Of a stretch of 64,000 nt of DNA, positions 1 through 64,000 are shown in pieces. The DNA is from Herbiconiux sp. VKM Ac-1786 (lineage in GTDB: Bacteria > Actinomycetota > Actinomycetes > Actinomycetales > Microbacteriaceae): the NCBI RefSeq assembly GCF_015350805.1, contig NZ_JADKSG010000002.1, positions 372,001 to 436,000 on the forward strand, written 5' to 3'. The notes under the pieces were generated by a model that was not told the origin of the DNA, did not search any database, and saw only the letters and a list, made by a program, of their open reading frames with translations. The first letter of the stretch is position 1, and each line of letters starts with the position of its first letter. The position numbers and the translations under genes were made by a program.

Positions 1-33
1 CGCCCGCGCCTGACGCCCAGGCCACCCGGCGAC

Positions 34-81
34 TTGCCGAAAAACGCCCTTCCGGAGCTCGGATAGGGCGTTTTTCGGCAA
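34..81 (-). terminator. long hairpin terminator downstream of the Ser/Thr kinase gene
   Basis: Perfect 17-bp arms (34-50 and 65-81) enclose a 14-nt centre that itself can pair four more bases (TCCG at 51-54 with CGGA at 60-63). Each arm contains a run of five A or T inside the stem, so the element could end transcription from either side. It lies 18 bases past the kinase stop codon. The first 33 bases of the window show no recognisable gene. Confidence 0.8.
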
Positions 82-99
82 CTCGCCTGGGGTGGGCCG

Positions 100-2136
<2,037 letters not shown>

Positions 2137-2272
2137 AGTTCCGAGTCTAGAGAGGGGGGCATCGCCCTGGCCGCATAGACACCGGGCGATCGGGCATCCG
2201 GATGCGCATTTTTATGCATTCGTGATGAGAGCCGATTGCGACCGGCGCCCCGGCGCGTGGCAATCTGTACTG

Positions 2273-2614
2273 GTGACTGATCTGCCCGCCACCGAGTGGC
2301 TGACCGTTCCCGACCTCGTCGACCTGCTCGGCCTCACGCCGAGCAAGGTGCGGCGCCTGATCGAGGACCACCACCTGGTGGCCACGCGCCGCGACGGCGT
2401 GCTCTCGGTGCCGGCGGAGTTCATCCGCGACGGCGAGCCGCTGACCGAGCTGCGCGGCACCATCATGGTGCTCGCCGACAACCGGTACAAGGACGACGAG
2501 ATCCTCGAGTGGCTGCTGTCGCCGAACGAGCTGCTCGACGCCACGCCGATCGCCGCGCTGCGCGCCGGCCGCAAGGCCGAGGTGCGCCGCATCGCCCAGG
2601 CCCAGGACTTCTAG
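2273..2614 (+). CDS. Rv2175c-family DNA-binding protein
   Basis: 113 residues from GTG (VTDLPATEWLTVPDLVDLLGL). The N-terminal half is a winged-helix-like DNA-binding region (LTVPDLVDLLGLTPSKVRRLIEDHHL), the C-terminal half matches the Rv2175c C-terminal domain (RGTIMVLADNRYKDDEILEWLL...). In Mycobacterium tuberculosis Rv2175c is a DNA-binding substrate of the kinase PknL encoded next door. The divergent placement beside a membrane Ser/Thr kinase here supports the same kinase-substrate relation (inference). The reading frame is open further upstream, but the GTG at 2273 aligns with the family start. The gene converges on the polyprenyl synthase, with a palindrome between them. Confidence 0.88.
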   Translation: MTDLPATEWLTVPDLVDLLGLTPSKVRRLIEDHHLVATRRDGVLSVPAEFIRDGEPLTELRGTIMVLADNRYKDDEILEWLLSPNELLDATPIAALRAGRKAEVRRIAQAQDF

Positions 2615-2630
2615 CGCGCATCCGGAGCCC

Positions 2631-2682
2631 GGGTCGCGCAAACGGCCCGTGCTGCGCCCACGAAGGGCCGTCTGCGCGACCC
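2631..2682. terminator. palindromic intergenic element, copy 1 (bidirectional terminator candidate)
   Basis: 18-bp inverted arms (2631-2648 and 2665-2682) with one mismatch and a 16-nt loop, sitting between the convergent Rv2175c-type and polyprenyl synthase genes. The arms begin with GGGTCGCGCA and end with TGCGCGACCC, the same outer sequence as the element at 28831-28882. No T-tract follows. Confidence 0.6.
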
Positions 2683-2685
2683 GGT

Positions 2686-3792
2686 CTAGGCCTGGCGGTT
2701 CACGAGGCGCTTCGCGAGGCTCGTGAGCTCGGCCTTGGCCGTGTCGCCTAGCGGGGCGCGGTCGAGCTCCTCGAGCGCGGTGCGGAGGCGGCGGGAGATC
2801 ATGCCCTCCACCTCGGTGACGGCACCCGTGCCCACCATGGTCTGCTGCAGCATCCGGATCTGGCCCTCGTCGAGCTCGGGATCGCCGAGCAGCTCGTCGA
2901 AGAGCCGCCGCGACGAGGGGTCGAGCCGGGAGCGGGTGAGCGAGACGAGCACCGTGCGCTTGCCCTCGCGGAGGTCGTCGCCCGAGGGCTTGCCCGTGAG
3001 CTCGGCGTCGCCGAAGACGCCCAGCACGTCGTCGCGCAGCTGGAACGCGATGCCGAGCGGGAGCCCGAAGCGCCGCAGCGCATCCGTCTGCTCGGGCGAG
3101 CTGCCGCGCAGGGACGCCCCGATCACGAGCGGGGCCTCGACGCTGTACTTCGCCGACTTGTAGACGATCACCCGTTCGGCGCGCTCGAGCGACGCCTCGG
3201 GGTCGGTGGTCGCCCAGGCACGCTCCTCGAGCAGGTCGAGGTACTGGCCGAGCGTGACCTCGGTGCGCATGGTGTCGACCGCCTCGCGGGCGGCGAGATG
3301 GGTCTCGAGCGAGGGGGCGCCGAGCACGGCCCGGGCGATCAGCTCGTCGCTCCAGGCGAGCAGCAGGTCGCCGAGCAGGATGGCGCTGCCCTCGCCGAAC
3401 GTGCGACGGTCGCCGCGCCAGCCGCCGTCGGCGTGCAGCGTCTCGAACCGCCGGTGCGCCGAGGGCATGCCGCGGCGCGTGTCGGAGTTGTCGATGATGT
3501 CGTCGTGCACCAGCGCGGCGGCGTGGAAGAGCTCGAGGCCGGCGCAGAGGTCGACCAGGGAGTCGAGCTCCTTCTCGCCCGGCACGGCCGAGGCGGTGGC
3601 GGCCGGCGACACCGCCCGCCAGCCCCAGTAGCAGAACAGGGCCCTGAACCTCTTGCCGCCGCTGAGAAGATCCCGCGAGAACCGGGAGAAGGGGGCGAGG
3701 TCGGGGGCCACACGACCGAGAATGGACTCGCGCGATGCGAGGAACTCCACGATCCGAGCATCGACGAGATTGACTAGGCGCGGGCTTTCCAT
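2686..3792 (-). CDS. polyprenyl diphosphate synthase (trans-isoprenyl transferase)
   Basis: 368 residues. Condenses isopentenyl diphosphate with an allylic diphosphate to make a long-chain prenyl diphosphate for quinones or lipid carriers. Both aspartate-rich magnesium motifs are present: the first as HDDIIDNSDTRRG, the second as LRDDVLGVFGD. GKRFRALF and the KSAKYSVEAPLVIG segment are also typical. Homologous to the idsA2/GrcC group that sits near the pknL region in mycobacteria, so synteny supports the call; chain length cannot be told. An ATG preceded by AGGCG was preferred to the GTG one codon upstream. Confidence 0.93.
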   Translation of the reverse strand: MESPRLVNLVDARIVEFLASRESILGRVAPDLAPFSRFSRDLLSGGKRFRALFCYWGWRAVSPAATASAVPGEKELDSLVDLCAGLELFHAAALVHDDIIDNSDTRRGMPSAHRRFETLHADGGWRGDRRTFGEGSAILLGDLLLAWSDELIARAVLGAPSLETHLAAREAVDTMRTEVTLGQYLDLLEERAWATTDPEASLERAERVIVYKSAKYSVEAPLVIGASLRGSSPEQTDALRRFGLPLGIAFQLRDDVLGVFGDAELTGKPSGDDLREGKRTVLVSLTRSRLDPSSRRLFDELLGDPELDEGQIRMLQQTMVGTGAVTEVEGMISRRLRTALEELDRAPLGDTAKAELTSLAKRLVNRQA

Positions 3793-3872
3793 CACTCGCC
3801 TAGCCTAGCTAGACCCCGCGCACTACAATCAGCAAGTATCACGCGTCGGTCCCGAGCCTGAGGTGAAATAGG

Positions 3873-4268
3873 ATGCCGCTTTCGGAGCAAGAACAAAGAC
3901 TCCTCGATGAGATGGAGCGCAGTCTCTACCACAACGACGCCGACTTCGTGTCGGCCGTCAGCGGGGCGCGAGGTCGACTCAACTACGGCGCGCTCGTGCT
4001 GGGGATCCTGGTCGGGATCCTGGGGCTCGGCGTCGTCATCGTCGGCGTGGTGCTGCACCAGCCGCTGATCGGTCTGGCCGGCTTCGTCGCCATGTTCGGC
4101 GGCGTGCTGCTCGCCCTGAGACGAACCTCCCGCGGTCCGGCCCCCAAGGCCCCGCTCGGCGGAACGCCCACGACGGGTCGCGGCGGCGCCACGGCCTCGT
4201 CGAAGTCCGGCTTCATGGATCGACTCAACGACCGCTGGGAGCGACGCGACGACGATCGCGGCGAGTAG
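3873..4268 (+). CDS. DUF3040 family small membrane protein
   Basis: 131 residues, preceded by GAGGTGA at good spacing. The N-terminus MPLSEQEQRLLDEMERSLY is diagnostic of DUF3040, an actinobacterial family usually found just upstream of mraZ. Two adjacent hydrophobic segments (about 38-58 and 61-80) form a membrane hairpin, followed by a basic, Gly/Thr-rich tail (RWERRDDDRGE). Function unknown; its position at the dcw border is conserved in Actinobacteria. It is separated from mraZ by a strong terminator, so it is its own transcription unit. Confidence 0.9.
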   Translation: MPLSEQEQRLLDEMERSLYHNDADFVSAVSGARGRLNYGALVLGILVGILGLGVVIVGVVLHQPLIGLAGFVAMFGGVLLALRRTSRGPAPKAPLGGTPTTGRGGATASSKSGFMDRLNDRWERRDDDRGE

Positions 4269-4300
4269 GGCACTGCCCTCCCTTTTCCTCCCCTGAAGAA

Positions 4301-4327
4301 GACCGGCCCTCGGGCCGGTCTTTTTTT
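4301..4327 (+). terminator. intrinsic terminator after the DUF3040 gene
   Basis: GACCGGCCC and GGGCCGGTC form a 9-bp perfect stem around a two-base loop, followed directly by seven T. A textbook Rho-independent terminator that isolates the dcw operon from upstream transcription. Confidence 0.93.
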
Positions 4328-4447
4328 GTGCCCGGATGCCCGTCCCGGCCGCCCATCTCCCTCCATTCCCCTCCACCCCGAACTTCCGTGCATTGACGCG
4401 GAAGTTTTTGCGTATGAGCCCACATTGAGCCCGAATGTCGTAGGTAT

Positions 4448-4472
4448 GTGGAAGGGAGTGGAGTAAAGTGGA
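4448..4472 (+). promoter_or_regulatory. MraZ operator: three GTGGA repeats at 10-bp spacing
   Basis: GTGGA occurs at 4448, 4458 and 4468, exactly one helical turn apart, 43-67 bases upstream of mraZ. The last repeat reads AAAGTGGAGG. MraZ proteins are known to bind short tandem TGG-containing repeats with 10-bp period in front of their own operon, so autoregulation of the dcw head is likely. TTGACG at 4393-4398 and TTGAGC at 4425-4430 are possible -35 boxes but neither has a well-spaced -10. Confidence 0.75.
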
Positions 4473-4514
4473 GGTCAAGCCCACACAATCTGGCCGGAGA
4501 GAACGGGGAGGTAG

Positions 4515-4946
4515 ATGTTCCTTGGCACCTACGAACCCAAGCTCGACGACAAAGGGCGCATCATCCTCCCGGCGAAGTTCCGGGACGAGCTGGCCGGGGG
4601 CATGGTCGTGACGCGCGGCCAGGAGAACTGCCTGTACGTGTTCTCCACCCGCGAGTTCGAGAACCTGCACGAGAAGATCCGGCAGGCGCCCGTCACCAGC
4701 AAGCAGGCCCGCGACTACCAGCGCGTGTTCCTCTCCGGGGCCAGCGCCGAGACGCCCGACAAGCAGCACCGGGTCACCATCCCGGCCCCGCTCCGCAGCT
4801 ACGCCGGCCTCGACCGCGACCTCGTCGTCATCGGCGTCGGCTCGCGCGCCGAGATCTGGGACGCCACGGCCTGGGCCACCTACCTCGAGGCCCAGGAGGC
4901 CGCGTTCTCCGACACCGACGAGGAGGTGATCCCCGGCCTCTTCTGA
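4515..4946 (+). CDS. mraZ: transcriptional regulator MraZ
   Basis: 143 residues, usual length. Two tandem SpoVT-AbrB-type domains: [26 protein letters not shown] (1-26 onward) and the second with [18 protein letters not shown]. MraZ assembles into a ring and binds repeats upstream of the dcw operon, controlling its own transcription and that of rsmH and downstream genes. Strong ribosome site GGGGAGG just before ATG. First gene of the dcw cluster; three repeat operators lie upstream and a structured RNA follows. Confidence 0.98.
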
Positions 4947-4952
4947 GTCGTC

Positions 4953-5060
4953 GTCCCTGACTCCCAGCCGTTCATCGCCCTGGCGCACTTCCCCGGTGCC
5001 AGGTCGGACGCCCTGCCGCACTTCCCCGGTGGCAGGTCGGAACGGACGGGGATCAGGGAC
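4953..5060 (+). ncRNA. mraW RNA motif: three-stem cis-element in the rsmH leader
   Basis: Between mraZ and rsmH two hairpins of identical design stand in tandem with a 33-nt period: stem CCTGGC/GCCAGG (4979-4984 with 4998-5003) and stem CCTGCC/GGCAGG (5012-5017 with 5031-5036). Both have the same 13-nt loop, GCACTTCCCCGGT. The stems differ by a G-C to C-G exchange on both sides, a compensatory change that argues for selection on RNA structure. An outer 8-bp stem, GTCCCTGA (4953-4960) with TCAGGGAC (5053-5060), encloses them. Position and CUUCCCC loops agree with the published actinobacterial mraW motif as I remember it. What it does is unknown; rsmH has no clear ribosome site, so translational control is plausible. 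Confidence 0.8.
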
Positions 5061-5083
5061 TGCGAAGCACCGGCCGCATCACC

Positions 5084-6040
5084 ATGACCGACTACTCCGG
5101 CATCCACACCTCGGTTCTCCTCGAACGCTCCATCGAGCTCCTCGGCCCGGCCCTCGGCCGCCCCGGAGCCGTGCTCGTCGACTGCACCCTCGGGCTCGGC
5201 GGTCACTCCGAGGCCTTCCTCGAGGCCTTTCCCGAGCTGCACCTCGTCGGCCTCGACCGCGACCCGAACGCCCTCCGCCTGGCGGGGGAGCGGCTCGAGC
5301 GCTTCTCCGACCGCATCGACCTCGTGCACTGCGTCTACGACGAGATCGACGAGGCCCTCGAGGGCCTCGGCATCGACGAGGTCGACGGCGTACTGTTCGA
5401 CCTCGGCGTCTCGTCGATGCAGCTCGACGAGGTCGAGCGCGGCTTCTCCTACTCCAAGGATGCGCCGCTCGACATGCGCATGGACGACACGGCGGCCTTC
5501 ACCGCCGCCGAGATCGTCGCCACCTACTCCGAGGCCGACCTCCGCCGCATCTTCCGCGACTACGGCGAGGAGAAGCTCGCCGACCGCTACGCCCGGTTCA
5601 TCGTGCGGGCCCGCGACGAGGCACCGATCCTGCGGTCGGGTCAGCTCGTCGACATCATCCAGGCGGCCACGCCGGCCAAGTTCTCGAACTCCGGCCACCC
5701 CGCCAAGCGCGTCTTCCAGGCCCTCCGCATCGAGGTCAACGCCGAGCTCTCGGTGCTCGAGCGGGCCCTGCCCAAAGCCATCGACGCCCTGGTCGTCGGC
5801 GGCCGCATCGTCGTGCTGGCCTTCCAGTCGCTGGAGGACCGCATCGTCAAGCGCGAGCTGACCAGGCGCGCCGCCTCGACCGCTCCCGCCGGCCTGCCGG
5901 TCGAGCTGCCCGAGCACCGGCCCGAGCTGAAGCTCCTGGTGCGCGGCGCCGAGCTCGCCGACGACGACGAGCGCGCCCGCAACCCCCGTTCCATCCCCGT
6001 CCGCCTCCGTGCAGCAGAACGAATCAGGAGGATCGCATGA
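5084..6040 (+). CDS. rsmH: 16S rRNA (cytosine(1402)-N(4))-methyltransferase RsmH (MraW)
   Basis: 318 residues. Uses S-adenosylmethionine to methylate N4 of C1402 in the 30S P site. Typical start [18 protein letters not shown]-binding region with [18 protein letters not shown] and [12 protein letters not shown], then [23 protein letters not shown] and LDMRMD, and the C-terminal [10 protein letters not shown] and [10 protein letters not shown] blocks. No recognisable Shine-Dalgarno precedes the ATG, and the leader carries the three-stem RNA element. The stop overlaps the ftsL start (ATGA). Confidence 0.98.
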
Positions 6041-6714
6041 CGAACCTGGCCAGTGCATCCATGAGCCGCCCCCGTGCCGCCTTCGCCCAGGCGGTCGCGG
6101 TCGAGCCCGACTTCGACCTCGACCTGCCCGGCGTCGAGCACCCGATCGCGCCGCGGCGCATCCAGGTCGTGCCGACCCGCCAGCAGCGCCGGGCCCGCCC
6201 GAAGATCGCCTACGCGGCCGTGGTCGTCACCGGCGTGCTCGCCATCGTCGTCACCCAGCTGATGCTCTCGATCGGGCTCTCCGACGGCGCCTACGAGATC
6301 TCCTCGCTGCAGCAGCAGCAGAAGGAGCTCGACCGCACCAACCAGACACTGAGCGAGCAGTACGACTCGCTGTCGTCGCCGCAGAACCTCGCTGCCAGCG
6401 CCGAGGCGCTCGGCATGGTCGCCAACAGCGCTCCGGTCTACCTGCGGCTCTCCGACGGCGCCGTGCTCGGCTCGCCGGTCGCGGCCAGCGGAGCGACCGG
6501 GGCCATCACGGCCGGGCAGTCGCTCATCCCGAACGCCTCGCTGAACCCCGTGACGGGCACCGCGGCGACCCCGGCCGACGCCGCGGCCGCTGCGGCGGCC
6601 GGAGCAGCGGCGGATGCCGCCGCGACCGCCGACACGGCGAGCGCGCCTCCCGTGGCCGAGGCGCCCGCCGACGTACCGTGGACGGGTGCTCTTCCCTCCC
6701 CGACGACCCGCTGA
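6037..6714 (+). CDS. ftsL: cell division protein FtsL-like membrane protein
   Basis: 225 residues. A cytoplasmic N-terminus of about 60 residues, one membrane helix ([23 protein letters not shown]), a short coiled coil ([21 protein letters not shown]) and [11 protein letters not shown], the FtsL/DivIC signature in which a leucine zipper pairs with FtsQ/FtsB at the septum. Beyond it lies a long Ala/Thr/Pro-rich extracellular tail with no domain, longer than in Gram-negative FtsL. Identity rests on topology plus position between rsmH and ftsI. ATGA overlap with rsmH gives translational coupling. Confidence 0.88.
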
Positions 6715-6726
6715 TCCCCGGCGCTC

Positions 6727-8553
6727 GTGAACACCGCCGCGAACCGCACCACCCGGCGTCGCGCCGCCGTCGCCGTCGTCGCCGTGATGGCCGTCGTGGC
6801 CGTCTTCGTGATCCGGTTGGTCAGCATCCAGATCGTGCAGGCCGACACGCTGAACGCCGAGTCGTTCGACAAGCTGTCGGCCGAGACCACCTCCTACGGC
6901 CTCCGCGGCGACATCGTCGACGAGGACGGCACGGTGCTGGCGACGACCGTGCTGCGCTACGACGTCACCGCCTCGCCGAAGTCGGTCACCGACTTCGAGC
7001 GCACGGGCGACGACGGCAAGACCGTCGACGTGACCGCGCTGCAGGCCGCCGGCGAGATCGCCGCGGTCATCGGCCAGACCCCCGAGCAGGTCTACGGCAC
7101 GCTAACGGCCGACCCCTCCTCGAACCACGTGGTCGTCGTGACGGGCATCGACGTCGACGCCTTCCGCGCCATCCGCGACCTCGAGATCCCCTGGCTCTAC
7201 TACGAGTCGAACCCCGTGCGCACCTACCCCAACGGAGCCGTCGCCGGCAGCGTGGTGGGCTTCATGGGCGAAGATCCCGACGCCGACCCGGGCGCCACCG
7301 AGACCGGCGACAGCGCCGGAACCGAGGACGAGGTCGGGCTCTCCGGCATCGAGCAGATGCAGAACCAGTGCCTCACCGGCACCGACGGCGTCGAGACCTA
7401 CGAGCGGGGAGCCGACGGCGTCGCGATCCCCGGATCGAGCGAGACCGTGGTGAAGGCGCAGCAGGGCGGCACCGCGGTGCTCACGCTCGACAGCGACCTG
7501 CAGTGGTTCTCGCAGCAGGCGCTGCTGGCGCGCATCCAGGAGACCGGCGCCGCCTGGGGCACGGTGGTGGTGCAGGAGGTCAAGACCGGCAAGCTGCTCG
7601 CCGTCGCCGACTACCCGAGCGTCGACCCCAACGACATCGACGCCACCCCGGCCGACCAGCGCGGCTCCATCGCCTTCCAGTCGCCGTTCGAGCCCGGCTC
7701 GACCTTCAAGGCGCTGACGGCGGCCTCGGTGCTCGACGCGGGGCTCGCGAACGTGGGCACCCAGGTCGAGGCGCCGTTCATCTACACCGACCCGAACGGG
7801 GCGTCGACCCGCGACAGCGAGTTCCACGTCGACCCGCTGCGGCTCACCTTCGCCGGCGTCATGCAGGAGTCCTCGAACACCGGCACCGCGATGCTCGGCG
7901 AGCTGCTCTCCAGCCAGCAGCGCTACGACTACATCGAGAAGTTCCACATGACGAAGCCCAGCGAGGTCGGCTTCCCGGCCGAGTCGGGCGGCATCCTGGC
8001 GCCGTGGGACGAGTGGGACGACCAGACGAACCTCACCACCACCTTCGGTCAGGGCGTGTCGAACACCGCCATCCAGATCGCGAGCCTCTACCAGACCCTC
8101 GGCAACGGCGGCGTGCGCCTGCCCGTGCAGCTCCTCGACGGCTGCAAGGCCGAGGACGGCACGATGACGCAGGTTCCGGATGCGACGGGCGAGCAGATCG
8201 TGCCGAGCACCGTCTCGACCGACGTCGTGAACATGCTGGAGACCGTCGTCTCGGGCGGCTACGCCTCGAAGGAGCTGTCGATCCCGGGCTACCGGGTGGC
8301 CGCGAAGACCGGAACGGCGCAGATGAGCGACGGGTCGGGTGCCTACGGCGACAGCTACATCACCTCGGTCGCCGGCCTCGCTCCGGCGGAGGACCCGCAG
8401 TACGTCGTTTCGGTCACCATCGCGAAGCCCGTTACCATTGAGTCGGCCCTGGCTGCGGCGCCGGTCTTCCAGAAGATCATGTCGCAGGTGCTGAAGGAGA
8501 AGCGCGTGCTTCCCTCCACCGTTCCTTCGCCAGACCTGCCGACGACGTATTGA
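6727..8553 (+). CDS. ftsI: peptidoglycan D,D-transpeptidase FtsI (class B PBP)
   Basis: 608 residues from GTG. Cross-links septal peptidoglycan with FtsW. One N-terminal membrane anchor (AVAVVAVMAVVAVFVIRLVSIQIV), a pedestal domain beginning GLRGDIVDEDGTVLATT, then the transpeptidase domain with all three signature motifs: active-site Ser-325 in STFK, SSN in MQESSNTG, and KTG in VAAKTGTAQ. Located 12 bases after ftsL. Length and motif order are normal; this is the usual actinobacterial septal PBP. Confidence 0.97.
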   Translation: MNTAANRTTRRRAAVAVVAVMAVVAVFVIRLVSIQIVQADTLNAESFDKLSAETTSYGLRGDIVDEDGTVLATTVLRYDVTASPKSVTDFERTGDDGKTVDVTALQAAGEIAAVIGQTPEQVYGTLTADPSSNHVVVVTGIDVDAFRAIRDLEIPWLYYESNPVRTYPNGAVAGSVVGFMGEDPDADPGATETGDSAGTEDEVGLSGIEQMQNQCLTGTDGVETYERGADGVAIPGSSETVVKAQQGGTAVLTLDSDLQWFSQQALLARIQETGAAWGTVVVQEVKTGKLLAVADYPSVDPNDIDATPADQRGSIAFQSPFEPGSTFKALTAASVLDAGLANVGTQVEAPFIYTDPNGASTRDSEFHVDPLRLTFAGVMQESSNTGTAMLGELLSSQQRYDYIEKFHMTKPSEVGFPAESGGILAPWDEWDDQTNLTTTFGQGVSNTAIQIASLYQTLGNGGVRLPVQLLDGCKAEDGTMTQVPDATGEQIVPSTVSTDVVNMLETVVSGGYASKELSIPGYRVAAKTGTAQMSDGSGAYGDSYITSVAGLAPAEDPQYVVSVTIAKPVTIESALAAAPVFQKIMSQVLKEKRVLPSTVPSPDLPTTY

Positions 8554-8568
8554 GCACCAAGGAGACCA

Positions 8569-10155
8569 GTGGCTGATCGGGGTTCTTCGGCGCTTCGACC
8601 CGAGCATCCGATCGAGCGGTCCCTGCCGCATCTCGTGGAGGAGTTCGGCCTCGAGCAGCGCGGCCTGCCCGTCTCCGAGGTCGTGTCGGGCATCACTCTG
8701 TCGTCGCACGACGTCGTTCCCGGCGACCTCTACGTGGGGCTCGCCGGCAAGCGGCACCACGGCGCCCGCTTCGCCGCGGCCGCGAAGGAGGCCGGGGCCG
8801 TCGCGATCCTGACCGACGACGAGGGCGCCCGCATCGCGGCCGACGCCGGCCTGCCGATCATCGTCACCCCCGAGCCGCGCCTCGCGCTCGGCGAGCTCGC
8901 GGCCTGGATCTACCGCACCCGCGAGGAGCCGCCGACGATGTTCGGCGTCACCGGCACCAACGGCAAGACGAGCGTGGCCTACCTGCTCGAGGCGATCCTG
9001 CGTCAGCTGGGCGTCGTCGCGGGCATCAGCACCACCGCCGAGCGGCGCATCGGCGACGAGGTCATCGTCTCCAAGCTCACGACCCCCGAGGCCACCGAGA
9101 TCCACGCGATGCTGGCACGGATGCGCGAGGCCGACGTGCGCTCGGTCGTGCTCGAGGTCTCGGCGCAGGCCATCACCCAGCACCGCGTCGACGGCATCGT
9201 CTTCGACGTGGTCGGGTTCACCAACCTCACCCACGACCACCTCGACGACTACGAGACCATGGACGTCTACTACGCGGCGAAGCGGGAGCTGTTCCAGCCC
9301 GACCGCGCCCGCCGCGGCGTGGTGATGGTCGACGGCGACTGGGGCGGCCGGCTCGCCCAGGAGTCGCGTATCCCGATCACCACGATCGCCACCGACCCCG
9401 CCGCCGACGCGGAGTGGACGCTGACGATCGACGAGGAGCGACCCGAGCGCACCACCTTCACCCTGCGCGGCCCCGACCACCGCACGCTCACCACCTCGGT
9501 GCCGCTGCTCGGGTCGTACATGGCCGCCAACGCGGCCCTCGCCATCGTGATGCTGGTGGAGTCGGGCTTCGATCTCGACGCCATCGCGCACGCCCTGAAC
9601 ATCCCGCACGACGCCGAGGGCGCCGAGATCGACGACGACGGCTTCGTCGCCGGCATCGACGTGTACATCCCGGGCCGGGCCGAGAAGGTCTCCGGCGAGT
9701 CGGGCCCGATCGTCTACATCGACTACGGCCACAGCCCCGACGCCTTCACCTCGACGCTCGAGTCGATCCGCCGGGTCTCCGACGGACGCGTGATCATGCT
9801 CTTCGGCGCCGACGGCGACCGCGACCCCTCCAAGCGCGAGGAGATGGGCGCGATCGCGGCCCGGCTCTCCGACGCCGTGGTGGTCACCGACTTCCACCCC
9901 CGCTTCGAGGACCCGGCCTCCATCCGCGCCGCGCTGATCGCCGGCGCGCGGGCGGCCGTGCCCGATCGCGAGATCCACGAGGTGCCCGACCCGCGGGCCG
10001 CCTTCCGCACGGCGCTCTCCCTCGCGGGCGAGGGCGACGTCATCCTCTACGCCGGTCCCGGCCACGAGGACTACCACGAGGTCGCGGGGGAGCGCATCCC
10101 CTACTCCGCCCGCGACGACGCGCGCAGTGCGCTGCACGAACACGGATGGCTCTGA
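8569..10155 (+). CDS. murE: UDP-MurNAc-tripeptide synthetase MurE
   Basis: 528 residues from GTG with AAGGAG upstream. Adds the third, diamino amino acid to UDP-MurNAc-dipeptide using ATP. N-terminal UDP-binding domain, ATP loop [10 protein letters not shown], the lysine that is carbamylated in the family within YYAAKREL, and C-terminal GPGHEDYHEV. The amino-acid selectivity motif, DNPR in meso-diaminopimelate enzymes, reads FHPR here (residues 442-445, in TDFHPRFEDP). Many Microbacteriaceae carry 2,4-diaminobutyrate, ornithine or lysine instead of meso-DAP, so the changed motif probably reflects another substrate; which one cannot be read from sequence. Confidence 0.95.
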   Translation: MADRGSSALRPEHPIERSLPHLVEEFGLEQRGLPVSEVVSGITLSSHDVVPGDLYVGLAGKRHHGARFAAAAKEAGAVAILTDDEGARIAADAGLPIIVTPEPRLALGELAAWIYRTREEPPTMFGVTGTNGKTSVAYLLEAILRQLGVVAGISTTAERRIGDEVIVSKLTTPEATEIHAMLARMREADVRSVVLEVSAQAITQHRVDGIVFDVVGFTNLTHDHLDDYETMDVYYAAKRELFQPDRARRGVVMVDGDWGGRLAQESRIPITTIATDPAADAEWTLTIDEERPERTTFTLRGPDHRTLTTSVPLLGSYMAANAALAIVMLVESGFDLDAIAHALNIPHDAEGAEIDDDGFVAGIDVYIPGRAEKVSGESGPIVYIDYGHSPDAFTSTLESIRRVSDGRVIMLFGADGDRDPSKREEMGAIAARLSDAVVVTDFHPRFEDPASIRAALIAGARAAVPDREIHEVPDPRAAFRTALSLAGEGDVILYAGPGHEDYHEVAGERIPYSARDDARSALHEHGWL

Positions 10156-10159
10156 CGAC

Positions 10160-11611
10160 ATGCTCGATCTCACACTGACCGAGATCGCGGAGGCGCTCCA
10201 GGGCGAACTCGTGATCACCGACGCGGCCGCCGACGCCGGGTACTCCCCGGCGACGGTGGTGAACGGCACCGTCGACACCGACTCCCGGCTGATCGGCGAG
10301 GGCGACGTGTTCGTCGCCAAGCGCGGTGAGTTCGACGACGGCCACCGCTTCGTCGGTGCGGCCGTCGAGTCGCGTGCCGCGCTCGTGGTGGTGGAGCACG
10401 CCTTCGCCGACTCCGAGCGTGAGGCCGGCCGGCAGCTGCCCGTCGCCCAGATCGTCGTCGACGACTCGGTGATCGCGCTGGGCCACTTCGCCACCGACGT
10501 CGTGCGGCGGGTACGGGCATCCGGAGACCTGAAGATCGTCGGCATCACGGGGTCGAACGGCAAGACGACCACCAAGAACCTGCTGCGCGCCGTGCTCGAG
10601 CGCGTCGGCGAGACCGTCGCGCCGCGCGACTCGTTCAACAACGAGGTGGGCGCGCCGCTGACCATGCTGAAGCTCACGCCGACCACCCGGTTCCTGGTGG
10701 CTGAGATGGGGGCGAGCGGCAAGGGCGAGATCACCCGGCTGATCCGCATGGCGAAGCCCGACGTCGGCGTGGTGCTCACGGTGGGCCTCGCGCACGCCGG
10801 GGAGTTCGGCGGCATCGAGACCACGCTCGCGACCAAGACCGAGATGGTGATCGACCTCGACGAGAGCGACGTCGCCGTGCTCAACCGCGACGACGCCCGC
10901 GTGGCCGGGATGGCCGGGAAGACTCGCGCCCGCGTGCTCTGGTTCGGCCTCGGCGACGACGCCGGGGTGCGCGCCACCGAGATCGAGGCGAGCGCCTCGG
11001 GCACGACCTTCACCCTGCACCTGCCCGACGGGCAGTCGCGCCCCGTGCGCTTCGCCGTGCTCGGCGAGCACCACGTGATGAACGCCCTCGCGGCGGCATC
11101 CGCGGCGCACGTGCTCGGCGTCGGCATCGACGACATCGTCGCCGCGCTGGAGACCGTGACCCGGGCCGAGCGCTGGCGCATGGAGGTGATGGGCGGCGGA
11201 GACCGCCCCACCGTCATCAACGACGCCTACAACGCGAGCCCCGACTCCATGGCGGCCGCGCTGAAGACCCTCGCCCAGATCGCCGCCCCCGGGCAGCGCA
11301 CGGTCGCCGTGCTGGGCGAGATGAGCGAGCTCGGGCCGTACTCCGTCGAGGAGCACGACCGCATCGGGCGGATGGTCGTGCGGCTGAACATCGGCAAGCT
11401 CTTCGTCGTGGGCGAGGGCGCCCGCGCCATCCACCTCGCCGCCGAGCACGAGGGATCGTGGGGCGGGGAGGCCGTCTTCGCGGCCGACGCCGACGAGGCC
11501 TACGCGCTGATCGCCGCCGAGCTGCGGCCCGACGACCTGGTGCTGGTGAAGTCGTCGAACTCGGCGCGCCTGCGCTTCCTCGGCGACAAGATCGCGGAGG
11601 CGACGACATGA
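10160..11611 (+). CDS. murF: UDP-MurNAc-pentapeptide synthetase MurF
   Basis: 483 residues. Attaches D-Ala-D-Ala to UDP-MurNAc-tripeptide, finishing the soluble precursor. Start [15 protein letters not shown], the usual MurF N-terminus, was chosen over an upstream in-frame ATG inside murE. ATP loop [27 protein letters not shown] and the Mur ligase C-terminal [13 protein letters not shown] block are all present. Four bases separate it from murE, and its stop overlaps the mraY start (ATGA). Confidence 0.97.
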
Positions 11612-12702
11612 TCACCCTTCTCGCCTCGGCCTCGATCTCGCTGGCGTTCTCGCTCTTCCTGACACCGGTGTTCATCCGGCTGTTCAAGCGCTTCGCGTGG
11701 GGCCAATTCATCAACGTCGACACCCCCGACGCCCACCACGTGAAACGCGGCACGCCCACCATGGGCGGCATCGTGATCATCCTCGCGGTGCTCTTCGGCT
11801 ACTTCGTCTCGGCGCTGGCCACCCAGGAGGCGCCGACGATGTCGGGCCTCTTGGTGCTGTTCCTGATGACCGGGCTCGGCATCGTGGGCTTCCTCGACGA
11901 CTTCCTCAAGGTGCACAAGGAACGCAGCCTCGGCCTCACCCCGTGGGCGAAGATCACCGGTCAGGTGATCGTCGGGGTGATCTTCGCGCTGCTCGCGATC
12001 CAGTTCCCGAACACGCAGGGCGAGACCCCGGCCTCGACGCAGATCTCCTTCATCCGCGACCTGCCGTTCGACTTCCTGTCGTGGGGTCTGATCCTCGGCA
12101 CCATCGCCTTCGTCATCTGGATCTGCGTGATGGTGATCGCCACCTCGAACGGAGTGAACCTCACCGACGGCCTCGACGGCCTGGCGCCCGGGTCGAGCAT
12201 CCTGGCCATCGGCTCGTTCATCGTGATCGGCTTCTGGCAGTTCAACCAGTCCTGCGCCAACGCCACGCTCGACCTCGACGTGCTCGACAAGTGCTACGAC
12301 GTGCGCGACCCGCTCGACCTCGCGGTCGTGGCGGCGAGCATCGTCGGCGCCCTGATCGGCTTCCTCTGGTGGAACACCAACCCCGCCAAGATCTTCCTCG
12401 GCGACACCGGCTCGCTCGCCCTCGGCGGCGCGCTGGCGGCTCTCGCCATCCTGTCGCGCACCGAGCTGCTGCTCATCCTGATCGGCGGCATCTTCGTGAT
12501 CGTGGCCGGCCAGGTCGCCGTGCAGCTGACCTACTTCAAGCTCACCAAGGGCAAGCGCATCTGGCGGGCGAGCCCGCTGCACCACCACTTCGAGATGAAG
12601 GGCTGGGCCGAGGTCACCATCGTGGTGCGCTTCTGGATCATCGCCGGCCTCTTCGTCGCCGGCGCCGTGGGGTCGTTCTACCTCGAGTGGCTGTCCCGAT
12701 GA
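11608..12702 (+). CDS. mraY: phospho-N-acetylmuramoyl-pentapeptide transferase MraY
   Basis: 364 residues, about ten membrane helices. Transfers phospho-MurNAc-pentapeptide to undecaprenyl phosphate, making lipid I at the inner face of the membrane. Signature blocks: [21 protein letters not shown] with the catalytic aspartates, [28 protein letters not shown] and the histidine-rich [12 protein letters not shown] loop. Overlaps murF in front and murD behind, both by ATGA. Confidence 0.98.
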
Positions 12703-14246
12703 GTGCCGAGCGCCTCGAGGGGCTGACCAGCTGGCACGCCGACTGGAGCGGCCTGCGTGTCGCCGTGCTCGGCCTCGGCATGACCGGCTTCTCGGTGGCC
12801 GACACCCTCACCGAGCTCGGCTCCTCGGTGCTCGTCGTCGCCGCGAAGGCGTCGAAGGAGTACTCCGACCTCGTGCCCGTGATCGGCGCCCGGCTCGAGC
12901 TGGCCCCGACGGGCGAGATCCCGGATGCGCTCGTCGAGCACGAACCCGAGCTGGTCGTGGCGTCTCCCGGCTACCACCCCGACGACGCCCTGATCGCGTG
13001 GGCCGAGTCCCGCGGCATCCCGGTCTGGGGCGACGTCGAGCTGGCCTGGCGCCTGCGCGACAAGGTCGTGAACCCGCAGACGGGCCGTCCCGCCGACTGG
13101 ATCGCCGTGACCGGCACCAACGGCAAGACCACCACCGTGCAGCTCACCGCCTCGATGCTGCTGGCCGCCGGGCACCGCGTCGCCCCGTGCGGCAACATCG
13201 GCATCCCGGTGCTCGACGCGATCCGCGACCCCGAGGGCTTCGACGTGCTCGTGGTGGAGCTCTCGAGCTACCAGCTGCACTCCACCTCGAGCATGTCGCC
13301 CTGGGCATCGGTCGTGCTGAACGTCGCCGACGACCACCTCGACTGGCACGGCTCGTTCGAGGCCTACGCCGCCGCCAAGGCGCGGGTCTACTCGAAGACC
13401 CAGGTGGCCTGCGTCTACAACAAGTCCGACGAGCTCACCATGCGCATGGTCGAGGAGGCCGAGGTCGTCGAGGGCGCCCGCGCCATCGGCTTCGGGCTCG
13501 GCGTGCCCGGCCCGAGCGACTTCGGCATCGTCGACGGCATCCTCTGCGACCGCGCCTTCCTCGAGGAGCGCCGCGACTCGGCCCTCGAGATCGCGACCGT
13601 CGACGAGCTCGCCCTCCGCGGACTCGGCGCGCCGCACACCGTCGCCGACGTGCTGGCGGCCGCGGCCCTGGCCCGTAGCTACGGCATCTCGGTCGAGGCC
13701 GTGCGTGCCGCCCTCGCCGGCTTCAGCCTCGACCGTCACCGCATCGAGCACGTGGTGAGCGCCGGGGGAGTGACCTGGGTCGACGACTCCAAGGCCACCA
13801 ACCCGCACGCCGCCGCCGCCTCGATCAAGGCCTACGAGTCGGTGGTCTGGGTGGTCGGCGGGCTGCTGAAGGGCGTCGACATCGACCCGCTCGTGCAGTC
13901 GGCCGTAGGCGAGGGGGGCCAGGGGCGCCGCCGCGTGCGCGCCGCCGTGGTGATCGGCGTCGACCGCAGCGAGGTGCTCGCCTCCATCCGGCGACACGCG
14001 CCGGAGCTTCCGCTGTTCGAGGTCGATCACGCAGAGACTGAGGACGTGATGACCGCGGCGGTCGCCCTGGCGGCCGGTGCGGCTCTGCCCGGAGACGTCG
14101 TGCTGTTGGCCCCGGCCGCGGCATCGATGGACCAGTTCGCAGACTACGCCGACCGCGGTGACCGATTCGCGGAGGCTGTGCGCAAGCACGTGGGAGGTAC
14201 AGACGGTGACCACGACGCCCTCCCGGAGCCTCCCGCGGCCCACTGA
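12699..14246 (+). CDS. murD: UDP-N-acetylmuramoylalanine--D-glutamate ligase MurD
   Basis: 515 residues, slightly longer than the usual 450-490. Adds D-glutamate to UDP-MurNAc with its first amino acid. Rossmann-type N-terminus [21 protein letters not shown] loop [33 protein letters not shown] and C-terminal [14 protein letters not shown]. The extra length includes a Gly/Arg-rich insert ([15 protein letters not shown]) in the C-terminal domain. Starts inside the mraY stop and overlaps ftsW by 41 bases. Confidence 0.97.
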
Positions 14247-15420
14247 CCGCACCCGTCTCGACGGCGGCCCCCGCTCGGCCCGCATCTCGCTCGGCCAGGT
14301 CTTCACCGCCGAGTCGGGCAACTACTTCCTGCTGCTCGGCACCACGCTGTTCCTGGTGCTGCTGGGCCTCGTGATGGTGCTCTCCTCGAGCTCGATCGAC
14401 TCCTACGTCGGCCGCCAGGGCTTCTTCGGCGTGTTCTGGAAGCAGGGCATGTTCGCCCTGATCGGCATCCCGCTGATGCTCGTCATCTCGCGCCTGCCCA
14501 TCCGCTTTTTCAAGCGCTGGGCATGGGTCGCGATCTTCGTCGCCGTGGGCGTTCAGCTGCTCGTGTTCACCCCGCTCGGCATCGAGGTCGGCGGCAACCT
14601 GAACTGGATCGGCGTCGGCAGCTTCAACTTCCAGCCCTCGGAGCTCGTGAAGCTCGCCCTGGTGATCTGGATGGGGTCGATCCTGACGAAGAAGGAGCCG
14701 CTGCTCGGGCAGCTCGGCCACGTCGTCATCCCCATCCTCCCGGTGGCGGGCGGCGCCATCCTGCTCGTGCTCCTCGGCGGCGACCTCGGCACCGTGATGA
14801 TCATGGCCGGCCTCGTGTTCGGTGCGCTGTTCTACGCCGGCATCAAGCTCAGGATGCTCTTCCTCCCCGTCATCGCGGGAGCCCTCATCGCCGTGGTCGT
14901 CGCCTTCTCGAGCGAGAGCCGCACCACGCGCATCATGGCGTTCTTCACCGGCAGCGGAGCCGACTACGAGGGCACCGACTGGCAGGCCCAGCACGGCCTC
15001 TGGGCACTCGCGAGCGGCGGCGTCTTCGGCGTGGGTCTCGGCAACTCCCGCGCCAAGTGGTCGTGGCTGCCGGCCGCCGACAACGACTACATCTTCGCCA
15101 TCATCGGCGAGGAGCTCGGGCTGATCGGCGCAGTCGTCGTGCTGCTGCTGTTCATCGCGCTGGCCGTCGCGTTCGTGCGCATCATCCGCTCGTCCACCGA
15201 CATGTTCTCGCGGGTGGCCACCGGCGCCGTGATGGTGTGGCTGATCGGCCAGGCCTTCGTGAACATCGCCGTGGTGCTGGGTGTGCTGCCCGTGCTCGGC
15301 GTGCCACTGCCGCTGATCTCGTCGGGCGGGTCGGCGCTGCTCACCACGCTCGCCGCCATCGGCATCGTGCTGGCGATCGCGCGCGAGAACTCGCAGAACG
15401 AGCAGGCGGCCGCCCGATGA
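14206..15420 (+). CDS. ftsW: septal peptidoglycan glycosyltransferase FtsW (SEDS family)
   Basis: 404 residues, ten predicted membrane helices. Polymerises lipid II at the septum in complex with FtsI. SEDS motifs include LVMVLSSSSIDSY, NWIGVGSFNFQPSELVKLALV, GGDLGTVMIM, WQAQHGLWALASGGVFGVGLGNS and GVLPVLGVPLPLISSGGSAL. GTG start ([12 protein letters not shown]) chosen because GGGAGG lies at proper distance; upstream in-frame codons fall deep inside murD. Ends in an ATGA overlap with murG. Confidence 0.96.
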   Translation: MTTTPSRSLPRPTDRTRLDGGPRSARISLGQVFTAESGNYFLLLGTTLFLVLLGLVMVLSSSSIDSYVGRQGFFGVFWKQGMFALIGIPLMLVISRLPIRFFKRWAWVAIFVAVGVQLLVFTPLGIEVGGNLNWIGVGSFNFQPSELVKLALVIWMGSILTKKEPLLGQLGHVVIPILPVAGGAILLVLLGGDLGTVMIMAGLVFGALFYAGIKLRMLFLPVIAGALIAVVVAFSSESRTTRIMAFFTGSGADYEGTDWQAQHGLWALASGGVFGVGLGNSRAKWSWLPAADNDYIFAIIGEELGLIGAVVVLLLFIALAVAFVRIIRSSTDMFSRVATGAVMVWLIGQAFVNIAVVLGVLPVLGVPLPLISSGGSALLTTLAAIGIVLAIARENSQNEQAAAR

Positions 15421-16520
15421 CGACGTACCTCCTCGCCGGGGGCGGCACCGCGGGCCACGTGAACCCGCTGCTGGCCACGGCCGACGAACTGCGCCGTCGC
15501 GAGCCCGACGCGACCGTGCTCGTGCTCGGCACCGCCGAGGGCCTCGAGGCCCGGCTCGTGCCCGAGCGCGGCTACGAGCTGCTCACCATCCCGAAGCTCC
15601 CGTTCCCGCGCCGGCCGAACGGGGCCGCCCTGCGGTTCCCGGATGCCCTGCGCCGCACGATCGCCCAGGTCGCCGCGCTCATCCGCTCGCGCGGTGTCGA
15701 CGCGGTGGTCGGCTTCGGCGGTTACGCCTCGGCGCCGGGGTACCTCGGAGCGCGCCGCGCCCGGGTGCCGTTCGTCATCCACGAGGGCAATGCCAAGCCG
15801 GGGCTCGCCAACGTGCTCGGCGCGCGCTTCAGCCCCTGGGTGGGCGTCAGCTTCGCCGCAACGCGCCTGCCGAACGCGACCTTGACCGGCATGCCGCTCC
15901 GGCGCGAGGTGACCGCCCTGGCCGACCCCGTCGCCCGCGACGCCGCGCGCGCGGAGGCGGCCGCGGCCTTCGGGCTCGACCCCGCCCGGCCGACGCTCCT
16001 GGTCACCGGCGGATCGCTCGGCGCCCGCCGCATCAACGCCACCGTCGTGGCCTCGGCACCCGCCCTGGTGGGAGCCGGCTGGAACGTGCTGCACATCGCG
16101 GGGAACCAGGCCGAGGTCGCCGACCCGGGCCTGCCCGGCTACACCTTCCTCAGCTACTGCGACCGCATGGACCTCGCACTGGCCGCCGCCGACCTCGCGG
16201 TGTCGCGGGCCGGCGGATCGACCGTCTCGGAGCTCGCCGTCGTCGGGGTCCCCTCGATCCTCGTGCCCTACGCCGTCGGCAACGGCGAGCAGCGCTTCAA
16301 CGCGCTCGACCTCGTGAACGCGGGCGGGGCGACGATCGTGCCCGACGCGGAGTTCCTCCCGGCCCGGGTCGCGTCGGAACTGGTGCCGCTGCTCGGCGAT
16401 CGTCCGCGCATCGACGCGATGGCGGCCGCCGCGCGCTCGGTCGGCATCCCCGACGCGGCCGAGCGGGTCGCCGACCTCGTCGCGCGCGCACGGGCTCGTG
16501 ACGGGGGCGGGCGCCGGTGA
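15417..16520 (+). CDS. murG: lipid II synthase MurG (UDP-GlcNAc transferase)
   Basis: 367 residues, GT28 family. Adds GlcNAc from UDP-GlcNAc to lipid I on the inner membrane face. N-terminal glycine-rich loop [43 protein letters not shown], then the sugar-nucleotide domain with [46 protein letters not shown]. Standard length. Overlaps ftsW by ATGA; a gap of 85 bases leads to murC. Confidence 0.97.
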
Positions 16521-16605
16521 GCGTAACGTTGTGTCGGATGTCCGGCAGCACCGAGCATCCGAGAACCCCGCCCCACCGAGCCCCGATCAGAAAGGGCATG
16601 AACCC

Positions 16606-18021
16606 GTGATCAAGCCCGACCTCAGCCTGACCATCCCCGAGACGCTCGGCGCCGTGCACTTCGTGGGCATCGGCGGCGCGGGCATGAGCGGCATCGCCCG
16701 GCTGTTCCAGGCCGCCGGCCTGACCGTCACCGGGTCCGACCGCAGCGACTCCAAGACCGCGGCCAAGCTGCGCGCGCTCGGCATCCCCGTGGCCGTCGGG
16801 CACGACGCGGCGAACGTGGGCGACGCGGACACCCTGGTCGTGACCAGCGCGCTCTGGCCCGACAACCCCGAGTACCTCGCCGCAAAGGAGCGCGGCCTCA
16901 CCGTGCTGCACCGCTCGCAGGCGCTCGCCTGGCTGACCAACCGCAAGCGCCTCGTCGCCGTCGCGGGTGCGCACGGCAAGACCACCTCGACGGGCATGAT
17001 CGTCACCGGCCTCCTCGGCCTCGACGCCGACCCGAGCTTCGTCAACGGCGGGGTCATCTCCGAGCTCGGCACCAGCTCGGCCTTCGGCGACGGCGAGCTG
17101 TTCGTCGTCGAGGCCGACGAGAGCGACGGCTCGTTCCTGCTCTACGACACGGCGGTCGCGCTGATCACCAACGTCGACCCCGACCACCTCGACCACTACG
17201 GCTCGGTTGAGGCCGTCGAGGACGCCTTCGTCACCTTCGCCGACGCCGCCTCCGAGCTCGTCGTCATCTCCTCCGACGACGCCGGCGCCCTGCGGGTGAA
17301 GGAGCGGCTCGCGCACCAGCGCGTGCTGAGCTTCGGCGAGGCCGCCGACGCCGACCTGCGGGTGCACTCCATCGAGACCGATGGGCCCGTGCGCTTCACC
17401 CTCGACTACGAGGGCGTCAGCTACCCGGCCGGCCTGCGGGTGCCCGGCCACCACAACGCCATCAACGCGGCCGGCGCGGTCGCGGTGCTGGTGGGTCTCG
17501 GCTTCGCTCCGGATGCGGCCATCGCCGCGGTGGGCGCGTTCGGCGGCACCGGCCGGCGGTTCGAGCTGCACGGCACCGTCGGCGGCGTCAGCGTCTACGA
17601 CGACTACGCCCACCACCCGACCGAGGTCGACGCGGCGCTCACCGCCGCCCGCACCGTCGTGGGCGAGGGCCGGATCATCGCCGTGCACCAGCCGCACCTG
17701 TACAGCCGCACGAAGCTGATGGCGGGGGAGTTCGCCGAGACGCTCGAGCGCACCGCCGACTACACGATCGTGCTCGAGGTCTGCGGGGCCCGGGAGGACC
17801 CGATCCCCGGCGTCACCGGCGAGCTCGTCTCCTCGCGCTTCGACGACGCCTCGAAGGTCGCCTACGTCGACGACTGGCAGCGCGCCGCCGAGCACCTCGC
17901 CGCCGTCGCCCAGCCGGGCGACTTCGTCGTCACGCTCGGCTGCGGCGACGTCAACCTGATCGTGCCGCAGCTGCTGGAGCAGCTGGAGTCCCGCTCGGTC
18001 GCGGGCGTCGCCGGGGAGTGA
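16606..18021 (+). CDS. murC: UDP-N-acetylmuramate--amino acid ligase MurC
   Basis: 471 residues from GTG ([29 protein letters not shown]). Attaches the first peptide residue to UDP-MurNAc. ATP loop [12 protein letters not shown]-like ([14 protein letters not shown]), [20 protein letters not shown] and [10 protein letters not shown] are diagnostic. Frame is open upstream, but AAAGGG and alignment of the [13 protein letters not shown] block favour this start. In many Microbacteriaceae the first peptide residue is glycine rather than L-alanine; selectivity cannot be read from the sequence. Stop overlaps the ftsQ start (GTGA). Confidence 0.96.
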
Positions 18022-19118
18022 AGCGGCCTCCGGGCATCACCCCGCCCCCTCCACCGCCGCCGTCGGCCGCCGAACCGCCGGCGGAGCGGCCGAAGCGGGC
18101 GCCGCGCGCGCCGCGGGCCACCCCGGCGGTGCGCCCCGCAGCGCCGTCGCGCTCCGCGGGCCCGTCGCGGGATCAGGACGCCACCCAGCCGATCGAGCCT
18201 CTCGACCGGGGCCGCCCGGTCGACCCCTCGCGGCCGGTCGATCTCACCGGAGCCCTCGGGCGCACCCGCAGTGTGACGCTGCCGGCGGAGAGCACCGCAC
18301 CCCGGAAGCCCGACAGCCCGCCGGCCGCCGGGCGGAAGCGCACGGCCGGGCCCGACGCGAAGCGGGAGCTGCGCAAGGCCACGGCCGCCCGGCGTCGCTT
18401 CGAGCGCTCGGAGGCCCGCCGCTTCACGCAGCGCTCCCGGCGCCGGCGGATCACCTGGATGATCGTGGGCGGCACCCTCGCCGGTCTCGTGCTCGTGGTG
18501 CTGCTGACGGCCTACTCGCCGCTGCTCGCCGTGCGCCAGCTCGCCGTCGAGGGCACCACCCGGCTCGACCCCGCCACTGTGAGCTCGGCCCTCGACGACC
18601 AGCTCGGCAAGCCGCTCGCCCTGGTCGACTACGGCGCGATCGAGCGCGACCTCGCGGGCTTCCCCTACATCGAGTCGTACTCGGTGGAGGCCCGCCCGCC
18701 GGACACCCTCGCCGTGCGCATCGTCGAGCGCCGGCCCGTCGCCCTGCTGCAGACCGCCACCGGTTTCGACCTGATCGACGCGGCCGGCGTCGTCGTGCAG
18801 CAGTCGGGGGAGCGGATCCCCGGCTTCCCCGTGCTCGACCTCACCGGCACCGAGATCGGAAGTCCCGGGTTCCAGGCGGCCGCCGCCGTGCTGATGTCGC
18901 TGCCCGACACCCTGCTCGCGCAGGTCGACCGGATCAGCGGCACCACACCCGACAGCGTGACGATGGTCTTCGCGGGAGCCGGGCAGCGGGTCGTCTGGGG
19001 AGACGCGGACGAGAGCGAGCTGAAGGCCCAGATCCTGCAGAAGCTGATCGCGACCCAGGACCCGTCGCTGCCGGTGGAGTACGACGTGTCGAGCCCGCAG
19101 AGCCCGGTCATCCGCTGA
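18018..19118 (+). CDS. ftsQ: cell division protein FtsQ/DivIB
   Basis: 366 residues. A long basic, proline-rich cytoplasmic N-terminus (about 145 residues), one membrane helix ([20 protein letters not shown]), the POTRA domain ([24 protein letters not shown]...) and the FtsQ beta domain ([26 protein letters not shown]). Organises the FtsL/FtsB part of the divisome at the outer side of the membrane. Starts with GTG inside the murC stop. Followed by 159 bases that probably hold an ftsZ promoter. Confidence 0.95.
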
Positions 19119-19210
19119 GACGCGGCCGCGTCAGCCGGATCCGCACGATCCGATCGCGACACGCGGTGGGATTCGCGGCCGTGGGGAGCATCCTCCCGTA
19201 GCGTCGTCGT

Positions 19211-19260
19211 AGGAAATACATACTCGGAATAACTTTAACTTTCAAGTCGAACTTTAAGGT
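19211..19260 (+). promoter_or_regulatory. AT-rich island upstream of ftsZ with AACTTTAA repeats
   Basis: In a region otherwise above 65% GC this stretch is strongly AT-rich. It contains AACTTTAA at 19231-19238 and again at 19250-19257 (19-bp period) and a possible -10 at TACATACT (about 19217-19224). It lies 20-65 bases upstream of ftsZ, in the only sizeable gap between ftsI and sepF, so it is the likely site of a dedicated ftsZ promoter or operator. No certain -35 is visible. Confidence 0.5.
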
Positions 19261-19277
19261 TCCAGCGGAGGCCGGAC

Positions 19278-20501
19278 GTGACTTCAAACCAGAACTACCT
19301 CGCCGTGATCAAGGTCGTCGGTATCGGCGGAGGCGGCGTCAACGCCGTGAACCGCATGATCGAGCTCGGTCTCCGCGGAGTCGAGTTCATCGCCATCAAC
19401 ACGGATGCGCAGGCGCTCCTGATGAGCGACGCCGACGTCAAGCTCGACGTCGGCCGCGAGATCACCCGTGGCCTCGGTGCCGGTGCCGACCCGGAGGTCG
19501 GCCGCCGTGCGGCGGAGGACCACGCGGAGGAGATCGAGGAAGCCCTCGCGGGCGCCGACATGGTCTTCGTAACCGCCGGCGAGGGCGGCGGCACGGGAAC
19601 CGGCGGCGCGCCCGTCGTGGCCCGCATCGCCAAGTCGATCGGCGCGCTGACCATCGGTGTCGTCACGAAGCCCTTCGGCTTCGAGGGCAAGCGCCGCGCG
19701 GCCCAGGCCGAGGACGGAGTCGCCACGCTGAAGAACGAGGTCGACACCCTCATCGTCGTGCCGAACGACCGCCTGCTGGAGATCAGCGACCGCGGCATCA
19801 GCATGCTCGAGGCCTTCTCGACCGCCGACCAGGTGCTGCTCGCCGGTGTGCAGGGCATCACCGACCTGATCACCACCCCCGGCCTCATCAACCTCGACTT
19901 CGCCGACGTCAAGTCGGTCATGCAGGGCGCGGGCTCCGCACTCATGGGCATCGGCTCGTCGAGGGGAGCCGACCGCGCCATCAAGGCCGCCGAGCTCGCC
20001 GTGGCGTCGCCGCTGCTCGAGGCGTCGATCGACGGCGCGCACGGCGTGCTGCTGTCGATCCAGGGCGGGTCGAACCTCGGAATCTTCGAGATCAACGACG
20101 CCGCGAAGCTCGTGCAGGACGCGGTGCACCCCGAGGCGAACATCATCTTCGGTGCGGTCATCGACGACACCCTCGGCGACGAGGTGCGCGTCACCGTCAT
20201 CGCCGCCGGCTTCGACGGCGGGGAGCCGAACGCCAACACCCCGGCGGTCGAGTCGCGCCGCGGCAGCTTCGTCGGCAACGCCGAGGAGGTCGACCCGTTC
20301 GGCCGAGGCGGCGGCGCGGCCGCGACCCTGCGCCGCGACCAGCGCGCCGAGCCCGCCGAGGAGGCGCCCGCCGCCGCCCCCGCTCCGGCGCAGCACTGGT
20401 CGACCCCGTCGGCCGACCTCGGCCTCACCGGTGCCGTGGCGCTCGACCCGGCCTCCGAGGACGACGACGCCGACCTGGACGTCCCGGATTTCCTCAAGTG
20501 A
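19278..20501 (+). CDS. ftsZ: cell division GTPase FtsZ
   Basis: 407 residues from GTG with AGCGGAGG upstream. Tubulin-like GTPase forming the Z ring. GTP-binding start [15 protein letters not shown], tubulin signature [17 protein letters not shown]7 loop with [11 protein letters not shown]. The C-terminal linker is Ala/Pro-rich and ends in the short conserved tail [13 protein letters not shown] that binds SepF in Actinobacteria. Its stop is the first of a series of GTGA overlaps (see the repeat at 20490-20554). Confidence 0.99.
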
Positions 20502-20554
20502 CCGGCTTCCTCAAGTGACCGGGTTCCTCAAGTGACCGACGTCCTCCAGTAGTG
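20490..20554 (+). repeat. 17-bp tandem repeat forming overlapping six-codon micro-cistrons between ftsZ and yggS
   Basis: Three copies of TTCCTCAAGTGACCGGN (20490-20506, 20507-20523, 20524-20540) and a degenerate fourth (20541-20559). The first encodes the end of FtsZ (FLK stop). Each copy holds GTGA, so the ftsZ stop overlaps a GTG opening VTGFLK-stop; that stop overlaps a GTG for a second VTGFLK-stop; that overlaps a GTG for VTDVLQ-stop; and that TAG (20550-20552) shares its G with the GTG of yggS. Every step shifts frame by one, as 17 = 18 - 1. The layout allows a terminating ribosome to restart four times in a row. Confidence 0.85.
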
Positions 20555-21238
20555 ACCGAGCCCACTCCCGCGGAGCGGGTCGAGCGCGTCGAATCCGAGA
20601 TCTCGGAGGCGGCGCGCTCCGCCGGTCGTACCCGCGACGAGCTGACCCTCATCGCGGTCACGAAGTTCCACCCCGCCTCGCTCGTGCGCGAGCTGCACGC
20701 CGCCGGGCTCCGCGACTTCGGCGAGAACCGCCACCAGGAAGCGCGCGAGAAGGCCGTGGAGCTCGCCGACCTCGGACTCGCCTGGCACTTCGTCGGCCAG
20801 CTGCAGACCAAGAAGGCGCGCCAGGCCCGCGAGTACGCCACCGTGCTGCACTCGCTCGACCGCGAGGCGCTCGTCGACGCCCTGGCCGTGCCCGCCGAGG
20901 GCGGCGGGCCACTGGACGCGTTCCTCCAGGTCAATCTCACCGACGACCCCGAGCGCGGGGGAGTGCGGCCCGACGAGGCGGAGGCCCTCGCCGAGCGGGT
21001 GGCCCGGGCATCCGGTCTTCGCCTTCTCGGCGTGATGGCGGTCGCCCCCCTCGACGAGGAGCCGCGCGCCGCCTTCGCCCGGCTCCGGGCCGTCGGCGAC
21101 CGGGTGCGCACGGTCGTGCCCGAGGCGCGCTGGATGTCGGCCGGCATGTCGAACGACTTCGCCGAGGCGATCGCCGAGGGCGCGACACACCTGCGGATCG
21201 GGACGGCAATCACCGGAAATCGCCCGCCCCGCGATTAA
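20552..21238 (+). CDS. yggS: YggS family pyridoxal-phosphate homeostasis protein
   Basis: 228 residues. Alanine racemase-like TIM barrel that binds PLP without known catalysis and keeps PLP and amino-acid pools balanced. [32 protein letters not shown] holds the PLP lysine and FGENR motif; [27 protein letters not shown] and [30 protein letters not shown] are typical. GTG start in the fourth unit of a 17-bp repeat after ftsZ. In most Actinobacteria pgeF (yfiH) stands between ftsZ and this gene; it is missing. Confidence 0.95.
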
Positions 21239-21279
21239 TCTCGGGGGTAGGAAGAACACGCACCCAACCGGAGGTTCCG

Positions 21280-21789
21280 ATGGCCAACCCGCTCCGCAAG
21301 ACCATGGTCTACCTGGGACTCGCCGACGAGGAGCTCGACTACGAGACTCCCGCCGCCGAGCCGCAGCGACAGGCGCCCGTCGCGCCCGTGCCGCATCCTC
21401 AGGCAGCTCCCAGCCAGGCCCCCGCGCCCCAGGCCACCCGTGCGCCGGTGACCCCCCTCCGCAAGACCTCGCACACCACTCAGACGAAGAATGTGGCTCC
21501 TGCTGAAATGAACGAAATCCTCACCGTGCACCCCAAGCAGTACAAGGATGCCCAGGTCATCGCCGAGAACTTCCGCGAGGGCATCCCGGTCATCATGAAC
21601 CTCTCGCAGATGACGGATGCCGATGCGCGCCGTCTGATCGACTTCGCCGGCGGCCTCTCGCAGGGCCTCTACGGCAAGATCGAGCGCGTCACCAGCAAGG
21701 TCTTCCTGCTCTCCCCGTCGCACGTCTCGGTCTCCGGAGACGCCGGTGGCGAGGCCCGTGCGGAGTCGTCCTTCTTCGTCCAGTCATAA
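21280..21789 (+). CDS. sepF: cell division protein SepF
   Basis: 169 residues, strong GGAGG site. N-terminal membrane-binding segment ([18 protein letters not shown]), a Pro/Ala/Gln-rich linker, and the C-terminal SepF domain ([34 protein letters not shown]... [20 protein letters not shown]... VFLLSP). In Actinobacteria without FtsA, SepF is the main membrane anchor of FtsZ and binds its C-terminal tail. Standard length. Confidence 0.97.
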
Positions 21790-21796
21790 TTGCTGA

Positions 21797-22102
21797 GTGG
21801 GTTCACTCGTAGCGATCATCGCGACCGTCGTCTATTTCGCGCTGCTGCTGTACTTCTTCCTGATGTGGGGTCGGTTCATCCTCGACCTCGTCCGGACGGT
21901 CCGCCGTGACTGGCGGCCGACCGGCGCGCTCCTGGTGGTGGCGGAGGTGGCCTACACGGTCACCGACCCGCCCATCCGGTTCTTCCGGCGCATCATCCCG
22001 CCGCTGCGCGTGGGCCCCGTTGCCCTCGACTTCGGCTGGAGCATCGTGATGCTCATCGTGATCATCGGCCTCTCGGTCGCGGGCTTCCTGCGCGCATCCT
22101 GA
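21797..22102 (+). CDS. YggT family membrane protein
   Basis: 101 residues from GTG, seven bases after the sepF stop. Two hydrophobic blocks (VAIIATVVYFALLLYFFLMWGRFILDLV and LDFGWSIVMLIVIIGLSVAGFL) flank the YggT motif VTDPPIRFFRRIIPPLRVGPVALDFG. Function not settled; in Actinobacteria and plastids the family is tied to cell or nucleoid division, and position between sepF and divIVA is conserved. Confidence 0.93.
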   Translation: MGSLVAIIATVVYFALLLYFFLMWGRFILDLVRTVRRDWRPTGALLVVAEVAYTVTDPPIRFFRRIIPPLRVGPVALDFGWSIVMLIVIIGLSVAGFLRAS

Positions 22103-22110
22103 GGCTCGGC

Positions 22111-22135
22111 CATGTGCCCCGACCGGGGGCGCATG
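22111..22135 (+). terminator. hairpin after yggT
   Basis: CATGTGCCCC (22111-22120) pairs with GGGGCGCATG (22126-22135) with one T-G wobble and a 5-nt loop, 9 bases past the yggT stop. No T-tract follows. It probably reduces read-through so that divIVA depends on its own promoter. Confidence 0.5.
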
Positions 22136-22194
22136 TAGTCTGAAAGCACTCGCACCGCCCCGATCGACCCGTTCATGGGACGTTCGTCAGGAAT

Positions 22195-22212
22195 GTTGCT
22201 ACGGTTAGCAAC
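22195..22212. promoter_or_regulatory. inverted repeat GTTGCTA-N4-TAGCAAC upstream of divIVA
   Basis: Perfect 7-bp arms around CGGT, 40 bases before the divIVA start codon, in an AT-richer stretch. Symmetry and position suggest an operator over the divIVA promoter. No regulator can be named from the window. Confidence 0.5.
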
Positions 22213-22252
22213 GCGTTATCACTGTCTGTCAGAGCAATAAAGGTGGAAGACC

Positions 22253-22897
22253 ATGGCGTTAACTCCGGAAGATGTTGTTAACAAGAGATTTTCTCAGACC
22301 AAGTTCCGTGAAGGATACGACCAGGACGAGGTCGACGACTTCCTCGACGAGGTCGTGGTCGAGCTCCGTCGCCTGACGCAGGAGAACGAGGAGCTGAAGG
22401 CCCAGCTCGAGAGCGGCTCCGCTCCCGTCGCCGCGGCTCCGGCTCCGGCCGTTGCCGAGGAGACGCCGGCCCCCGCACCCGTCGCCGAGGTGCCCGCACC
22501 CGTCGCCGCGGCTCCGGCCGCCGTCTCCACGCCGGCTCCGGCTGCCGAGGTCGAGGACGACGCGGTCTCCACCACGAACCTGCTCCAGCTGGCGCGTCGT
22601 CTGCACGACGAGCACGTCAAGGAGGGTGCCGACAAGCGCGACGCCCTCATCGCCGAGGGTCACGCCACCGCCGCGCGCATCGTCGCCGAGGCCGAGACCA
22701 AGCAGCGCAACGAGCTCGCCCGTCTCAACCAGGAGAAGGCCGGCATCGAGCACCGCATCGACGAGCTGCGCACCTTCGAGAAGGACTACCGCGCCGGCCT
22801 CAAGGGCTACATCGAGGACCAGCTGAAAGACCTGACCTCCTCGAGCGTCGACAACGAGAAGACCCCGTCCTCCAGCTTCAGCGGCTTTGGCGGATAG
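22253..22897 (+). CDS. divIVA: polar growth protein DivIVA / Wag31
   Basis: 214 residues with AGGTGGAAG upstream. N-terminal lipid-binding domain MALTPEDVVNKRFSQTKFREGYDQDEVDDFLDEVV with its membrane-inserting crossed loop, a Pro/Ala-rich linker (about 60-100), and a long C-terminal coiled coil (LLQLARRLHDEHVKEGADKRDALIAEGH...). Marks curved poles and recruits the elongation machinery in Actinobacteria. The 3' end overlaps lspA by 11 bases. Confidence 0.97.
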   Translation: MALTPEDVVNKRFSQTKFREGYDQDEVDDFLDEVVVELRRLTQENEELKAQLESGSAPVAAAPAPAVAEETPAPAPVAEVPAPVAAAPAAVSTPAPAAEVEDDAVSTTNLLQLARRLHDEHVKEGADKRDALIAEGHATAARIVAEAETKQRNELARLNQEKAGIEHRIDELRTFEKDYRAGLKGYIEDQLKDLTSSSVDNEKTPSSSFSGFGG

Positions 22898-23489
22898 TCA
22901 GACCCAGAAGGCTCGCCCCCGGGTACTGATCGTTCTGGCGGTCGTCGCAGCTGCGGCGATCGCCATCGATCAGTTCACGAAGTTCCTCGTGGTCTCGAAC
23001 CTCGAACTGGGTGAGGTCGTCCCCGTCGTGGGCGACCTCATCCAGTTCCGTTTCGTGAAGAACTCGGGAGCCGCCTTCTCGATCGGCAACGCGTACACCT
23101 GGATCTTCTCGATCCTGGCGGCCGCCGTGACCGTGGTGATCGTCTGGTTCTCCCGGCGCATCCGCTCGATCGCCTGGGCCTGGGTGTTCGGACTGCTGCT
23201 CGGCGGCACGATCGGCAACCTGATCGACCGGCTCTTCCGGGAGCCCGGCTTCGGTGTGGGGCATGTCATCGACTTCCTCACCATCCCGCTGCTGCCGGCG
23301 ATCTTCAACATCGCCGACGTCTGCATCACCGGCGCGATGGTGCTGTTCCTCATCCTGACCCTCCGGGGCGTGGGGCTCGACGGCACGCGCGGCGAGAAGC
23401 CGGTGGCGTCCGAGCCCGAAGCCGCGCCTGGTGCAGAGCCCGGAGTCCAGCCCGGGGCCGATCCGCTGGCCGAGCCGGAGAAGTCGTAG
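22887..23489 (+). CDS. lspA: lipoprotein signal peptidase LspA
   Basis: 200 residues. Aspartyl membrane peptidase that cuts signal peptides from prolipoproteins. Four membrane helices; [12 protein letters not shown], the first catalytic Asp in [11 protein letters not shown] and the second in FNIADVCI. The only suitable start is TTG ([13 protein letters not shown]) inside the divIVA end, implying translational coupling. A C-terminal Pro/Glu/Ala tail of about 35 residues (ending LAEPEKS) goes beyond the family core. Confidence 0.95.
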
Positions 23490-23491
23490 CG

Positions 23492-24412
23492 ATGGAGTCG
23501 CGCACCCTCCCCGTGCCCGACGGACTCGACGGCACGCGGGTCGACGCCGGCATCGCGAAGCTGCTCGGCTTCTCGCGCACCTTCGCCGCCGAGGTCGTCG
23601 ACGCCGGCGGCGTGAGCGTCGACGGTCGGCCCGTCGGCAAGAGCGACCGGCTGCGCCGCGACACCTGGCTCTCGGTCGAGTGGGCTCCCAAGGAGGAGCC
23701 GCGCATCGTGCCGGTGATCGTGCCCGAGCTCGACGTCGTGTACGACGACGACGACATCATCGTGGTCGACAAGCCCGTGGGCGTGGCCGCGCATCCGTCG
23801 GTCGGCTGGGACGGGCCGACCGTTCTCGGCGCCCTCGTCGGCGCCGGCTACCGCATCGCCACGAGCGGAGCGGCCGAGCGTGCGGGCATCGTGCACCGCC
23901 TCGACGCGGGCACCAGCGGCCTGATGGTCGTCGCGAAGAGCGAGGAGGCCTACACCTGGCTGAAGCGCCTCTTCCACGACCGCGAGGTCGACAAGATCTA
24001 CCACGCGCTCGTGCAGGGCCACCCCGACCCCTTCGCCGGGACCATCGACGCGCCGATCGGCCGGCACCCGCGCTCCGACTGGAAGTTCGCGGTCACCGCC
24101 GACGGCAAGCACTCCATCACGCACTACGAGACGCTCGAGGCGTTCCGGGCGGCGACGCTGCTCGAGATCCATCTCGAGACCGGGCGCACCCATCAGATCC
24201 GGGTGCACATGGCCGCTCAGCGGCACCCGTGCGTCGGTGACTCGATGTACGGGGCCGACCCCGTGCTGTCCGCGCGGCTCGGGCTCGGTCGGCAGTGGCT
24301 GCACGCGATGCGGCTGGGCTTCGTGCATCCGCGCACCCGCGAGTACGTCTCGTTCGAGAGCCACTACCCGGCCGATCTGCAGCACGCGCTCGACGTCGTG
24401 CGGGGCGACTAG
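23492..24412 (+). CDS. RluA/RluD family pseudouridine synthase
   Basis: 306 residues, two bases after lspA. N-terminal S4 RNA-binding domain ([30 protein letters not shown]), catalytic domain with [12 protein letters not shown] and the catalytic aspartate in [19 protein letters not shown], then [11 protein letters not shown]. Converts uridines to pseudouridine in 23S rRNA; precise target sites cannot be told. Last gene of the dcw-linked run; the dnaE gene that often follows is not here. Confidence 0.95.
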
Positions 24413-24418
24413 CGGGCC

Positions 24419-25579
24419 TCAGGGCAGCAGCACCACCAGTTTCGTGGCCGAGACGCCGCCGCGCAGGCGGTCGAGGGCGGGCTGGATGCTCGGCAGCCCG
24501 GTCCCCACCACCTCCGCCCGGGGCAGCACCCGGTGGCGGCCCTCGGCGAGGGCGGCGGGGAGGTGGTCGGTCCAGAGCATCCGGCCGACCTCGTTGTCGA
24601 CGAGGGTGCTGCCCCAGACGAAGCGGGCCCGGACGCCGTGGCGAAGGCACCGCAGCTGCAGGGCGACGTTGCCGGCCACGAGCCGTGCGATCATCCCGAC
24701 GCGGCGGCGGGAGAGGCCGGCGCGGCGGGGCTGGTCGTAGAACGACACCGACGGGCTGGTGAGGGCGACGCGTCTCGCGCCCGTCGCGGCGGCGATCGCG
24801 ACGCACGGTTCGGCGGAGCCGGTCGCGATGGCGATCACACCGGCGACCGGCTGCCCGCCGACGGCCTCGACGACCTTCGCCACGACGTCGGGGTCGCGGT
24901 AGTCGATCGCCACAGCCGCTCCGAGTTCGAGCAGCAGCGCGTGGTTCGCGGGGGAGGCGGTCGTCACGACGCGGTAGCCGGCGGCGACCGCGAGCTGCAC
25001 GGCGTTCAGGCCGACGCTCGTGGCGCCGCCCCAGACCACCACGGTCTCCCCGCGGGCGGGGGCGATCCCGCTGCGCTCGGCCACGCGGTCGGACCCGATT
25101 TGCGGATGCGCGAGGGCCAGGTGGTCGCTCTGGAACAGCGCGACGGCCGCCGTCGAGACCGCGAGGGGCAGGGCCACGACATCCTCGAAGGCCTTGCCGT
25201 CGGGGACGGGGGCGGTGAGCGCCTCCTCGAGCAGGAGGTGGTGCTGAAAGGCGCCCTCGCCGACGTGGTCGCGGCCCTTCTCGACGCCCAGCGCGTAGCC
25301 CACGACGCGGTCGCCCTTCGCGAACCGGGTCACCGTGGCGCCGACGGCGACGACCTCGCCGGCGACGTCCTCGCCGAGGACGGCGGGGGAGTCGAGCCAG
25401 CGGTACATCATCCGGCCGTTGGACTGGATGACCGCGTCGAGCGGGTTGACCGCGACGGCCCGGGCGCGCACGAGGAGCTGGGTCGGACCGGCGACCGGCA
25501 CGGGGGACTCGCGCACGGTGAGGTCGGCGTAGGGGGCGTCGAGCCACGCGGCGGTGTTGGGGGACGTGCTGGCGGGCAT
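24419..25579 (-). CDS. zinc-free MDR-family oxidoreductase (quinone reductase-like)
   Basis: 386 residues. Medium-chain dehydrogenase/reductase fold: GroES-like N-terminal domain (VNPLDAVIQSNGRMM, VLGEDVAGEVVAVG, GDRVVGYA) and a Rossmann domain with VVWGGATSVGLNAVQLA. No cysteine pattern for zinc, so it resembles NADPH-dependent enoyl/quinone reductases rather than alcohol dehydrogenases. Substrate unknown. The ATG at MPASTSPN was chosen because GGAG sits before it; two upstream ATGs lack this. Divergent from a TetR gene with a palindrome between, so probably induced by the TetR ligand. Confidence 0.85.
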   Translation of the reverse strand: MPASTSPNTAAWLDAPYADLTVRESPVPVAGPTQLLVRARAVAVNPLDAVIQSNGRMMYRWLDSPAVLGEDVAGEVVAVGATVTRFAKGDRVVGYALGVEKGRDHVGEGAFQHHLLLEEALTAPVPDGKAFEDVVALPLAVSTAAVALFQSDHLALAHPQIGSDRVAERSGIAPARGETVVVWGGATSVGLNAVQLAVAAGYRVVTTASPANHALLLELGAAVAIDYRDPDVVAKVVEAVGGQPVAGVIAIATGSAEPCVAIAAATGARRVALTSPSVSFYDQPRRAGLSRRRVGMIARLVAGNVALQLRCLRHGVRARFVWGSTLVDNEVGRMLWTDHLPAALAEGRHRVLPRAEVVGTGLPSIQPALDRLRGGVSATKLVVLLP

Positions 25580-25641
25580 CCGGATCTCCAGGGCTGGTCG
25601 GTTGTTCGTGGTTTGTGATGACATGACGTGCCATGACCATG

Positions 25642-25658
25642 ATGACACGGAATGTCAT
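25642..25658. promoter_or_regulatory. TetR operator ATGACA-N5-TGTCAT
   Basis: Perfect 6-bp inverted repeat 11 bases before the tetR start codon, within the 90-base divergent region shared with the MDR oxidoreductase. A further ATGACAT half-site stands at 25618-25624. Size and symmetry suit a TetR dimer repressing both genes. Confidence 0.65.
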
Positions 25659-25669
25659 AGAGTGGGAGC

Positions 25670-26269
25670 ATGACTCGATGGGCTCCGGATGCGGCACTGC
25701 GACTCGAGGCGGCCGCGCTCGACCTCGTGGAGGAGCAGGGGTACGCGGCGACCACGGTGCCGCAGATCACCGCGCGGGCCGGGCTCACCACCCGCACCTT
25801 CTTCCGGCACTTCGCCGACAAACGGGACGTGTTCTTCCTGCGCGACCGCGAGTTCCCGCGGGTGATCGCGGCGGCGCTGGAGGGGGCGCCCGCGGGGGCC
25901 GACGCGGTCGAGGGGGTGCCCGCGGGGGCCGACGCGGTCGACGTGGTGCGGCAGGGGATCGCCCGTGCGGTGTCGCCGCTGGAGGGCTGGCGGGAGCCGA
26001 TCCTGCGGCGCCGGGCGATCATCCGGGCCGAGGACCAGCTGCGGGAGCGCGAGCTGCTGAAGTCGGCGCACCTGGCCGACGCGATCGCGGGCGGGCTCGT
26101 CGAGCGCTCGGTGGCCCCGGAGCGGGCCCGGCTGGTGGCCTCGGTCGCCGTGCTCGTGTTCGAGCGGGCGCTCGACGCGTGGCTCGACTCGCCGCCGACC
26201 CGGCCCCTCGCGGCGTTCCTCGACGAGGGCTGGCGGGAACTCGACGAGGTGCTGCGTCATAAAGCGTAG
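25670..26269 (+). CDS. TetR family transcriptional regulator
   Basis: 199 residues. N-terminal helix-turn-helix (LEAAALDLVEEQGYAATTVPQITARAGLTTRTFFRHFADKRDVFF) and a variable ligand-binding domain. Between them lies a perfect 10-residue duplication, EGAPAGADAV/EGVPAGADAV, from a 30-bp tandem repeat. Divergent from the MDR oxidoreductase with an operator between the two genes, so it most likely represses both; the inducer is unknown. Confidence 0.92.
   Translation: MTRWAPDAALRLEAAALDLVEEQGYAATTVPQITARAGLTTRTFFRHFADKRDVFFLRDREFPRVIAAALEGAPAGADAVEGVPAGADAVDVVRQGIARAVSPLEGWREPILRRRAIIRAEDQLRERELLKSAHLADAIAGGLVERSVAPERARLVASVAVLVFERALDAWLDSPPTRPLAAFLDEGWRELDEVLRHKA
25880..25939 (+). repeat. 30-bp in-frame tandem duplication in the tetR gene
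   Basis: Two adjacent 30-bp units (25880-25909 and 25910-25939) differ at one base (C/T), adding ten residues to the loop after the DNA-binding domain of the regulator. The near identity suggests a recent slippage event. Confidence 0.9.
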
Positions 26270-26352
26270 GACCGGCACGGCGCTCTGACCGCGCTGCCTA
26301 CAGTGGCACGACTCCGCAGCCGCGGAGCATCGCCCGAGCAGCTGGAGCCACC

Positions 26353-27468
26353 ATGACCACCGATCCCCTCAAGTTCGCCTACTGGGTGCCGAACGTCAGC
26401 GGCGGGCTCGTCGTGTCGACCATCGAGCAGCGCACCTCGTGGGACTACGACTACAACGTCACGCTCGCGCAGACCGCCGAGCGCGTCGGCTTCGAGTACG
26501 CGCTCAGCCAGGTGCGCTACCTCTCGAGCTACGGCGCCGCCCAGCAGCACGAGTCGACGAGCATCAGCCTGGCGCTGCTGCTCGCGACCGAGAAGCTCAA
26601 GGTGATCGCCGCCGTGCACCCGGGCCTCTGGGAGCCAGCGGTGCTGGCGAAGTTCATCCTCACCGCCGACCACTTCTCGCACGGCCGGGCCGCGGTCAAC
26701 GTCGTCAGCGGCTGGTTCAAGGACGAGTACACGAAGCTCGGACTGCCCTGGCTCGAGCACGACGAGCGCTACCGCCGTTCGGCCGAGTTCATCCAGGTGC
26801 TGCGGAAGCTCTGGACCGAGGAGAACGTCGAGTTCGCGGGGGACTTCTACCGCGTGAACGACTTCACCCTGCGACCGGGTCCGTTCCCGGTGGAGGGGCG
26901 CGAGCATCCGGAGATCTTCCAGGGCGGCAACTCGACGGCCGCCCGCTTCAACGGCGGGGCGCACGCCGACTGGTACTTCTCGAACGGGAAGGACTTCGAC
27001 GGCTTCACCGAGCAGTACGACGAGGTGACGCGAATCGCGGCCGAGCACGGGCGCACGGTGCGGTTCGGCCTGAACGCGTTCACGATCATCCGTGACACCG
27101 AGGCCGAGGCGCGGGAGCAGCTGCGGGAGATCATCGCGAAGGCCGACAAGCCGTCGGTCGAGGGGTTCCGGGCGTCCGTGCAGCAGGCGGGCGCCTCGAC
27201 GGCCGACAGGAAGGGGATGTGGGCCGACTCGTCGTTCGAGGACCTCGTGCAGTACAACGACGGCTTCCGCACCCAGCTGATCGGCGACGCCGAGCAGGTC
27301 GCGCGGCGCATCATCGCCTACAAGCAGCGCGGGGTCGACCTGTTCCTGCTCGGCTTCCTGCACTTCCAGGAGGAGCTCGAGCACTTCGGCACGACCGTCA
27401 TCCCGATCGTGCGGGAGCTCGAGGCCGAGCTCGAGCGCACCGGCGAGCTGCGCCCCGCCACCGTCTGA
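26353..27468 (+). CDS. sfnG: SfnG-like FMNH2-dependent dimethylsulfone monooxygenase
   Basis: 371 residues, luciferase-like TIM-barrel family. KFAYWVPNVSGGLVVSTIEQRTSWDYDYN at the start and the whole length match SfnG, which oxidises dimethylsulfone to methanesulfinate with reduced FMN for sulfur supply. Related SsuD-type enzymes share NVVSGWFKDEYTKLGLPWLEHDERYRRSAEF and GGNSTAA. GGAG precedes the ATG. The next gene encodes an SfnB-like flavoprotein, which supports a sulfur-scavenging role. No flavin reductase gene is nearby, so FMNH2 must come from elsewhere. Substrate is inferred. Confidence 0.85.
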   Translation: MTTDPLKFAYWVPNVSGGLVVSTIEQRTSWDYDYNVTLAQTAERVGFEYALSQVRYLSSYGAAQQHESTSISLALLLATEKLKVIAAVHPGLWEPAVLAKFILTADHFSHGRAAVNVVSGWFKDEYTKLGLPWLEHDERYRRSAEFIQVLRKLWTEENVEFAGDFYRVNDFTLRPGPFPVEGREHPEIFQGGNSTAARFNGGAHADWYFSNGKDFDGFTEQYDEVTRIAAEHGRTVRFGLNAFTIIRDTEAEAREQLREIIAKADKPSVEGFRASVQQAGASTADRKGMWADSSFEDLVQYNDGFRTQLIGDAEQVARRIIAYKQRGVDLFLLGFLHFQEELEHFGTTVIPIVRELEAELERTGELRPATV

Positions 27469-27480
27469 TTCCTCGTCGGA

Positions 27481-27534
27481 AGCCCGCGGCAACGGGCTCC
27501 CGGCGATCCACCGCCCGGTTCCCCGGGCGATCCA
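27481..27534 (+). promoter_or_regulatory. two small hairpins between sfnG and the SfnB-like gene
   Basis: AGCCCG-CGGCAA-CGGGCT (27481-27498) and CGCCCGG-TTCC-CCGGGCG (27512-27529) stand side by side, the second flanked by two copies of GGCGATCCA (27502-27510, 27526-27534). They could trim or stabilise the mRNA or modulate the downstream gene. GGCAAC recalls the S-box core but there is no room for a full SAM aptamer. Confidence 0.4.
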
Positions 27535-27558
27535 GCACACCGAACAAGGAGCATCATC

Positions 27559-28803
27559 GTGACCCTGACAGACCAGACGACCGACCCCTCGACCGACCGG
27601 TGGCGGGACGCAGCCCGCCCACAGACTAGCGCCGACTGGCTCGACCGCGCCGCGGATGTGTCGGACATCCTCGCCGCCGACGCCGTGGAGCGCGACCGTG
27701 CCGGGCTGGCGCCGCACCGGGAGGTGGCGCTGCTGAAGGCCTCCGGGCTCGTGACGCTGCTCGGGCCGGTCGAGCACGGCGGCGGCGGGCAGACGTGGGC
27801 GACCGCGTACAAGGTGATCCGCACGGTCGCCCGGGGCGACGGCTCGATCGGCCAGCTGCTCGGCTACCACTACCTCTGGGCGTGGGCGGCGCGGCTCGTC
27901 GCGACCGAGGAGCAGATCGCGGCCGTCGAGGAGCTGTACACCTCCCAGAACCTGCTGTTCGGGGGCGCGGTGAATCCGCGGGACTCGGATCTGAGCATCC
28001 GCTCGGAAGGGGACACCCTCGTGTTCTCGGGGCGCAAGTCGTTCTCGACGGGCGGGGTCGTCAGCGACCTGACCGTGCTCGAGGGCGTGCTCGAGGGCAC
28101 GGACACGCACATCTTCGCGATCGTGCCGACCGATCAGCCGGGCATCGTGTTCGGGAACGACTGGGACAGCCTCGGGCAGCGGCTGACCGAGTCGGGGTCG
28201 GTCGAGATCCGGGACGTGCGGGTGGACTGGGCGGCGGCGGCGGGGTTCGTCGACCGGGTGTTCCAGCCGCTGACGTACAACACGCTGAACGTGCCGACGA
28301 TCCAGCTGGTGTTCGCGAACTTCTACCTCGGCATCGCCCAGGGCGCGCTCGCCACCGCCGCGGCCTACACGCGGTCGACGACGCGCCCCTGGCCGTACGG
28401 CGGCGACGACAAGGCGCGGGCATCCGACGAGTGGTACCTGCTCGAGGGGTACGGGTCGCTTCAGTCGAAGCTCTGGGCCGACGAGGCGCTGATCGACGCG
28501 GTCGGCGAGGAGATCAGCGCGGTGCTGCACGCGCCGCGGGAGGAGCTCACCGAGCGGCGGCGCGGCGAGATCGCGGTGCGGATCGCGGCGGCGAAGGCCC
28601 GCATCTCGGACGACGGGCTCGAGACCGCGACCAAGGTCTACGAGCTGACCGGGGCGCGGGCCACGGCGAACTCGGTGGGGCTCGACATCTTCTGGCGCAA
28701 CCTCCGCACGCACTCGCTGCACGACCCGGCGCCCTACAAGCGCCGCGAAGTGGGGCAGTACGTGCTGCTCAACGAGATCCCCGAGCCCACCTGGTACACC
28801 TGA
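27559..28803 (+). CDS. SfnB/DszC-like acyl-CoA dehydrogenase-fold flavoprotein
   Basis: 414 residues from GTG with AAGGAG upstream. Acyl-CoA dehydrogenase fold: helical N-terminal domain, FGGAVNPRDSDLSIRSEGDTLVFSGRKSFSTGGVVSD in the beta domain, and C-terminal helices with ARATANSVGLDIFWRNLRTHSLHDPAPYKRREVGQYVL, as in SfnB and dibenzothiophene monooxygenase DszC. Such enzymes are flavin monooxygenases for organosulfur compounds rather than true acyl-CoA dehydrogenases. Follows sfnG by 90 bases on the same strand and probably shares its operon. Confidence 0.83.
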   Translation: MTLTDQTTDPSTDRWRDAARPQTSADWLDRAADVSDILAADAVERDRAGLAPHREVALLKASGLVTLLGPVEHGGGGQTWATAYKVIRTVARGDGSIGQLLGYHYLWAWAARLVATEEQIAAVEELYTSQNLLFGGAVNPRDSDLSIRSEGDTLVFSGRKSFSTGGVVSDLTVLEGVLEGTDTHIFAIVPTDQPGIVFGNDWDSLGQRLTESGSVEIRDVRVDWAAAAGFVDRVFQPLTYNTLNVPTIQLVFANFYLGIAQGALATAAAYTRSTTRPWPYGGDDKARASDEWYLLEGYGSLQSKLWADEALIDAVGEEISAVLHAPREELTERRRGEIAVRIAAAKARISDDGLETATKVYELTGARATANSVGLDIFWRNLRTHSLHDPAPYKRREVGQYVLLNEIPEPTWYT

Positions 28804-28830
28804 GCGGGCCCGGGCCTGGGCTCGCGCTTC

Positions 28831-28882
28831 GGGTCGCGCAAAGGGCCCTTGGCGCGCAGTTGAAGGGCCCTTTGCGCGACCC
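28831..28882. terminator. palindromic intergenic element, copy 2 (bidirectional terminator candidate)
   Basis: Perfect 20-bp arms (28831-28850 and 28863-28882) around a 12-nt loop, between the convergent SfnB-like and glycosyltransferase genes. The outer ten bases of each arm are identical to those of the element at 2631-2682. No T-tract. GC-rich hairpins of this kind end transcription in some Actinobacteria. Confidence 0.65.
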
Positions 28883-28888
28883 CGGCGG

Positions 28889-29788
28889 TCAGTCCGCGGG
28901 GGCCGGGTCCAGGGCGGGGGCTGGGGCGGGGTGGGGGACCCCGCCCCAGCGCTGGGCCGTGCGGTGCTCGTGCAGGGCGCGCTCGGCGTGGAGCGCGGGG
29001 TAGATGCCGAGGAACACGGCCATCGGCGCGAGAAGGCGCACGTCGTGGATGCCGTGGGCCGCGTAGGTGCGCTGGAAGCGCTCGACGTAGTAGAAGTAGT
29101 CCCGCGGTGAGGAGTCGAGGCGGCGGGCCGACATGCCGACCGTCATCGCCGAGACGTAGCCGACCTTCAGGCCCTTCAGGGCGAGGTGCACGGCGAGGTC
29201 GAGGTCCTCGTGCATCAGGTCCTCGCGGTCGGCGCAGACGTCGCCGCGCACCGCCAGCCAGGCCTCTTTCGTGATGGCCATGTTCGTGCCGAAGAGGAAG
29301 ACGTAGTCGCCGGCGAGCTTGACCTGCAGCTTCCGGAAGGTGTCGTCGGCGTGGTGTCCGAAGCGCCGCATCGGCATGTCGTAGTACTCGACCGGGCCGC
29401 TGGCGGCCACGAAGTCGCCGGTCGAGAAGGCGAGCTGCACCTGCTCCACCCAGTTCGGGGCGAGGGCGGTGTCGGCGTCGATGCGGCCGATGACGGTGCC
29501 GGTGGCGGCGTCGAAGCCGGCGTTCCGGGTGGGGGTGATGCCCTGCTCGGCGTCCTGCTCGATCAGGCGGATGTTCGCCGCCGGGAACGCCTGGATCATC
29601 GCCTCGACCGCCGCACGGGTGCCGTCGGTCGAGCGGTTGTCGACCACGACGATCTCGTGCGCGGGCACGGTCTGCTCGATGGCCGCGACGAGGCAGTGCC
29701 GGATGCCCGCCTCCTCGTTGTACGCCGGGATCACGATCGAGACCGACGGGAGCGCAGCGGCGGGGAGCGGGGCGAGGGTGTCGGTCAC
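28889..29788 (-). CDS. family 2 glycosyltransferase
   Basis: 299 residues. GT-A fold: SVSIVIPAYNEEAGIRHCL, VVDNRSTDGTRAAVEAM, the metal-binding DxD-like IGRIDADTALAPNWVEQ, and a HEDLDLAVHL motif with the probable catalytic base. Transfers a sugar from a nucleotide donor; donor and acceptor are unknown. No clear membrane helix apart from a weak hydrophobic stretch near residue 250. Stands alone, divergent from a GH3 glucosidase gene. Confidence 0.88.
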   Translation of the reverse strand: MTDTLAPLPAAALPSVSIVIPAYNEEAGIRHCLVAAIEQTVPAHEIVVVDNRSTDGTRAAVEAMIQAFPAANIRLIEQDAEQGITPTRNAGFDAATGTVIGRIDADTALAPNWVEQVQLAFSTGDFVAASGPVEYYDMPMRRFGHHADDTFRKLQVKLAGDYVFLFGTNMAITKEAWLAVRGDVCADREDLMHEDLDLAVHLALKGLKVGYVSAMTVGMSARRLDSSPRDYFYYVERFQRTYAAHGIHDVRLLAPMAVFLGIYPALHAERALHEHRTAQRWGGVPHPAPAPALDPAPAD

Positions 29789-29906
29789 GTCGGATCCTTC
29801 GGGCTGGGGGCGGTCGGTGCCGTCAGTCTGGCAGAGCGGGGGCGCCGGGCGACAGGTGCAGATGAGGGTCGTGTCGCGGATGCGCGGGGACGGGCATCCG
29901 GAGCAC

Positions 29907-29912
29907 TAGCGT
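29907..29912 (+). promoter_or_regulatory. -10 box (TAGCGT) of the GH3 gene, possibly leaderless
   Basis: TAGCGTGG fits the actinobacterial TAnnnT -10. Transcription would begin at about 29919-29920, exactly at a GTG codon, suggesting a leaderless mRNA. No -35 is evident. Confidence 0.4.
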
Positions 29913-29919
29913 GGGCGGG

Positions 29920-32493
29920 GTGAGCGGCACGGGCGACGGGACGACGGCGGGCGGGGCCGACCCGCGCGTGGCGCGGCTGACCACCGCCGAGAAGATCGCC
30001 CTGACCGCCGGCGCCGACGCGTGGACGACGGTGGGTGTCGAGCGGCTCGGCATCCCGCCGCTCAGACTCGGCGACGGACCACACGGGGTGCGGCGCCCGC
30101 GCGACGGCTCGGGGCTGTCGATGTTCGACTCGCATCCGGCGACGTGCTTCCCGACCGCGGCGGCCCTCGGCGCGAGCTGGGACGAGCCGCTCGTGCGCGA
30201 GGTCGGCGCGGCCCTCGGGCGGGAGGCCGCCGCGCACGGCATCGGCGTGCTGCTCGGGCCGGGCGTCAACCTCAAACGCACGCCGGTGGGCGGGCGGAAC
30301 TTCGAGTACTTCTCCGAGGATCCGCTGGTCTCGGCGCGGCTCGGCGCCGCCTGGGTCGAGGGCGTGCAGGGCACGGGCGTGGGGGCGTCGGTGAAGCACC
30401 TCGCGGCGAACGACACCGAGCAGCGCCGGTACGGCATCGACGCGATCGTCGACGAGCGGGCGCTGCGGGAGCTGTACCTCGCGCCGTTCGAGCACATCGT
30501 GCGGTCGGCGCGGCCGGCGACCGTGATGGCGGCGTACAACCGGCTGAACGGGGAGCACTGCATCGAGTCGCGGTGGCTGCTGACGGGCGTGCTGCGCGGG
30601 GAGTGGGGCTTCGCGGGGGCGGTCGTGTCGGACTGGGGGGCGTCGTGGGACCGCACGCTCTCGGTGCCGGCGGGCACCGACCTGAGCATGCCCGGGGTGG
30701 GGCGGGGCGACGACGCCCTCGTGCGGCGGGCCTGGGCGACGGATGCGCGCCCGGCGCCGCGCGTGCGGGAGGCGCTCGACGCGGCGGTGGGGCGCGTGCT
30801 GCGGCTCGTCGACGCCCACGCGGGAGCCGCCGTCGGCGCGCCGGAGCCCGATCTCGAGGCGCATCACGCGCTGGCGCGGCGGGCCTCCGCCGCCGGGACG
30901 GTGCTGCTGCAGAACGACGGCGTGCTGCCGATCGCGGCGGGGGCGACGATCGCGGTGATCGGGGCGATGGCGGCCGAGCCGCGTTACCAGGGGGCGGGCA
31001 GCTCGCACGTGGTGCCCACCCGCCTCGACACGCTGCTCGGCTCGCTGCGCGAGGCGGTCGCCGGCGCGGGCTCCGGTGCGGGCGCCGGCGCGGCGGCCGG
31101 CGGGGGCGCGACGGTGCGCGAGGGCGGAGCGGCCGGCGGGGGCGTCGGCGGGCGTCGCGGGAGCGTGACGTTCGCGGCGGGGTACGACGGTGCGACGAAC
31201 CGCGCGAGCGAGGCGCAGCTCGCCGAGGCGGGGCGGGTCGCCGCGGCGGCCGACGTGGCCGTCGTGGTGGTGGGGCTGCCCGAGACCTACGAGACCGAGG
31301 GCGTCGACCGCGAGCACCTGCGGCTGCCCGTCGACCACGACCGGCTCGTCGAGACGGTGCGCGCGGCGAACCCGCGCACGGTGGTGGTGCTGCAGAACGG
31401 TGCTCCGGTCGAGCTGCCGTGGCGGGCGGGTGTCGCGGCGATCGTCGAGGGCTACCTCGGCGGCCAGGCGGGCGGCAGCGCCCTCGCCGACGTGCTGCTC
31501 GGCGTCGCCGAGCCGGGCGGGCGCCTGGCGGAGACCTTCCCCGAGCGCTACCACGATCATCCGCTCGCCCACCTGCCGAACGGACCCGCGACGGTCGAGT
31601 ACCGCGAGAGCGTGTACCTCGGCTACCGCTGGTTCGACACCGCCCAGGAGCACGTCGCCTTCTGCTTCGGCCACGGACTCTCGTACACGCGCTTCGCGTG
31701 GGGCGAGCCGACCGTCGAGCGCTCGGGCGACGCCGTGACGGTGCGGCTGACCGTGACGAACACGGGGGAGCGCGCCGGGTCGGAGGTCGTGCAGCTCTAC
31801 CTGCACGACTCCTCGACCGAGACCTTCCGGCCCGAGCAGGAGCTGCGGGGCTTCGCGAAGACGACGCTCGCGCCCGGTGCGAGCGAGACCCTCTCGCTGA
31901 CGCTCGGGCGTCGCGCCTTCTCGTGGTGGAGCCGCGAGGCCGCGGACCGGCGGCTCTCGCCGGGGCCGTTCGAGCTGCGGCTGGCCCGCTCGTCCCGCGA
32001 CGTGGTGCACCGGCTGCCGGTCGAGCCGCCGGGCGAAGCCGCCGTCCCCGTGGCCGTCCCCGCGGTCGTCGCCGAACTCCCCGAGGTCTACCGGGCGCCG
32101 ACGCGAGCCCTCGGCTTCCCCCGCGCCGACTTCGAGCGGATGCTCGGCCGCCCCCTCCCGCCGAACCGCACCGCCCCGCCCGGCCGCTTCACCCTCGACA
32201 CCGCGCTCGGCGACATGCAGGGCACGCTCGCCGGGCGCCTGCTGCTGCGCGCGGTGCACTCGCAGGCGCTGCGCACGCTCGGCGCGCCGGACGCCCCCGG
32301 CGTGCACGCGGCCGCAGGGGACGTGGTGGCGCAGCTGACGTTCCGGATGCTGCCCACGGTCACCGACGGCCTGCTCGGGAGACGCCGGACGCTCGGGCTC
32401 CTCCGACTCGTGAACGCCCTCAGTCGCGCAGGTCGTCGGGCGCCTTGTCGCCGAAGGGCTGGGACTGGTCGGGCTCGAGGATCTCGGAGCTGA
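29920..32493 (+). CDS. cytoplasmic GH3 family beta-glucosidase
   Basis: 857 residues if begun at the GTG at 29920; a GTG three codons upstream is the alternative. GH3 N-terminal barrel (LTTAEKIALTAGADAW, GIPPLRLGDGPHGVR, VKHLAANDTEQRR) with the nucleophile aspartate in AVVSDWGASWDRT, a C-terminal alpha/beta domain, and a fibronectin-like domain (VTNTGERAGSEVVQLYL). About 35 Gly/Ala-rich residues interrupt the alpha/beta domain (around 385-415). No signal peptide, so it acts on imported oligosaccharides. The last 74 bases overlap the convergent acidic-protein gene, and the Arg-rich tail there looks like read-through. Confidence 0.92.
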   Translation: MSGTGDGTTAGGADPRVARLTTAEKIALTAGADAWTTVGVERLGIPPLRLGDGPHGVRRPRDGSGLSMFDSHPATCFPTAAALGASWDEPLVREVGAALGREAAAHGIGVLLGPGVNLKRTPVGGRNFEYFSEDPLVSARLGAAWVEGVQGTGVGASVKHLAANDTEQRRYGIDAIVDERALRELYLAPFEHIVRSARPATVMAAYNRLNGEHCIESRWLLTGVLRGEWGFAGAVVSDWGASWDRTLSVPAGTDLSMPGVGRGDDALVRRAWATDARPAPRVREALDAAVGRVLRLVDAHAGAAVGAPEPDLEAHHALARRASAAGTVLLQNDGVLPIAAGATIAVIGAMAAEPRYQGAGSSHVVPTRLDTLLGSLREAVAGAGSGAGAGAAAGGGATVREGGAAGGGVGGRRGSVTFAAGYDGATNRASEAQLAEAGRVAAAADVAVVVVGLPETYETEGVDREHLRLPVDHDRLVETVRAANPRTVVVLQNGAPVELPWRAGVAAIVEGYLGGQAGGSALADVLLGVAEPGGRLAETFPERYHDHPLAHLPNGPATVEYRESVYLGYRWFDTAQEHVAFCFGHGLSYTRFAWGEPTVERSGDAVTVRLTVTNTGERAGSEVVQLYLHDSSTETFRPEQELRGFAKTTLAPGASETLSLTLGRRAFSWWSREAADRRLSPGPFELRLARSSRDVVHRLPVEPPGEAAVPVAVPAVVAELPEVYRAPTRALGFPRADFERMLGRPLPPNRTAPPGRFTLDTALGDMQGTLAGRLLLRAVHSQALRTLGAPDAPGVHAAAGDVVAQLTFRMLPTVTDGLLGRRRTLGLLRLVNALSRAGRRAPCRRRAGTGRARGSRS

Positions 32494-32713
32494 AGTCGCG
32501 CCAGTCGGGTCGCGCGTCGCCGGGCGCGCTCGCGGCGTCGGGTTCGTCGTCGTCGGCGTCGTCGGGCTCGTCGGCCCCGTCATCGGTGCGCTCGACGCCG
32601 TCGCCCGACGTGTCGGGGATGCCCTCCTCGAGGATCGCCCCCGTGGGGTCGGGCGAGTCGGGCACACCGGCGAACTCGATGCCGGTCTGGTCGGGGTCGC
32701 TGGGAAGGGACAT
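32420..32713 (-). CDS. small acidic protein of unknown function
   Basis: 97 residues, about a third Asp/Glu, without hydrophobic segments; likely disordered. Recognisable blocks are the N-terminal MSLPSDPDQTGIEFAGVPDS and C-terminal DWRDFSSEILEPDQSQPFGDKAPDDLRD. I know no family function. Strong GGGAAGG-type complement upstream cannot be confirmed, but codon bias fits coding. Its 3' end overlaps that of the GH3 gene on the other strand, and a G-run region lies upstream. Confidence 0.65.
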   Translation of the reverse strand: MSLPSDPDQTGIEFAGVPDSPDPTGAILEEGIPDTSGDGVERTDDGADEPDDADDDEPDAASAPGDARPDWRDFSSEILEPDQSQPFGDKAPDDLRD

Positions 32714-32738
32714 GGTGTTCTCCGTTCGGTGGTGGTGC

Positions 32739-32793
32739 GGGTGGTGCGGGGTGCGCAGGGCGCTGGTGGGGTGGTGCGGGCGTGAGGCGGGGG
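32739..32793 (+). other. G-quadruplex-forming G-run cluster
   Basis: Six runs of three to five G (32739, 32748, 32758, 32768, 32778, 32789) separated by 6, 6, 7, 6 and 8 bases, in a gap of 101 bases between two minus-strand genes. The first five runs satisfy the G3+N1-7 rule. The G-rich strand is the template strand for both genes. Confidence 0.5.
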
Positions 32794-32814
32794 CCGGTCG
32801 GCCGCGCGAGGCGG

Positions 32815-33987
32815 TCAGCGGGCGAAGGGCAGGGACGCCGCGAGCCGGCGACCGTAGTCGGAGACCGCGCGGCCCACGGCGAGCCGTTCGGCGTCGTAGC
32901 GGGCGAGCGCGCGCCCGAGTGGCAGCTCGTCGAGCAGCGCGCTGAGCGCGATCGCGTCGCCCGCCGCCTTGGCCGCGCCCATCGCCGTGTGCGGCCGAAC
33001 CACGACGGCGGCGTCGCCGAGGAGCGCGACGCGCCCCTGCGTGAGCCGCGGCGGCCCGTAGTCGAAGATCGCCTGCAGGAAGGGGCGGGGCTCCGCGGCC
33101 ACGGCGTCGGCGAAGGGCGGCGGGAGCTCGTGCGCCGCCGCCTGCACGAGCTCGTCGCGGAGCGGCGACGGCAGCTGTCCGGGAGCGAGCGACACGTCGG
33201 TGGCGGGGCGGCCGGTCGCGTCCATCAGGGCGGCGAGGGCATCCGGTGTCATCGGCCGGTACCAGACCCAGTTGTAGCGCCGGTCGCCCCGGGTGATCTC
33301 ACCGGCCGGCCCGGGCACGAGGTAGCCGAGCATGTGCGCGCGGGGGCCGGTGAAGAAGCCGAAGCGCTCGAGCAGCACCGAGCCCGCCGCGGCCGGCAGC
33401 GCCGATTCGGGCACGAGTCCGCGCCAGGTGACGTAGCCGGCGGGGGAGTTCGCCGTGCGCCCGGGCGCGACGGCGTCGCGCGTCACAGAGGTCAGCCCGT
33501 CGGCGCCGATCACGAGGTCGAACGCCTCGCGCCGGTCGCCGTCGAGCTCGATCACCGCCTGCTGCTCGGTGCCGTGCACGCTGCGCACGCGGCTCGCGAG
33601 CCGGTACGAGTCGCTCGGCACGGCGGCGCGCAGCACCTCGTAGAGGTGGTCCCAGGAGAGCTGCGTCTGCGGCGTCGGATCGCGGTGCACGACCGTGCCC
33701 TCGCGGTTCAGGGTGATGCGCTCGTGGGCGACCACGCCGATCCGGCCGGCGTCGTCGCGGCCGATCAGGTGCAGCAGCTCGAACAGCTCCTGCTGCGCGA
33801 CGAGGCCGGCGCCGCGGCGGGCGAGACCGTGCACGGAGCGCTCGAACACCGTGACGCGGTGGCCGGCCCGGCTGAGCAGGGCGGCGGCGAACAGGCCGCC
33901 GAGCGAGCCGCCGACCACCGCGATGTCGAGGCGCGGCGGCGCGCCCGGATGCCCACGGCCGCCGGTGCCTGCCGTCATCGCGGTCAC
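32815..33987 (-). CDS. FAD-dependent monooxygenase (group A flavin hydroxylase)
   Basis: 390 residues. N-terminal dinucleotide fold [31 protein letters not shown], middle [20 protein letters not shown] (DG motif) and C-terminal [32 protein letters not shown] (GD motif that binds the FAD ribityl). Hydroxylates an unknown, probably aromatic or lipophilic substrate using NAD(P)H. GTG start overlaps the stop of the DUF2188 gene (GTGA), so the two are translationally coupled; an ATG three codons in is the alternative. Confidence 0.88.
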
Positions 33988-34211
33988 TCCAGGCGGTCGG
34001 TGTCGCGGACGGTGCCGTGGTCGCGGGGGCCGTGGTGATCGGAGCCGTGGTGCTCGTGATGCTCGCCGCGCCGGCGGCCGCCGTAGCGGAGTCCGGCCTC
34101 GACGGCCTCCTCCTTGGTGCGGAACGGTCCGCTCACGTTGCGCGACTCCCCGGCCTCGCGGTTGTACCAGGAGCCGTCCTGGTGATAGGTCTCGACATCG
34201 TCCTGCGACAT
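33984..34211 (-). CDS. DUF2188 family small protein
   Basis: 75 residues. [36 protein letters not shown] is a DUF2188 core (Trp/Arg residues followed by TKEEAV and a short helix); the C-terminal third is His/Asp/Arg-rich ([18 protein letters not shown]) and may bind metal. Function unknown. AGGAGG lies ahead of the ATG. Upstream partner of the flavin monooxygenase. Confidence 0.8.
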
Positions 34212-34336
34212 GGTTCCTCCTTCATCGGAGGCTCCTGTCTACCCCGCCCGACCGCCCGCGTCTTCCGACCGTCGTCGGAAGAGCGTGCACACCCGGCGCT
34301 CTGGACTTCCGGCCGCGCCCTCGGGATGATCGATGC

Positions 34337-34837
34337 ATGGGCACCGCACGCACTCCCACCGGTCGCCGCGAAGCGCGCGGCGGGTCCGACGCCCTCGTGC
34401 TCGAGCGGGCGTTCCCGGATGCGGCCGACGCGGTCTGGGCTGCGATCACCGAGCCGGCCCGCCTCGAGCGCTGGATCGGCACCTGGTCGGGCGACCCGGC
34501 CTCGGGCACGGTCGAGTTCGCGATGACGGCCGAGGGCGAGGACGTGCCCGCCGAGCCCGTCACGGTCTCGGCGTGCGAGCCGCGCTCGCTCCTCGCCGTC
34601 AGCCTCGGCGAGGGCTGGCGCCTCGAGCTCGCGATCGAGACCGCCGGCCCGGGCACGGTGCTGACCTTCGCCCATTTCGTCGACGACGCGGAGGCGATGG
34701 CCGACGTCGGGCCCGGCTGGGAGTACTACCTCGACCGGCTCACCGTGGTGCTCGCGGGCGGCGACGTCGCGACGGTCGACTTCGCCGACTACCACCCGGG
34801 GCAGTGCGAGTACTACCGGGAGCTGTTCGGGGGCTGA
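34337..34837 (+). CDS. SRPBCC (AHSA1-like) ligand-binding protein
   Basis: 166 residues. Bet v1/START-like fold start LERAFPDAADAVWAAITEPARLERWIGTWSGDP, middle EPRSLLAVSLGEGWRLELAIE, and C-terminal PGWEYYLDRLTVVL. The family binds hydrophobic ligands or activates chaperones; exact role unknown. The ATG at MGTARTPTGRR was chosen; the frame is open upstream but without coding character. No operon partner. Confidence 0.85.
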   Translation: MGTARTPTGRREARGGSDALVLERAFPDAADAVWAAITEPARLERWIGTWSGDPASGTVEFAMTAEGEDVPAEPVTVSACEPRSLLAVSLGEGWRLELAIETAGPGTVLTFAHFVDDAEAMADVGPGWEYYLDRLTVVLAGGDVATVDFADYHPGQCEYYRELFGG

Positions 34838-34842
34838 GGCGT

Positions 34843-34861
34843 GCCGGGCCGCGCGCCCGGC
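34843..34861. terminator. hairpin between convergent genes
   Basis: GCCGGGC (34843-34849) and GCCCGGC (34855-34861) pair perfectly around a 5-nt loop. It lies 5 bases after the SRPBCC stop and touches the distal stop codon of the interrupted membrane-protein gene on the other strand, so it marks the original end of that gene. Confidence 0.6.
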
Positions 34862-35371
34862 TCAGTGCTTCGTGACGCGGTGCAGCCAGCCGGCGGCCGG
34901 GCGCTGCTGCTCGCCCTGCTGGGCGGCCATCACGACCAGCACGCCGGTGAGCACCGGGGTCACCCACTACAGTGCGCGCTGCTTCGTCTGCGCCGCCTTC
35001 AGCGCGGCCGACGCGTCGGGCGACGGCTCGGTGACGCCCTCGGTGCCCTCGCCGGCGTTCTCGCCCATCTTCGCGCCGAGGAGGCCGGAGTACAGGCTCG
35101 CGCCGGCGGCGACGAGGGTGATCGTCAGCTTGACGACGGTGTTCGTTCGCGCCTCGGGCTGCGCGGCGAGCCGGCCCTTGTTGCCGAGGATCAGCCCGGC
35201 GCCGCCGATGCCGTGGGCCACGATGGCGGTCAGCTGCACGGGCGCCCACTTCGCCCAGCCGAGCGAGGACAGGGAGAGCCGTCCGGTCGGTGGGGTTCTC
35301 GGGAGCACCAGCCTCGTCCGCTCCCGCCGGGCCGCGAGCGGCTTGACGCGGCTGTCCGCATGCCGCATCAT
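34862..35371 (-). pseudogene. small membrane protein gene interrupted by an in-frame TAG
   Basis: The frame runs from about 35371 through GWAKWAPVQLTAIVAHGIGG, KLTITLVAAGASLYSGLLG and PDASAALKAAQTKQRAL to TAG at 34967-34969, then goes on without another stop for 34 codons, WVTPVLTGVLVVMAAQQGEQ... ending RVTKH-stop at 34862. The second part supplies a last membrane helix and a basic tail. TAG differs by one transition from CAG (Gln), so this is most simply a recent nonsense mutation. The terminator hairpin abuts the distal stop. The true N-terminus is unclear (several possible starts, none with a good ribosome site). No family recognised. Confidence 0.7.
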
Positions 35372-35448
35372 CCCGTCTCGGCCCGACGGATGCCGGTGGA
35401 TGGCCGCGGATGCCTGCGGATGTCGGCGGTGCCGGGTAGACAGAGGTC

Positions 35449-36939
35449 ATGACCTCGACCGGTGACTCCGCCCCCCGACGTACGCGGTGGCTGTTCGCCG
35501 GGCAGCTGGGGCCGCTGTTCGACGACGGCGGGCCGATCATGATCGTCGAGGCGCGGTCGGTGTTCGGCCGCCGGCCGATGCACCGGGCCAAGGCCCACCT
35601 GCTGCTGTCGGCGATGCGGCATCGCGCCGCCGAACTGGGCGACCGGGTCGAGTACCACCGCGTCGAGCGCTACTCCGAGGTCGTCGAGGGGCGCGACGAC
35701 CTCGAGGTGATCGACCCGACGAGCTGGGCCGCCCGCCGCTTCGTGCGCCGCCGCGGCATCGCGGTGCTGCCGAGCCGGGGCTTCGTCACCTCCGAGGACG
35801 ACTTCGCCGCATGGGCGGCGACCCGGGCGGGCAAGCGGCTGCTGATGGAGGACTTCTACCGCACCGTGCGCGAGCGCACGGGTCTCCTGATGCGAGGCGA
35901 CCAGCCCGAGGGCGGTCGCTTCAACTACGACCACGACAACCGCACCCCGCCGCCGAAGAACGCCGCCCGCCTTGGCCTCCCCGACCCCTGGTGGCCGGTC
36001 GAGGACGAGATCGACCGCGAGGTGCGCGCCGACCTCGACGCCTGGCAGCGCGACGGCCACGTCACCCTCGTCGGCGACGACGGGCCGCGCCGGTTCGCCG
36101 CCACGCACCACGAGGCCGAGCGGGCGCTGGCCGACTTCGTCGAGTCGCGGCTGAACGACTTCGGCCCCTTCGAGGACGCCATGCTGGACGGGGACTGGAC
36201 GATGGCGCACTCCCTGCTCAGCGCGCCGATGAACCTGGGGCTCCTCGACCCGCTCCAGGTCGTCGAGACGGTGGTCGCCGAGTACCACGCGGGCAACGCC
36301 CCGCTCGCGAGCGTCGAGGGCTTCACCCGGCAGATCATCGGCTGGCGCGACTACGTCTGGCACCTGTACTGGCACCTGGGCGAGGGCTACCGCACCGGCA
36401 GCAACGCGCTCGGCGCCCACGAACCGCTGCCGGAGGCGTTCCGCCAGCTCGATCCGGCGGCCGTCGAGTCGAACTGCCTGCACGAGACCATCGACGGCAT
36501 GCGCCGGCACGGCTGGGCGCACCACATCCAGCGGCTGATGGTGCTCGGCAACTGGGCGCTGCAGCACGGCTACGACCCCGTCGCCCTGAACGACTGGTTC
36601 GTCGACATGTTCGTCGACGGCACGCCGTGGGTGATGCCCGCCAACGTCATCGGCATGTCGCAGCACGCCGACGGCGGCATCGTCGCCACCAAGCCCTACG
36701 CCTCGGGCGGCGCGTACATCGCGAAGATGTCCGACTACTGCGGCAGCTGCGTCTTCGACCCGAAGGTGCGGCTCGGCGAGAACGCGTGCCCGTTCACCGC
36801 GGGGTACTGGGCGTTCCTCGACCGGGTCGAGCCGCGCATCCGCGGCAATCACCGCATGGCGCAGCCGCTCGCGGGGCTCCGGCGGCTGGCTGATCGCGAC
36901 GCGGTGGTCGACCAGGAGCGGCACCGGGAGCGCTGGTGA
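35449..36939 (+). CDS. iron-sulfur bacterial cryptochrome/photolyase (PhrB-like (6-4) photolyase)
   Basis: 496 residues. Cryptochrome/photolyase-related family: N-terminal DUF523-like alpha/beta domain, a long helical FAD domain (GFTRQIIGWRDYVWHLYW, HHIQRLMVLGNWAL, DWFVDMFVDGTPWVMPANVIGMSQHADGG). Four cysteines for a [4Fe-4S] cluster are at 343, 431, 434 and 447; their spacing (88, 3, 13) equals that of PhrB of Agrobacterium. These enzymes use light to repair (6-4) photoproducts or act as photoreceptors. Stands alone; TAGACAGAGG just upstream suggests a short leader. Confidence 0.93.
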   Translation: MTSTGDSAPRRTRWLFAGQLGPLFDDGGPIMIVEARSVFGRRPMHRAKAHLLLSAMRHRAAELGDRVEYHRVERYSEVVEGRDDLEVIDPTSWAARRFVRRRGIAVLPSRGFVTSEDDFAAWAATRAGKRLLMEDFYRTVRERTGLLMRGDQPEGGRFNYDHDNRTPPPKNAARLGLPDPWWPVEDEIDREVRADLDAWQRDGHVTLVGDDGPRRFAATHHEAERALADFVESRLNDFGPFEDAMLDGDWTMAHSLLSAPMNLGLLDPLQVVETVVAEYHAGNAPLASVEGFTRQIIGWRDYVWHLYWHLGEGYRTGSNALGAHEPLPEAFRQLDPAAVESNCLHETIDGMRRHGWAHHIQRLMVLGNWALQHGYDPVALNDWFVDMFVDGTPWVMPANVIGMSQHADGGIVATKPYASGGAYIAKMSDYCGSCVFDPKVRLGENACPFTAGYWAFLDRVEPRIRGNHRMAQPLAGLRRLADRDAVVDQERHRERW

Positions 36940-37021
36940 CCGGCGGTGCCGCGCCGGGAGAACGCTCACCCGGTAGCCTCGGCTCAGCGAGCGACGACGC
37001 CCGCGTCGAAGGAGACCGCCG

Positions 37022-38056
37022 ATGACCTGGCCGACCGGTGAGATGCCCGTGCTGAGGATCAGCCCGGGTCGGGTCACGCCCGGGGTCGCCCCCGTGCCGC
37101 CCGAACGCCCGGGCGAGGTGCTCGTCGATGTCGCCTTCCTCGGCATCTGCGGCACCGACCTCGACCTCCTCGGGGGCGACAGCTACTTCATCCGGGAAGG
37201 GCTGGCCGCGTATCCGCTGATCTTCGGGCACGAGTTCACCGGCACCGTCGTCGCCGTGGCCGACGGCGTCGAGTCGGTGCTGCCGGGCGACCGGGTCGTC
37301 GGGCAGACCGTCGTCACCTGCGGGGCGTGCGGGCCGTGCCAGGCCGGGTTCCGCGACGGCTGCGAGCACCGCCAGGAGGTGGGGCTGGTGGGCCGGCAGG
37401 GGGCGGCGGCGCGGTACGTGTCGATGCCGTCCACGTCGGTGACGCGGCTGCCCGAGGGGGCCTCGCTCGCGGAGGCGGTGCTGATCGAGCCCGGGGTCAC
37501 GGCGGTGAACGCGGTGGTCACCACGGGCATCCGCTTCGACGACCGCGTCGCGGTGCTCGGCACGGGCACCCTGGGCCTGCTCGCTCTGGCGGTCGCCCGG
37601 CGCATCACGCCGCACGTCGACGTGATCGGCTCGAGCGAGGCCGGGCTCGGGCTCGCGGTCGAACTGGGCGCCGAGCGGGCGCTCGGGGCGGATGCGGTGG
37701 TCGCCGATTCGTACACCGTCGCCATCGAGGCGGCCGGCCGGGCGAGCGGGGTGGCGATGCTCGGGCGCATCCTCCGCCCCGGCGGCCGCGCGGCGCTGGT
37801 CGGGGTGGTGACCGGCGGGGTGCCCGACTTCGACCCGGCGCCGATCACGATGAAGGGCCTCACCCTGCACGGCATCTTCCACGGCCTCGACCACTACGGG
37901 CGGATGGCGGAGCTGATCGCGACCGCGGGCTTCCCGGCGGCGCAGCTGATCGACCGGGTGCTGCCCTGGCACGAGGCCGAGGCGGCCTTCGCCGCGCTCA
38001 CCGCGGGGGAGCGACGACGCCCCAAAGTGCTGCTCGACCTCACGACGATGCGCTGA
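37022..38056 (+). CDS. zinc-dependent alcohol dehydrogenase (sorbitol/threonine dehydrogenase-like MDR)
   Basis: 344 residues with GAAGGAG upstream. Catalytic zinc ligands Cys in LGICGTDLDLLGG, His-Glu in FGHEFTGTVV and Glu in IEPGVTAVN; structural zinc cysteines in CGACGPCQAGFRDGC. Rossmann domain with VAVLGTGTLGLLALAVAR. NAD(P)-dependent oxidation of a polyol or secondary alcohol; substrate unknown. Not in an evident operon. Confidence 0.9.
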   Translation: MTWPTGEMPVLRISPGRVTPGVAPVPPERPGEVLVDVAFLGICGTDLDLLGGDSYFIREGLAAYPLIFGHEFTGTVVAVADGVESVLPGDRVVGQTVVTCGACGPCQAGFRDGCEHRQEVGLVGRQGAAARYVSMPSTSVTRLPEGASLAEAVLIEPGVTAVNAVVTTGIRFDDRVAVLGTGTLGLLALAVARRITPHVDVIGSSEAGLGLAVELGAERALGADAVVADSYTVAIEAAGRASGVAMLGRILRPGGRAALVGVVTGGVPDFDPAPITMKGLTLHGIFHGLDHYGRMAELIATAGFPAAQLIDRVLPWHEAEAAFAALTAGERRRPKVLLDLTTMR

Positions 38057-38141
38057 CCGCTCCGGCCGGGATCGGCCCGCACCGGAGTGGCCGGGCCGGG
38101 ATCGGTCGGGAATCGAGAAGCCGTGCCGAGCGGTGCGCCGC

Positions 38142-38147
38142 TAGCGT
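38142..38147 (+). promoter_or_regulatory. -10 box (TAGCGT) for the DUF1801-like gene
   Basis: TAGCGTGG, 31 bases before the ATG and ahead of a GAGGAAGGG ribosome site. It matches TAnnnT and the same eight-base sequence as the box at 29907. Confidence 0.4.
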
Positions 38148-38177
38148 GGGGGCATCGACGAGGAAGGGCGGTGCGCG

Positions 38178-38630
38178 ATGAGCGCAGCACAGGGATCGGA
38201 CGGCGGCTTCTCGGCCGAGGAGCGCGCGGCGATGAAGAGCCGGGCGGCCGAACTGAAGGCCGAGGCGCGAAGCGGCAAGGCCGCGGAGAAGGCCGCCGCC
38301 GACGCGGCAGCGGTCGAGGCGAAGATCGCCGAGATGCCCGAGTCCGATCGGGCCATGGCGACGCGGCTGCACGCCCTGGTCGCCGAGGCGGCACCGGAGC
38401 TGCAGCCGAAGCTGTACTACGGCCAGCCCGGCTGGGCGAAGGGCGGCAAGGTCGTCGTGTTCTTCCGCAGCGGGCTGATGGACAAGGCCCGCTACTCCAC
38501 GCTCGGCTTCAGCGAGAACGCGGCCCTCGACGACGAGACCGGGTTCTGGCCCACCTCCTACGGCCTCGAGCGGCTCGACGACGACGCGCTGCCGCGCATC
38601 CGCGAGCTGATCGTGACGGCGGCGGCCTGA
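38178..38630 (+). CDS. DUF1801-type small protein with a helical N-terminus
   Basis: 150 residues. A charged Ala/Lys/Glu-rich helix (about 10-55) precedes a DUF1801-like fold: RLHALVAEAAPELQPKLYYGQPGWAKGGKVVVFFR and WPTSYGLERLDDDALPRIRELIVTAA. The family includes frataxin-like and YdhG-type proteins; here the biochemical role is unknown. Good ribosome site, own promoter candidate, short gap to the next gene. Confidence 0.8.
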   Translation: MSAAQGSDGGFSAEERAAMKSRAAELKAEARSGKAAEKAAADAAAVEAKIAEMPESDRAMATRLHALVAEAAPELQPKLYYGQPGWAKGGKVVVFFRSGLMDKARYSTLGFSENAALDDETGFWPTSYGLERLDDDALPRIRELIVTAAA

Positions 38631-38650
38631 CCCCGCGCGCCGCCCTGCTC

Positions 38651-38656
38651 TACCCT
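38651..38656 (+). promoter_or_regulatory. -10 box (TACCCT) for the DUF2200 gene
   Basis: TACCCTGG, 45 bases before the ATG. The same octamer is found at 59658 in front of the UbiB-like gene. Confidence 0.35.
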
Positions 38657-38700
38657 GGAGGCACCGGCGCAGGCTGCGGCGGCCAGAGGACGGGGGAGTC

Positions 38701-39048
38701 ATGGCGCACCGCATCTTCCAGACACCGTTCGCGGCGGTCTATCCGCACTACCTGGCGAAAGCCGAGCGCAAGGGCCACACGAAGGCCGAGGTCGACGAGG
38801 TGATCCGCTGGCTGACGGGCTACGACCAGCACGGTCTCGACCGCGCCGTCGCCGAGCAGACCGACTTCGAGACCTTCTTCGCCGAGGCGCCGGCCCTGAA
38901 CCCGAACGCCCCGCTCATCACGGGCCTGATCTGCGGCATCCGGGTCGAGGAGATCGATGATCCGCTGATGCAGCGGATCCGCTGGATGGACAAGCTGGTC
39001 GACGAGGTCGCCCGGGGCAAGAAGATGACCTCGATCCTGCGGGCCTGA
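38701..39048 (+). CDS. DUF2200 family protein
   Basis: 115 residues, essentially one DUF2200 domain: HRIFQTPFAAVYPHYLAKAERKGHTKAEVDEVIRWLTGY and MQRIRWMDKLVDEVARGKKM. Cytoplasmic, function unknown; found widely in Actinobacteria and Firmicutes. Probably co-transcribed with the membrane protein four bases downstream. Confidence 0.9.
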   Translation: MAHRIFQTPFAAVYPHYLAKAERKGHTKAEVDEVIRWLTGYDQHGLDRAVAEQTDFETFFAEAPALNPNAPLITGLICGIRVEEIDDPLMQRIRWMDKLVDEVARGKKMTSILRA

Positions 39049-39052
39049 CCCC

Positions 39053-39664
39053 GTGACCGTTCCCGCGCCGCCGTTCCCCGGCACCGCACCCGCCCGGCGA
39101 CCGCCCCCCGGGTGGCCGTTCTGGCTCGCGTTCGTGCTGATCATCCTGCCGGGCCTCGTCGTGCTGTCGGTGCTCGGAGCCGCCCAGGACACCGCCGCCG
39201 ACCGGCTCGGCCAGGAGCGCGAGGTCGTCGGTCGCAGCGCGGTGCTCACGGGCACCCTCGTCGACGTCGAGACGAACTCGGGCCTGCCGACCAACACGGG
39301 GCTCTACGAGGTGACGATCCCGGATGCGCGGCCCGGCGCCACCGCGACCGCCACCGTGCGCGGCGACAGCCACTGGGGCTTCCCGCCCGACCCCGAGCAC
39401 CCGGCCCGCCTCGATTTCCTCGTGGTGCTCGACGACGAGCCGTACGCGATCGAGCACGGCCCGGTCGGAACGGTCGACGAGGTGACCCCGGCCACCGTGG
39501 ACGACGCGGAGAGCGCCGTCGCGACCACCCGCACCGCCTGGATCGTGGGGGTCGTGCTCTTCTGGGCGGCGTTCGTGGCGCTCCCCACCCTGGCGATCGT
39601 GTTCTCGCTGCGCCGCCGGCGGTTCCGGTCGACGGCGCGCCGCCTGCCGGCTCCGCGCCTCTGA
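39053..39664 (+). CDS. membrane protein of unknown function with an extracytoplasmic middle domain
   Basis: 203 residues from GTG. Helix 1 (WPFWLAFVLIILPGLVVLSVLG, about 20-42) and helix 2 (IVGVVLFWAAFVALPTLAIVFSL, about 160-183) enclose a beta-rich segment of about 115 residues, most likely outside the cell; a basic tail (RRRRFRSTARRLPAPRL) stays inside. Shape resembles DUF3592-like proteins but I cannot confirm membership. Confidence 0.7.
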   Translation: MTVPAPPFPGTAPARRPPPGWPFWLAFVLIILPGLVVLSVLGAAQDTAADRLGQEREVVGRSAVLTGTLVDVETNSGLPTNTGLYEVTIPDARPGATATATVRGDSHWGFPPDPEHPARLDFLVVLDDEPYAIEHGPVGTVDEVTPATVDDAESAVATTRTAWIVGVVLFWAAFVALPTLAIVFSLRRRRFRSTARRLPAPRL

Positions 39665-39707
39665 GGTCTCGGCCGAACACCGGCCGGAGCGCTGGCGGGC
39701 CGGCGGC

Positions 39708-40358
39708 TCAGCGCGCCCAGCCGAGGTCGCGCAGCCAGGCGGCAGCCTCGTCGGGCCAGCGCGACGGCAGGCCCGACCCCTCCGCGAGCCCCAGCCCGTG
39801 CGACCCCGACGGGTGCACGTGCACGGCGTGCGGCACCCCGGCCGTGGCGAGCGCCCGGGCGAGGTCGTAGACCGGCCGCACGTCGACCGCCTCGTCGTCG
39901 GCGGTGTGCCAGACGAACACGGGCGGTGAATCGGGCGTGACCAGCAGCTCGAGCGAGGTGGCGCGCCGCAGCTCGTCGGAGGCGTCCTCGCCGAGCAGCA
40001 CGTCCCGCGAGCCGCTGTGGCTCGGTGCCGTCATCGACACCACCGGGTAGCAGAGGATCGCGAGGTCGGCGACGCCCTCGGGCCGCCCGTCGGCGGGCGC
40101 GAGCGCCGCCAGGCCCGCCGCGTGGCCCCCGGCGCTGAAGCCGAGCACGCCGACCCGCTCGGCACCCGCCGCCCGCACCCGGGCGATCTCGGCCCGCACG
40201 GCCTCCAGCGGCCCCGGATGCCCGGTCAGCACCGGGTAGCGGAACACGCTCGACGCAACCCCCACGTCGCGCAGCCACTCGGCCACGGGCTCGCCCTCGT
40301 GGTCGGCGAGCATCCGGTAGCCGCCCCCGGGCAGCACGATGACATGGTTCTCAGACAT
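39708..40358 (-). CDS. alpha/beta hydrolase, acetyl-esterase-like
   Basis: 216 residues. N-terminal oxyanion region HVIVLPGGGYRMLADHEGEPVAEWL, nucleophile serine in GVLGFSAGGHAAGL, acid aspartate in FVWHTADDEAV and histidine in PSGSHGLGLA. Similar to dienelactone-hydrolase/acetylxylan esterase-type enzymes (BD-FAE group). Likely removes acyl groups from sugars or small esters; shorter than the usual 250-280 residues but all catalytic residues are there. Confidence 0.87.
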   Translation of the reverse strand: MSENHVIVLPGGGYRMLADHEGEPVAEWLRDVGVASSVFRYPVLTGHPGPLEAVRAEIARVRAAGAERVGVLGFSAGGHAAGLAALAPADGRPEGVADLAILCYPVVSMTAPSHSGSRDVLLGEDASDELRRATSLELLVTPDSPPVFVWHTADDEAVDVRPVYDLARALATAGVPHAVHVHPSGSHGLGLAEGSGLPSRWPDEAAAWLRDLGWAR

Positions 40359-40507
40359 CCGACCACGCTAGCCGACGGCACGGGCGGAGGCCGCGGGCCA
40401 GGGGGTCACGGCGCGTCCGCCGGTGTGCTTCAATGAATCCAGTCGGCGCTGACCCCTGTTCGAGGGTGACGCCGTGGGTGGACGTCGGTCATCGAAGGGG
40501 ATGCACG

Positions 40508-41659
40508 GTGACAGCTTCGTGGGCGGGCGGCCCGGGCCGCGCGGGTCTGGTCGACTTCGTGCGCCGGGCGGGCCAGACGACCCGGCGGGCGATCGCCGAG
40601 CACACCGGGCTGTCCCGCAGCGTCGTGGCCCAGACCGTCTCCGAGCTGATCGAACGCGGTCTCCTCGTCGAGCGCAGTCCGGCCGCCGCGACCAGGCGAG
40701 GCCGGCCCACCGCGGTGCTCGAGCTCGCCCGCCAGCCCGGCGTCGCGCTGGCGTTCGACATCGGGCACCGGCACGTCACCGTCGCCGTCGCCGATCTGCG
40801 CGGCCGCATCGTGGCCGAGCCCCGGCTGGAGCTGCCGGTCGACGACGGGTCGGTTCCGACGATCCGGGCGCTCCGCCGGCTCACCGGCCACGCGCTCGCC
40901 CAGGCGGGGGCCGTCGTGGCCGACGTCGCCGCCCTGGGGGTGTCGTTCCCCTACCCGGTGCTGCGGGCGAGCGGAGTCGTGCGGGCGCCGGCTGCCCTCT
41001 CGGGCTGGCAGGGCGTGACCGCCGAGAGCGTGCGGCCGGCCGGTTACTCGGGGCCGATCGTCGCCGACAACGACGCCAACTTCGGGGCCTGGGGCGAGCG
41101 GATGCACGGCGGCACGGCCCTCGACGACATGCTCTACGTCAAGCTCGGCGACGGCATCGGCGCGGGGCTCGTGGTCGGGGGGCGGCTGCTCGCGGGTGCG
41201 CGCGGCACCGGAGGGGAGATGGGACACATCCAGGTCGAACCGGGCGGCCTGCTCTGCCGTTGCGGCGGGCACGGCTGCCTCGAGACCGTGGTGGCCGCGA
41301 GCCTGCCCGACGAGCACCTGGCAGGGCTCCGCGTCGGGCGTGCCGTCGCGCAGCTGGGCACCTTCGTCGACACCTCGGTCGTCGTGCTCGGCGGCCGTTT
41401 CGGCGCGGCCGGCGGGCCGCTCGTGGAGGGGGTGCGGGAGGCGATGGCGCGGTTCTCGCCTCCGGGGGAGTCGCGGGTCGAGGTGAGGGTCGCCGCGCTG
41501 GGGGCGCGGGCGGAGCTGGTGGGCATCGTCGACCGGGCGGTGTCGGCGGCCTGGGCATCCGGAAGCGCACTGCCGGGGGCGAGTGCGCATTCGTCCTGGG
41601 TCCGGACGAATTCACCGGCTTCACTGGAGCATCCGTTCAGCGATGAACGCGTGTCGTGA
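40508..41659 (+). CDS. ROK family transcriptional regulator with shortened sugar-kinase fold
   Basis: 383 residues from GTG with AAGGGG ahead. Winged helix-turn-helix (LVDFVRRAGQTTRRAIAEHTGLSRSVVAQTVSELIERGLLVE), then the ROK actin-like fold: ALAFDIGHRHVTVAVADL, IVADNDANFGAWGE, LGDGIGAGLVVGGRLLAGARGTGGEMGHI and the zinc motif CRCGGHGCLE. Between that motif and VVVLGGRF there are only about 35 residues where ROK proteins usually have 90-110, so a helical part of the second lobe is missing. Located 18 bases before the giant GH3 gene, it most likely regulates it in response to a sugar. Confidence 0.9.
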   Translation: MTASWAGGPGRAGLVDFVRRAGQTTRRAIAEHTGLSRSVVAQTVSELIERGLLVERSPAAATRRGRPTAVLELARQPGVALAFDIGHRHVTVAVADLRGRIVAEPRLELPVDDGSVPTIRALRRLTGHALAQAGAVVADVAALGVSFPYPVLRASGVVRAPAALSGWQGVTAESVRPAGYSGPIVADNDANFGAWGERMHGGTALDDMLYVKLGDGIGAGLVVGGRLLAGARGTGGEMGHIQVEPGGLLCRCGGHGCLETVVAASLPDEHLAGLRVGRAVAQLGTFVDTSVVVLGGRFGAAGGPLVEGVREAMARFSPPGESRVEVRVAALGARAELVGIVDRAVSAAWASGSALPGASAHSSWVRTNSPASLEHPFSDERVS

Positions 41660-41677
41660 GGTCATGAAGGAGTGACA

Positions 41678-44600
41678 GTGCCCGCAGCCGGTCAGAGGTC
41701 CGCCGCCATCCGAGAATCCCGACGTCGGCCCTCGCGGCCCCGCTCAGGCCGTCAGACGCTGGCGGCCGCGCTCGTCACCGCTCTCTTCGGCGCCGGCCTG
41801 GTCGCCGGAGGCGGTGCCACCGCCCACGCCGCGGAGCCCGACCTCGCCCGCACGGGCACGACCACCGCCTCGGCCTCGCAGAACGACAAGGACGGGGACT
41901 TCCCCGCCTCGAACGCGACCGACGGCGACGACTCGACCCGCTGGGCGAGCGGCAACGGCCCCGACGAGGACACCACCTTCACCGCGAGCCTGACCAGCGA
42001 CCTCGGCTCGGTGGCGACGGTCAGCGGCGTCTCGATCACCTGGGAGGCCGCCTTCGCGGCCGCCTACGACGTGCAGGTCGCGACCTCCGCGCCCGAGGAC
42101 GAGGCGAGCTGGAGCACCGCCGCCTCGGAGACGGCGGGTGCCGGCGGCACGGAGGAGATCGTCTTCGACGCCCCCGCCCAGGCCCGCTACGTGCGGCTCG
42201 CGATGCTGAAGCGCACCGCCGCCACCTGGGAGGCGCCGGTGCTGCACTGGTACGGCTACTCCGTCTACACCTTCGCCGTGCACGGCACCGTGGCCGTGCC
42301 AACCGCCGGCTTCGACCGTCAGACCGTCGACGTCGCCGCCGGCTCCGACGCGGTGCTCGACGTCACGCTGAACAGCACCGCCGACACCGACCAGACCGTG
42401 CACGTCACGAGCACCGACGGCAGCGCCGTCGCGGGCACCGACTTCACCGCGGTCGACCAGGTCGTCACCGTGCCGGCCGGCGAGACCTCGGCGACCGTCA
42501 CGATCCCGACCGTCTCGCAGGGGCCGCTGACGCCCGTGCGCACCTTCACGCTGCAGCTCTCCGACCCGTCGGACGGGATCACGCTCGGCGCGCGGGACAC
42601 CGCCGTGGTGAGCATCCGCCCCACCGGCGAGCTGCCGAACGACGGCCCCCGCACGGTGCTGCAGGACTTCGAGTCGGGCGTGCCCGCCGGCTTCACCACC
42701 TGGTCGAGCACGGATGCACTGAAGCCCGTTCTGACGACGGCCGCCGATGACACCGTGCCCGGCGCCGCCGCGGGCAACGACGTGCTCGTCGCGACCGTGT
42801 CGGGCGAACCCACCGCCGCCGACTGGTTCGGCTTCACGAACGACACCGCGGCCACCGACTGGTCGGCCGCCGACGGCTTCGGCTTCTGGTTCCTCGGCAC
42901 CGGCAGCGACCGCACCCTCGGCTACGAGGTGAAGTCGGACGGGAAGCTGTTCGACCGCACCGTCGTCGACGACAGCGTCGGCTGGCGCTGGATCGCCGTG
43001 CTGTTCACCGAGCTGCGCGTCAAGGGCTCGCCCGACGACCCGGCGCGCTTCGACCCCTCGGCCTCCACCGGCTTCGCCGTGACGCTGACCGGCCTCGGTG
43101 CCGGCAGCTGGGCGTTCGACGACGTGGCCCTGTTCGAGCGCGTCACCACGCTCGAGGACTTTCAAGGCGACGTGCCGCTCAGCACCTCCGCCGACCCCGT
43201 CGGCTTCTTCACCTGGGGATCCGACGAGGGGCTGACCAGCATGGAGGTGACCGCCCAGGAGCGCGGCGACGTGCCGGAGAACCGGGTGCTCTCGGGCGAC
43301 TACCTGATCCCGTCCGGCGGCTACGCCGGTTTCAGCGACAACCTCGCCTCCTCCCAGGACTGGAGCAGCTACCGGGGCATCCGGTTCTGGTGGTACGCCT
43401 CCCAGGCCTCGAACCCGGCCTCGCCGACCGCCGGCGACGACATCAAGGTCGAGCTGAAGGACGGCGGGCCCGACGGCGAGCACTCCGAGCTCTGGACCGC
43501 GACCTTCAAGGACAACTGGGGCAGCTCGACGAGCCGCTGGAAGCTCGTGGAGCTGCCGCTCAGCGCCTTCTCGATCGGCTCGTACCAGCCGGGCAGCGCC
43601 GAGACGCAGAACGGGTCGCTCGACCTGACGAGCGCCTGGGGCTTCGCGGTCACCTTCACCCCCGGCAAGCCGACGAGCACCGGCTGGGCGGTCGACGACG
43701 TACAGCTCTACGGCACGCCCGAGCAGGCGGCGAACCTCACCGTCGGCACCTCGGAGGCCGTGTACCTGCTGAACCCGGGCGACACCGCCCAGGTCGGCGT
43801 GACCGTCTCGACCTCGAACGGCGAACCGCTCGACCAGGCCGTCGAGGTCGACTACGGCCCCGGTGCGGGCACCGCCGAGATCGGCACGCACGTCGCCGGA
43901 TTCGGCGGCACCCTGGAGTTCCCGGCGGGCACCGCCTCGGGCGAGACCAGGAGCTTCGACGTGACCGCGCTGCCCGCCGGCGCCGCGGGCGACCAGGCCC
44001 GCTCGGTGCCGGTGGAGCTCGACGCCGACGGGGCCGAGCTGCCGGCGGACGCGCCCAAGGTCGTCGTGAACGCCTACGGTCTGCCCTACCTCGACGAGTC
44101 GCTGCCGACGGCGGCGCGGGTCGACGACCTGATGGGCCGGATGAGCCTGGCCGAGAAGGTCGGTCAGATGGCCCAGGCCGAGCGGCTCGGCCTGACCTCT
44201 CCCAGCCAGATCGCCGACCTCGGGCTCGGCTCGATCCTCTCGGGCGGCGGCTCGACCCCGGCCGAGAACACCCCGGAGGCCTGGGCCGACATGGTCGACG
44301 GCTTCCAGGCCGAGGCGCTGTCGACGGCGCTGCAGATCCCGCTGCTGTACGGCGCCGACGCCGTGCACGGGCACAGCAACGTGCTCGACGCGACGATCTT
44401 CCCGCACAACATCGGGCTCGGCGCGACCCGCGACCCGGCCCTCGTGCAGACCCTGGCCGAGGACACCGCGATCGAGACGAAGACCACCGGCGTCAACTGG
44501 GCCTTCGCCCCGTGCCTGTGCGTCACCCGCGACGAGCGCTGGGGCCGCAGCTACGAGTCGTTCGGGGAGGACCCGGCCCTCGTGACTGCATTCTCGGAGG

Positions 44601-46498
44601 CGGGCATCGTGGGCCTGCAGGGCGAGGACCCGACCGACAAGTCGGCCGCCGACGAGGTGCTCGCGACCGCGAAGCACTGGGTCGGTGACGGCGGCACGGA
44701 GTACGACGCCTCGAAGGCGGGCAACGGCTACCCGATCGACCAGGGCCTCACCGTGTCGCCCTCGCTCGAGGACTTCATGACGACCCACGTCGACCCCTAC
44801 CTGCCGGCCATCGCCGCCGGGGTCGGCAGCATCATGCCGTCGTACTCGGGGGTCGACATCGCCGGGTCGGGCGACGTGCGGATGCACGAGAACACCGCTC
44901 TGAACACCACCCTCCTGAAGGGCGAGCTCGGTTTCGACGGCTTCCTCATCAGCGACTGGGAGGGCATCGACAAGCTGCCGGGCGGCACGTACGCCGAGAA
45001 GGTCGTGCGCTCGGTCAACTCAGGTCTCGACATGGCGATGGCACCGTACAACTTCGGCGCCTTCATCACGAGCGTGACCGACGCGGTGACCAACTCGCAC
45101 ACGATCGAGCAGAGCCGGGTCGACGACGCGGTGCGCCGCATCCTGACCCAGAAGTTCGAGCTGGGCCTGTTCGAGAACCCGTTCTCCGACCGCAGCGAGG
45201 CCGACGCCTTCGGCGGCGCCGACCACCGGGCCGATGCCCGTCGGGCGGCCGCCGAGTCGCAGGTGCTGCTGAAGAACGACGACGTGCTGCCGCTGGCGGC
45301 GGACGCCTCGCTCTACGTCGCCGGCTCGAACGCCGACGACCTGGGCAACCAGATGGGCGGCTGGACGATCTCCTGGCAGGGCGGCTCCGGCCCGACGGCC
45401 ACGACCGGCACGAGCATCCTCGAGGGCATCCTCGAGGTGGCCCCGGATGCGGCGGTCACCTTCTCGGAGGACGCCTCGGCCCCGATGGCGGCCGGCCAGG
45501 TCGGCGTCGTGGTCGTGGGCGAGACGCCCTACGCCGAAGGGCAGGGCGACGTCGGCAACAACGGGCACAGCCTGTCGCTGACCGAGACCGACCGCACGAG
45601 CATCGACCGTGTCTGCGCGGCGATGGACTGCGTCGTGCTCGTCGTCGCGGGCCGCACCCAGCTCGTCACCGACCAGCTGGCGGAGATCGACGGCCTCGTG
45701 GCCTCGTTCCTCCCCGGCAGCGAGGGGGCTGGCGTCGCCGACACCCTGTTCGGCGAGGTGCCCTTCACCGGGCGGCTGCCGCTGAGCTGGCCGGCCAGCG
45801 CCGAACAGGTGCCGATCAACGTGGGCGACGACGACTACCAGCCGCTGTACGCCTACGGCTGGGGCGAGCGGACGGATGCGCCGCGGGAGCGTCTCGCCGC
45901 CCTCGCCGAGGCGCTGCCCGCCGACTCCGCCGCCCGGGCCGAGGTCGAGGCGCTCGTCGCCCGGCCGGTCTGGACCGACGCCGGAGCGGTGATCGACTCC
46001 GACGAGGCGCGGGCCGCGGTGGCCCAGGCCGCCGCGGACGCCGCTGCGACGCTGTCCGGCACCGCCGCCTTCAGCCAGGCCGATCCGGTCGTCTCGGTGG
46101 TGCGCGATCTCGCCCAGGCGGCGATCGTGGCCGACCGCGCGGTGACCGGCGACGCCTCGGCGGCCGTCACCGCCGACGCGGAGCACGTGCTGCTCGGCGG
46201 CGATCCCGTGGAGGCCGTGAGGCTGCTCGCCTCGGTGTTCGGGGTGACGGTCGTCGACCCGGGCCCGGGTGAGGAGCCGGGGGAGCCGGGCCCGCCGGGT
46301 GACCCCGGAGCCCCCGGGCCGGGTGCCGGCCCCGGCCAGGGCCAGGGCCCCGGCGCGGGCGGGGCCGGAGGCTCCGGCCCCGGCGGCGGACTGGCCGCCA
46401 CCGGGAGCCAGGCGGCCGCGGTCGTGCTGGCCGCGCTGCTGGCGCTCGGTGCCGGAGCCGGTCTGCTGCTCGCCCGTCGTCGCCGGCGCCGCGCCTAG
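41678..46498 (+). CDS. secreted, sortase-anchored multidomain GH3 beta-glucosidase
   Basis: 1606 residues. GTG at 41678 chosen for AAGGAG five bases ahead. Order: signal peptide (to about residue 50, cut near AHAAEP); discoidin-like domain (about 50-195); Calx-beta-like domain (about 205-315, TFTLQLSDPSDGITLG); two related carbohydrate-binding modules opening VLQDFESGVP and TLEDFQGDVP; a linker domain; the GH3 catalytic domain (DLMGRMSLAEKVGQMAQ, YGADAVHGHSNV, nucleophile Asp-1093 in LISDWEG) and its C-terminal lobe (SQVLLKNDDVLPL); a helical region; a Pro/Gly-rich wall spacer; LAATG (46391-46405), a hydrophobic helix and six arginines. LAxTG plus that tail is a class E sortase signal. Hydrolyses beta-glucans at the cell surface; ROK regulator directly upstream. 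Confidence 0.93.
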   Translation: MPAAGQRSAAIRESRRRPSRPRSGRQTLAAALVTALFGAGLVAGGGATAHAAEPDLARTGTTTASASQNDKDGDFPASNATDGDDSTRWASGNGPDEDTTFTASLTSDLGSVATVSGVSITWEAAFAAAYDVQVATSAPEDEASWSTAASETAGAGGTEEIVFDAPAQARYVRLAMLKRTAATWEAPVLHWYGYSVYTFAVHGTVAVPTAGFDRQTVDVAAGSDAVLDVTLNSTADTDQTVHVTSTDGSAVAGTDFTAVDQVVTVPAGETSATVTIPTVSQGPLTPVRTFTLQLSDPSDGITLGARDTAVVSIRPTGELPNDGPRTVLQDFESGVPAGFTTWSSTDALKPVLTTAADDTVPGAAAGNDVLVATVSGEPTAADWFGFTNDTAATDWSAADGFGFWFLGTGSDRTLGYEVKSDGKLFDRTVVDDSVGWRWIAVLFTELRVKGSPDDPARFDPSASTGFAVTLTGLGAGSWAFDDVALFERVTTLEDFQGDVPLSTSADPVGFFTWGSDEGLTSMEVTAQERGDVPENRVLSGDYLIPSGGYAGFSDNLASSQDWSSYRGIRFWWYASQASNPASPTAGDDIKVELKDGGPDGEHSELWTATFKDNWGSSTSRWKLVELPLSAFSIGSYQPGSAETQNGSLDLTSAWGFAVTFTPGKPTSTGWAVDDVQLYGTPEQAANLTVGTSEAVYLLNPGDTAQVGVTVSTSNGEPLDQAVEVDYGPGAGTAEIGTHVAGFGGTLEFPAGTASGETRSFDVTALPAGAAGDQARSVPVELDADGAELPADAPKVVVNAYGLPYLDESLPTAARVDDLMGRMSLAEKVGQMAQAERLGLTSPSQIADLGLGSILSGGGSTPAENTPEAWADMVDGFQAEALSTALQIPLLYGADAVHGHSNVLDATIFPHNIGLGATRDPALVQTLAEDTAIETKTTGVNWAFAPCLCVTRDERWGRSYESFGEDPALVTAFSEAGIVGLQGEDPTDKSAADEVLATAKHWVGDGGTEYDASKAGNGYPIDQGLTVSPSLEDFMTTHVDPYLPAIAAGVGSIMPSYSGVDIAGSGDVRMHENTALNTTLLKGELGFDGFLISDWEGIDKLPGGTYAEKVVRSVNSGLDMAMAPYNFGAFITSVTDAVTNSHTIEQSRVDDAVRRILTQKFELGLFENPFSDRSEADAFGGADHRADARRAAAESQVLLKNDDVLPLAADASLYVAGSNADDLGNQMGGWTISWQGGSGPTATTGTSILEGILEVAPDAAVTFSEDASAPMAAGQVGVVVVGETPYAEGQGDVGNNGHSLSLTETDRTSIDRVCAAMDCVVLVVAGRTQLVTDQLAEIDGLVASFLPGSEGAGVADTLFGEVPFTGRLPLSWPASAEQVPINVGDDDYQPLYAYGWGERTDAPRERLAALAEALPADSAARAEVEALVARPVWTDAGAVIDSDEARAAVAQAAADAAATLSGTAAFSQADPVVSVVRDLAQAAIVADRAVTGDASAAVTADAEHVLLGGDPVEAVRLLASVFGVTVVDPGPGEEPGEPGPPGDPGAPGPGAGPGQGQGPGAGGAGGSGPGGGLAATGSQAAAVVLAALLALGAGAGLLLARRRRRRA

Positions 46499-47508
46499 CG
46501 GACGTCGATCAGCACCTTGCCGACGGTGCCCTGCTCGACGGCGTCGTGCGCCTCCGCGGTGCGCTCGAGCGGGAAGCGGGTCAGCGGGAGCCCGTGCTCC
46601 TCGCCGACACCGAGGGCACCGTCGGACAGGGCGGCGGTGATGTCCTCCGCGGCGGCGGTCAGCGCATCCTGACCCACCGTGTACAGCAGCAGGAACTGAT
46701 AGCGGGCGTTGATGGCGAAGTGGCCGCGCACGTCGAGGGTGATCTCGTCGCCGCCGTCGTTCGCGTAGACGGCGATGCTGCCGTGGTTCGCGAGCACCCG
46801 GGCGTTCAGCCCGGCGTTCCGGGCAGGGGAGACCTCGACCACGAGGTCGACGCCGTCGGGTGCCGCCTCACGGATGCGGTCGGCGGCGTCGTCGGTGCGG
46901 TAGTTCACGACGACGTCGGCTCCGGCCGCCCGGGCGAGCTCCGCCTTGGCGTCGGAGGAGATCGTCGTGATCACCGTCGCGCCCGCCCAGTGCGCGAGCT
47001 GGATCGCCGCGTGCCCCACGGCGCCCGCTCCTCCCGCCACCAGGACGGTGCGGCCGGAGAGGGATCCGGGCGACAGGCGTGCGGGGCCCGACTCGTGCAC
47101 GGTGAGCGCCCGGTGGGCGGTCATCGCCGGCACGCCCATCGAGGCGCCGGCGTCGAAGGAGGCACCGGCGGGCAGGGGGACGACCCGCTCGACGGGCAGC
47201 ACGGTGAACTCCTGGGCGGTTCCGCTCGGGCGCTGGTAGGCCGAGAGGAACGTCCAGACGCGGTCGCCCTCGGCGAAGGCGGTGACGCCGGGGCCGACGG
47301 CGTCCACGACACCCGCTCCGTCCTGGTTCGGGGTCTGCAGCTCGGCGACCGCCGCGCCGCCCCCGCTGCGGTTCTTCCAGTCGGTCGGGTTCACCGCCGA
47401 CACCACGACCCGCACGCGCACCTCCCCGGGGCCGGGCTCGGGAACGGGGCGCTCCTCCAGGCGCAGGACGTCGGACGGGCCGGTCTCGGAGTACACGATC
47501 GATCTCAT
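46495..47508 (-). CDS. NADPH:quinone reductase-like MDR oxidoreductase
   Basis: 337 residues. Zeta-crystallin-type MDR without zinc ligands: MRSIVYSETGPSDVLRLEERPVPEPGPGEV, VVSAVNPTDWKNR, NQDGAGVVDAVGPGV and nucleotide-binding VLVAGGAGAVGHAAIQLAHWAGA. Reduces quinones or enones with NADPH. Its TAG shares the palindromic CTAG with the TAG of the convergent GH3 gene. A TetR gene lies directly upstream on the same strand and is the likely regulator. Confidence 0.9.
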   Translation of the reverse strand: MRSIVYSETGPSDVLRLEERPVPEPGPGEVRVRVVVSAVNPTDWKNRSGGGAAVAELQTPNQDGAGVVDAVGPGVTAFAEGDRVWTFLSAYQRPSGTAQEFTVLPVERVVPLPAGASFDAGASMGVPAMTAHRALTVHESGPARLSPGSLSGRTVLVAGGAGAVGHAAIQLAHWAGATVITTISSDAKAELARAAGADVVVNYRTDDAADRIREAAPDGVDLVVEVSPARNAGLNARVLANHGSIAVYANDGGDEITLDVRGHFAINARYQFLLLYTVGQDALTAAAEDITAALSDGALGVGEEHGLPLTRFPLERTAEAHDAVEQGTVGKVLIDVR

Positions 47509-47520
47509 GCCACCATCCAA

Positions 47521-47532
47521 CCCCTCGAGGGG
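47521..47532. promoter_or_regulatory. 12-bp palindrome CCCCTCGAGGGG
   Basis: Perfect palindrome in the 41-base gap between the TetR gene and the quinone reductase gene. It may be an operator for the reductase or a small hairpin; spacing does not decide. Confidence 0.35.
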
Positions 47533-47549
47533 GCGGGAGCATTCCCCGC

Positions 47550-48143
47550 TCAGGCGGCGCGCAGCACCCGTTCGGCCGACCGGGCGGCGCGACGCCCCAT
47601 CCGGCGGAGCTCCTCCGGGTCGCGCCCCATCCGCGAGAGCTGGATCAGCGCCTGCGAGAGCGCGACGATCTGCGCCGCCGACAGCGCCAGCTCGCCCGGG
47701 TCGAGGGAACGCGGGGCCACCGCGCCGAGCGCCCGGGCGACCGCCGCCTCCATGGCATCGACGGTGCGGGAGCTGATGCCCGCGATCTCGCCGTCGGTGC
47801 CGAGTTCGGAGACGGTGTTGAGCATGAGGCAGCCGCGGCGGTCGGGATGCGCCAGGCAGTCGTCGACGATGGTGTCGAAGTAGGCGGCGACGGTCTCCTG
47901 CACCCCGGCGTGCGGCACGAGGAACACCGACTCCACGACGGCGGCCCGCCGGGCGCAGTAGCGGCGGTAGGCGGCGAGGAAGAGCTCCCGTTTGCTGCCG
48001 AAGGCCTGGTACAGGCTGCCGTTGGTGACCCCGGAGGCGGCCGAGACCTCGGTGAGTGACGCCGACCGGTAGCCGCGCACCCAGAAGACCTCGATCGCGG
48101 CATCGAGGAGCGCCGCCTCGTCGAAGGCCCGAGCCCGTCCCAT
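47550..48143 (-). CDS. TetR family transcriptional regulator
   Basis: 197 residues. Helix-turn-helix RAFDEAALLDAAIEVFWVRGYRSASLTEVSAASGVTNGSLYQAFGSKRELFLAAYRRYC, then a C-terminal domain like the AcrR/YfiR group (DDCLAHPDRRGCLMLNTVSELG). Such regulators often sense electrophiles or quinones; the adjacent quinone reductase supports this (inference). Divergent from the membrane protein gene starting at 48206. Confidence 0.93.
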   Translation of the reverse strand: MGRARAFDEAALLDAAIEVFWVRGYRSASLTEVSAASGVTNGSLYQAFGSKRELFLAAYRRYCARRAAVVESVFLVPHAGVQETVAAYFDTIVDDCLAHPDRRGCLMLNTVSELGTDGEIAGISSRTVDAMEAAVARALGAVAPRSLDPGELALSAAQIVALSQALIQLSRMGRDPEELRRMGRRAARSAERVLRAA

Positions 48144-48205
48144 GCGCCCACGCTACCGGACGCGCGGCCGGCCCTCGCGCCGTGCCACGATGGAGTGTGA
48201 GCGGG

Positions 48206-49387
48206 ATGGATGTCGCGTGGCTGTCGGCCGACGCCGGGGCGGTCGAGTCGGCCATGGCCACCGAGCGCCGCACGTCCCGGCCGCGCTGGCTGCCGAGCCG
48301 GCGGCAGCTGCTGGTGCACGTCAACACCTGCCTGCTGATCTGGTACCTCGCGATCGTGCTTCTCACCGTCGGGGTGCGGGTCGACACGGCGCAGGACGGC
48401 ACCGTGCGGGTCGCCGACGTCTGGACGCTCGCGGGGGCCGCGATCGTGCTGGCGATCTGGCTCGCCGGCACGGTGCTGCTGCGGCGCTGGGCCGCCCGCC
48501 CGCCGTCGGCCCGGGCCCGCCTCGCCGAGTGGCGCCGTACGCTGACCGCCCTGGCCAACGGCTTCGAGCCGCGCCCCTCCCAGGGTGCCGCGTTCGCCGC
48601 GCTGATCACGACCGGCGGGCGTCCGCTGTCGTCGGGCGGGCACGGCCGCGGGCCGGGCAGCTGGGTGCGCTCCTACCCGCGCTTCACCGCCCCCGGAGTG
48701 GAGTTCGGTGTGCTCACCGGCGGTGCCGGGAGGGCCGGCGACCGCTGGACCTACCTCGCGGTCACCCTGCCGGCGCCGCTGCCGCACCTCGTGCTCGACG
48801 CCACGGCGAACGACCGGCTGCTCGAGAGCGACCTGCCGACCGGGGTCGACCGCAGCCAGCTGATCCGGCTCGAGGGCGGCTTCGACGCCCACTTCCGCGT
48901 CTACTCGCCCGTCGAGTACCGCACCGGTGCCCTCTACGTGCTCACGCCCGACCTGATGGCCGCGCTGATCGACCACGCCTCGGCCTTCGACGTCGAGATC
49001 CTCGACGACCGGCTGGTGCTGTTCCGGCCCGGATCCACCGACTTCGACGAGCCGACGGCGTGGCAGGCCGTGGGCGCGCTGCTGTCCGAGGTCGTCCCGC
49101 GCGTGGTGCGGAAGGCGGAGCGGTACTACGACGAGCGGGTGCCCGGACAGGAGACGCCACGGCTGCTCGCGCGCCTCGAGGCCGAGCGCGAGCATCCGGA
49201 GCTGCCCTGGATCGAGCCGGTGCCCCGGATCGGACCCGACGGACGCCGGCTCGTCCTCCGCGACGGCTGGAGCGCCACGAAGGCCCTCGCGGGCACGATC
49301 GGCTGGTTCGCCCTGCTCGTGCTGCTCTACCCCGTGCCGGGCATCTTCGCCTTCGCCGGGTTCATGTCGATCATCGACGGGCGGTAG
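48206..49387 (+). CDS. membrane protein of unknown function upstream of a two-component system
   Basis: 393 residues from ATG with GGAG ten bases before; a GTG three codons upstream is possible. Two N-terminal membrane helices (about 38-60 and 72-93), a long soluble middle of about 250 residues (FTAPGVEFGVLTGGAGRAGDRWTYLAVTLP... HLVLDATAND...), and one or two helices at the end (LAGTIGWFALLVLLYPVPGIFAFAGF). I do not recognise the family. Only five bases separate it from the sensor kinase, so it may be a partner or sensing protein of that system. Confidence 0.75.
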   Translation: MDVAWLSADAGAVESAMATERRTSRPRWLPSRRQLLVHVNTCLLIWYLAIVLLTVGVRVDTAQDGTVRVADVWTLAGAAIVLAIWLAGTVLLRRWAARPPSARARLAEWRRTLTALANGFEPRPSQGAAFAALITTGGRPLSSGGHGRGPGSWVRSYPRFTAPGVEFGVLTGGAGRAGDRWTYLAVTLPAPLPHLVLDATANDRLLESDLPTGVDRSQLIRLEGGFDAHFRVYSPVEYRTGALYVLTPDLMAALIDHASAFDVEILDDRLVLFRPGSTDFDEPTAWQAVGALLSEVVPRVVRKAERYYDERVPGQETPRLLARLEAEREHPELPWIEPVPRIGPDGRRLVLRDGWSATKALAGTIGWFALLVLLYPVPGIFAFAGFMSIIDGR

Positions 49388-49392
49388 GGCGG

Positions 49393-51117
49393 ATGCGGCG
49401 GGAGGCGGCGCCGCGCCCGGCACCCGCGCGCCCGGCGCCCCTGCGCGCGGTGCTGCTGCTGATCGCCCTGTTCGCCCTCGTGCTGGGCGTGGTGCAGCTC
49501 GTCGTCGGGGCCGCTCCCGGTGTGCCGGAGTGGGTGATCCCCGTCTTCACGCTGCTGTTCTGGACCTGGGCGGTCGCCGGCCTCGCCGCCTGGTGGCGGC
49601 GCCCCACCTCGTTCCTCGGGGCGCTGCTGCTGCTGGGGTCGCTGGCCATGTTCGCGGCCGGGGTCGGCAATCTCGGGCATCCGGTGCTCGAGGCCATCGC
49701 CGCGATGTTCGCCACCACCCTCCTCGCCGTGACGGTGCACCTGCTGCTCGCGTTCCCGTCGGGCCGGCTGCGCGGACGCGTGCCGGTCGTCACCGTCGTG
49801 CTGGGCTACGTCAACTCGATCGTGCTGCAGGCGCCGCTCTTCCTGCTGCCTCCCGACGAGGAGACGCTGCTCGGCGTCGTGTCCACGATGCAGAGCCTGC
49901 TCGGGCTCGTGGTCGTGGTCGCCGCGGCCGTGCTGCTCGTCGGCCGCCTGCGCACCGCCGACCCGCGCAACCGGCGGGTGCTGCTGCCGCTCGATCTCTA
50001 CGGCATCCTCGCGGTGCTGCTCATCCCGGTCTCGGGCAGCCTGCTGCCGCTCCTCGGCGCCGACCCCGTCGGGGTGGTCGCCGCCCAGCTCGCGATCACG
50101 GGCGGCATCCCGATCGCGTTCCTGATCGGCGTGCTGGCCGGTGGATTCTCGCCGACGGTCGAGGCGGACGCCCTGAGCTCGTGGCTCGGGGTCGCCGGCT
50201 CCCCGCGCTCGGCGGTCGAGCAGGCGCTCGCCCGCTCGCTCGGCGACGACTCGCTGCGGGTCTCGTACTGGTCGGAGGCCCAGGGCGTCTTCGTCGACGC
50301 GTCAGGGGCCGAGCTCGAGGAGGCCCCGGGCGCCCGGCTCCGCGAGGAGGTGCGGGTGGAGTCCCGCCTCGTCGGAGCCATCGACTACGACGGACGCATG
50401 GTCGCCGACACCGAGGCCGTTCGCCGCGCCGGCCGGGTGCTCGCCTTGGCCCTGGACCGCGAGCGGCTCACCGCCGAGCTCTCGGCGAGCAACGCCGAGC
50501 TCGGGCTGTCGCGCGTGCGCCTGGTCGAGGCCGCCGACCGGGAGCGGTCGCGCATCGCCCGCGACCTGCACGACGGCCTGCAGGTGCAGCTGGTGCTGCT
50601 CGCCCTCGAGGCCCAGCAGCTGGCCCACGCCGACGGCACGACCGCCGCGACGGCCGCCGCGGCCACCGGGCTGCGACGGCGGATCGACGAGGCGGCGGCC
50701 GATCTGCGGCACCTCGTGCACGAGGTGCTGCCGTCGGGGCTGATCGAGCGCGGACTGACCGCGGCCGCCGAGGACCTGATCGACCGCCTCGACATCCCGG
50801 CGACCCTCGACAGCGACGTCGACGACGCCGCTCTGCCGGCCGCCACCGCCCGCACCGCCTACCTGATCGTGGCCGAGTCGCTGAGCAACGCCGTCAAGCA
50901 CGCCGGAGCACGCTCGGTCGCGGTGCGCCTCCGGCAGCGCTCGGGCGTGCTCGAGATCACCGTCGGCGACAACGGGGCCGGGGGAGCGCGGATCGCCGAG
51001 GGCGGCGGACTCAAGGGCCTCGCCGACCGGGTCGACGCCCTCGGCGGCTCGTTCGAGCTGACCTCTGCGCCCGGAGCCGGCACGCGACTGAGAGCGGAGC
51101 TGCCGTGCGGGTCGTGA
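49393..51117 (+). CDS. LuxR-type two-component sensor histidine kinase
   Basis: 574 residues. Eight or so membrane helices (about 18-265), a GAF-like segment, and a HisKA_3 domain with the phospho-accepting His-393 in ERSRIARDLHDGLQVQ. ATPase domain with AYLIVAESLSNAVKHA (N box), VGDNGAGG and GGGLKGLADRVDALGG. Typical NarL-family partner. Begins five bases after the membrane protein gene and overlaps the response regulator by 13 bases. The signal is unknown. Confidence 0.93.
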   Translation: MRREAAPRPAPARPAPLRAVLLLIALFALVLGVVQLVVGAAPGVPEWVIPVFTLLFWTWAVAGLAAWWRRPTSFLGALLLLGSLAMFAAGVGNLGHPVLEAIAAMFATTLLAVTVHLLLAFPSGRLRGRVPVVTVVLGYVNSIVLQAPLFLLPPDEETLLGVVSTMQSLLGLVVVVAAAVLLVGRLRTADPRNRRVLLPLDLYGILAVLLIPVSGSLLPLLGADPVGVVAAQLAITGGIPIAFLIGVLAGGFSPTVEADALSSWLGVAGSPRSAVEQALARSLGDDSLRVSYWSEAQGVFVDASGAELEEAPGARLREEVRVESRLVGAIDYDGRMVADTEAVRRAGRVLALALDRERLTAELSASNAELGLSRVRLVEAADRERSRIARDLHDGLQVQLVLLALEAQQLAHADGTTAATAAAATGLRRRIDEAAADLRHLVHEVLPSGLIERGLTAAAEDLIDRLDIPATLDSDVDDAALPAATARTAYLIVAESLSNAVKHAGARSVAVRLRQRSGVLEITVGDNGAGGARIAEGGGLKGLADRVDALGGSFELTSAPGAGTRLRAELPCGS

Positions 51118-51764
51118 TCGCCGAGGACGAGCTGCTCCTGCGGGAGGGACTGATCCACCTGCTCGAGGCCGACGGCATCGAGGTGCTCGCCGCGGTCGGC
51201 ACCGCGGCCGAGCTGGAGGCCGAGGTCGCCCGCCTGGCGCCCGACCTCGTGATCACCGACATCCGGATGCCGCCGACGCACACCGACGAGGGTCTGCAGG
51301 CGGCCGTGCGCATCCGTCGTGCCCACCCGGGCACCGCGGTGGTGGTGCTCTCGCAGCACGTGCAGCGCCGCTACGCGGGCGAGCTGCTCGGGCCGGGGGA
51401 GGGCGGCGTCGGCTACCTGCTGAAGCAGCGGATCGCCGACGTGCGCACCTTCACCGCCGACCTCCGGCGGGTGCGGGCGGGCGGCACGGCGCTCGACCCC
51501 GAGGTGGTCGCCGTGCTGCTGACGCGGGCCGCCAAGGCGGGCGGCCCGGCCCGAGCGCTCACCCCGCGGCAGCTGGAGGTGCTCGGGCTGATGGCCGAGG
51601 GGCGCAGCAACGCGCACATCGCGGCGCGGCTCGGCACCTCCGAGAAGGCGGTCGTGCAGCACACCTCGAAGATCTACGACGCCTTCGGGCTGCCGGTCGA
51701 CGCGGACGACCACCGGCGGGTGCTGGCGGTCATCCGCTTCCTCTCGGAGGCCGCCGCTCAGTAG
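51105..51764 (+). CDS. LuxR/NarL-family response regulator
   Basis: 219 residues from GTG (VRVVIAEDELLLREGL). Receiver domain with acidic pocket EDE, phospho-acceptor Asp-52 in LVITDIRMP, and the lysine in YLLKQRI. C-terminal LuxR helix-turn-helix ALTPRQLEVLGLMAEGRSNAHIAARLGTSEKAVVQHTSKIY. Start lies inside the kinase gene, giving coupling. Its end overlaps the convergent DacB gene by 7 bases. Targets unknown, possibly including the upstream membrane protein gene. Confidence 0.95.
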   Translation: MRVVIAEDELLLREGLIHLLEADGIEVLAAVGTAAELEAEVARLAPDLVITDIRMPPTHTDEGLQAAVRIRRAHPGTAVVVLSQHVQRRYAGELLGPGEGGVGYLLKQRIADVRTFTADLRRVRAGGTALDPEVVAVLLTRAAKAGGPARALTPRQLEVLGLMAEGRSNAHIAARLGTSEKAVVQHTSKIYDAFGLPVDADDHRRVLAVIRFLSEAAAQ

Positions 51765-53350
51765 GCCTGCTGGATCGCCGCGGCCACCGCGCCCACGTCG
51801 TCGTTGGCCTGGAAGACGCCCTGGAGGGTGGGCACGAAGCCCTGGTTCACCATGATCGTGAAGGCCAGATGCCGCCCGCCCGCGGTGTCCATGACGCCGC
51901 CGAGGGTCTTCGTGACGAGACGGTAGCGCCCGTTGAAGCTGTCGCCGGCGAGCAGCGTGCCCGTCTTGGCGAAGACCTCCCCGGCGGCCGGGCTGTCGGG
52001 CTGCACGTCGGAGAGCGAGCCGTCGACGCCGAGGATCGGCAGGGTCGCCTTCCAGCGCTCGGCGTCGGGACGGTCGGCCATGATCGTCTGAATGTCGACG
52101 GCGTTCCGGGGCGTGATGAAGTTGCCCTCGAGGCCCGATCCGTCGACGAGCGACGCGCCGAGGGTGTCGAGGCCGGCGTCGGCCCAGATCTCCTGCGCCT
52201 GCCCGAGCCCCTCCTCGCAGGTGGGATCGCCGGCCGCGGCCGCGAGCCGGCAGATCAGCGTCTGCGCCCCGCGGTTGTAGCTGATCTTCATCACGTAGGT
52301 CACCTCCTCGCCGAGCGGCAGCGACTCCAGCTCGGCCACCGACGGCAGCGCGGTCACGGCGTCCTCGGCCGGCAGCGACGCGTCGGGGTTGTCGGCGAGC
52401 GGGTCGGCCGTGACGGTCACCCCGGCGCGCCCGAGCGCCTCGATGAACGCGGTGCGGGCGAACGTGGCGGGATCGTCGAAGGCCCAGACCTTCAGCGCCG
52501 GATCGCTGCCGGCGGCGACCGTGCCCTGCATCACGATCGTGTGCGGGTCGCCGGGATCGAGTTCGGGGTCCTCCAGCTTCGCCGTCTCGCCGGCGGCCAC
52601 CGTCGTGACCTCGTTCCGCACGGTCCAGGGTGCGACGGCCGGGGTCAGCGCGACCGTCGCGGGGTCGCCGGCGGCCGCTCCCGGCGTGACCAGGAGGTCG
52701 AGCAGGTTCTGGTTGACGATGATCGGGGTGATCGGCTGCCGGGCGAGCGTGCCCTGGAAGAGCCGGTCGTCGACGACGACGTCGCCCTGCACCGTCGTGA
52801 TGCCCGAGGCCTTGACCTGCGTGGCGAGCTCGTCGAGCCCCGTCAGCGGATCCTCGGGGGTGAGCGTCGCACCGGGCAGCGGATTGGCGTCGTTGTGGTC
52901 GAGGTTCGCGTAGTCGACCGTGCCGTCGGCCTTCGTGCGCCCGCCGAGCGTGAGGTCGCCCTGGCCCACGAGCACGAGATCGCCGGTGAGGGTCCCCCCG
53001 GCGAGGGTGCCGTTCTGCTTCACCGGCGTGGTGACCGTGTGGTCGGGCCCCCACTTCACCCAGGCGGCACCGGCGCTGTAGGTCTTCACGAACGAGCCGG
53101 GCTCGGCCATCGTGTCGGCGTCGAGGTCGATCAGCACCTCGCCCGTGTCGATGTCCTGCACCGAGACGAGCCAGCGGCCCTGGGCGTACTGGGGCTGCTG
53201 CATCACCTCGAGGGCGGCGGCCGGCAGCCCGGGTACGGAGCCGTCGGCGCTCGGCGACGGCGCGGCCGGCCCGCCGACGCAGGCCGTCGTGACGGCCGCG
53301 GTGACGACGACCGCGAGTACGCCGGCCGCGCGCCGGGTCGCCCGGTTCAT
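51758..53350 (-). CDS. dacB: D-alanyl-D-alanine carboxypeptidase/endopeptidase, PBP4 (DacB) family lipoprotein
   Basis: 530 residues. Lipoprotein-type signal (VVVTAAVTTAC). Serine nucleophile in EPGSFVKTYSAG (SxxK), second motif SYN in MKISYNRGAQTL, third KTG in AKTGTLL; the large PBP4 insert lies between the first two. Trims or cleaves cross-links of peptidoglycan on the outer side of the membrane. Its start overlaps the stop of the class C-type serine hydrolase (ATGA), so both enzymes are made together. Confidence 0.93.
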   Translation of the reverse strand: MNRATRRAAGVLAVVVTAAVTTACVGGPAAPSPSADGSVPGLPAAALEVMQQPQYAQGRWLVSVQDIDTGEVLIDLDADTMAEPGSFVKTYSAGAAWVKWGPDHTVTTPVKQNGTLAGGTLTGDLVLVGQGDLTLGGRTKADGTVDYANLDHNDANPLPGATLTPEDPLTGLDELATQVKASGITTVQGDVVVDDRLFQGTLARQPITPIIVNQNLLDLLVTPGAAAGDPATVALTPAVAPWTVRNEVTTVAAGETAKLEDPELDPGDPHTIVMQGTVAAGSDPALKVWAFDDPATFARTAFIEALGRAGVTVTADPLADNPDASLPAEDAVTALPSVAELESLPLGEEVTYVMKISYNRGAQTLICRLAAAAGDPTCEEGLGQAQEIWADAGLDTLGASLVDGSGLEGNFITPRNAVDIQTIMADRPDAERWKATLPILGVDGSLSDVQPDSPAAGEVFAKTGTLLAGDSFNGRYRLVTKTLGGVMDTAGGRHLAFTIMVNQGFVPTLQGVFQANDDVGAVAAAIQQAY

Positions 53351-54531
53351 GCGCCCGCCCCGTTCGCGAGCACCGCGGCGAGCCGCCGGAAGGTCTGGTC
53401 GGCCGGGTGCACCTCGGGGATGTTCGACTCGTTCATGTACACGACGATGCTCGCTCCGCTCTCAGGATCGTGGAAGACCGCGGCCGTGAAGCCGAGACCT
53501 TCGCCGTTGTGGCCCCACCAGCCGCCGGTCTCGCCCATCCCGAGACCGTAGAGGTCGTAGGGCGGGCCCGTGACGAGCGGTCCGCCCTGCCGGCGCTCGG
53601 TCTGGGTCGCCGGGGCGACGAGCGTCCCGTCGCCAAGGGTGTCGGCCCAGGCCCGGCCGTCCTCGAGGGTCGAGAACATCGAGCCCGCCGCCTGCAGCAC
53701 CGAGGAGTTCTCCTCCTGGGGCACCGGCACGCCGTCGTCGACGATGTAGCCCGTCGGGTGCGGTTCGGCCCAGGTCGTCGTGTCGACGATGAACTCGGTG
53801 CCCGTCTGCCCGAGGGGGTCCAGGATGCGCTCCTGAAGCACCTCGGCGTAGGGCTGCCCCGTGATCTTCTCGACGACGGCGCCGAGGAAGTTGATGTTCG
53901 CGTTGTTGTAGGCGCGCGTCGCCCCGGGAGCCGACAGGGCCGGCCGGCCGAGCGCGAACGCGTTCAGCTCGTCGAGCGTGAAGATGCGGGCCGGGTTCTC
54001 GACGAAGACGTCCTGGAAGGCCTCGTTCGTGTAGTCGGCGTTGCCGCTCGTCATGCCCGCCAGCTCGCGCAGCGTGATGGTGTCGCCGTTCGTGACGCCG
54101 TCGAGGTACTCGTCGATCGTGTCGTCGAGGCTCGCGCGGCCCTCGTCGACGAGCTGCAGCAGCAGGGTGACGGTGTACGACTTCGTGACGCTGCGGATGG
54201 GCCAGAGCATGTCGGTCGAGACGGGGAGCTTTTTCTCGACGTCGGCGAGCCCGGTCGCCGAGGTCCAGGAGCCCTCCCCGGGGATCCAGACGCCGACGGC
54301 CGCCCCCGGCACGGCGTACTCGGCCATCGTGTCGTCGACGACCTCCTGCAGCGCGCTCCGCAGCTCGGCGGGCAGCTCGCCCTCGGGGGCGGCCGGCCGG
54401 GTGGCGGCGGGCGCCGGGGTTCCGGAGGCGGTGCCGTCGGCCGTGCCGGGGGAGGCGGACGCGCATCCGGCCAGCAGCAGGGTCAGGGTCGTCGCCGCGA
54501 CCAGCGACGCCCCGATCGATCGCGTCGTCAT
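53347..54531 (-). CDS. class C beta-lactamase-related serine hydrolase, lipoprotein
   Basis: 394 residues. Signal with lipobox LLAGCAS. Beta-lactamase/transpeptidase-like fold: active serine in RSVTKSYTVTLLLQL, tyrosine motif in YNNANINFLGAVV, and HNGEGLGFTA near the end. Family members are D-amino acid esterases or carboxypeptidases such as the D,D-peptidase of Streptomyces R61; true beta-lactamase activity is not implied. Pair with the PBP4-type gene suggests cell-wall remodelling. Confidence 0.9.
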   Translation of the reverse strand: MTTRSIGASLVAATTLTLLLAGCASASPGTADGTASGTPAPAATRPAAPEGELPAELRSALQEVVDDTMAEYAVPGAAVGVWIPGEGSWTSATGLADVEKKLPVSTDMLWPIRSVTKSYTVTLLLQLVDEGRASLDDTIDEYLDGVTNGDTITLRELAGMTSGNADYTNEAFQDVFVENPARIFTLDELNAFALGRPALSAPGATRAYNNANINFLGAVVEKITGQPYAEVLQERILDPLGQTGTEFIVDTTTWAEPHPTGYIVDDGVPVPQEENSSVLQAAGSMFSTLEDGRAWADTLGDGTLVAPATQTERRQGGPLVTGPPYDLYGLGMGETGGWWGHNGEGLGFTAAVFHDPESGASIVVYMNESNIPEVHPADQTFRRLAAVLANGAGA

Positions 54532-54688
54532 CGGCTCGTCTCCTGCCGTCGTCGGCTACCCGTGTGGCGCCCCCCACGGTCCCAGCCGGGCGGTGGAGCC
54601 CGCAATAGACCTGGGTCCCTCCCGCCCACCGGAAGCCGCGGAACGCGGTCCCCGAAGGGGGGAGACCCGCCGGGGTGCCGCACGGCCC

Positions 54689-54694
54689 TATCCT
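54689..54694 (+). promoter_or_regulatory. -10 box (TATCCT) for the gntP gene
   Basis: TATCCTG, 44 bases before the ATG, in the 207-base divergent gap beside the serine hydrolase gene. No -35 consensus is visible. Confidence 0.4.
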
Positions 54695-54738
54695 GTGACG
54701 AGTCGCGCAGGGGGCGCGCCGTCGTCGAAAGGCCCGTC

Positions 54739-56208
54739 ATGCCCGAGTGGTACACCCTCGGCGTCGTCGCACTCGTGATCGTGGCGGTCGTCGTCGTGAT
54801 CGTGCGGTTCCGCGTCAATCCCGTCATCGCGCTCGCGCTCGGCGCCGCGGCGATCGGTCTGCTCACCGGGCTCGGGCCCGTCGACACCGTCTCGACGATG
54901 ACCCAGGGCTTCGGCGACGTGATGATGGAGGCGGGCATCCTGATCGGCTGGGGCGTGCTGATCGGCGCCATGCTGAACGAGCTCGGCGCCATCACCCGGC
55001 TGGTGGAGAGCCTGATGCGGGTGTTCGGCCGACGGGGCATCCCGTACGCGCTCGGGCTGTCGCTCGCGACCTACCTGCAGACCATCTTCGTCGACGTGCT
55101 GATCGTGATCGCGGCGCCCCTCGCCCGGCGCATCGCCCCGCGGCTCGGCCGGGTGGGCACCGGCATCGTCGGGGTCACCTTCGCCGTCGGGCTCGAGATG
55201 GGCATCGTGATGATGGTTCCGGGCTTCGCCGCGGTCGCCCTCGCCGGACTCCTCGGTGTGCCGCTCGGCGTGATGATGCTCGGCGGGTTCGCGGTGGTCG
55301 CGCCGACCGTGGTGCTGACCATCCTGCTGATGTCGCTGTTCTTCCGGCTGGGGTTCTGGAACCCCGAGCGGGACGAGCAGGTCGTGGTGCGCGACGACGA
55401 CGAGGCGGTCGCCGCGGTCTCCACCGGGGGCACGGCGCAGGCTGTCGCGACCGGCCACGACCCGCTGCTCGTCAGCACAGAGACCGGGTCGGTGCGCACC
55501 CGCGTCGGCGGCGTGCCGCGGGGCCCGGCGGGCAACCGGCCCGTCGACCGCGAGGAGCGCGAGCAGCCGCTCGTGCTGCTGTTCGCCCCGATGCTCGTCG
55601 CTCTGCTGCTGATCGCCGCCCAGGCCGTGCTCTCGGTGGCCGAGGTCGAGGTGCCCGTGATGCAGTTCCTCGGCAGCCCCGTGATCGCGCTGCTGCTCGC
55701 CGTCATCGCGACCGGTGTGATCGGACGGGCGGCCGTCGGCACGAAGCGCATCGAGAAGGCGGTGGTGAAGGGCTTCCAGGACGGCGGGCAGATCTTCCTG
55801 CTCACCGGCATCGGCGGATCGCTCGCCGCCGTGATCGCGAAGGGCGACCTCGGCGCCGTGCTGCAGGGCTACTTCTCGGCCACCTCGTTCGCGCCGCTGC
55901 TGCTCGTCTGGGCGATGGCGGCCGTGCTGCACATCGCGGTCGGCTCGGTCACGCTGTCGGCCATCACCGCCGCAGGCATCATCGCGCCGGTGGCGGCGAC
56001 CATGGGGCTTGACCCGCTGCTGATCGCGCTGGCCGCCGGCTCTGGGGCGCTGTTCTGCATCCACGTCACCTCGAACACGTTCTGGCTGCTGCAGACCTTC
56101 CTCGACCAGTCGGTGCGCGGCACCCTCAAGACGGTCACCGTGGGCGTCTCGCTCGCGTCGGTGATCGCGCTCGGGATGACCCTGCTGATCTCGCTCGTGC
56201 TGCCCTGA
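54739..56208 (+). CDS. GntP family gluconate:H+ symporter
   Basis: 489 residues, 12 or more membrane helices. GntP features: VRFRVNPVIALALGAAAIGLLTGLG, TMTQGFGDVMMEAGILIGWGVLIGAML, GGQIFLLTGIGGSLAAVIAKGDLG and AVGSVTLSAITAAGIIAPV. Imports gluconate or a related sugar acid. A hydrophilic loop of about 60 residues in the middle (Asp/Glu-rich, around 215-275) makes it longer than typical 440-450. No gluconate kinase is nearby, so the true substrate is open. Confidence 0.92.
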   Translation: MPEWYTLGVVALVIVAVVVVIVRFRVNPVIALALGAAAIGLLTGLGPVDTVSTMTQGFGDVMMEAGILIGWGVLIGAMLNELGAITRLVESLMRVFGRRGIPYALGLSLATYLQTIFVDVLIVIAAPLARRIAPRLGRVGTGIVGVTFAVGLEMGIVMMVPGFAAVALAGLLGVPLGVMMLGGFAVVAPTVVLTILLMSLFFRLGFWNPERDEQVVVRDDDEAVAAVSTGGTAQAVATGHDPLLVSTETGSVRTRVGGVPRGPAGNRPVDREEREQPLVLLFAPMLVALLLIAAQAVLSVAEVEVPVMQFLGSPVIALLLAVIATGVIGRAAVGTKRIEKAVVKGFQDGGQIFLLTGIGGSLAAVIAKGDLGAVLQGYFSATSFAPLLLVWAMAAVLHIAVGSVTLSAITAAGIIAPVAATMGLDPLLIALAAGSGALFCIHVTSNTFWLLQTFLDQSVRGTLKTVTVGVSLASVIALGMTLLISLVLP

Positions 56209-56212
56209 GCCG

Positions 56213-57184
56213 ATGAGCAGACAGCGCGCGGGGGCGCGTTCCTACTTCGCCGTGCAGGCGGTCGCCGGTGCCGTCTGGTGGCTGACGGTGTTCACCGTGC
56301 CCTGGGTGCGGGACGCCACCCTGGGCGGGCTCGACCCGGTCGTCACGGCCGTGCTCGACGTGCCGCTGTTCGTCATCGCGTCGGCACTGGCGGCCGCCGG
56401 CCTGCGCCGGGCCGTCGTCGTGGCCGCGGCCTGGACGGTGCTCGTCGCGGTGGCCCTCGCGGGCTACGCGACGGTGACCGGGCTCGCCGGGTGGGGCGTG
56501 TTGGCGATGGTGCCCGCCGCGGCCGGCTCGGTGCTCGCCGCGTGCCTGCTGCTCGTCGGCCGCATCCCGACCGAGTGGCTCGTGCGCGGGCCGTTCGCCT
56601 TCCGGCCCGCACCGGTCAGGCCGGGTGCGGGTGCCGCGCGCAACGTGGTCACCACCTTCGGTCAGATCGTCCTGTTCTGGGGCGTCTGCCTGGTCGTCGT
56701 GCCGCTCGTGCTCGCCGCGCTCGAGGAGCGCTGGCGGGTGGCGCCGGCGCTGCCGGCAGCCGTCGTCGCGGTCGTCGTCGGCGCCGGCGTGGTGCTGCTC
56801 GTGCTCGCCAGCACCCTCGGCATCTGGTCGGCCGTCACGATGTCGACGCTCGGCGAGGGCACACCCCTTCCGAGCGCTTCGACCAACCGGCTCGTGATCG
56901 CCGGGCCCTACCGCTGGGTGCGGAACCCGATGGCGATCGCCGGCATCGCCCAGGGCGTCGCGGTCGGCCTCGTGCTCTCGTCGTGGCTCGTGGTCGTCTA
57001 CGCCCTGGCGGGGTCGCTCGTCTGGAACTACGCCATCCGCCCCTTCGAGGAGGCCGACCTCCACGAGCGCTTCGGCGCCGACTTCGACCGCTACCGCCGC
57101 GCGGTGCGCTGCTGGCTACCGCGCGTGCCGCGGGAGCCAGGGCCACCGGCTAGGAGGAGCGGAGCGCCAGGTACTTCGCGATGA
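56213..57184 (+). CDS. ICMT/PEMT-like membrane methyltransferase
   Basis: 323 residues, about seven membrane helices. The C-terminal part shows the phospholipid/isoprenylcysteine methyltransferase signature: [23 protein letters not shown] and [29 protein letters not shown], which form the SAM and substrate site at the membrane. Substrate unknown, probably a lipid or a prenylated small molecule. Starts four bases after gntP; its last 35 bases overlap the convergent pgi gene. Confidence 0.85.
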
Positions 57185-58892
57185 GCGACTTCGTCGAGGA
57201 GTCCTGCTCCTCGAGCGCCGCCTGGTCGCCGTCGACCGCGGGCGCGATATGCAGCGCGAGCTGCTTCCCGAGCTCGACGCCCCACTGGTCGAAGGAGTCG
57301 ATGCCCCAGATGGTGCCCTCGGTGAACACGATGTGCTCGTAGAGCGCGATCAGCTGGCCCACGACGCTCGGTGTGAGCGCCGGCGCGAGGATCGACGTCG
57401 TCGGCCGGTTGCCGCTGAACACGCGGGCCGGGACGACCGCCTCGTCGGTGCCCTCGGCGCGCACCTCGTCGGCCGTCTTGCCGAAGGCGAGCGCCTTGGT
57501 CTGGGCGAAGAAGTTCGCGAGGAACAGCGCGTGCACGTCGGCACCGGGGGCCACCGCCGCACCGTCGCCGACCTGGTCGCGCAGCCCGTGCGCGGGGTTG
57601 GCCACGGCGATGAAGTCGGCCGGGATCAGCCGCGTGCCCTGGTGGATCAGCTGGTAGAACGCGTGCTGGCCGTTCGTGCCCGGCTCGCCCCAGAAGATCT
57701 CGCCGGTGTCGGTGGTGACGGGGGAGCCGTCCCAGCGCACGCTCTTGCCGTTGGACTCCATCGTGAGCTGCTGCAGGTAGGCCGGGAAGCGGTGCAGGTA
57801 CTGCGCGTACGGCAGCACCGCGTGGCTCTGCGCGCCGAGGAAGTTGGAGTACCAGACGTTCAGCATGCCCATCAGCACGGGCACGTTCCGCTCGAGCGGC
57901 GTGGTGCGCATGTGCTCGTCGATGGCGTGGAAGCCGGCCAGGAAGTCGCGGAACCCGTCGGGCCCGATCGCGATCGCCACCGAGGTGCCGATGGCCGAGT
58001 CGACCGAGTAGCGGCCACCCACCCAGTCCCAGAAGCCGAAGGCGTTCTCGGGGTCGATGCCGAAGGCCGCGACCTTGTCGAGCGCGGTCGACACGGCCAC
58101 GAAGTGCTTGGCCACGGCGCCCGTGCGGGCCTCGTCGCTGTCGTCGATGGCTCCGGATGCGCCGAGCCGCTCCCACAGCCACTGGCGGGCCAGGCGGGCG
58201 TTGGTCAGCGTCTCCAGCGTGCCGAAGGTCTTCGAAGCGACGATGAACAGCGTCGACTCGGGGTCGAGGTCGGCGGTCTTCTCGTAGATGTCGGAGGGGT
58301 CGATGTTCGAGACGAAGCGCACCTCGAGGCCCGCCTGCACGTACGGCTTCAGCGCCTCGTAGACCATCACGGGGCCGAGGTCGGAGCCGCCGATCCCGAT
58401 GTTCACCACCGTCGCGATGCGCTTGCCGGTGACGCCGGTCCACTCGCCCGAGCGCACGCGGTCGGCGAAGGCGTAGACCTTGTCGAGCGTGCCGTGCACC
58501 TCGGCGTCGATGTCGGCGCCGTCGACCACGAAGCCCGCCGGCGGCTCGAGGCCCTCACCGTCGGGGGTCCCGCCATCCGGTCGCCGCAGGGCGGTGTGCA
58601 GCACGGCCCGGTTCTCGGTCACGTTGATGTGCTCGCCCGAGATCATGGCGCGGTAGCGCTCGGCGACCCCGGCGTCCTCGGCGAGCTGCAGCAGCTGGGC
58701 GAGGATGTCGTCGGTGAGCAGGTTCTTCGACAGGTCGACCGTCAGGTCGGCGGCCTGGAAGGTGTAGCGCTCGGCCCGGTCGGGCTCGGCGGCGAACCAG
58801 CCCCGCAGGTCGGGCTCGAAGCCGTCGGCCGTGCCGAGCAGGGCCTTCCACGCGTCGGTTGAGGTCGGGTCGAGGGGCGCCGATTCGGCCAT
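57150..58892 (-). CDS. pgi: glucose-6-phosphate isomerase
   Basis: 580 residues, longer than the usual 540-550 but normal for Actinobacteria. Interconverts glucose-6-phosphate and fructose-6-phosphate. Blocks: [18 protein letters not shown], phosphate-binding [49 protein letters not shown] (catalytic region) and [13 protein letters not shown]. Start [11 protein letters not shown] set by AGGAGAG directly upstream. Downstream of pnuC with a gap of 31 bases, likely the same transcript. Confidence 0.98.
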
Positions 58893-58923
58893 GTTCTCTC
58901 CTGGGGATCGTCCGTCGCGCCGG

Positions 58924-59592
58924 CTACACCGGGACGCGCTTGCTCTCGAATCTACTGCCGGTGCGGGCACGCGCCCAGACGAAGAAGCCGATCAGGGTGA
59001 ACACGCCGTAGAAGAGGTACATGAACGCCGAGGCGTAGTAGCCGGCGCTGATCAGCAGGGGCACGCCGACCACGTCGACCGCGACCCAGATCAGCCAGAA
59101 CTCCGTCCAGCCCTTGGCCATGCCGTAGGTCGCGAGCAGCGAGCCGACGAACACCCAGGCGTCCGACCAGACCGGCTCGTACGACCCCAGTGCGGTGAGC
59201 ACAGGGGTCAGCAGCGCCGTGCCGCCCACCAGTCCGACGGCGAGCAGGATGCGCGTGCGCCCGCTCGCCCAGCGGGGCACGACCGCGGCTCCCGACTCCC
59301 CGCGGGCCTTCCGCCACTGGTACCAGCCGTAGACCGACACGATGATGAACATCACCTGCCGCCCCGCCTGCCCGAGGAGGTTCACGGGGTTCGGCGTGCC
59401 GAACACGGCGCCGAGGAACACGGTGAACAGCAGCACGTTGCCGACGATGCCGACGGGCCAGGCCCAGACCCTCCGCCGCATGCCGCCGAGGGCGCTGGCG
59501 AGGCCGAACACGTTGCCCACCACCTCGCGCCACAGCACCGTCTGGTCACCGATGTGCAGCTGGGCGTCGAAGAGCCACTCGATCACATTCAC
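58924..59592 (-). CDS. pnuC: nicotinamide riboside transporter PnuC
   Basis: 222 residues, seven membrane helices. [45 protein letters not shown] and [22 protein letters not shown] are PnuC hallmarks. Carries out facilitated uptake of nicotinamide riboside (or a related vitamin) for NAD synthesis. ATG at [11 protein letters not shown]. No NAD-related riboswitch was recognised in the 119 bases upstream. Precedes pgi. Confidence 0.93.
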
Positions 59593-59657
59593 GAGCCGTA
59601 GAACGGCGACGGATGCCCGGGCATTCCCGCACCGCGCGGCGAACTCGGCCCGCCCGC

Positions 59658-59663
59658 TACCCT
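59658..59663 (+). promoter_or_regulatory. -10 box (TACCCT) for the UbiB-like gene
   Basis: TACCCTGG, 48 bases before the ATG, in the divergent gap next to pnuC; the same octamer stands at 38651. Confidence 0.35.
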
Positions 59664-59711
59664 GGGCACCAGACGCCGGGGCCGTGCCCGGCCGGCAGGG
59701 GGACCGGACGC

Positions 59712-61721
59712 ATGATCACCGACGTACTGACCGTGCTGCTGGCCGTCGTGTCGGCGGTGCTCGTGGGCTTCGTGGCCAGGCGCATCCTGGACACCCCGGT
59801 CGGCTGGCCGCGCAGCATCGTCGTGGGCCTCATCGTCTTCGCCACCGGGCTGCCGTTCGCCTCCTGGCTCGTCGACCAGACGGGTCTCCTGACCGACGGG
59901 CGCACCGCCGACGTCCGCGTCGCCCTGACGGTGCTCGCCGTGGTGCTGCTGGCGGTCGCGTGGGTGTTCGCCCTCGGGGTGGGGGTGCTCGTTGCCCTCG
60001 AGGCGATCGTGCCGACCCGGCCGCTGCCGAATCCGATCGACACCGTGCGCGCGGCGATCCGCCGCCGCAAGCGCACCCGCCGCTACCTCGCGATCGTCGG
60101 CATCGCCACCCGGCACGGCGCCGGCTGGCTGTTTCACGGCCACTCCCGCGTGCAGCACGAGCTGACCACCAGCGAGCAGCGGGCTAGGGCGCTGGTCGCG
60201 ACCATCAACGAGTCGGGCGTGACCTTCGTCAAGCTCGGCCAGGTGCTCTCGACCCGCCGCGACCTGGTGCCCGAGCCCTACCTCAGCGCCCTGGCCTCCC
60301 TGCAGTCGGGGGCGACCACCCTGCCGTGGGAGACGATCCGGCCGGTCATCGAGGAGGCCCTCGGCGCCGGGCTCGAGACCGTGTTCGCGTCGGTCGACCC
60401 CGAGCCGCTGGCCGCGGCATCCGTCGCCCAGGTGCACCGGGCCGTGCTGCTCGACGGCACCGCGGTGGTCGTCAAGGTGCAGCGGCCCGCCGCCCGGGCA
60501 CAGGTGGAGGCCGACGTCGACATCATCGTGCGCCTCGCGCACCGCGCTGAGCAGCGCACCCAGGCCGGCCACGACCTGCGGCTGGAGTCGGTGGCCCGCG
60601 GCTTCACGGCGACCCTGCTCGACGAGCTCGACTACCGCATCGAGGCGACCAACGTCGAGATGATCCGCCGCACCCTCGAGCACGCGGCCGCCGACGACGG
60701 GCACGGGAACGGCGTCACGATCGCGGTGCCGCACGTCTATCCAGCGGCCTCGGGCGCGCGGGTGCTGACGATGGACCTGGTCGCGGGCGTGCCGCTCAGC
60801 GGCGCCGCCGACGAGCTGGCCACGCTCAGCACCGAGGCCAGGCAGGCCCTCGCGAACGGGCTGATGATGGCGGTGCTCGAGCAGATCCTCGTACACGGCG
60901 TCTTCCACGCCGACCTGCACCCGGGCAACGTCATCCTGACCCCCGACGGGGAGCTCGGGCTGATCGACTTCGGGGCCGTCGGCATCATCGAGCGCAGCCA
61001 GCGCAGCTACCTCACGGCGCTCATGCTCGCGGCCGTCAGCGAGGACGACATCGCCGCCACCGAGGCGCTGCTGCTGATCGTCGACGTGCCGGCCGACGCC
61101 GACCTCGACGCCCTGCGCCACGACGTGGGCGTCGTGATCACGACCGAGCGGTTCCGGCCGAAGGGCAGCCAGTCGATCTTCACCCGGCTGCTCGACGTGA
61201 TCCGGCAGCACCACATCGCGCTGCCCGGCGACCTGGCGTCGGCGTTCCGCAGCTTCGCCACCCTCGAGGGCTGCCTGAAGGTGCTCGACCCCGGCTTCGA
61301 CATGTTCGAGCAGGCGCTGCCGATGGTGCCGAAGCTGCTGCGCCGAGACCTGTCCGTGCACCGCACCGTCACCAGCGTGCAGGCGCAGGCCGCGGTCGGT
61401 GCCGCCCGGCTGCGCACCCTGCCGGGGCGGCTGGACGCGCTGCTCTCTGGCGTCGAGAACGGCACCTTCTCGCTCAAGCTCAAGGCGTTCAGCGACGACG
61501 CCGGTCAGGGCTTCGTGCAGTCGATCGCCTCCGAGCTGGTGGGCACGCTGATCGCCATCGCGGCGGTCGTGATCGCGCTCGTGCTGATCGTCACCGACGG
61601 CGGGCCGCTCGTCACCGACGGGCTGCGGCTGTTCGACCTGTTCGGCGCCTTCATCGGGTTCCTGGGGTTCCTGGGGCTCCTCCGGGTGGTGCGGCAGATC
61701 GTCATCCGACGGCGCCGCTGA
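59712..61721 (+). CDS. ABC1/UbiB family atypical kinase
   Basis: 669 residues. Three membrane helices at the start (about 1-100), then the UbiB kinase-like domain: KxGQ motif in VTFVKLGQVLSTRRDLVPEPY, Ala-rich loop EPLAAASVAQVHRA, ATP lysine in VVVKVQRP, catalytic HADLHPGNV and metal-binding IDFGAVG; two C-terminal helices (IAAVVIALVLIV and LFGAFIGFLGFLGLL). The family is an ATPase linked to quinone or isoprenoid lipid metabolism. Its 3' end overlaps the convergent monooxygenase by 20 bases. Confidence 0.92.
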   Translation: MITDVLTVLLAVVSAVLVGFVARRILDTPVGWPRSIVVGLIVFATGLPFASWLVDQTGLLTDGRTADVRVALTVLAVVLLAVAWVFALGVGVLVALEAIVPTRPLPNPIDTVRAAIRRRKRTRRYLAIVGIATRHGAGWLFHGHSRVQHELTTSEQRARALVATINESGVTFVKLGQVLSTRRDLVPEPYLSALASLQSGATTLPWETIRPVIEEALGAGLETVFASVDPEPLAAASVAQVHRAVLLDGTAVVVKVQRPAARAQVEADVDIIVRLAHRAEQRTQAGHDLRLESVARGFTATLLDELDYRIEATNVEMIRRTLEHAAADDGHGNGVTIAVPHVYPAASGARVLTMDLVAGVPLSGAADELATLSTEARQALANGLMMAVLEQILVHGVFHADLHPGNVILTPDGELGLIDFGAVGIIERSQRSYLTALMLAAVSEDDIAATEALLLIVDVPADADLDALRHDVGVVITTERFRPKGSQSIFTRLLDVIRQHHIALPGDLASAFRSFATLEGCLKVLDPGFDMFEQALPMVPKLLRRDLSVHRTVTSVQAQAAVGAARLRTLPGRLDALLSGVENGTFSLKLKAFSDDAGQGFVQSIASELVGTLIAIAAVVIALVLIVTDGGPLVTDGLRLFDLFGAFIGFLGFLGLLRVVRQIVIRRRR

Positions 61722-63186
61722 GGTGGTCGCTCGCCGGCTGCGGTTCGCCGAACCAGCGCTCGAGCGCTCGTTCGAGCCCCTCCCCGTCATCGCCCGCCCA
61801 CGCGACCCGGCCGTCGGGGCGCAGCAGCAGGGCGGGGGCGGGAAGGGCTGCCCGGTCGGGGGCCAGCGCCACGCGGTCGGCTCGGTCGGGCCAGCCCTCG
61901 AGCGGGAGGGTGCCCGTGCCGTCGAGCAGCAGTCCGCGCCCGGCGTGCGTGAGGTCGGAGAGGCGTCGGCCGTCGCCGAGGGGGAGGTCGCGCATCCGTC
62001 GCCCCACCAGGTCGAACGGGTCGTCGTCGCCCTCGGCCGGTTCGTCCCGGATGCCCAGCCCCGTGATGCGCCCGGCCAGCAGCCGGGCCACCGGCTCGAG
62101 CTGCAGCAGCTCGCCGAGCAGGTGCCGCACCGCCTGCGGGCCGGGCTCGGGGGAGAGCAGCTCGCTCTGCGCCCGCGTGAGCGTCAGCACCTGCTCGGCC
62201 ACCGGGCGGCGCTCGGCCTCGTAGCCGTCGAGCAGCCCGGGCGGCGCCCAGCCGGCGACCTCGGCCGCGAGCCGCCAGCCGAGGGCGAAGGCGTCCTGCA
62301 GGCCGAGGTTCAGGCCCTGGCCTCCGAGGGGCGGATGCACGTGGGCGGCGTCGCCCGCCAGCAGCACCCGGCCCGCCCGGTAGCGCTCCGCGAGGCGCGT
62401 GGCGTCGGTGAAGCGGGTGAGCGAGCGCGTCGCACGAACCCCGAAGTCGGTGCCGGAGTAGGCGCGCAGCTGCGTGCGGAACTCCTCGAGCGTCGGCGGC
62501 ACCGTGCGGTCCTCGGCGACCGAGGCGGCGGGCACGACCGCGCGGTGCAGCCCGTCGCCCGCGGGGCCGATGCCGAAGCCGCGATGGAGCACCCGCACCT
62601 CGGACGCGATGCGCGCGACCTCCTCGGGCGCGACCGAGCCGTCGAGCTCGATCTCGCCGAGCAGCCACTCGGTCGAGGCCGGCTCGCCCGGGAAGCCGAT
62701 CCCCGCGAGCCGCCGCACCGTGCTGCGCCCGCCGTCGCAGCCGACCAGCCAGCGGGCTCGCAGCCGGTCCCCACCCGCGAGCAGCACGAGGACGCCGTCC
62801 GCATCCTGTTGGAAGGCTTCGAGCGCGGCGCCGCGGCGCAGTTGGGCGCCCAGCTCGGCCGCCCGCTCGGCGAGCAGCCGGTCGGTCGTGGGCTGCGGGA
62901 TGCCCAGCACGTAGTCGTGGTCGGAGTCGAGTTCGACCGTCGCCCCCTCGAGCCCCGCGAGACCGCGGCCCGCGCCGGGGTAGCGCTGCCCGTGCGCCAG
63001 GAACCGGTCGAGCAGCCCGCGCAGCGCCAGCACCTCGACGCTCCGCGCGTGGAGCCCGAGCGAGCGCACCGCCGGGTTCGGCTGCGCCTCCCGCTCGAGC
63101 ACCACCACGTCGACCCCGTGCAGCCGCAGTTCGCTGGCGAGCATGAGACCGGTGGGTCCGCCTCCGCTGATGACGACGTCGTGCAT
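61702..63186 (-). CDS. aromatic-ring flavin monooxygenase, Rox-like
   Basis: 494 residues. Group A flavoprotein hydroxylase: MHDVVISGGGPTGLMLASELRLHGVDVVVLER, DG motif WLVGCDGGRSTVRRLAG, GD motif GRVLLAGDAAHVHPPLGGQGLNLGLQDAFALGWRLA, and a C-terminal thioredoxin-like domain lacking cysteines (LLLRPDGRVAWAGDD). Closest by feel to rifampicin monooxygenase (Rox) and polyketide hydroxylases; substrate unproven. Start chosen for AGGAGG directly before ATG. Confidence 0.88.
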   Translation of the reverse strand: MHDVVISGGGPTGLMLASELRLHGVDVVVLEREAQPNPAVRSLGLHARSVEVLALRGLLDRFLAHGQRYPGAGRGLAGLEGATVELDSDHDYVLGIPQPTTDRLLAERAAELGAQLRRGAALEAFQQDADGVLVLLAGGDRLRARWLVGCDGGRSTVRRLAGIGFPGEPASTEWLLGEIELDGSVAPEEVARIASEVRVLHRGFGIGPAGDGLHRAVVPAASVAEDRTVPPTLEEFRTQLRAYSGTDFGVRATRSLTRFTDATRLAERYRAGRVLLAGDAAHVHPPLGGQGLNLGLQDAFALGWRLAAEVAGWAPPGLLDGYEAERRPVAEQVLTLTRAQSELLSPEPGPQAVRHLLGELLQLEPVARLLAGRITGLGIRDEPAEGDDDPFDLVGRRMRDLPLGDGRRLSDLTHAGRGLLLDGTGTLPLEGWPDRADRVALAPDRAALPAPALLLRPDGRVAWAGDDGEGLERALERWFGEPQPASDHLSGAVG

Positions 63187-63297
63187 CCGACCCTCCTCCT
63201 GCCGCCCCGAGCCCCGGCGCGGGTGCCCGGTGTCGCTCGGGCGGCCCGCCATTGTGCCTGGTCAGGTGGGCCTTGCGGCAAGCCCCGTGCCCTCCGT

Positions 63298-63303
63298 TAT
63301 CCT
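63298..63303 (+). promoter_or_regulatory. -10 box (TATCCT) in front of a possible leaderless short ORF
   Basis: TATCCTGG with TTGCGG 19 bases before it (63273-63278). Transcription would begin at about 63309, next to the ATG of an 18-codon frame at 63308. Confidence 0.4.
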
Positions 63304-63307
63304 GGAG

Positions 63308-63364
63308 ATGCGGGCGGACACGGGGCGGCCCGCCTGTCACGCGGCCGGCTTCAGCACCGGCTAG
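63308..63364 (+). CDS. putative 18-residue leader peptide
   Basis: MRADTGRPACHAAGFSTG followed by TAG. Placed exactly where transcription from the TATCCT box would start, so a leaderless leader peptide is possible. The downstream hairpin GCCCCG-N10-CGGGGC (about 63389-63410) could pair with this for attenuation. Support is only positional; it could equally be random sequence in the 270-base gap. Confidence 0.2.
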   Translation: MRADTGRPACHAAGFSTG

Positions 63365-63456
63365 CTGAGCGCACGACCCGCCCCGCGGTTGCGGACGGGG
63401 CTCGACCGCGGCGCAAGGGGGTTGGCCGACGAGCCCGGTCGTCGCATGCTGGGCCC

Positions 63457-63705
63457 ATGACCGATGACACCCCGTTCCAGAACCCCGCCCACGGCACCGA
63501 CGACGACACGCAGCTCGACGAGATCGAGACGGCGGCGAGCGTCGACGAGGTCGCCGAGGAGGTGCGCGACTCCATCCGCCACGGCGAGGTGGAGGACGAC
63601 GTCTCCGACGTCCTCGAGGAGCGCCTCGAGGAGGCGGGCGTGCACCTGCGCCCCGAGACCATCGACGACATCGCCGACGACATCGAGAACGACGTCTCCC
63701 ACTGA
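63457..63705 (+). CDS. small acidic helical protein of unknown function
   Basis: 82 residues, about 40% Asp/Glu and no aromatic core: DDTQLDEIETAASVDEVAEEVRDSIRHGEVEDDVSDVLEERLEEAGVHLRPETIDDIADDIENDVSH. Two amphipathic helical stretches are likely. No family known to me. Ribosome site is weak; a -10-like GCATGCT stands just ahead (about 63445), hinting at a leaderless transcript. Confidence 0.65.
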   Translation: MTDDTPFQNPAHGTDDDTQLDEIETAASVDEVAEEVRDSIRHGEVEDDVSDVLEERLEEAGVHLRPETIDDIADDIENDVSH

Positions 63706-63738
63706 CCCGCCCCGCCCCGCCGCGACCTGCCGGCGCGG

Positions 63739-63762
63739 CCGCTGACCCCGCCGGGTCAGCGG
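63739..63762. terminator. hairpin between convergent genes at the right edge
   Basis: CCGCTGACCC (63739-63748) pairs with GGGTCAGCGG (63753-63762) around CGCC: a 10-bp perfect stem 33 bases past the acidic-protein stop and overlapping the stop codon of the regulator gene on the other strand. Confidence 0.55.
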
Positions 63763-64000
63763 GGGGCGTCGGCGCCGAAGGCGACGCCGAGGGCGAAGAG
63801 GGTCGAGACGCCGTAGTGCTCCATGGCCGCGGCGACGCGGCGGCGGCCCGTGCGGGGGTTGATGCCGAGCCGGCGCGAGGCCGTCTCGAGCGTGACGCCC
63901 TGGCGCATCAGCACCAGGAGGGGCGCCCAGGGCACGTCCGCCGGCTCGGCCGGGGTGGCGCGCTGCCAGAGCAGCTCGAAGTACTGCTCTGCCATCCCCG
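63756..64000 (-). CDS. C-terminal part of an HTH (LuxR-like) transcriptional regulator, cut by the window edge
   Basis: At least 79 residues visible; the frame continues past the right edge, so the true start is outside. EQYFELLWQRATPAEP is the joint seen before the DNA-binding domain in TrmB/LuxR-like regulators. A helix-turn-helix follows: MRQGVTLETASRRLGINPRTGRRRVAAAMEHYGVSTLFALGVAFG, with TLETASRRLG as the recognition region start. Sensor domain and target unknown. Confidence 0.7.
   Translation of the reverse strand, partial: GMAEQYFELLWQRATPAEPADVPWAPLLVLMRQGVTLETASRRLGINPRTGRRRVAAAMEHYGVSTLFALGVAFGADAPR

Follow-up and report, generated by a model that had tools for sequence, protein, structure and literature searches.

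Is the chain of overlapping micro-ORFs that occupies the junction between ftsZ and yggS in the genome of Herbiconiux sp. VKM Ac-1786 a dedicated device for the control of yggS, or an accident of the way in which the junction was copied? The window examined here is a stretch of 64,000 nucleotides from that genome (labelled G000), and the features on which the question turns are collected in Table 1. The names of the two flanking genes hold, the family models TIGR00065 (ftsZ) and TIGR00044 (YggS) both scoring over their cut-offs; the names of the other genes in the cluster, from mraZ to rluD, are labels that we assume from gene order, and the gene labelled sepF has no NCBIfam family match at E 0.001.

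Table 1. The ftsZ-yggS junction of the window: flanking genes, copies of the repeat unit, and predicted micro-ORFs (positions counted from the first letter of the window).
Feature	Position	Strand	Sequence or family match	Remarks
ftsZ	19278..20501	+	TIGR00065, E 8.7e-122	Upstream gene; protein ends ...D-F-L-K; stop TGA 20499-20501
Unit copy 1	20487..20503	+	GATTTCCTCAAGTGACC	ftsZ's own tail, its stop, and two bases
Micro-ORF 1	20498..20518	+		VTGFLK; GTG 20498 overlaps the ftsZ stop as GTGA; TGA 20516-20518
Unit copy 2	20504..20520	+	GGCTTCCTCAAGTGACC	
Micro-ORF 2	20515..20535	+		VTGFLK; GTG 20515, GTGA overlap; TGA 20533-20535
Unit copy 3	20521..20537	+	GGGTTCCTCAAGTGACC	
Micro-ORF 3	20532..20552	+		VTDVLQ; GTG 20532; TAG 20550-20552 overlaps the yggS GTG by 1 nt (TAGTG)
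Unit copy 4	20538..20557	+	GACGTCCTCCAGTAGTGACC	Two substitutions; also 3 extra bases, which are common to sister species G003
yggS	20552..21238	+	TIGR00044 YggS	Counterpart of GTG 20552 in single-copy G012 overlaps ftsZ directly (GTGACCGAGCC)

The gap between the ftsZ stop (20499-20501) and the yggS GTG (20552) is filled by head-to-tail copies of one 17-bp unit, which create three six-codon frames. Tandem Repeats Finder reports a period of 17, 3.6 copies, 88% matches, and a score of 94 at 20490-20550, and there are four copies when ftsZ's own tail is included. A preliminary description of this DNA had correctly recognized the 17-bp unit, the frames VTGFLK, VTGFLK, and VTDVLQ, and the derivation of the unit from the sequence coding for the FtsZ tail; it had, however, counted three copies rather than four, and had missed that the last spacing is 20 rather than 17, because copy 4 carries three extra bases, and that the last overlap is TAGTG. 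Stops and starts along the chain overlap as GTGA, GTGA, and GTGA (4 nt each) and finally as TAGTG (1 nt), giving a 4- or 1-nt overlap at every step, and a second in-frame stop, TGA, lies directly behind the TAG that closes micro-ORF 3. A ribosome passing from ftsZ to yggS by way of the chain would reinitiate four times, three times on micro-frames; the three reinitiations first proposed thus match the micro-frames but fall one short of yggS itself. The antisense strand of the array has a two-frame strict micro-ORF chain of its own. Self-similarity at this ftsZ stop (score 31.5) exceeds that in all 616 random windows of like design (highest bin 18); the array is not due to chance and is unlikely to be an assembly error.

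Comparison within the genus, where a search of 16 genomes found yggS in all, points to the origin of the array. The sister species G003, whose YggS is 95% identical, has two unit copies, the second with the identical three-base insertion, and G004, G008, G012, and G015 each have one unit copy and a direct GTGA overlap of ftsZ and yggS; copy number therefore differs between close relatives (4 in G000, 2 in G003, and 1 in the other four, one genome representing each species), in answer to the check that the preliminary description had proposed. A tree of FtsZ plus YggS, from which L010 (G007) was left out because its junction window is identical to another's, makes G000 and G003 sisters (99/96) and places G004 and G008 next to them with lower branch support (82-85). 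The shorter version with shared insertion in G003, together with the single-copy relatives, shows that the array is a tandem duplication of the gene junction and supports its beginning at an ancestral GTGA overlap, as the preliminary description had supposed. Specifically, i) a 17-bp segment across the GTGA overlap of the ftsZ stop and yggS start would have been tandemly duplicated in the ancestor of G000 and G003, most likely by replication slippage; ii) the array would later have grown to four copies in the G000 lineage; and iii) neither protein would have been altered, since translation of FtsZ still ends at the first stop and that of YggS begins at the last start. The homologous last unit differs between G000 and G003 at 2 of 20 sites (counted by eye), and fourfold sites differ at 24 of 145 in yggS and 45 of 251 in ftsZ, so that the last unit, admittedly a tiny sample, gives no sign of special conservation. 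Another member of the genus, G013, has a 17-bp array of its own but falls in a different part of the tree (branch 82/88), and a separate duplication is therefore the simplest, though unproven, reading.

How might yggS be translated? An SD-like 4-mer is absent ahead of yggS in G000 and from all 32 direct-overlap junctions, compared with its presence in 16% of 890 random places. A separate yggS promoter was considered, and no sigma-70-like promoter was found in 19100-21900 by a scan that covers actinobacterial promoters poorly. A structured RNA regulator at the junction was rejected: the junction RNA folds less well than its shuffles (z-score +1.03, with 170 of 200 shuffles folding at least as well), and Rfam has no match up to E 0.1 in 20300-20800. 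Extension of the FtsZ tail by a -1 frameshift, which would add a second FLK tail, was likewise set aside, CTC AAG TGA being on inspection no obvious slippery site. With no SD-like 4-mer, no sigma-70-like promoter, and no unusual fold, the single-copy relatives therefore probably reach yggS by termination-reinitiation. In E. coli, according to PMC10666635, termination-reinitiation needed no more than the final 15 nt of the upstream gene in two pairs, and setting stop and start 38 nt apart cost three native pairs 80-100% of their reinitiation. Because 38 nt abolishes most reinitiation in E. coli, yggS would be expected to lose its coupling over a gap of 50 nt if ribosomes did not step from one micro-frame to another, and an equal-length spacer without the relay would uncouple yggS from ftsZ. 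Unit copies 2 and 3 retain the last 12 nt of ftsZ, stop included, and so resemble the E. coli pairs of PMC10666635, with 12 of the 15 nt that close an upstream gene; the last step has a context unlike the others, because copy 4 departs from the ftsZ tail. The same paper cites other reports of long-range reinitiation or scanning over 73 nt or more, for which reason the relay may be unnecessary.

It is plausible from this arrangement that the relay keeps yggS partly coupled to ftsZ over the 50-nt gap. The likeliest effect would be that some ribosomes step through the micro-frames and that yggS is partly coupled at a lowered yield; if each of four steps has efficiency e, the yield falls to e^3 times that of a single copy (12.5% for e = 0.5), and a graded lowering of YggS yield by the relay is possible. 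The relay would probably be tolerated rather than selected. The whole account, i.e. an ancestral 17-bp junction duplication, growth to four copies, and a by-product relay that keeps yggS partly coupled and is tolerated, is the one that we favor, and we consider it probable.

The strongest competing explanation, appreciably less probable though far from negligible, is that the micro-frames are unused: yggS would be reached by independent initiation, either SD-less or on a transcript that is its own or leaderless, or else through long-range scanning, and the array would be an inert spacer. Spaced ftsZ-yggS junctions are indeed common, and just 3 of 58 have a strict relay (in 20-kb stretches, the window's own relay not being in the count); the start lies more than 30 nt past the first stop base in 19 of the 177 junctions with a candidate start (G000 included), only 7 of these 19 having an SD-like 4-mer; and one internal unit in G013 is without GTGA, as expected of an inert spacer. 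Against unused frames speak the lack here of both an SD-like 4-mer and a sigma-70-like promoter (within the reach of a scan poorly suited to actinobacterial promoters), and the loss of most coupling at 38 nt by native E. coli pairs in PMC10666635.

A relay of this kind could arise simply from the length of the duplicated unit. When tandem duplications of 8-30 bp were introduced in silico at natural overlap junctions, lengths of 2 mod 3 produced a relay in 99% of 3712 cases, lengths of 0 mod 3 an N-extended YggS, and lengths of 1 mod 3 a frame with either a premature stop (56%) or one lying beyond the start (44%). The relay is thus an almost automatic by-product: because 17 = 2 mod 3, a frame opened in one copy terminates at the stop of the copy after it. 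Strict relays reaching the following gene were also counted in 80 stretches of 20 kb plus the window (1154 junctions, 688 of them spaced) and compared with dinucleotide shuffles; gene starts in these counts were taken from homology rather than annotation, which blurs them. One-, two-, and three-step relays numbered 43, 8, and 1 in the 688 spaced junctions (39.6, 2.0, and 0.11 expected), and 20, 3, and 1 in the 350 spaced junctions of a second set of 40 stretches (19.6, 1.6, and 0.07 expected). One-step relays elsewhere in the cluster are therefore at chance frequency. Multi-step relays are above the shuffle expectation (13 vs 3.8, or 10 vs 3.8 with related rows merged, Poisson 0.006), and two three-step relays occur in the 1038 spaced junctions (688 + 350), the one at ftsZ-yggS being alone in having only GTG starts and in being built of repeats. 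The simulation, the antisense chain, and the chance-level one-step relays together make the relay explicable without selection, and it need not be more than a by-product. For the same three reasons, the arithmetic of the preliminary description stands (a spacing of 17 = 18 - 1 does preserve the overlaps), but not the suggestion that this spacing points to a device. We conclude that the chain of micro-ORFs is more probably a harmless accident of the copying than a device dedicated to control.

Duplications of this kind are found at other stops. Of 398 genomes, 388 have yggS by family search, and among those fetched the ftsZ-yggS junction was read at 195 loci (178 distinct); the nearest in-frame yggS start overlaps the ftsZ stop by 4 nt in 32 of the 178. 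Tail duplications across the ftsZ stop occur in five of the 178 junctions and apparently represent four events: 17 bp in G000 and G003, 17 bp in G013 (four copies), 16 bp in G137, and 15 bp in G103 (with a TAG stop), the last three being, as far as the sequences tell, apparently independent of the first. A stringent pattern of the doubled tail matches 2 of 398 genomes, G000 and G103. Strict chains of at least two micro-frames that begin at the ftsZ stop, including those that end short of yggS, are present in 3 of 178 junctions (three frames in G000, three in G137, and two in L126), and relaxed hops add G013 with two frames; the chain in G137 ends 8 nt short of the yggS ATG, and the G013 array has lost GTGA in one internal unit. 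Stop-spanning duplications also occur at other genes of the cluster (murG 19 bp, ftsI 21, ftsL 21, yggT 18, and murG 20). Duplication scores of at least 11 were reached at 4 of 178 ftsZ stops and 0 of 106 yggS stops; we do not claim the ftsZ stop as a duplication hotspot, since murG, ftsL, ftsI, ftsQ, yggT, and sepF stops have duplications too.

Several individual junctions deserve description in their own right. At murG-murC in L242 (G401), a 20-bp stop-spanning duplication gives the relay GTG (7 codons) TGA - GTG (8 codons) TGA - GTG of the following gene, as at ftsZ-yggS but in another gene pair and genus; in L216 (G313), a 19-bp unit in about four copies crosses the murG TAA stop without a start overlap; and in L281 (G045) and L217 (G118), a 15-bp tandem array lies just past or across a stop labelled sepF; the record of G045 is apparently the one behind L032 as well. 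Two-step relays are also seen without obvious repeat at the junction labelled ftsL-ftsI in L266, L271, and L273 (G011, G005, and G001, of the same genus), where GTG (5 codons) TGA - ATG (9 codons) TGA - next-gene GTG keeps its positions in three species with many bases differing, and at the junction labelled murD-ftsW in L275 and L291, where the positions are shared (10 and 7 codons) and one relay opens with GTG and the other with TTG. Elsewhere in the window, a 30-bp tandem duplication (25880-25949) lies within reading frame 25670-26269, which by the look of its protein we take to encode a TetR-type regulator.

A lean of duplication lengths toward 2 mod 3 at stops that overlap a start codon was noticed post hoc (3/4 vs about 1/9 by eye), whereupon a criterion was written down (a stop-spanning self-duplication scoring at least 10.5 and starting 6 nt or more ahead of the stop) and tried on 40 further stretches. 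The first 81 stretches yielded 23 rows, three of which were merged with relatives (ftsZ L261, ftsI L227, and ftsQ L217); of the duplications at overlap stops 5 of 8 had a length of 2 mod 3, vs 2 of 12 at others; the 40 new stretches gave 1/1 vs 1/7 (one-sided p 0.25), too few to test. Both sets combined, with two related murD rows merged, give 6/9 vs 3/18 (two-sided p 0.026), overlap stops becoming 6/10 when G137, a counter-example from outside the set, is added (two-sided p 0.035), and strong rows only give 2/3 vs 1/9 (one-sided p 0.13); several near-threshold rows among these look like chance, and an overlapping start codon is not necessarily a used one. Lengths divisible by 3 are in excess at non-overlap stops (7/12 and 5/6, counted by hand), perhaps reflecting codon periodicity. 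The multi-step excess and the lean to 2 mod 3 would together suggest selection for keeping the relay. We stress that the excess of relay-keeping lengths at overlap stops is weak and mostly post hoc, the most interesting lead that we have but a hypothesis and not a result, and that selection for the micro-frames is not supported beyond it. As a general rule, duplications across coupled overlaps might alter neither protein, those of 2 mod 3 might survive preferentially as micro-ORFs that relay ribosomes, and slippage might thereby provide a stepwise evolvable dial of downstream yield; we think it rather doubtful that so broad a rule holds.

A further reading, built on the graded lowering that the preliminary description had put forward as a possibility, makes the array a selected attenuator, in which the number of units tunes YggS relative to FtsZ stepwise and is adjustable by slippage. 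Sister species do differ in copy number (4 and 2), yield after four steps would fall to e^3 (an eighth at the efficiency assumed above), and lengths at overlap stops do lean to 2 mod 3; but a relay arises without selection in the simulation, other duplications at the ftsZ-yggS junction have periods of 16 and 15, an internal unit has decayed in G013, and the differences in copy number are between species only, with one genome for each, all of which makes selective tuning improbable. An assembly or sequencing artefact, to which short tandem repeats in general are open, is scarcely credible here, since the copies are not identical (their first three bases vary, and the last one diverges), the array, at 71 bp, is below common read lengths, the window belongs to a four-contig assembly, and the separate two-contig assembly of G003 has the homologous two-copy form.

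Among known relatives of the relay, MIRUs are longer than the 17-bp unit and also occur in tandem between senX3 and regX3. As the review PMC12548453 describes, MIRUs insert at start codons with an internal ORF coupled at -4 nt to the gene, and the review also covers the delivery of ribosomes by short ORFs. Like the MIRU of Supply et al. 1997 (as cited in PMC12548453), the ftsZ-yggS array is a junction repeat, the MIRU having a 4-nt-coupled internal ORF and its insertion hardly disturbing expression; by comparison with this -4 nt coupling, the internal steps of our chain overlap by 4 nt and the step onto yggS by 1 nt. MIRUs, however, are dispersed and, according to that review, appear to be mobile, whereas the 17-bp unit was copied locally from the ftsZ tail. 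No second locus of the doubled unit was found in G000, where patterns matched the ftsZ-yggS junction only and the 131-bp junction as query gave one match (40 of 51 first-look candidates scored); a mobile MIRU-like element was therefore rejected, the unit being neither dispersed nor present in a second copy in G000.

Each step of the relay also shares the overlap geometry shown to couple genes by termination-reinitiation at ATGA/GTGA pairs (PMC6728339 and PMC10666635), but unlike known overlapping pairs the relay consists of several successive predicted steps on six-codon frames. RTGA-coupled small ORFs, over-represented in mycobacteria according to PMC4633059, resemble it in that a short frame ends in a TGA overlapping the RTG with which the following gene starts; these start from leaderless 5' ends, whereas the relay frames follow ftsZ within an operon and owe their chain to a repeat. 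A synthetic-biology "nonsense" upstream ORF (PMC13255528) is similar in that a short frame placed upstream increases translation of the gene behind it, but is engineered, with a strong internal ribosome-binding site. The preliminary description held that no such relay had been described; MIRUs and RTGA small ORFs qualify this as relatives, but a micro-ORF chain built by tandem repeat of a gene junction was not found in a search of the literature (titles and abstract openings, mostly open-access). We regard the ftsZ-yggS array as a putatively coupled junction that a local tandem repeat has lengthened.

If the relay is used, it offers a natural series of near-identical reinitiation sites in which the efficiency of one step and the decay over successive steps could be measured directly; it would bear on the dispute whether ribosomes depend on overlaps after termination or can scan over long distances; and it would show how small duplications can be absorbed by tightly coupled operons. 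If the relay is unused, tandem duplication easily yields convincing-looking chains of micro-ORFs, and caution would be called for in the annotation of small ORFs.
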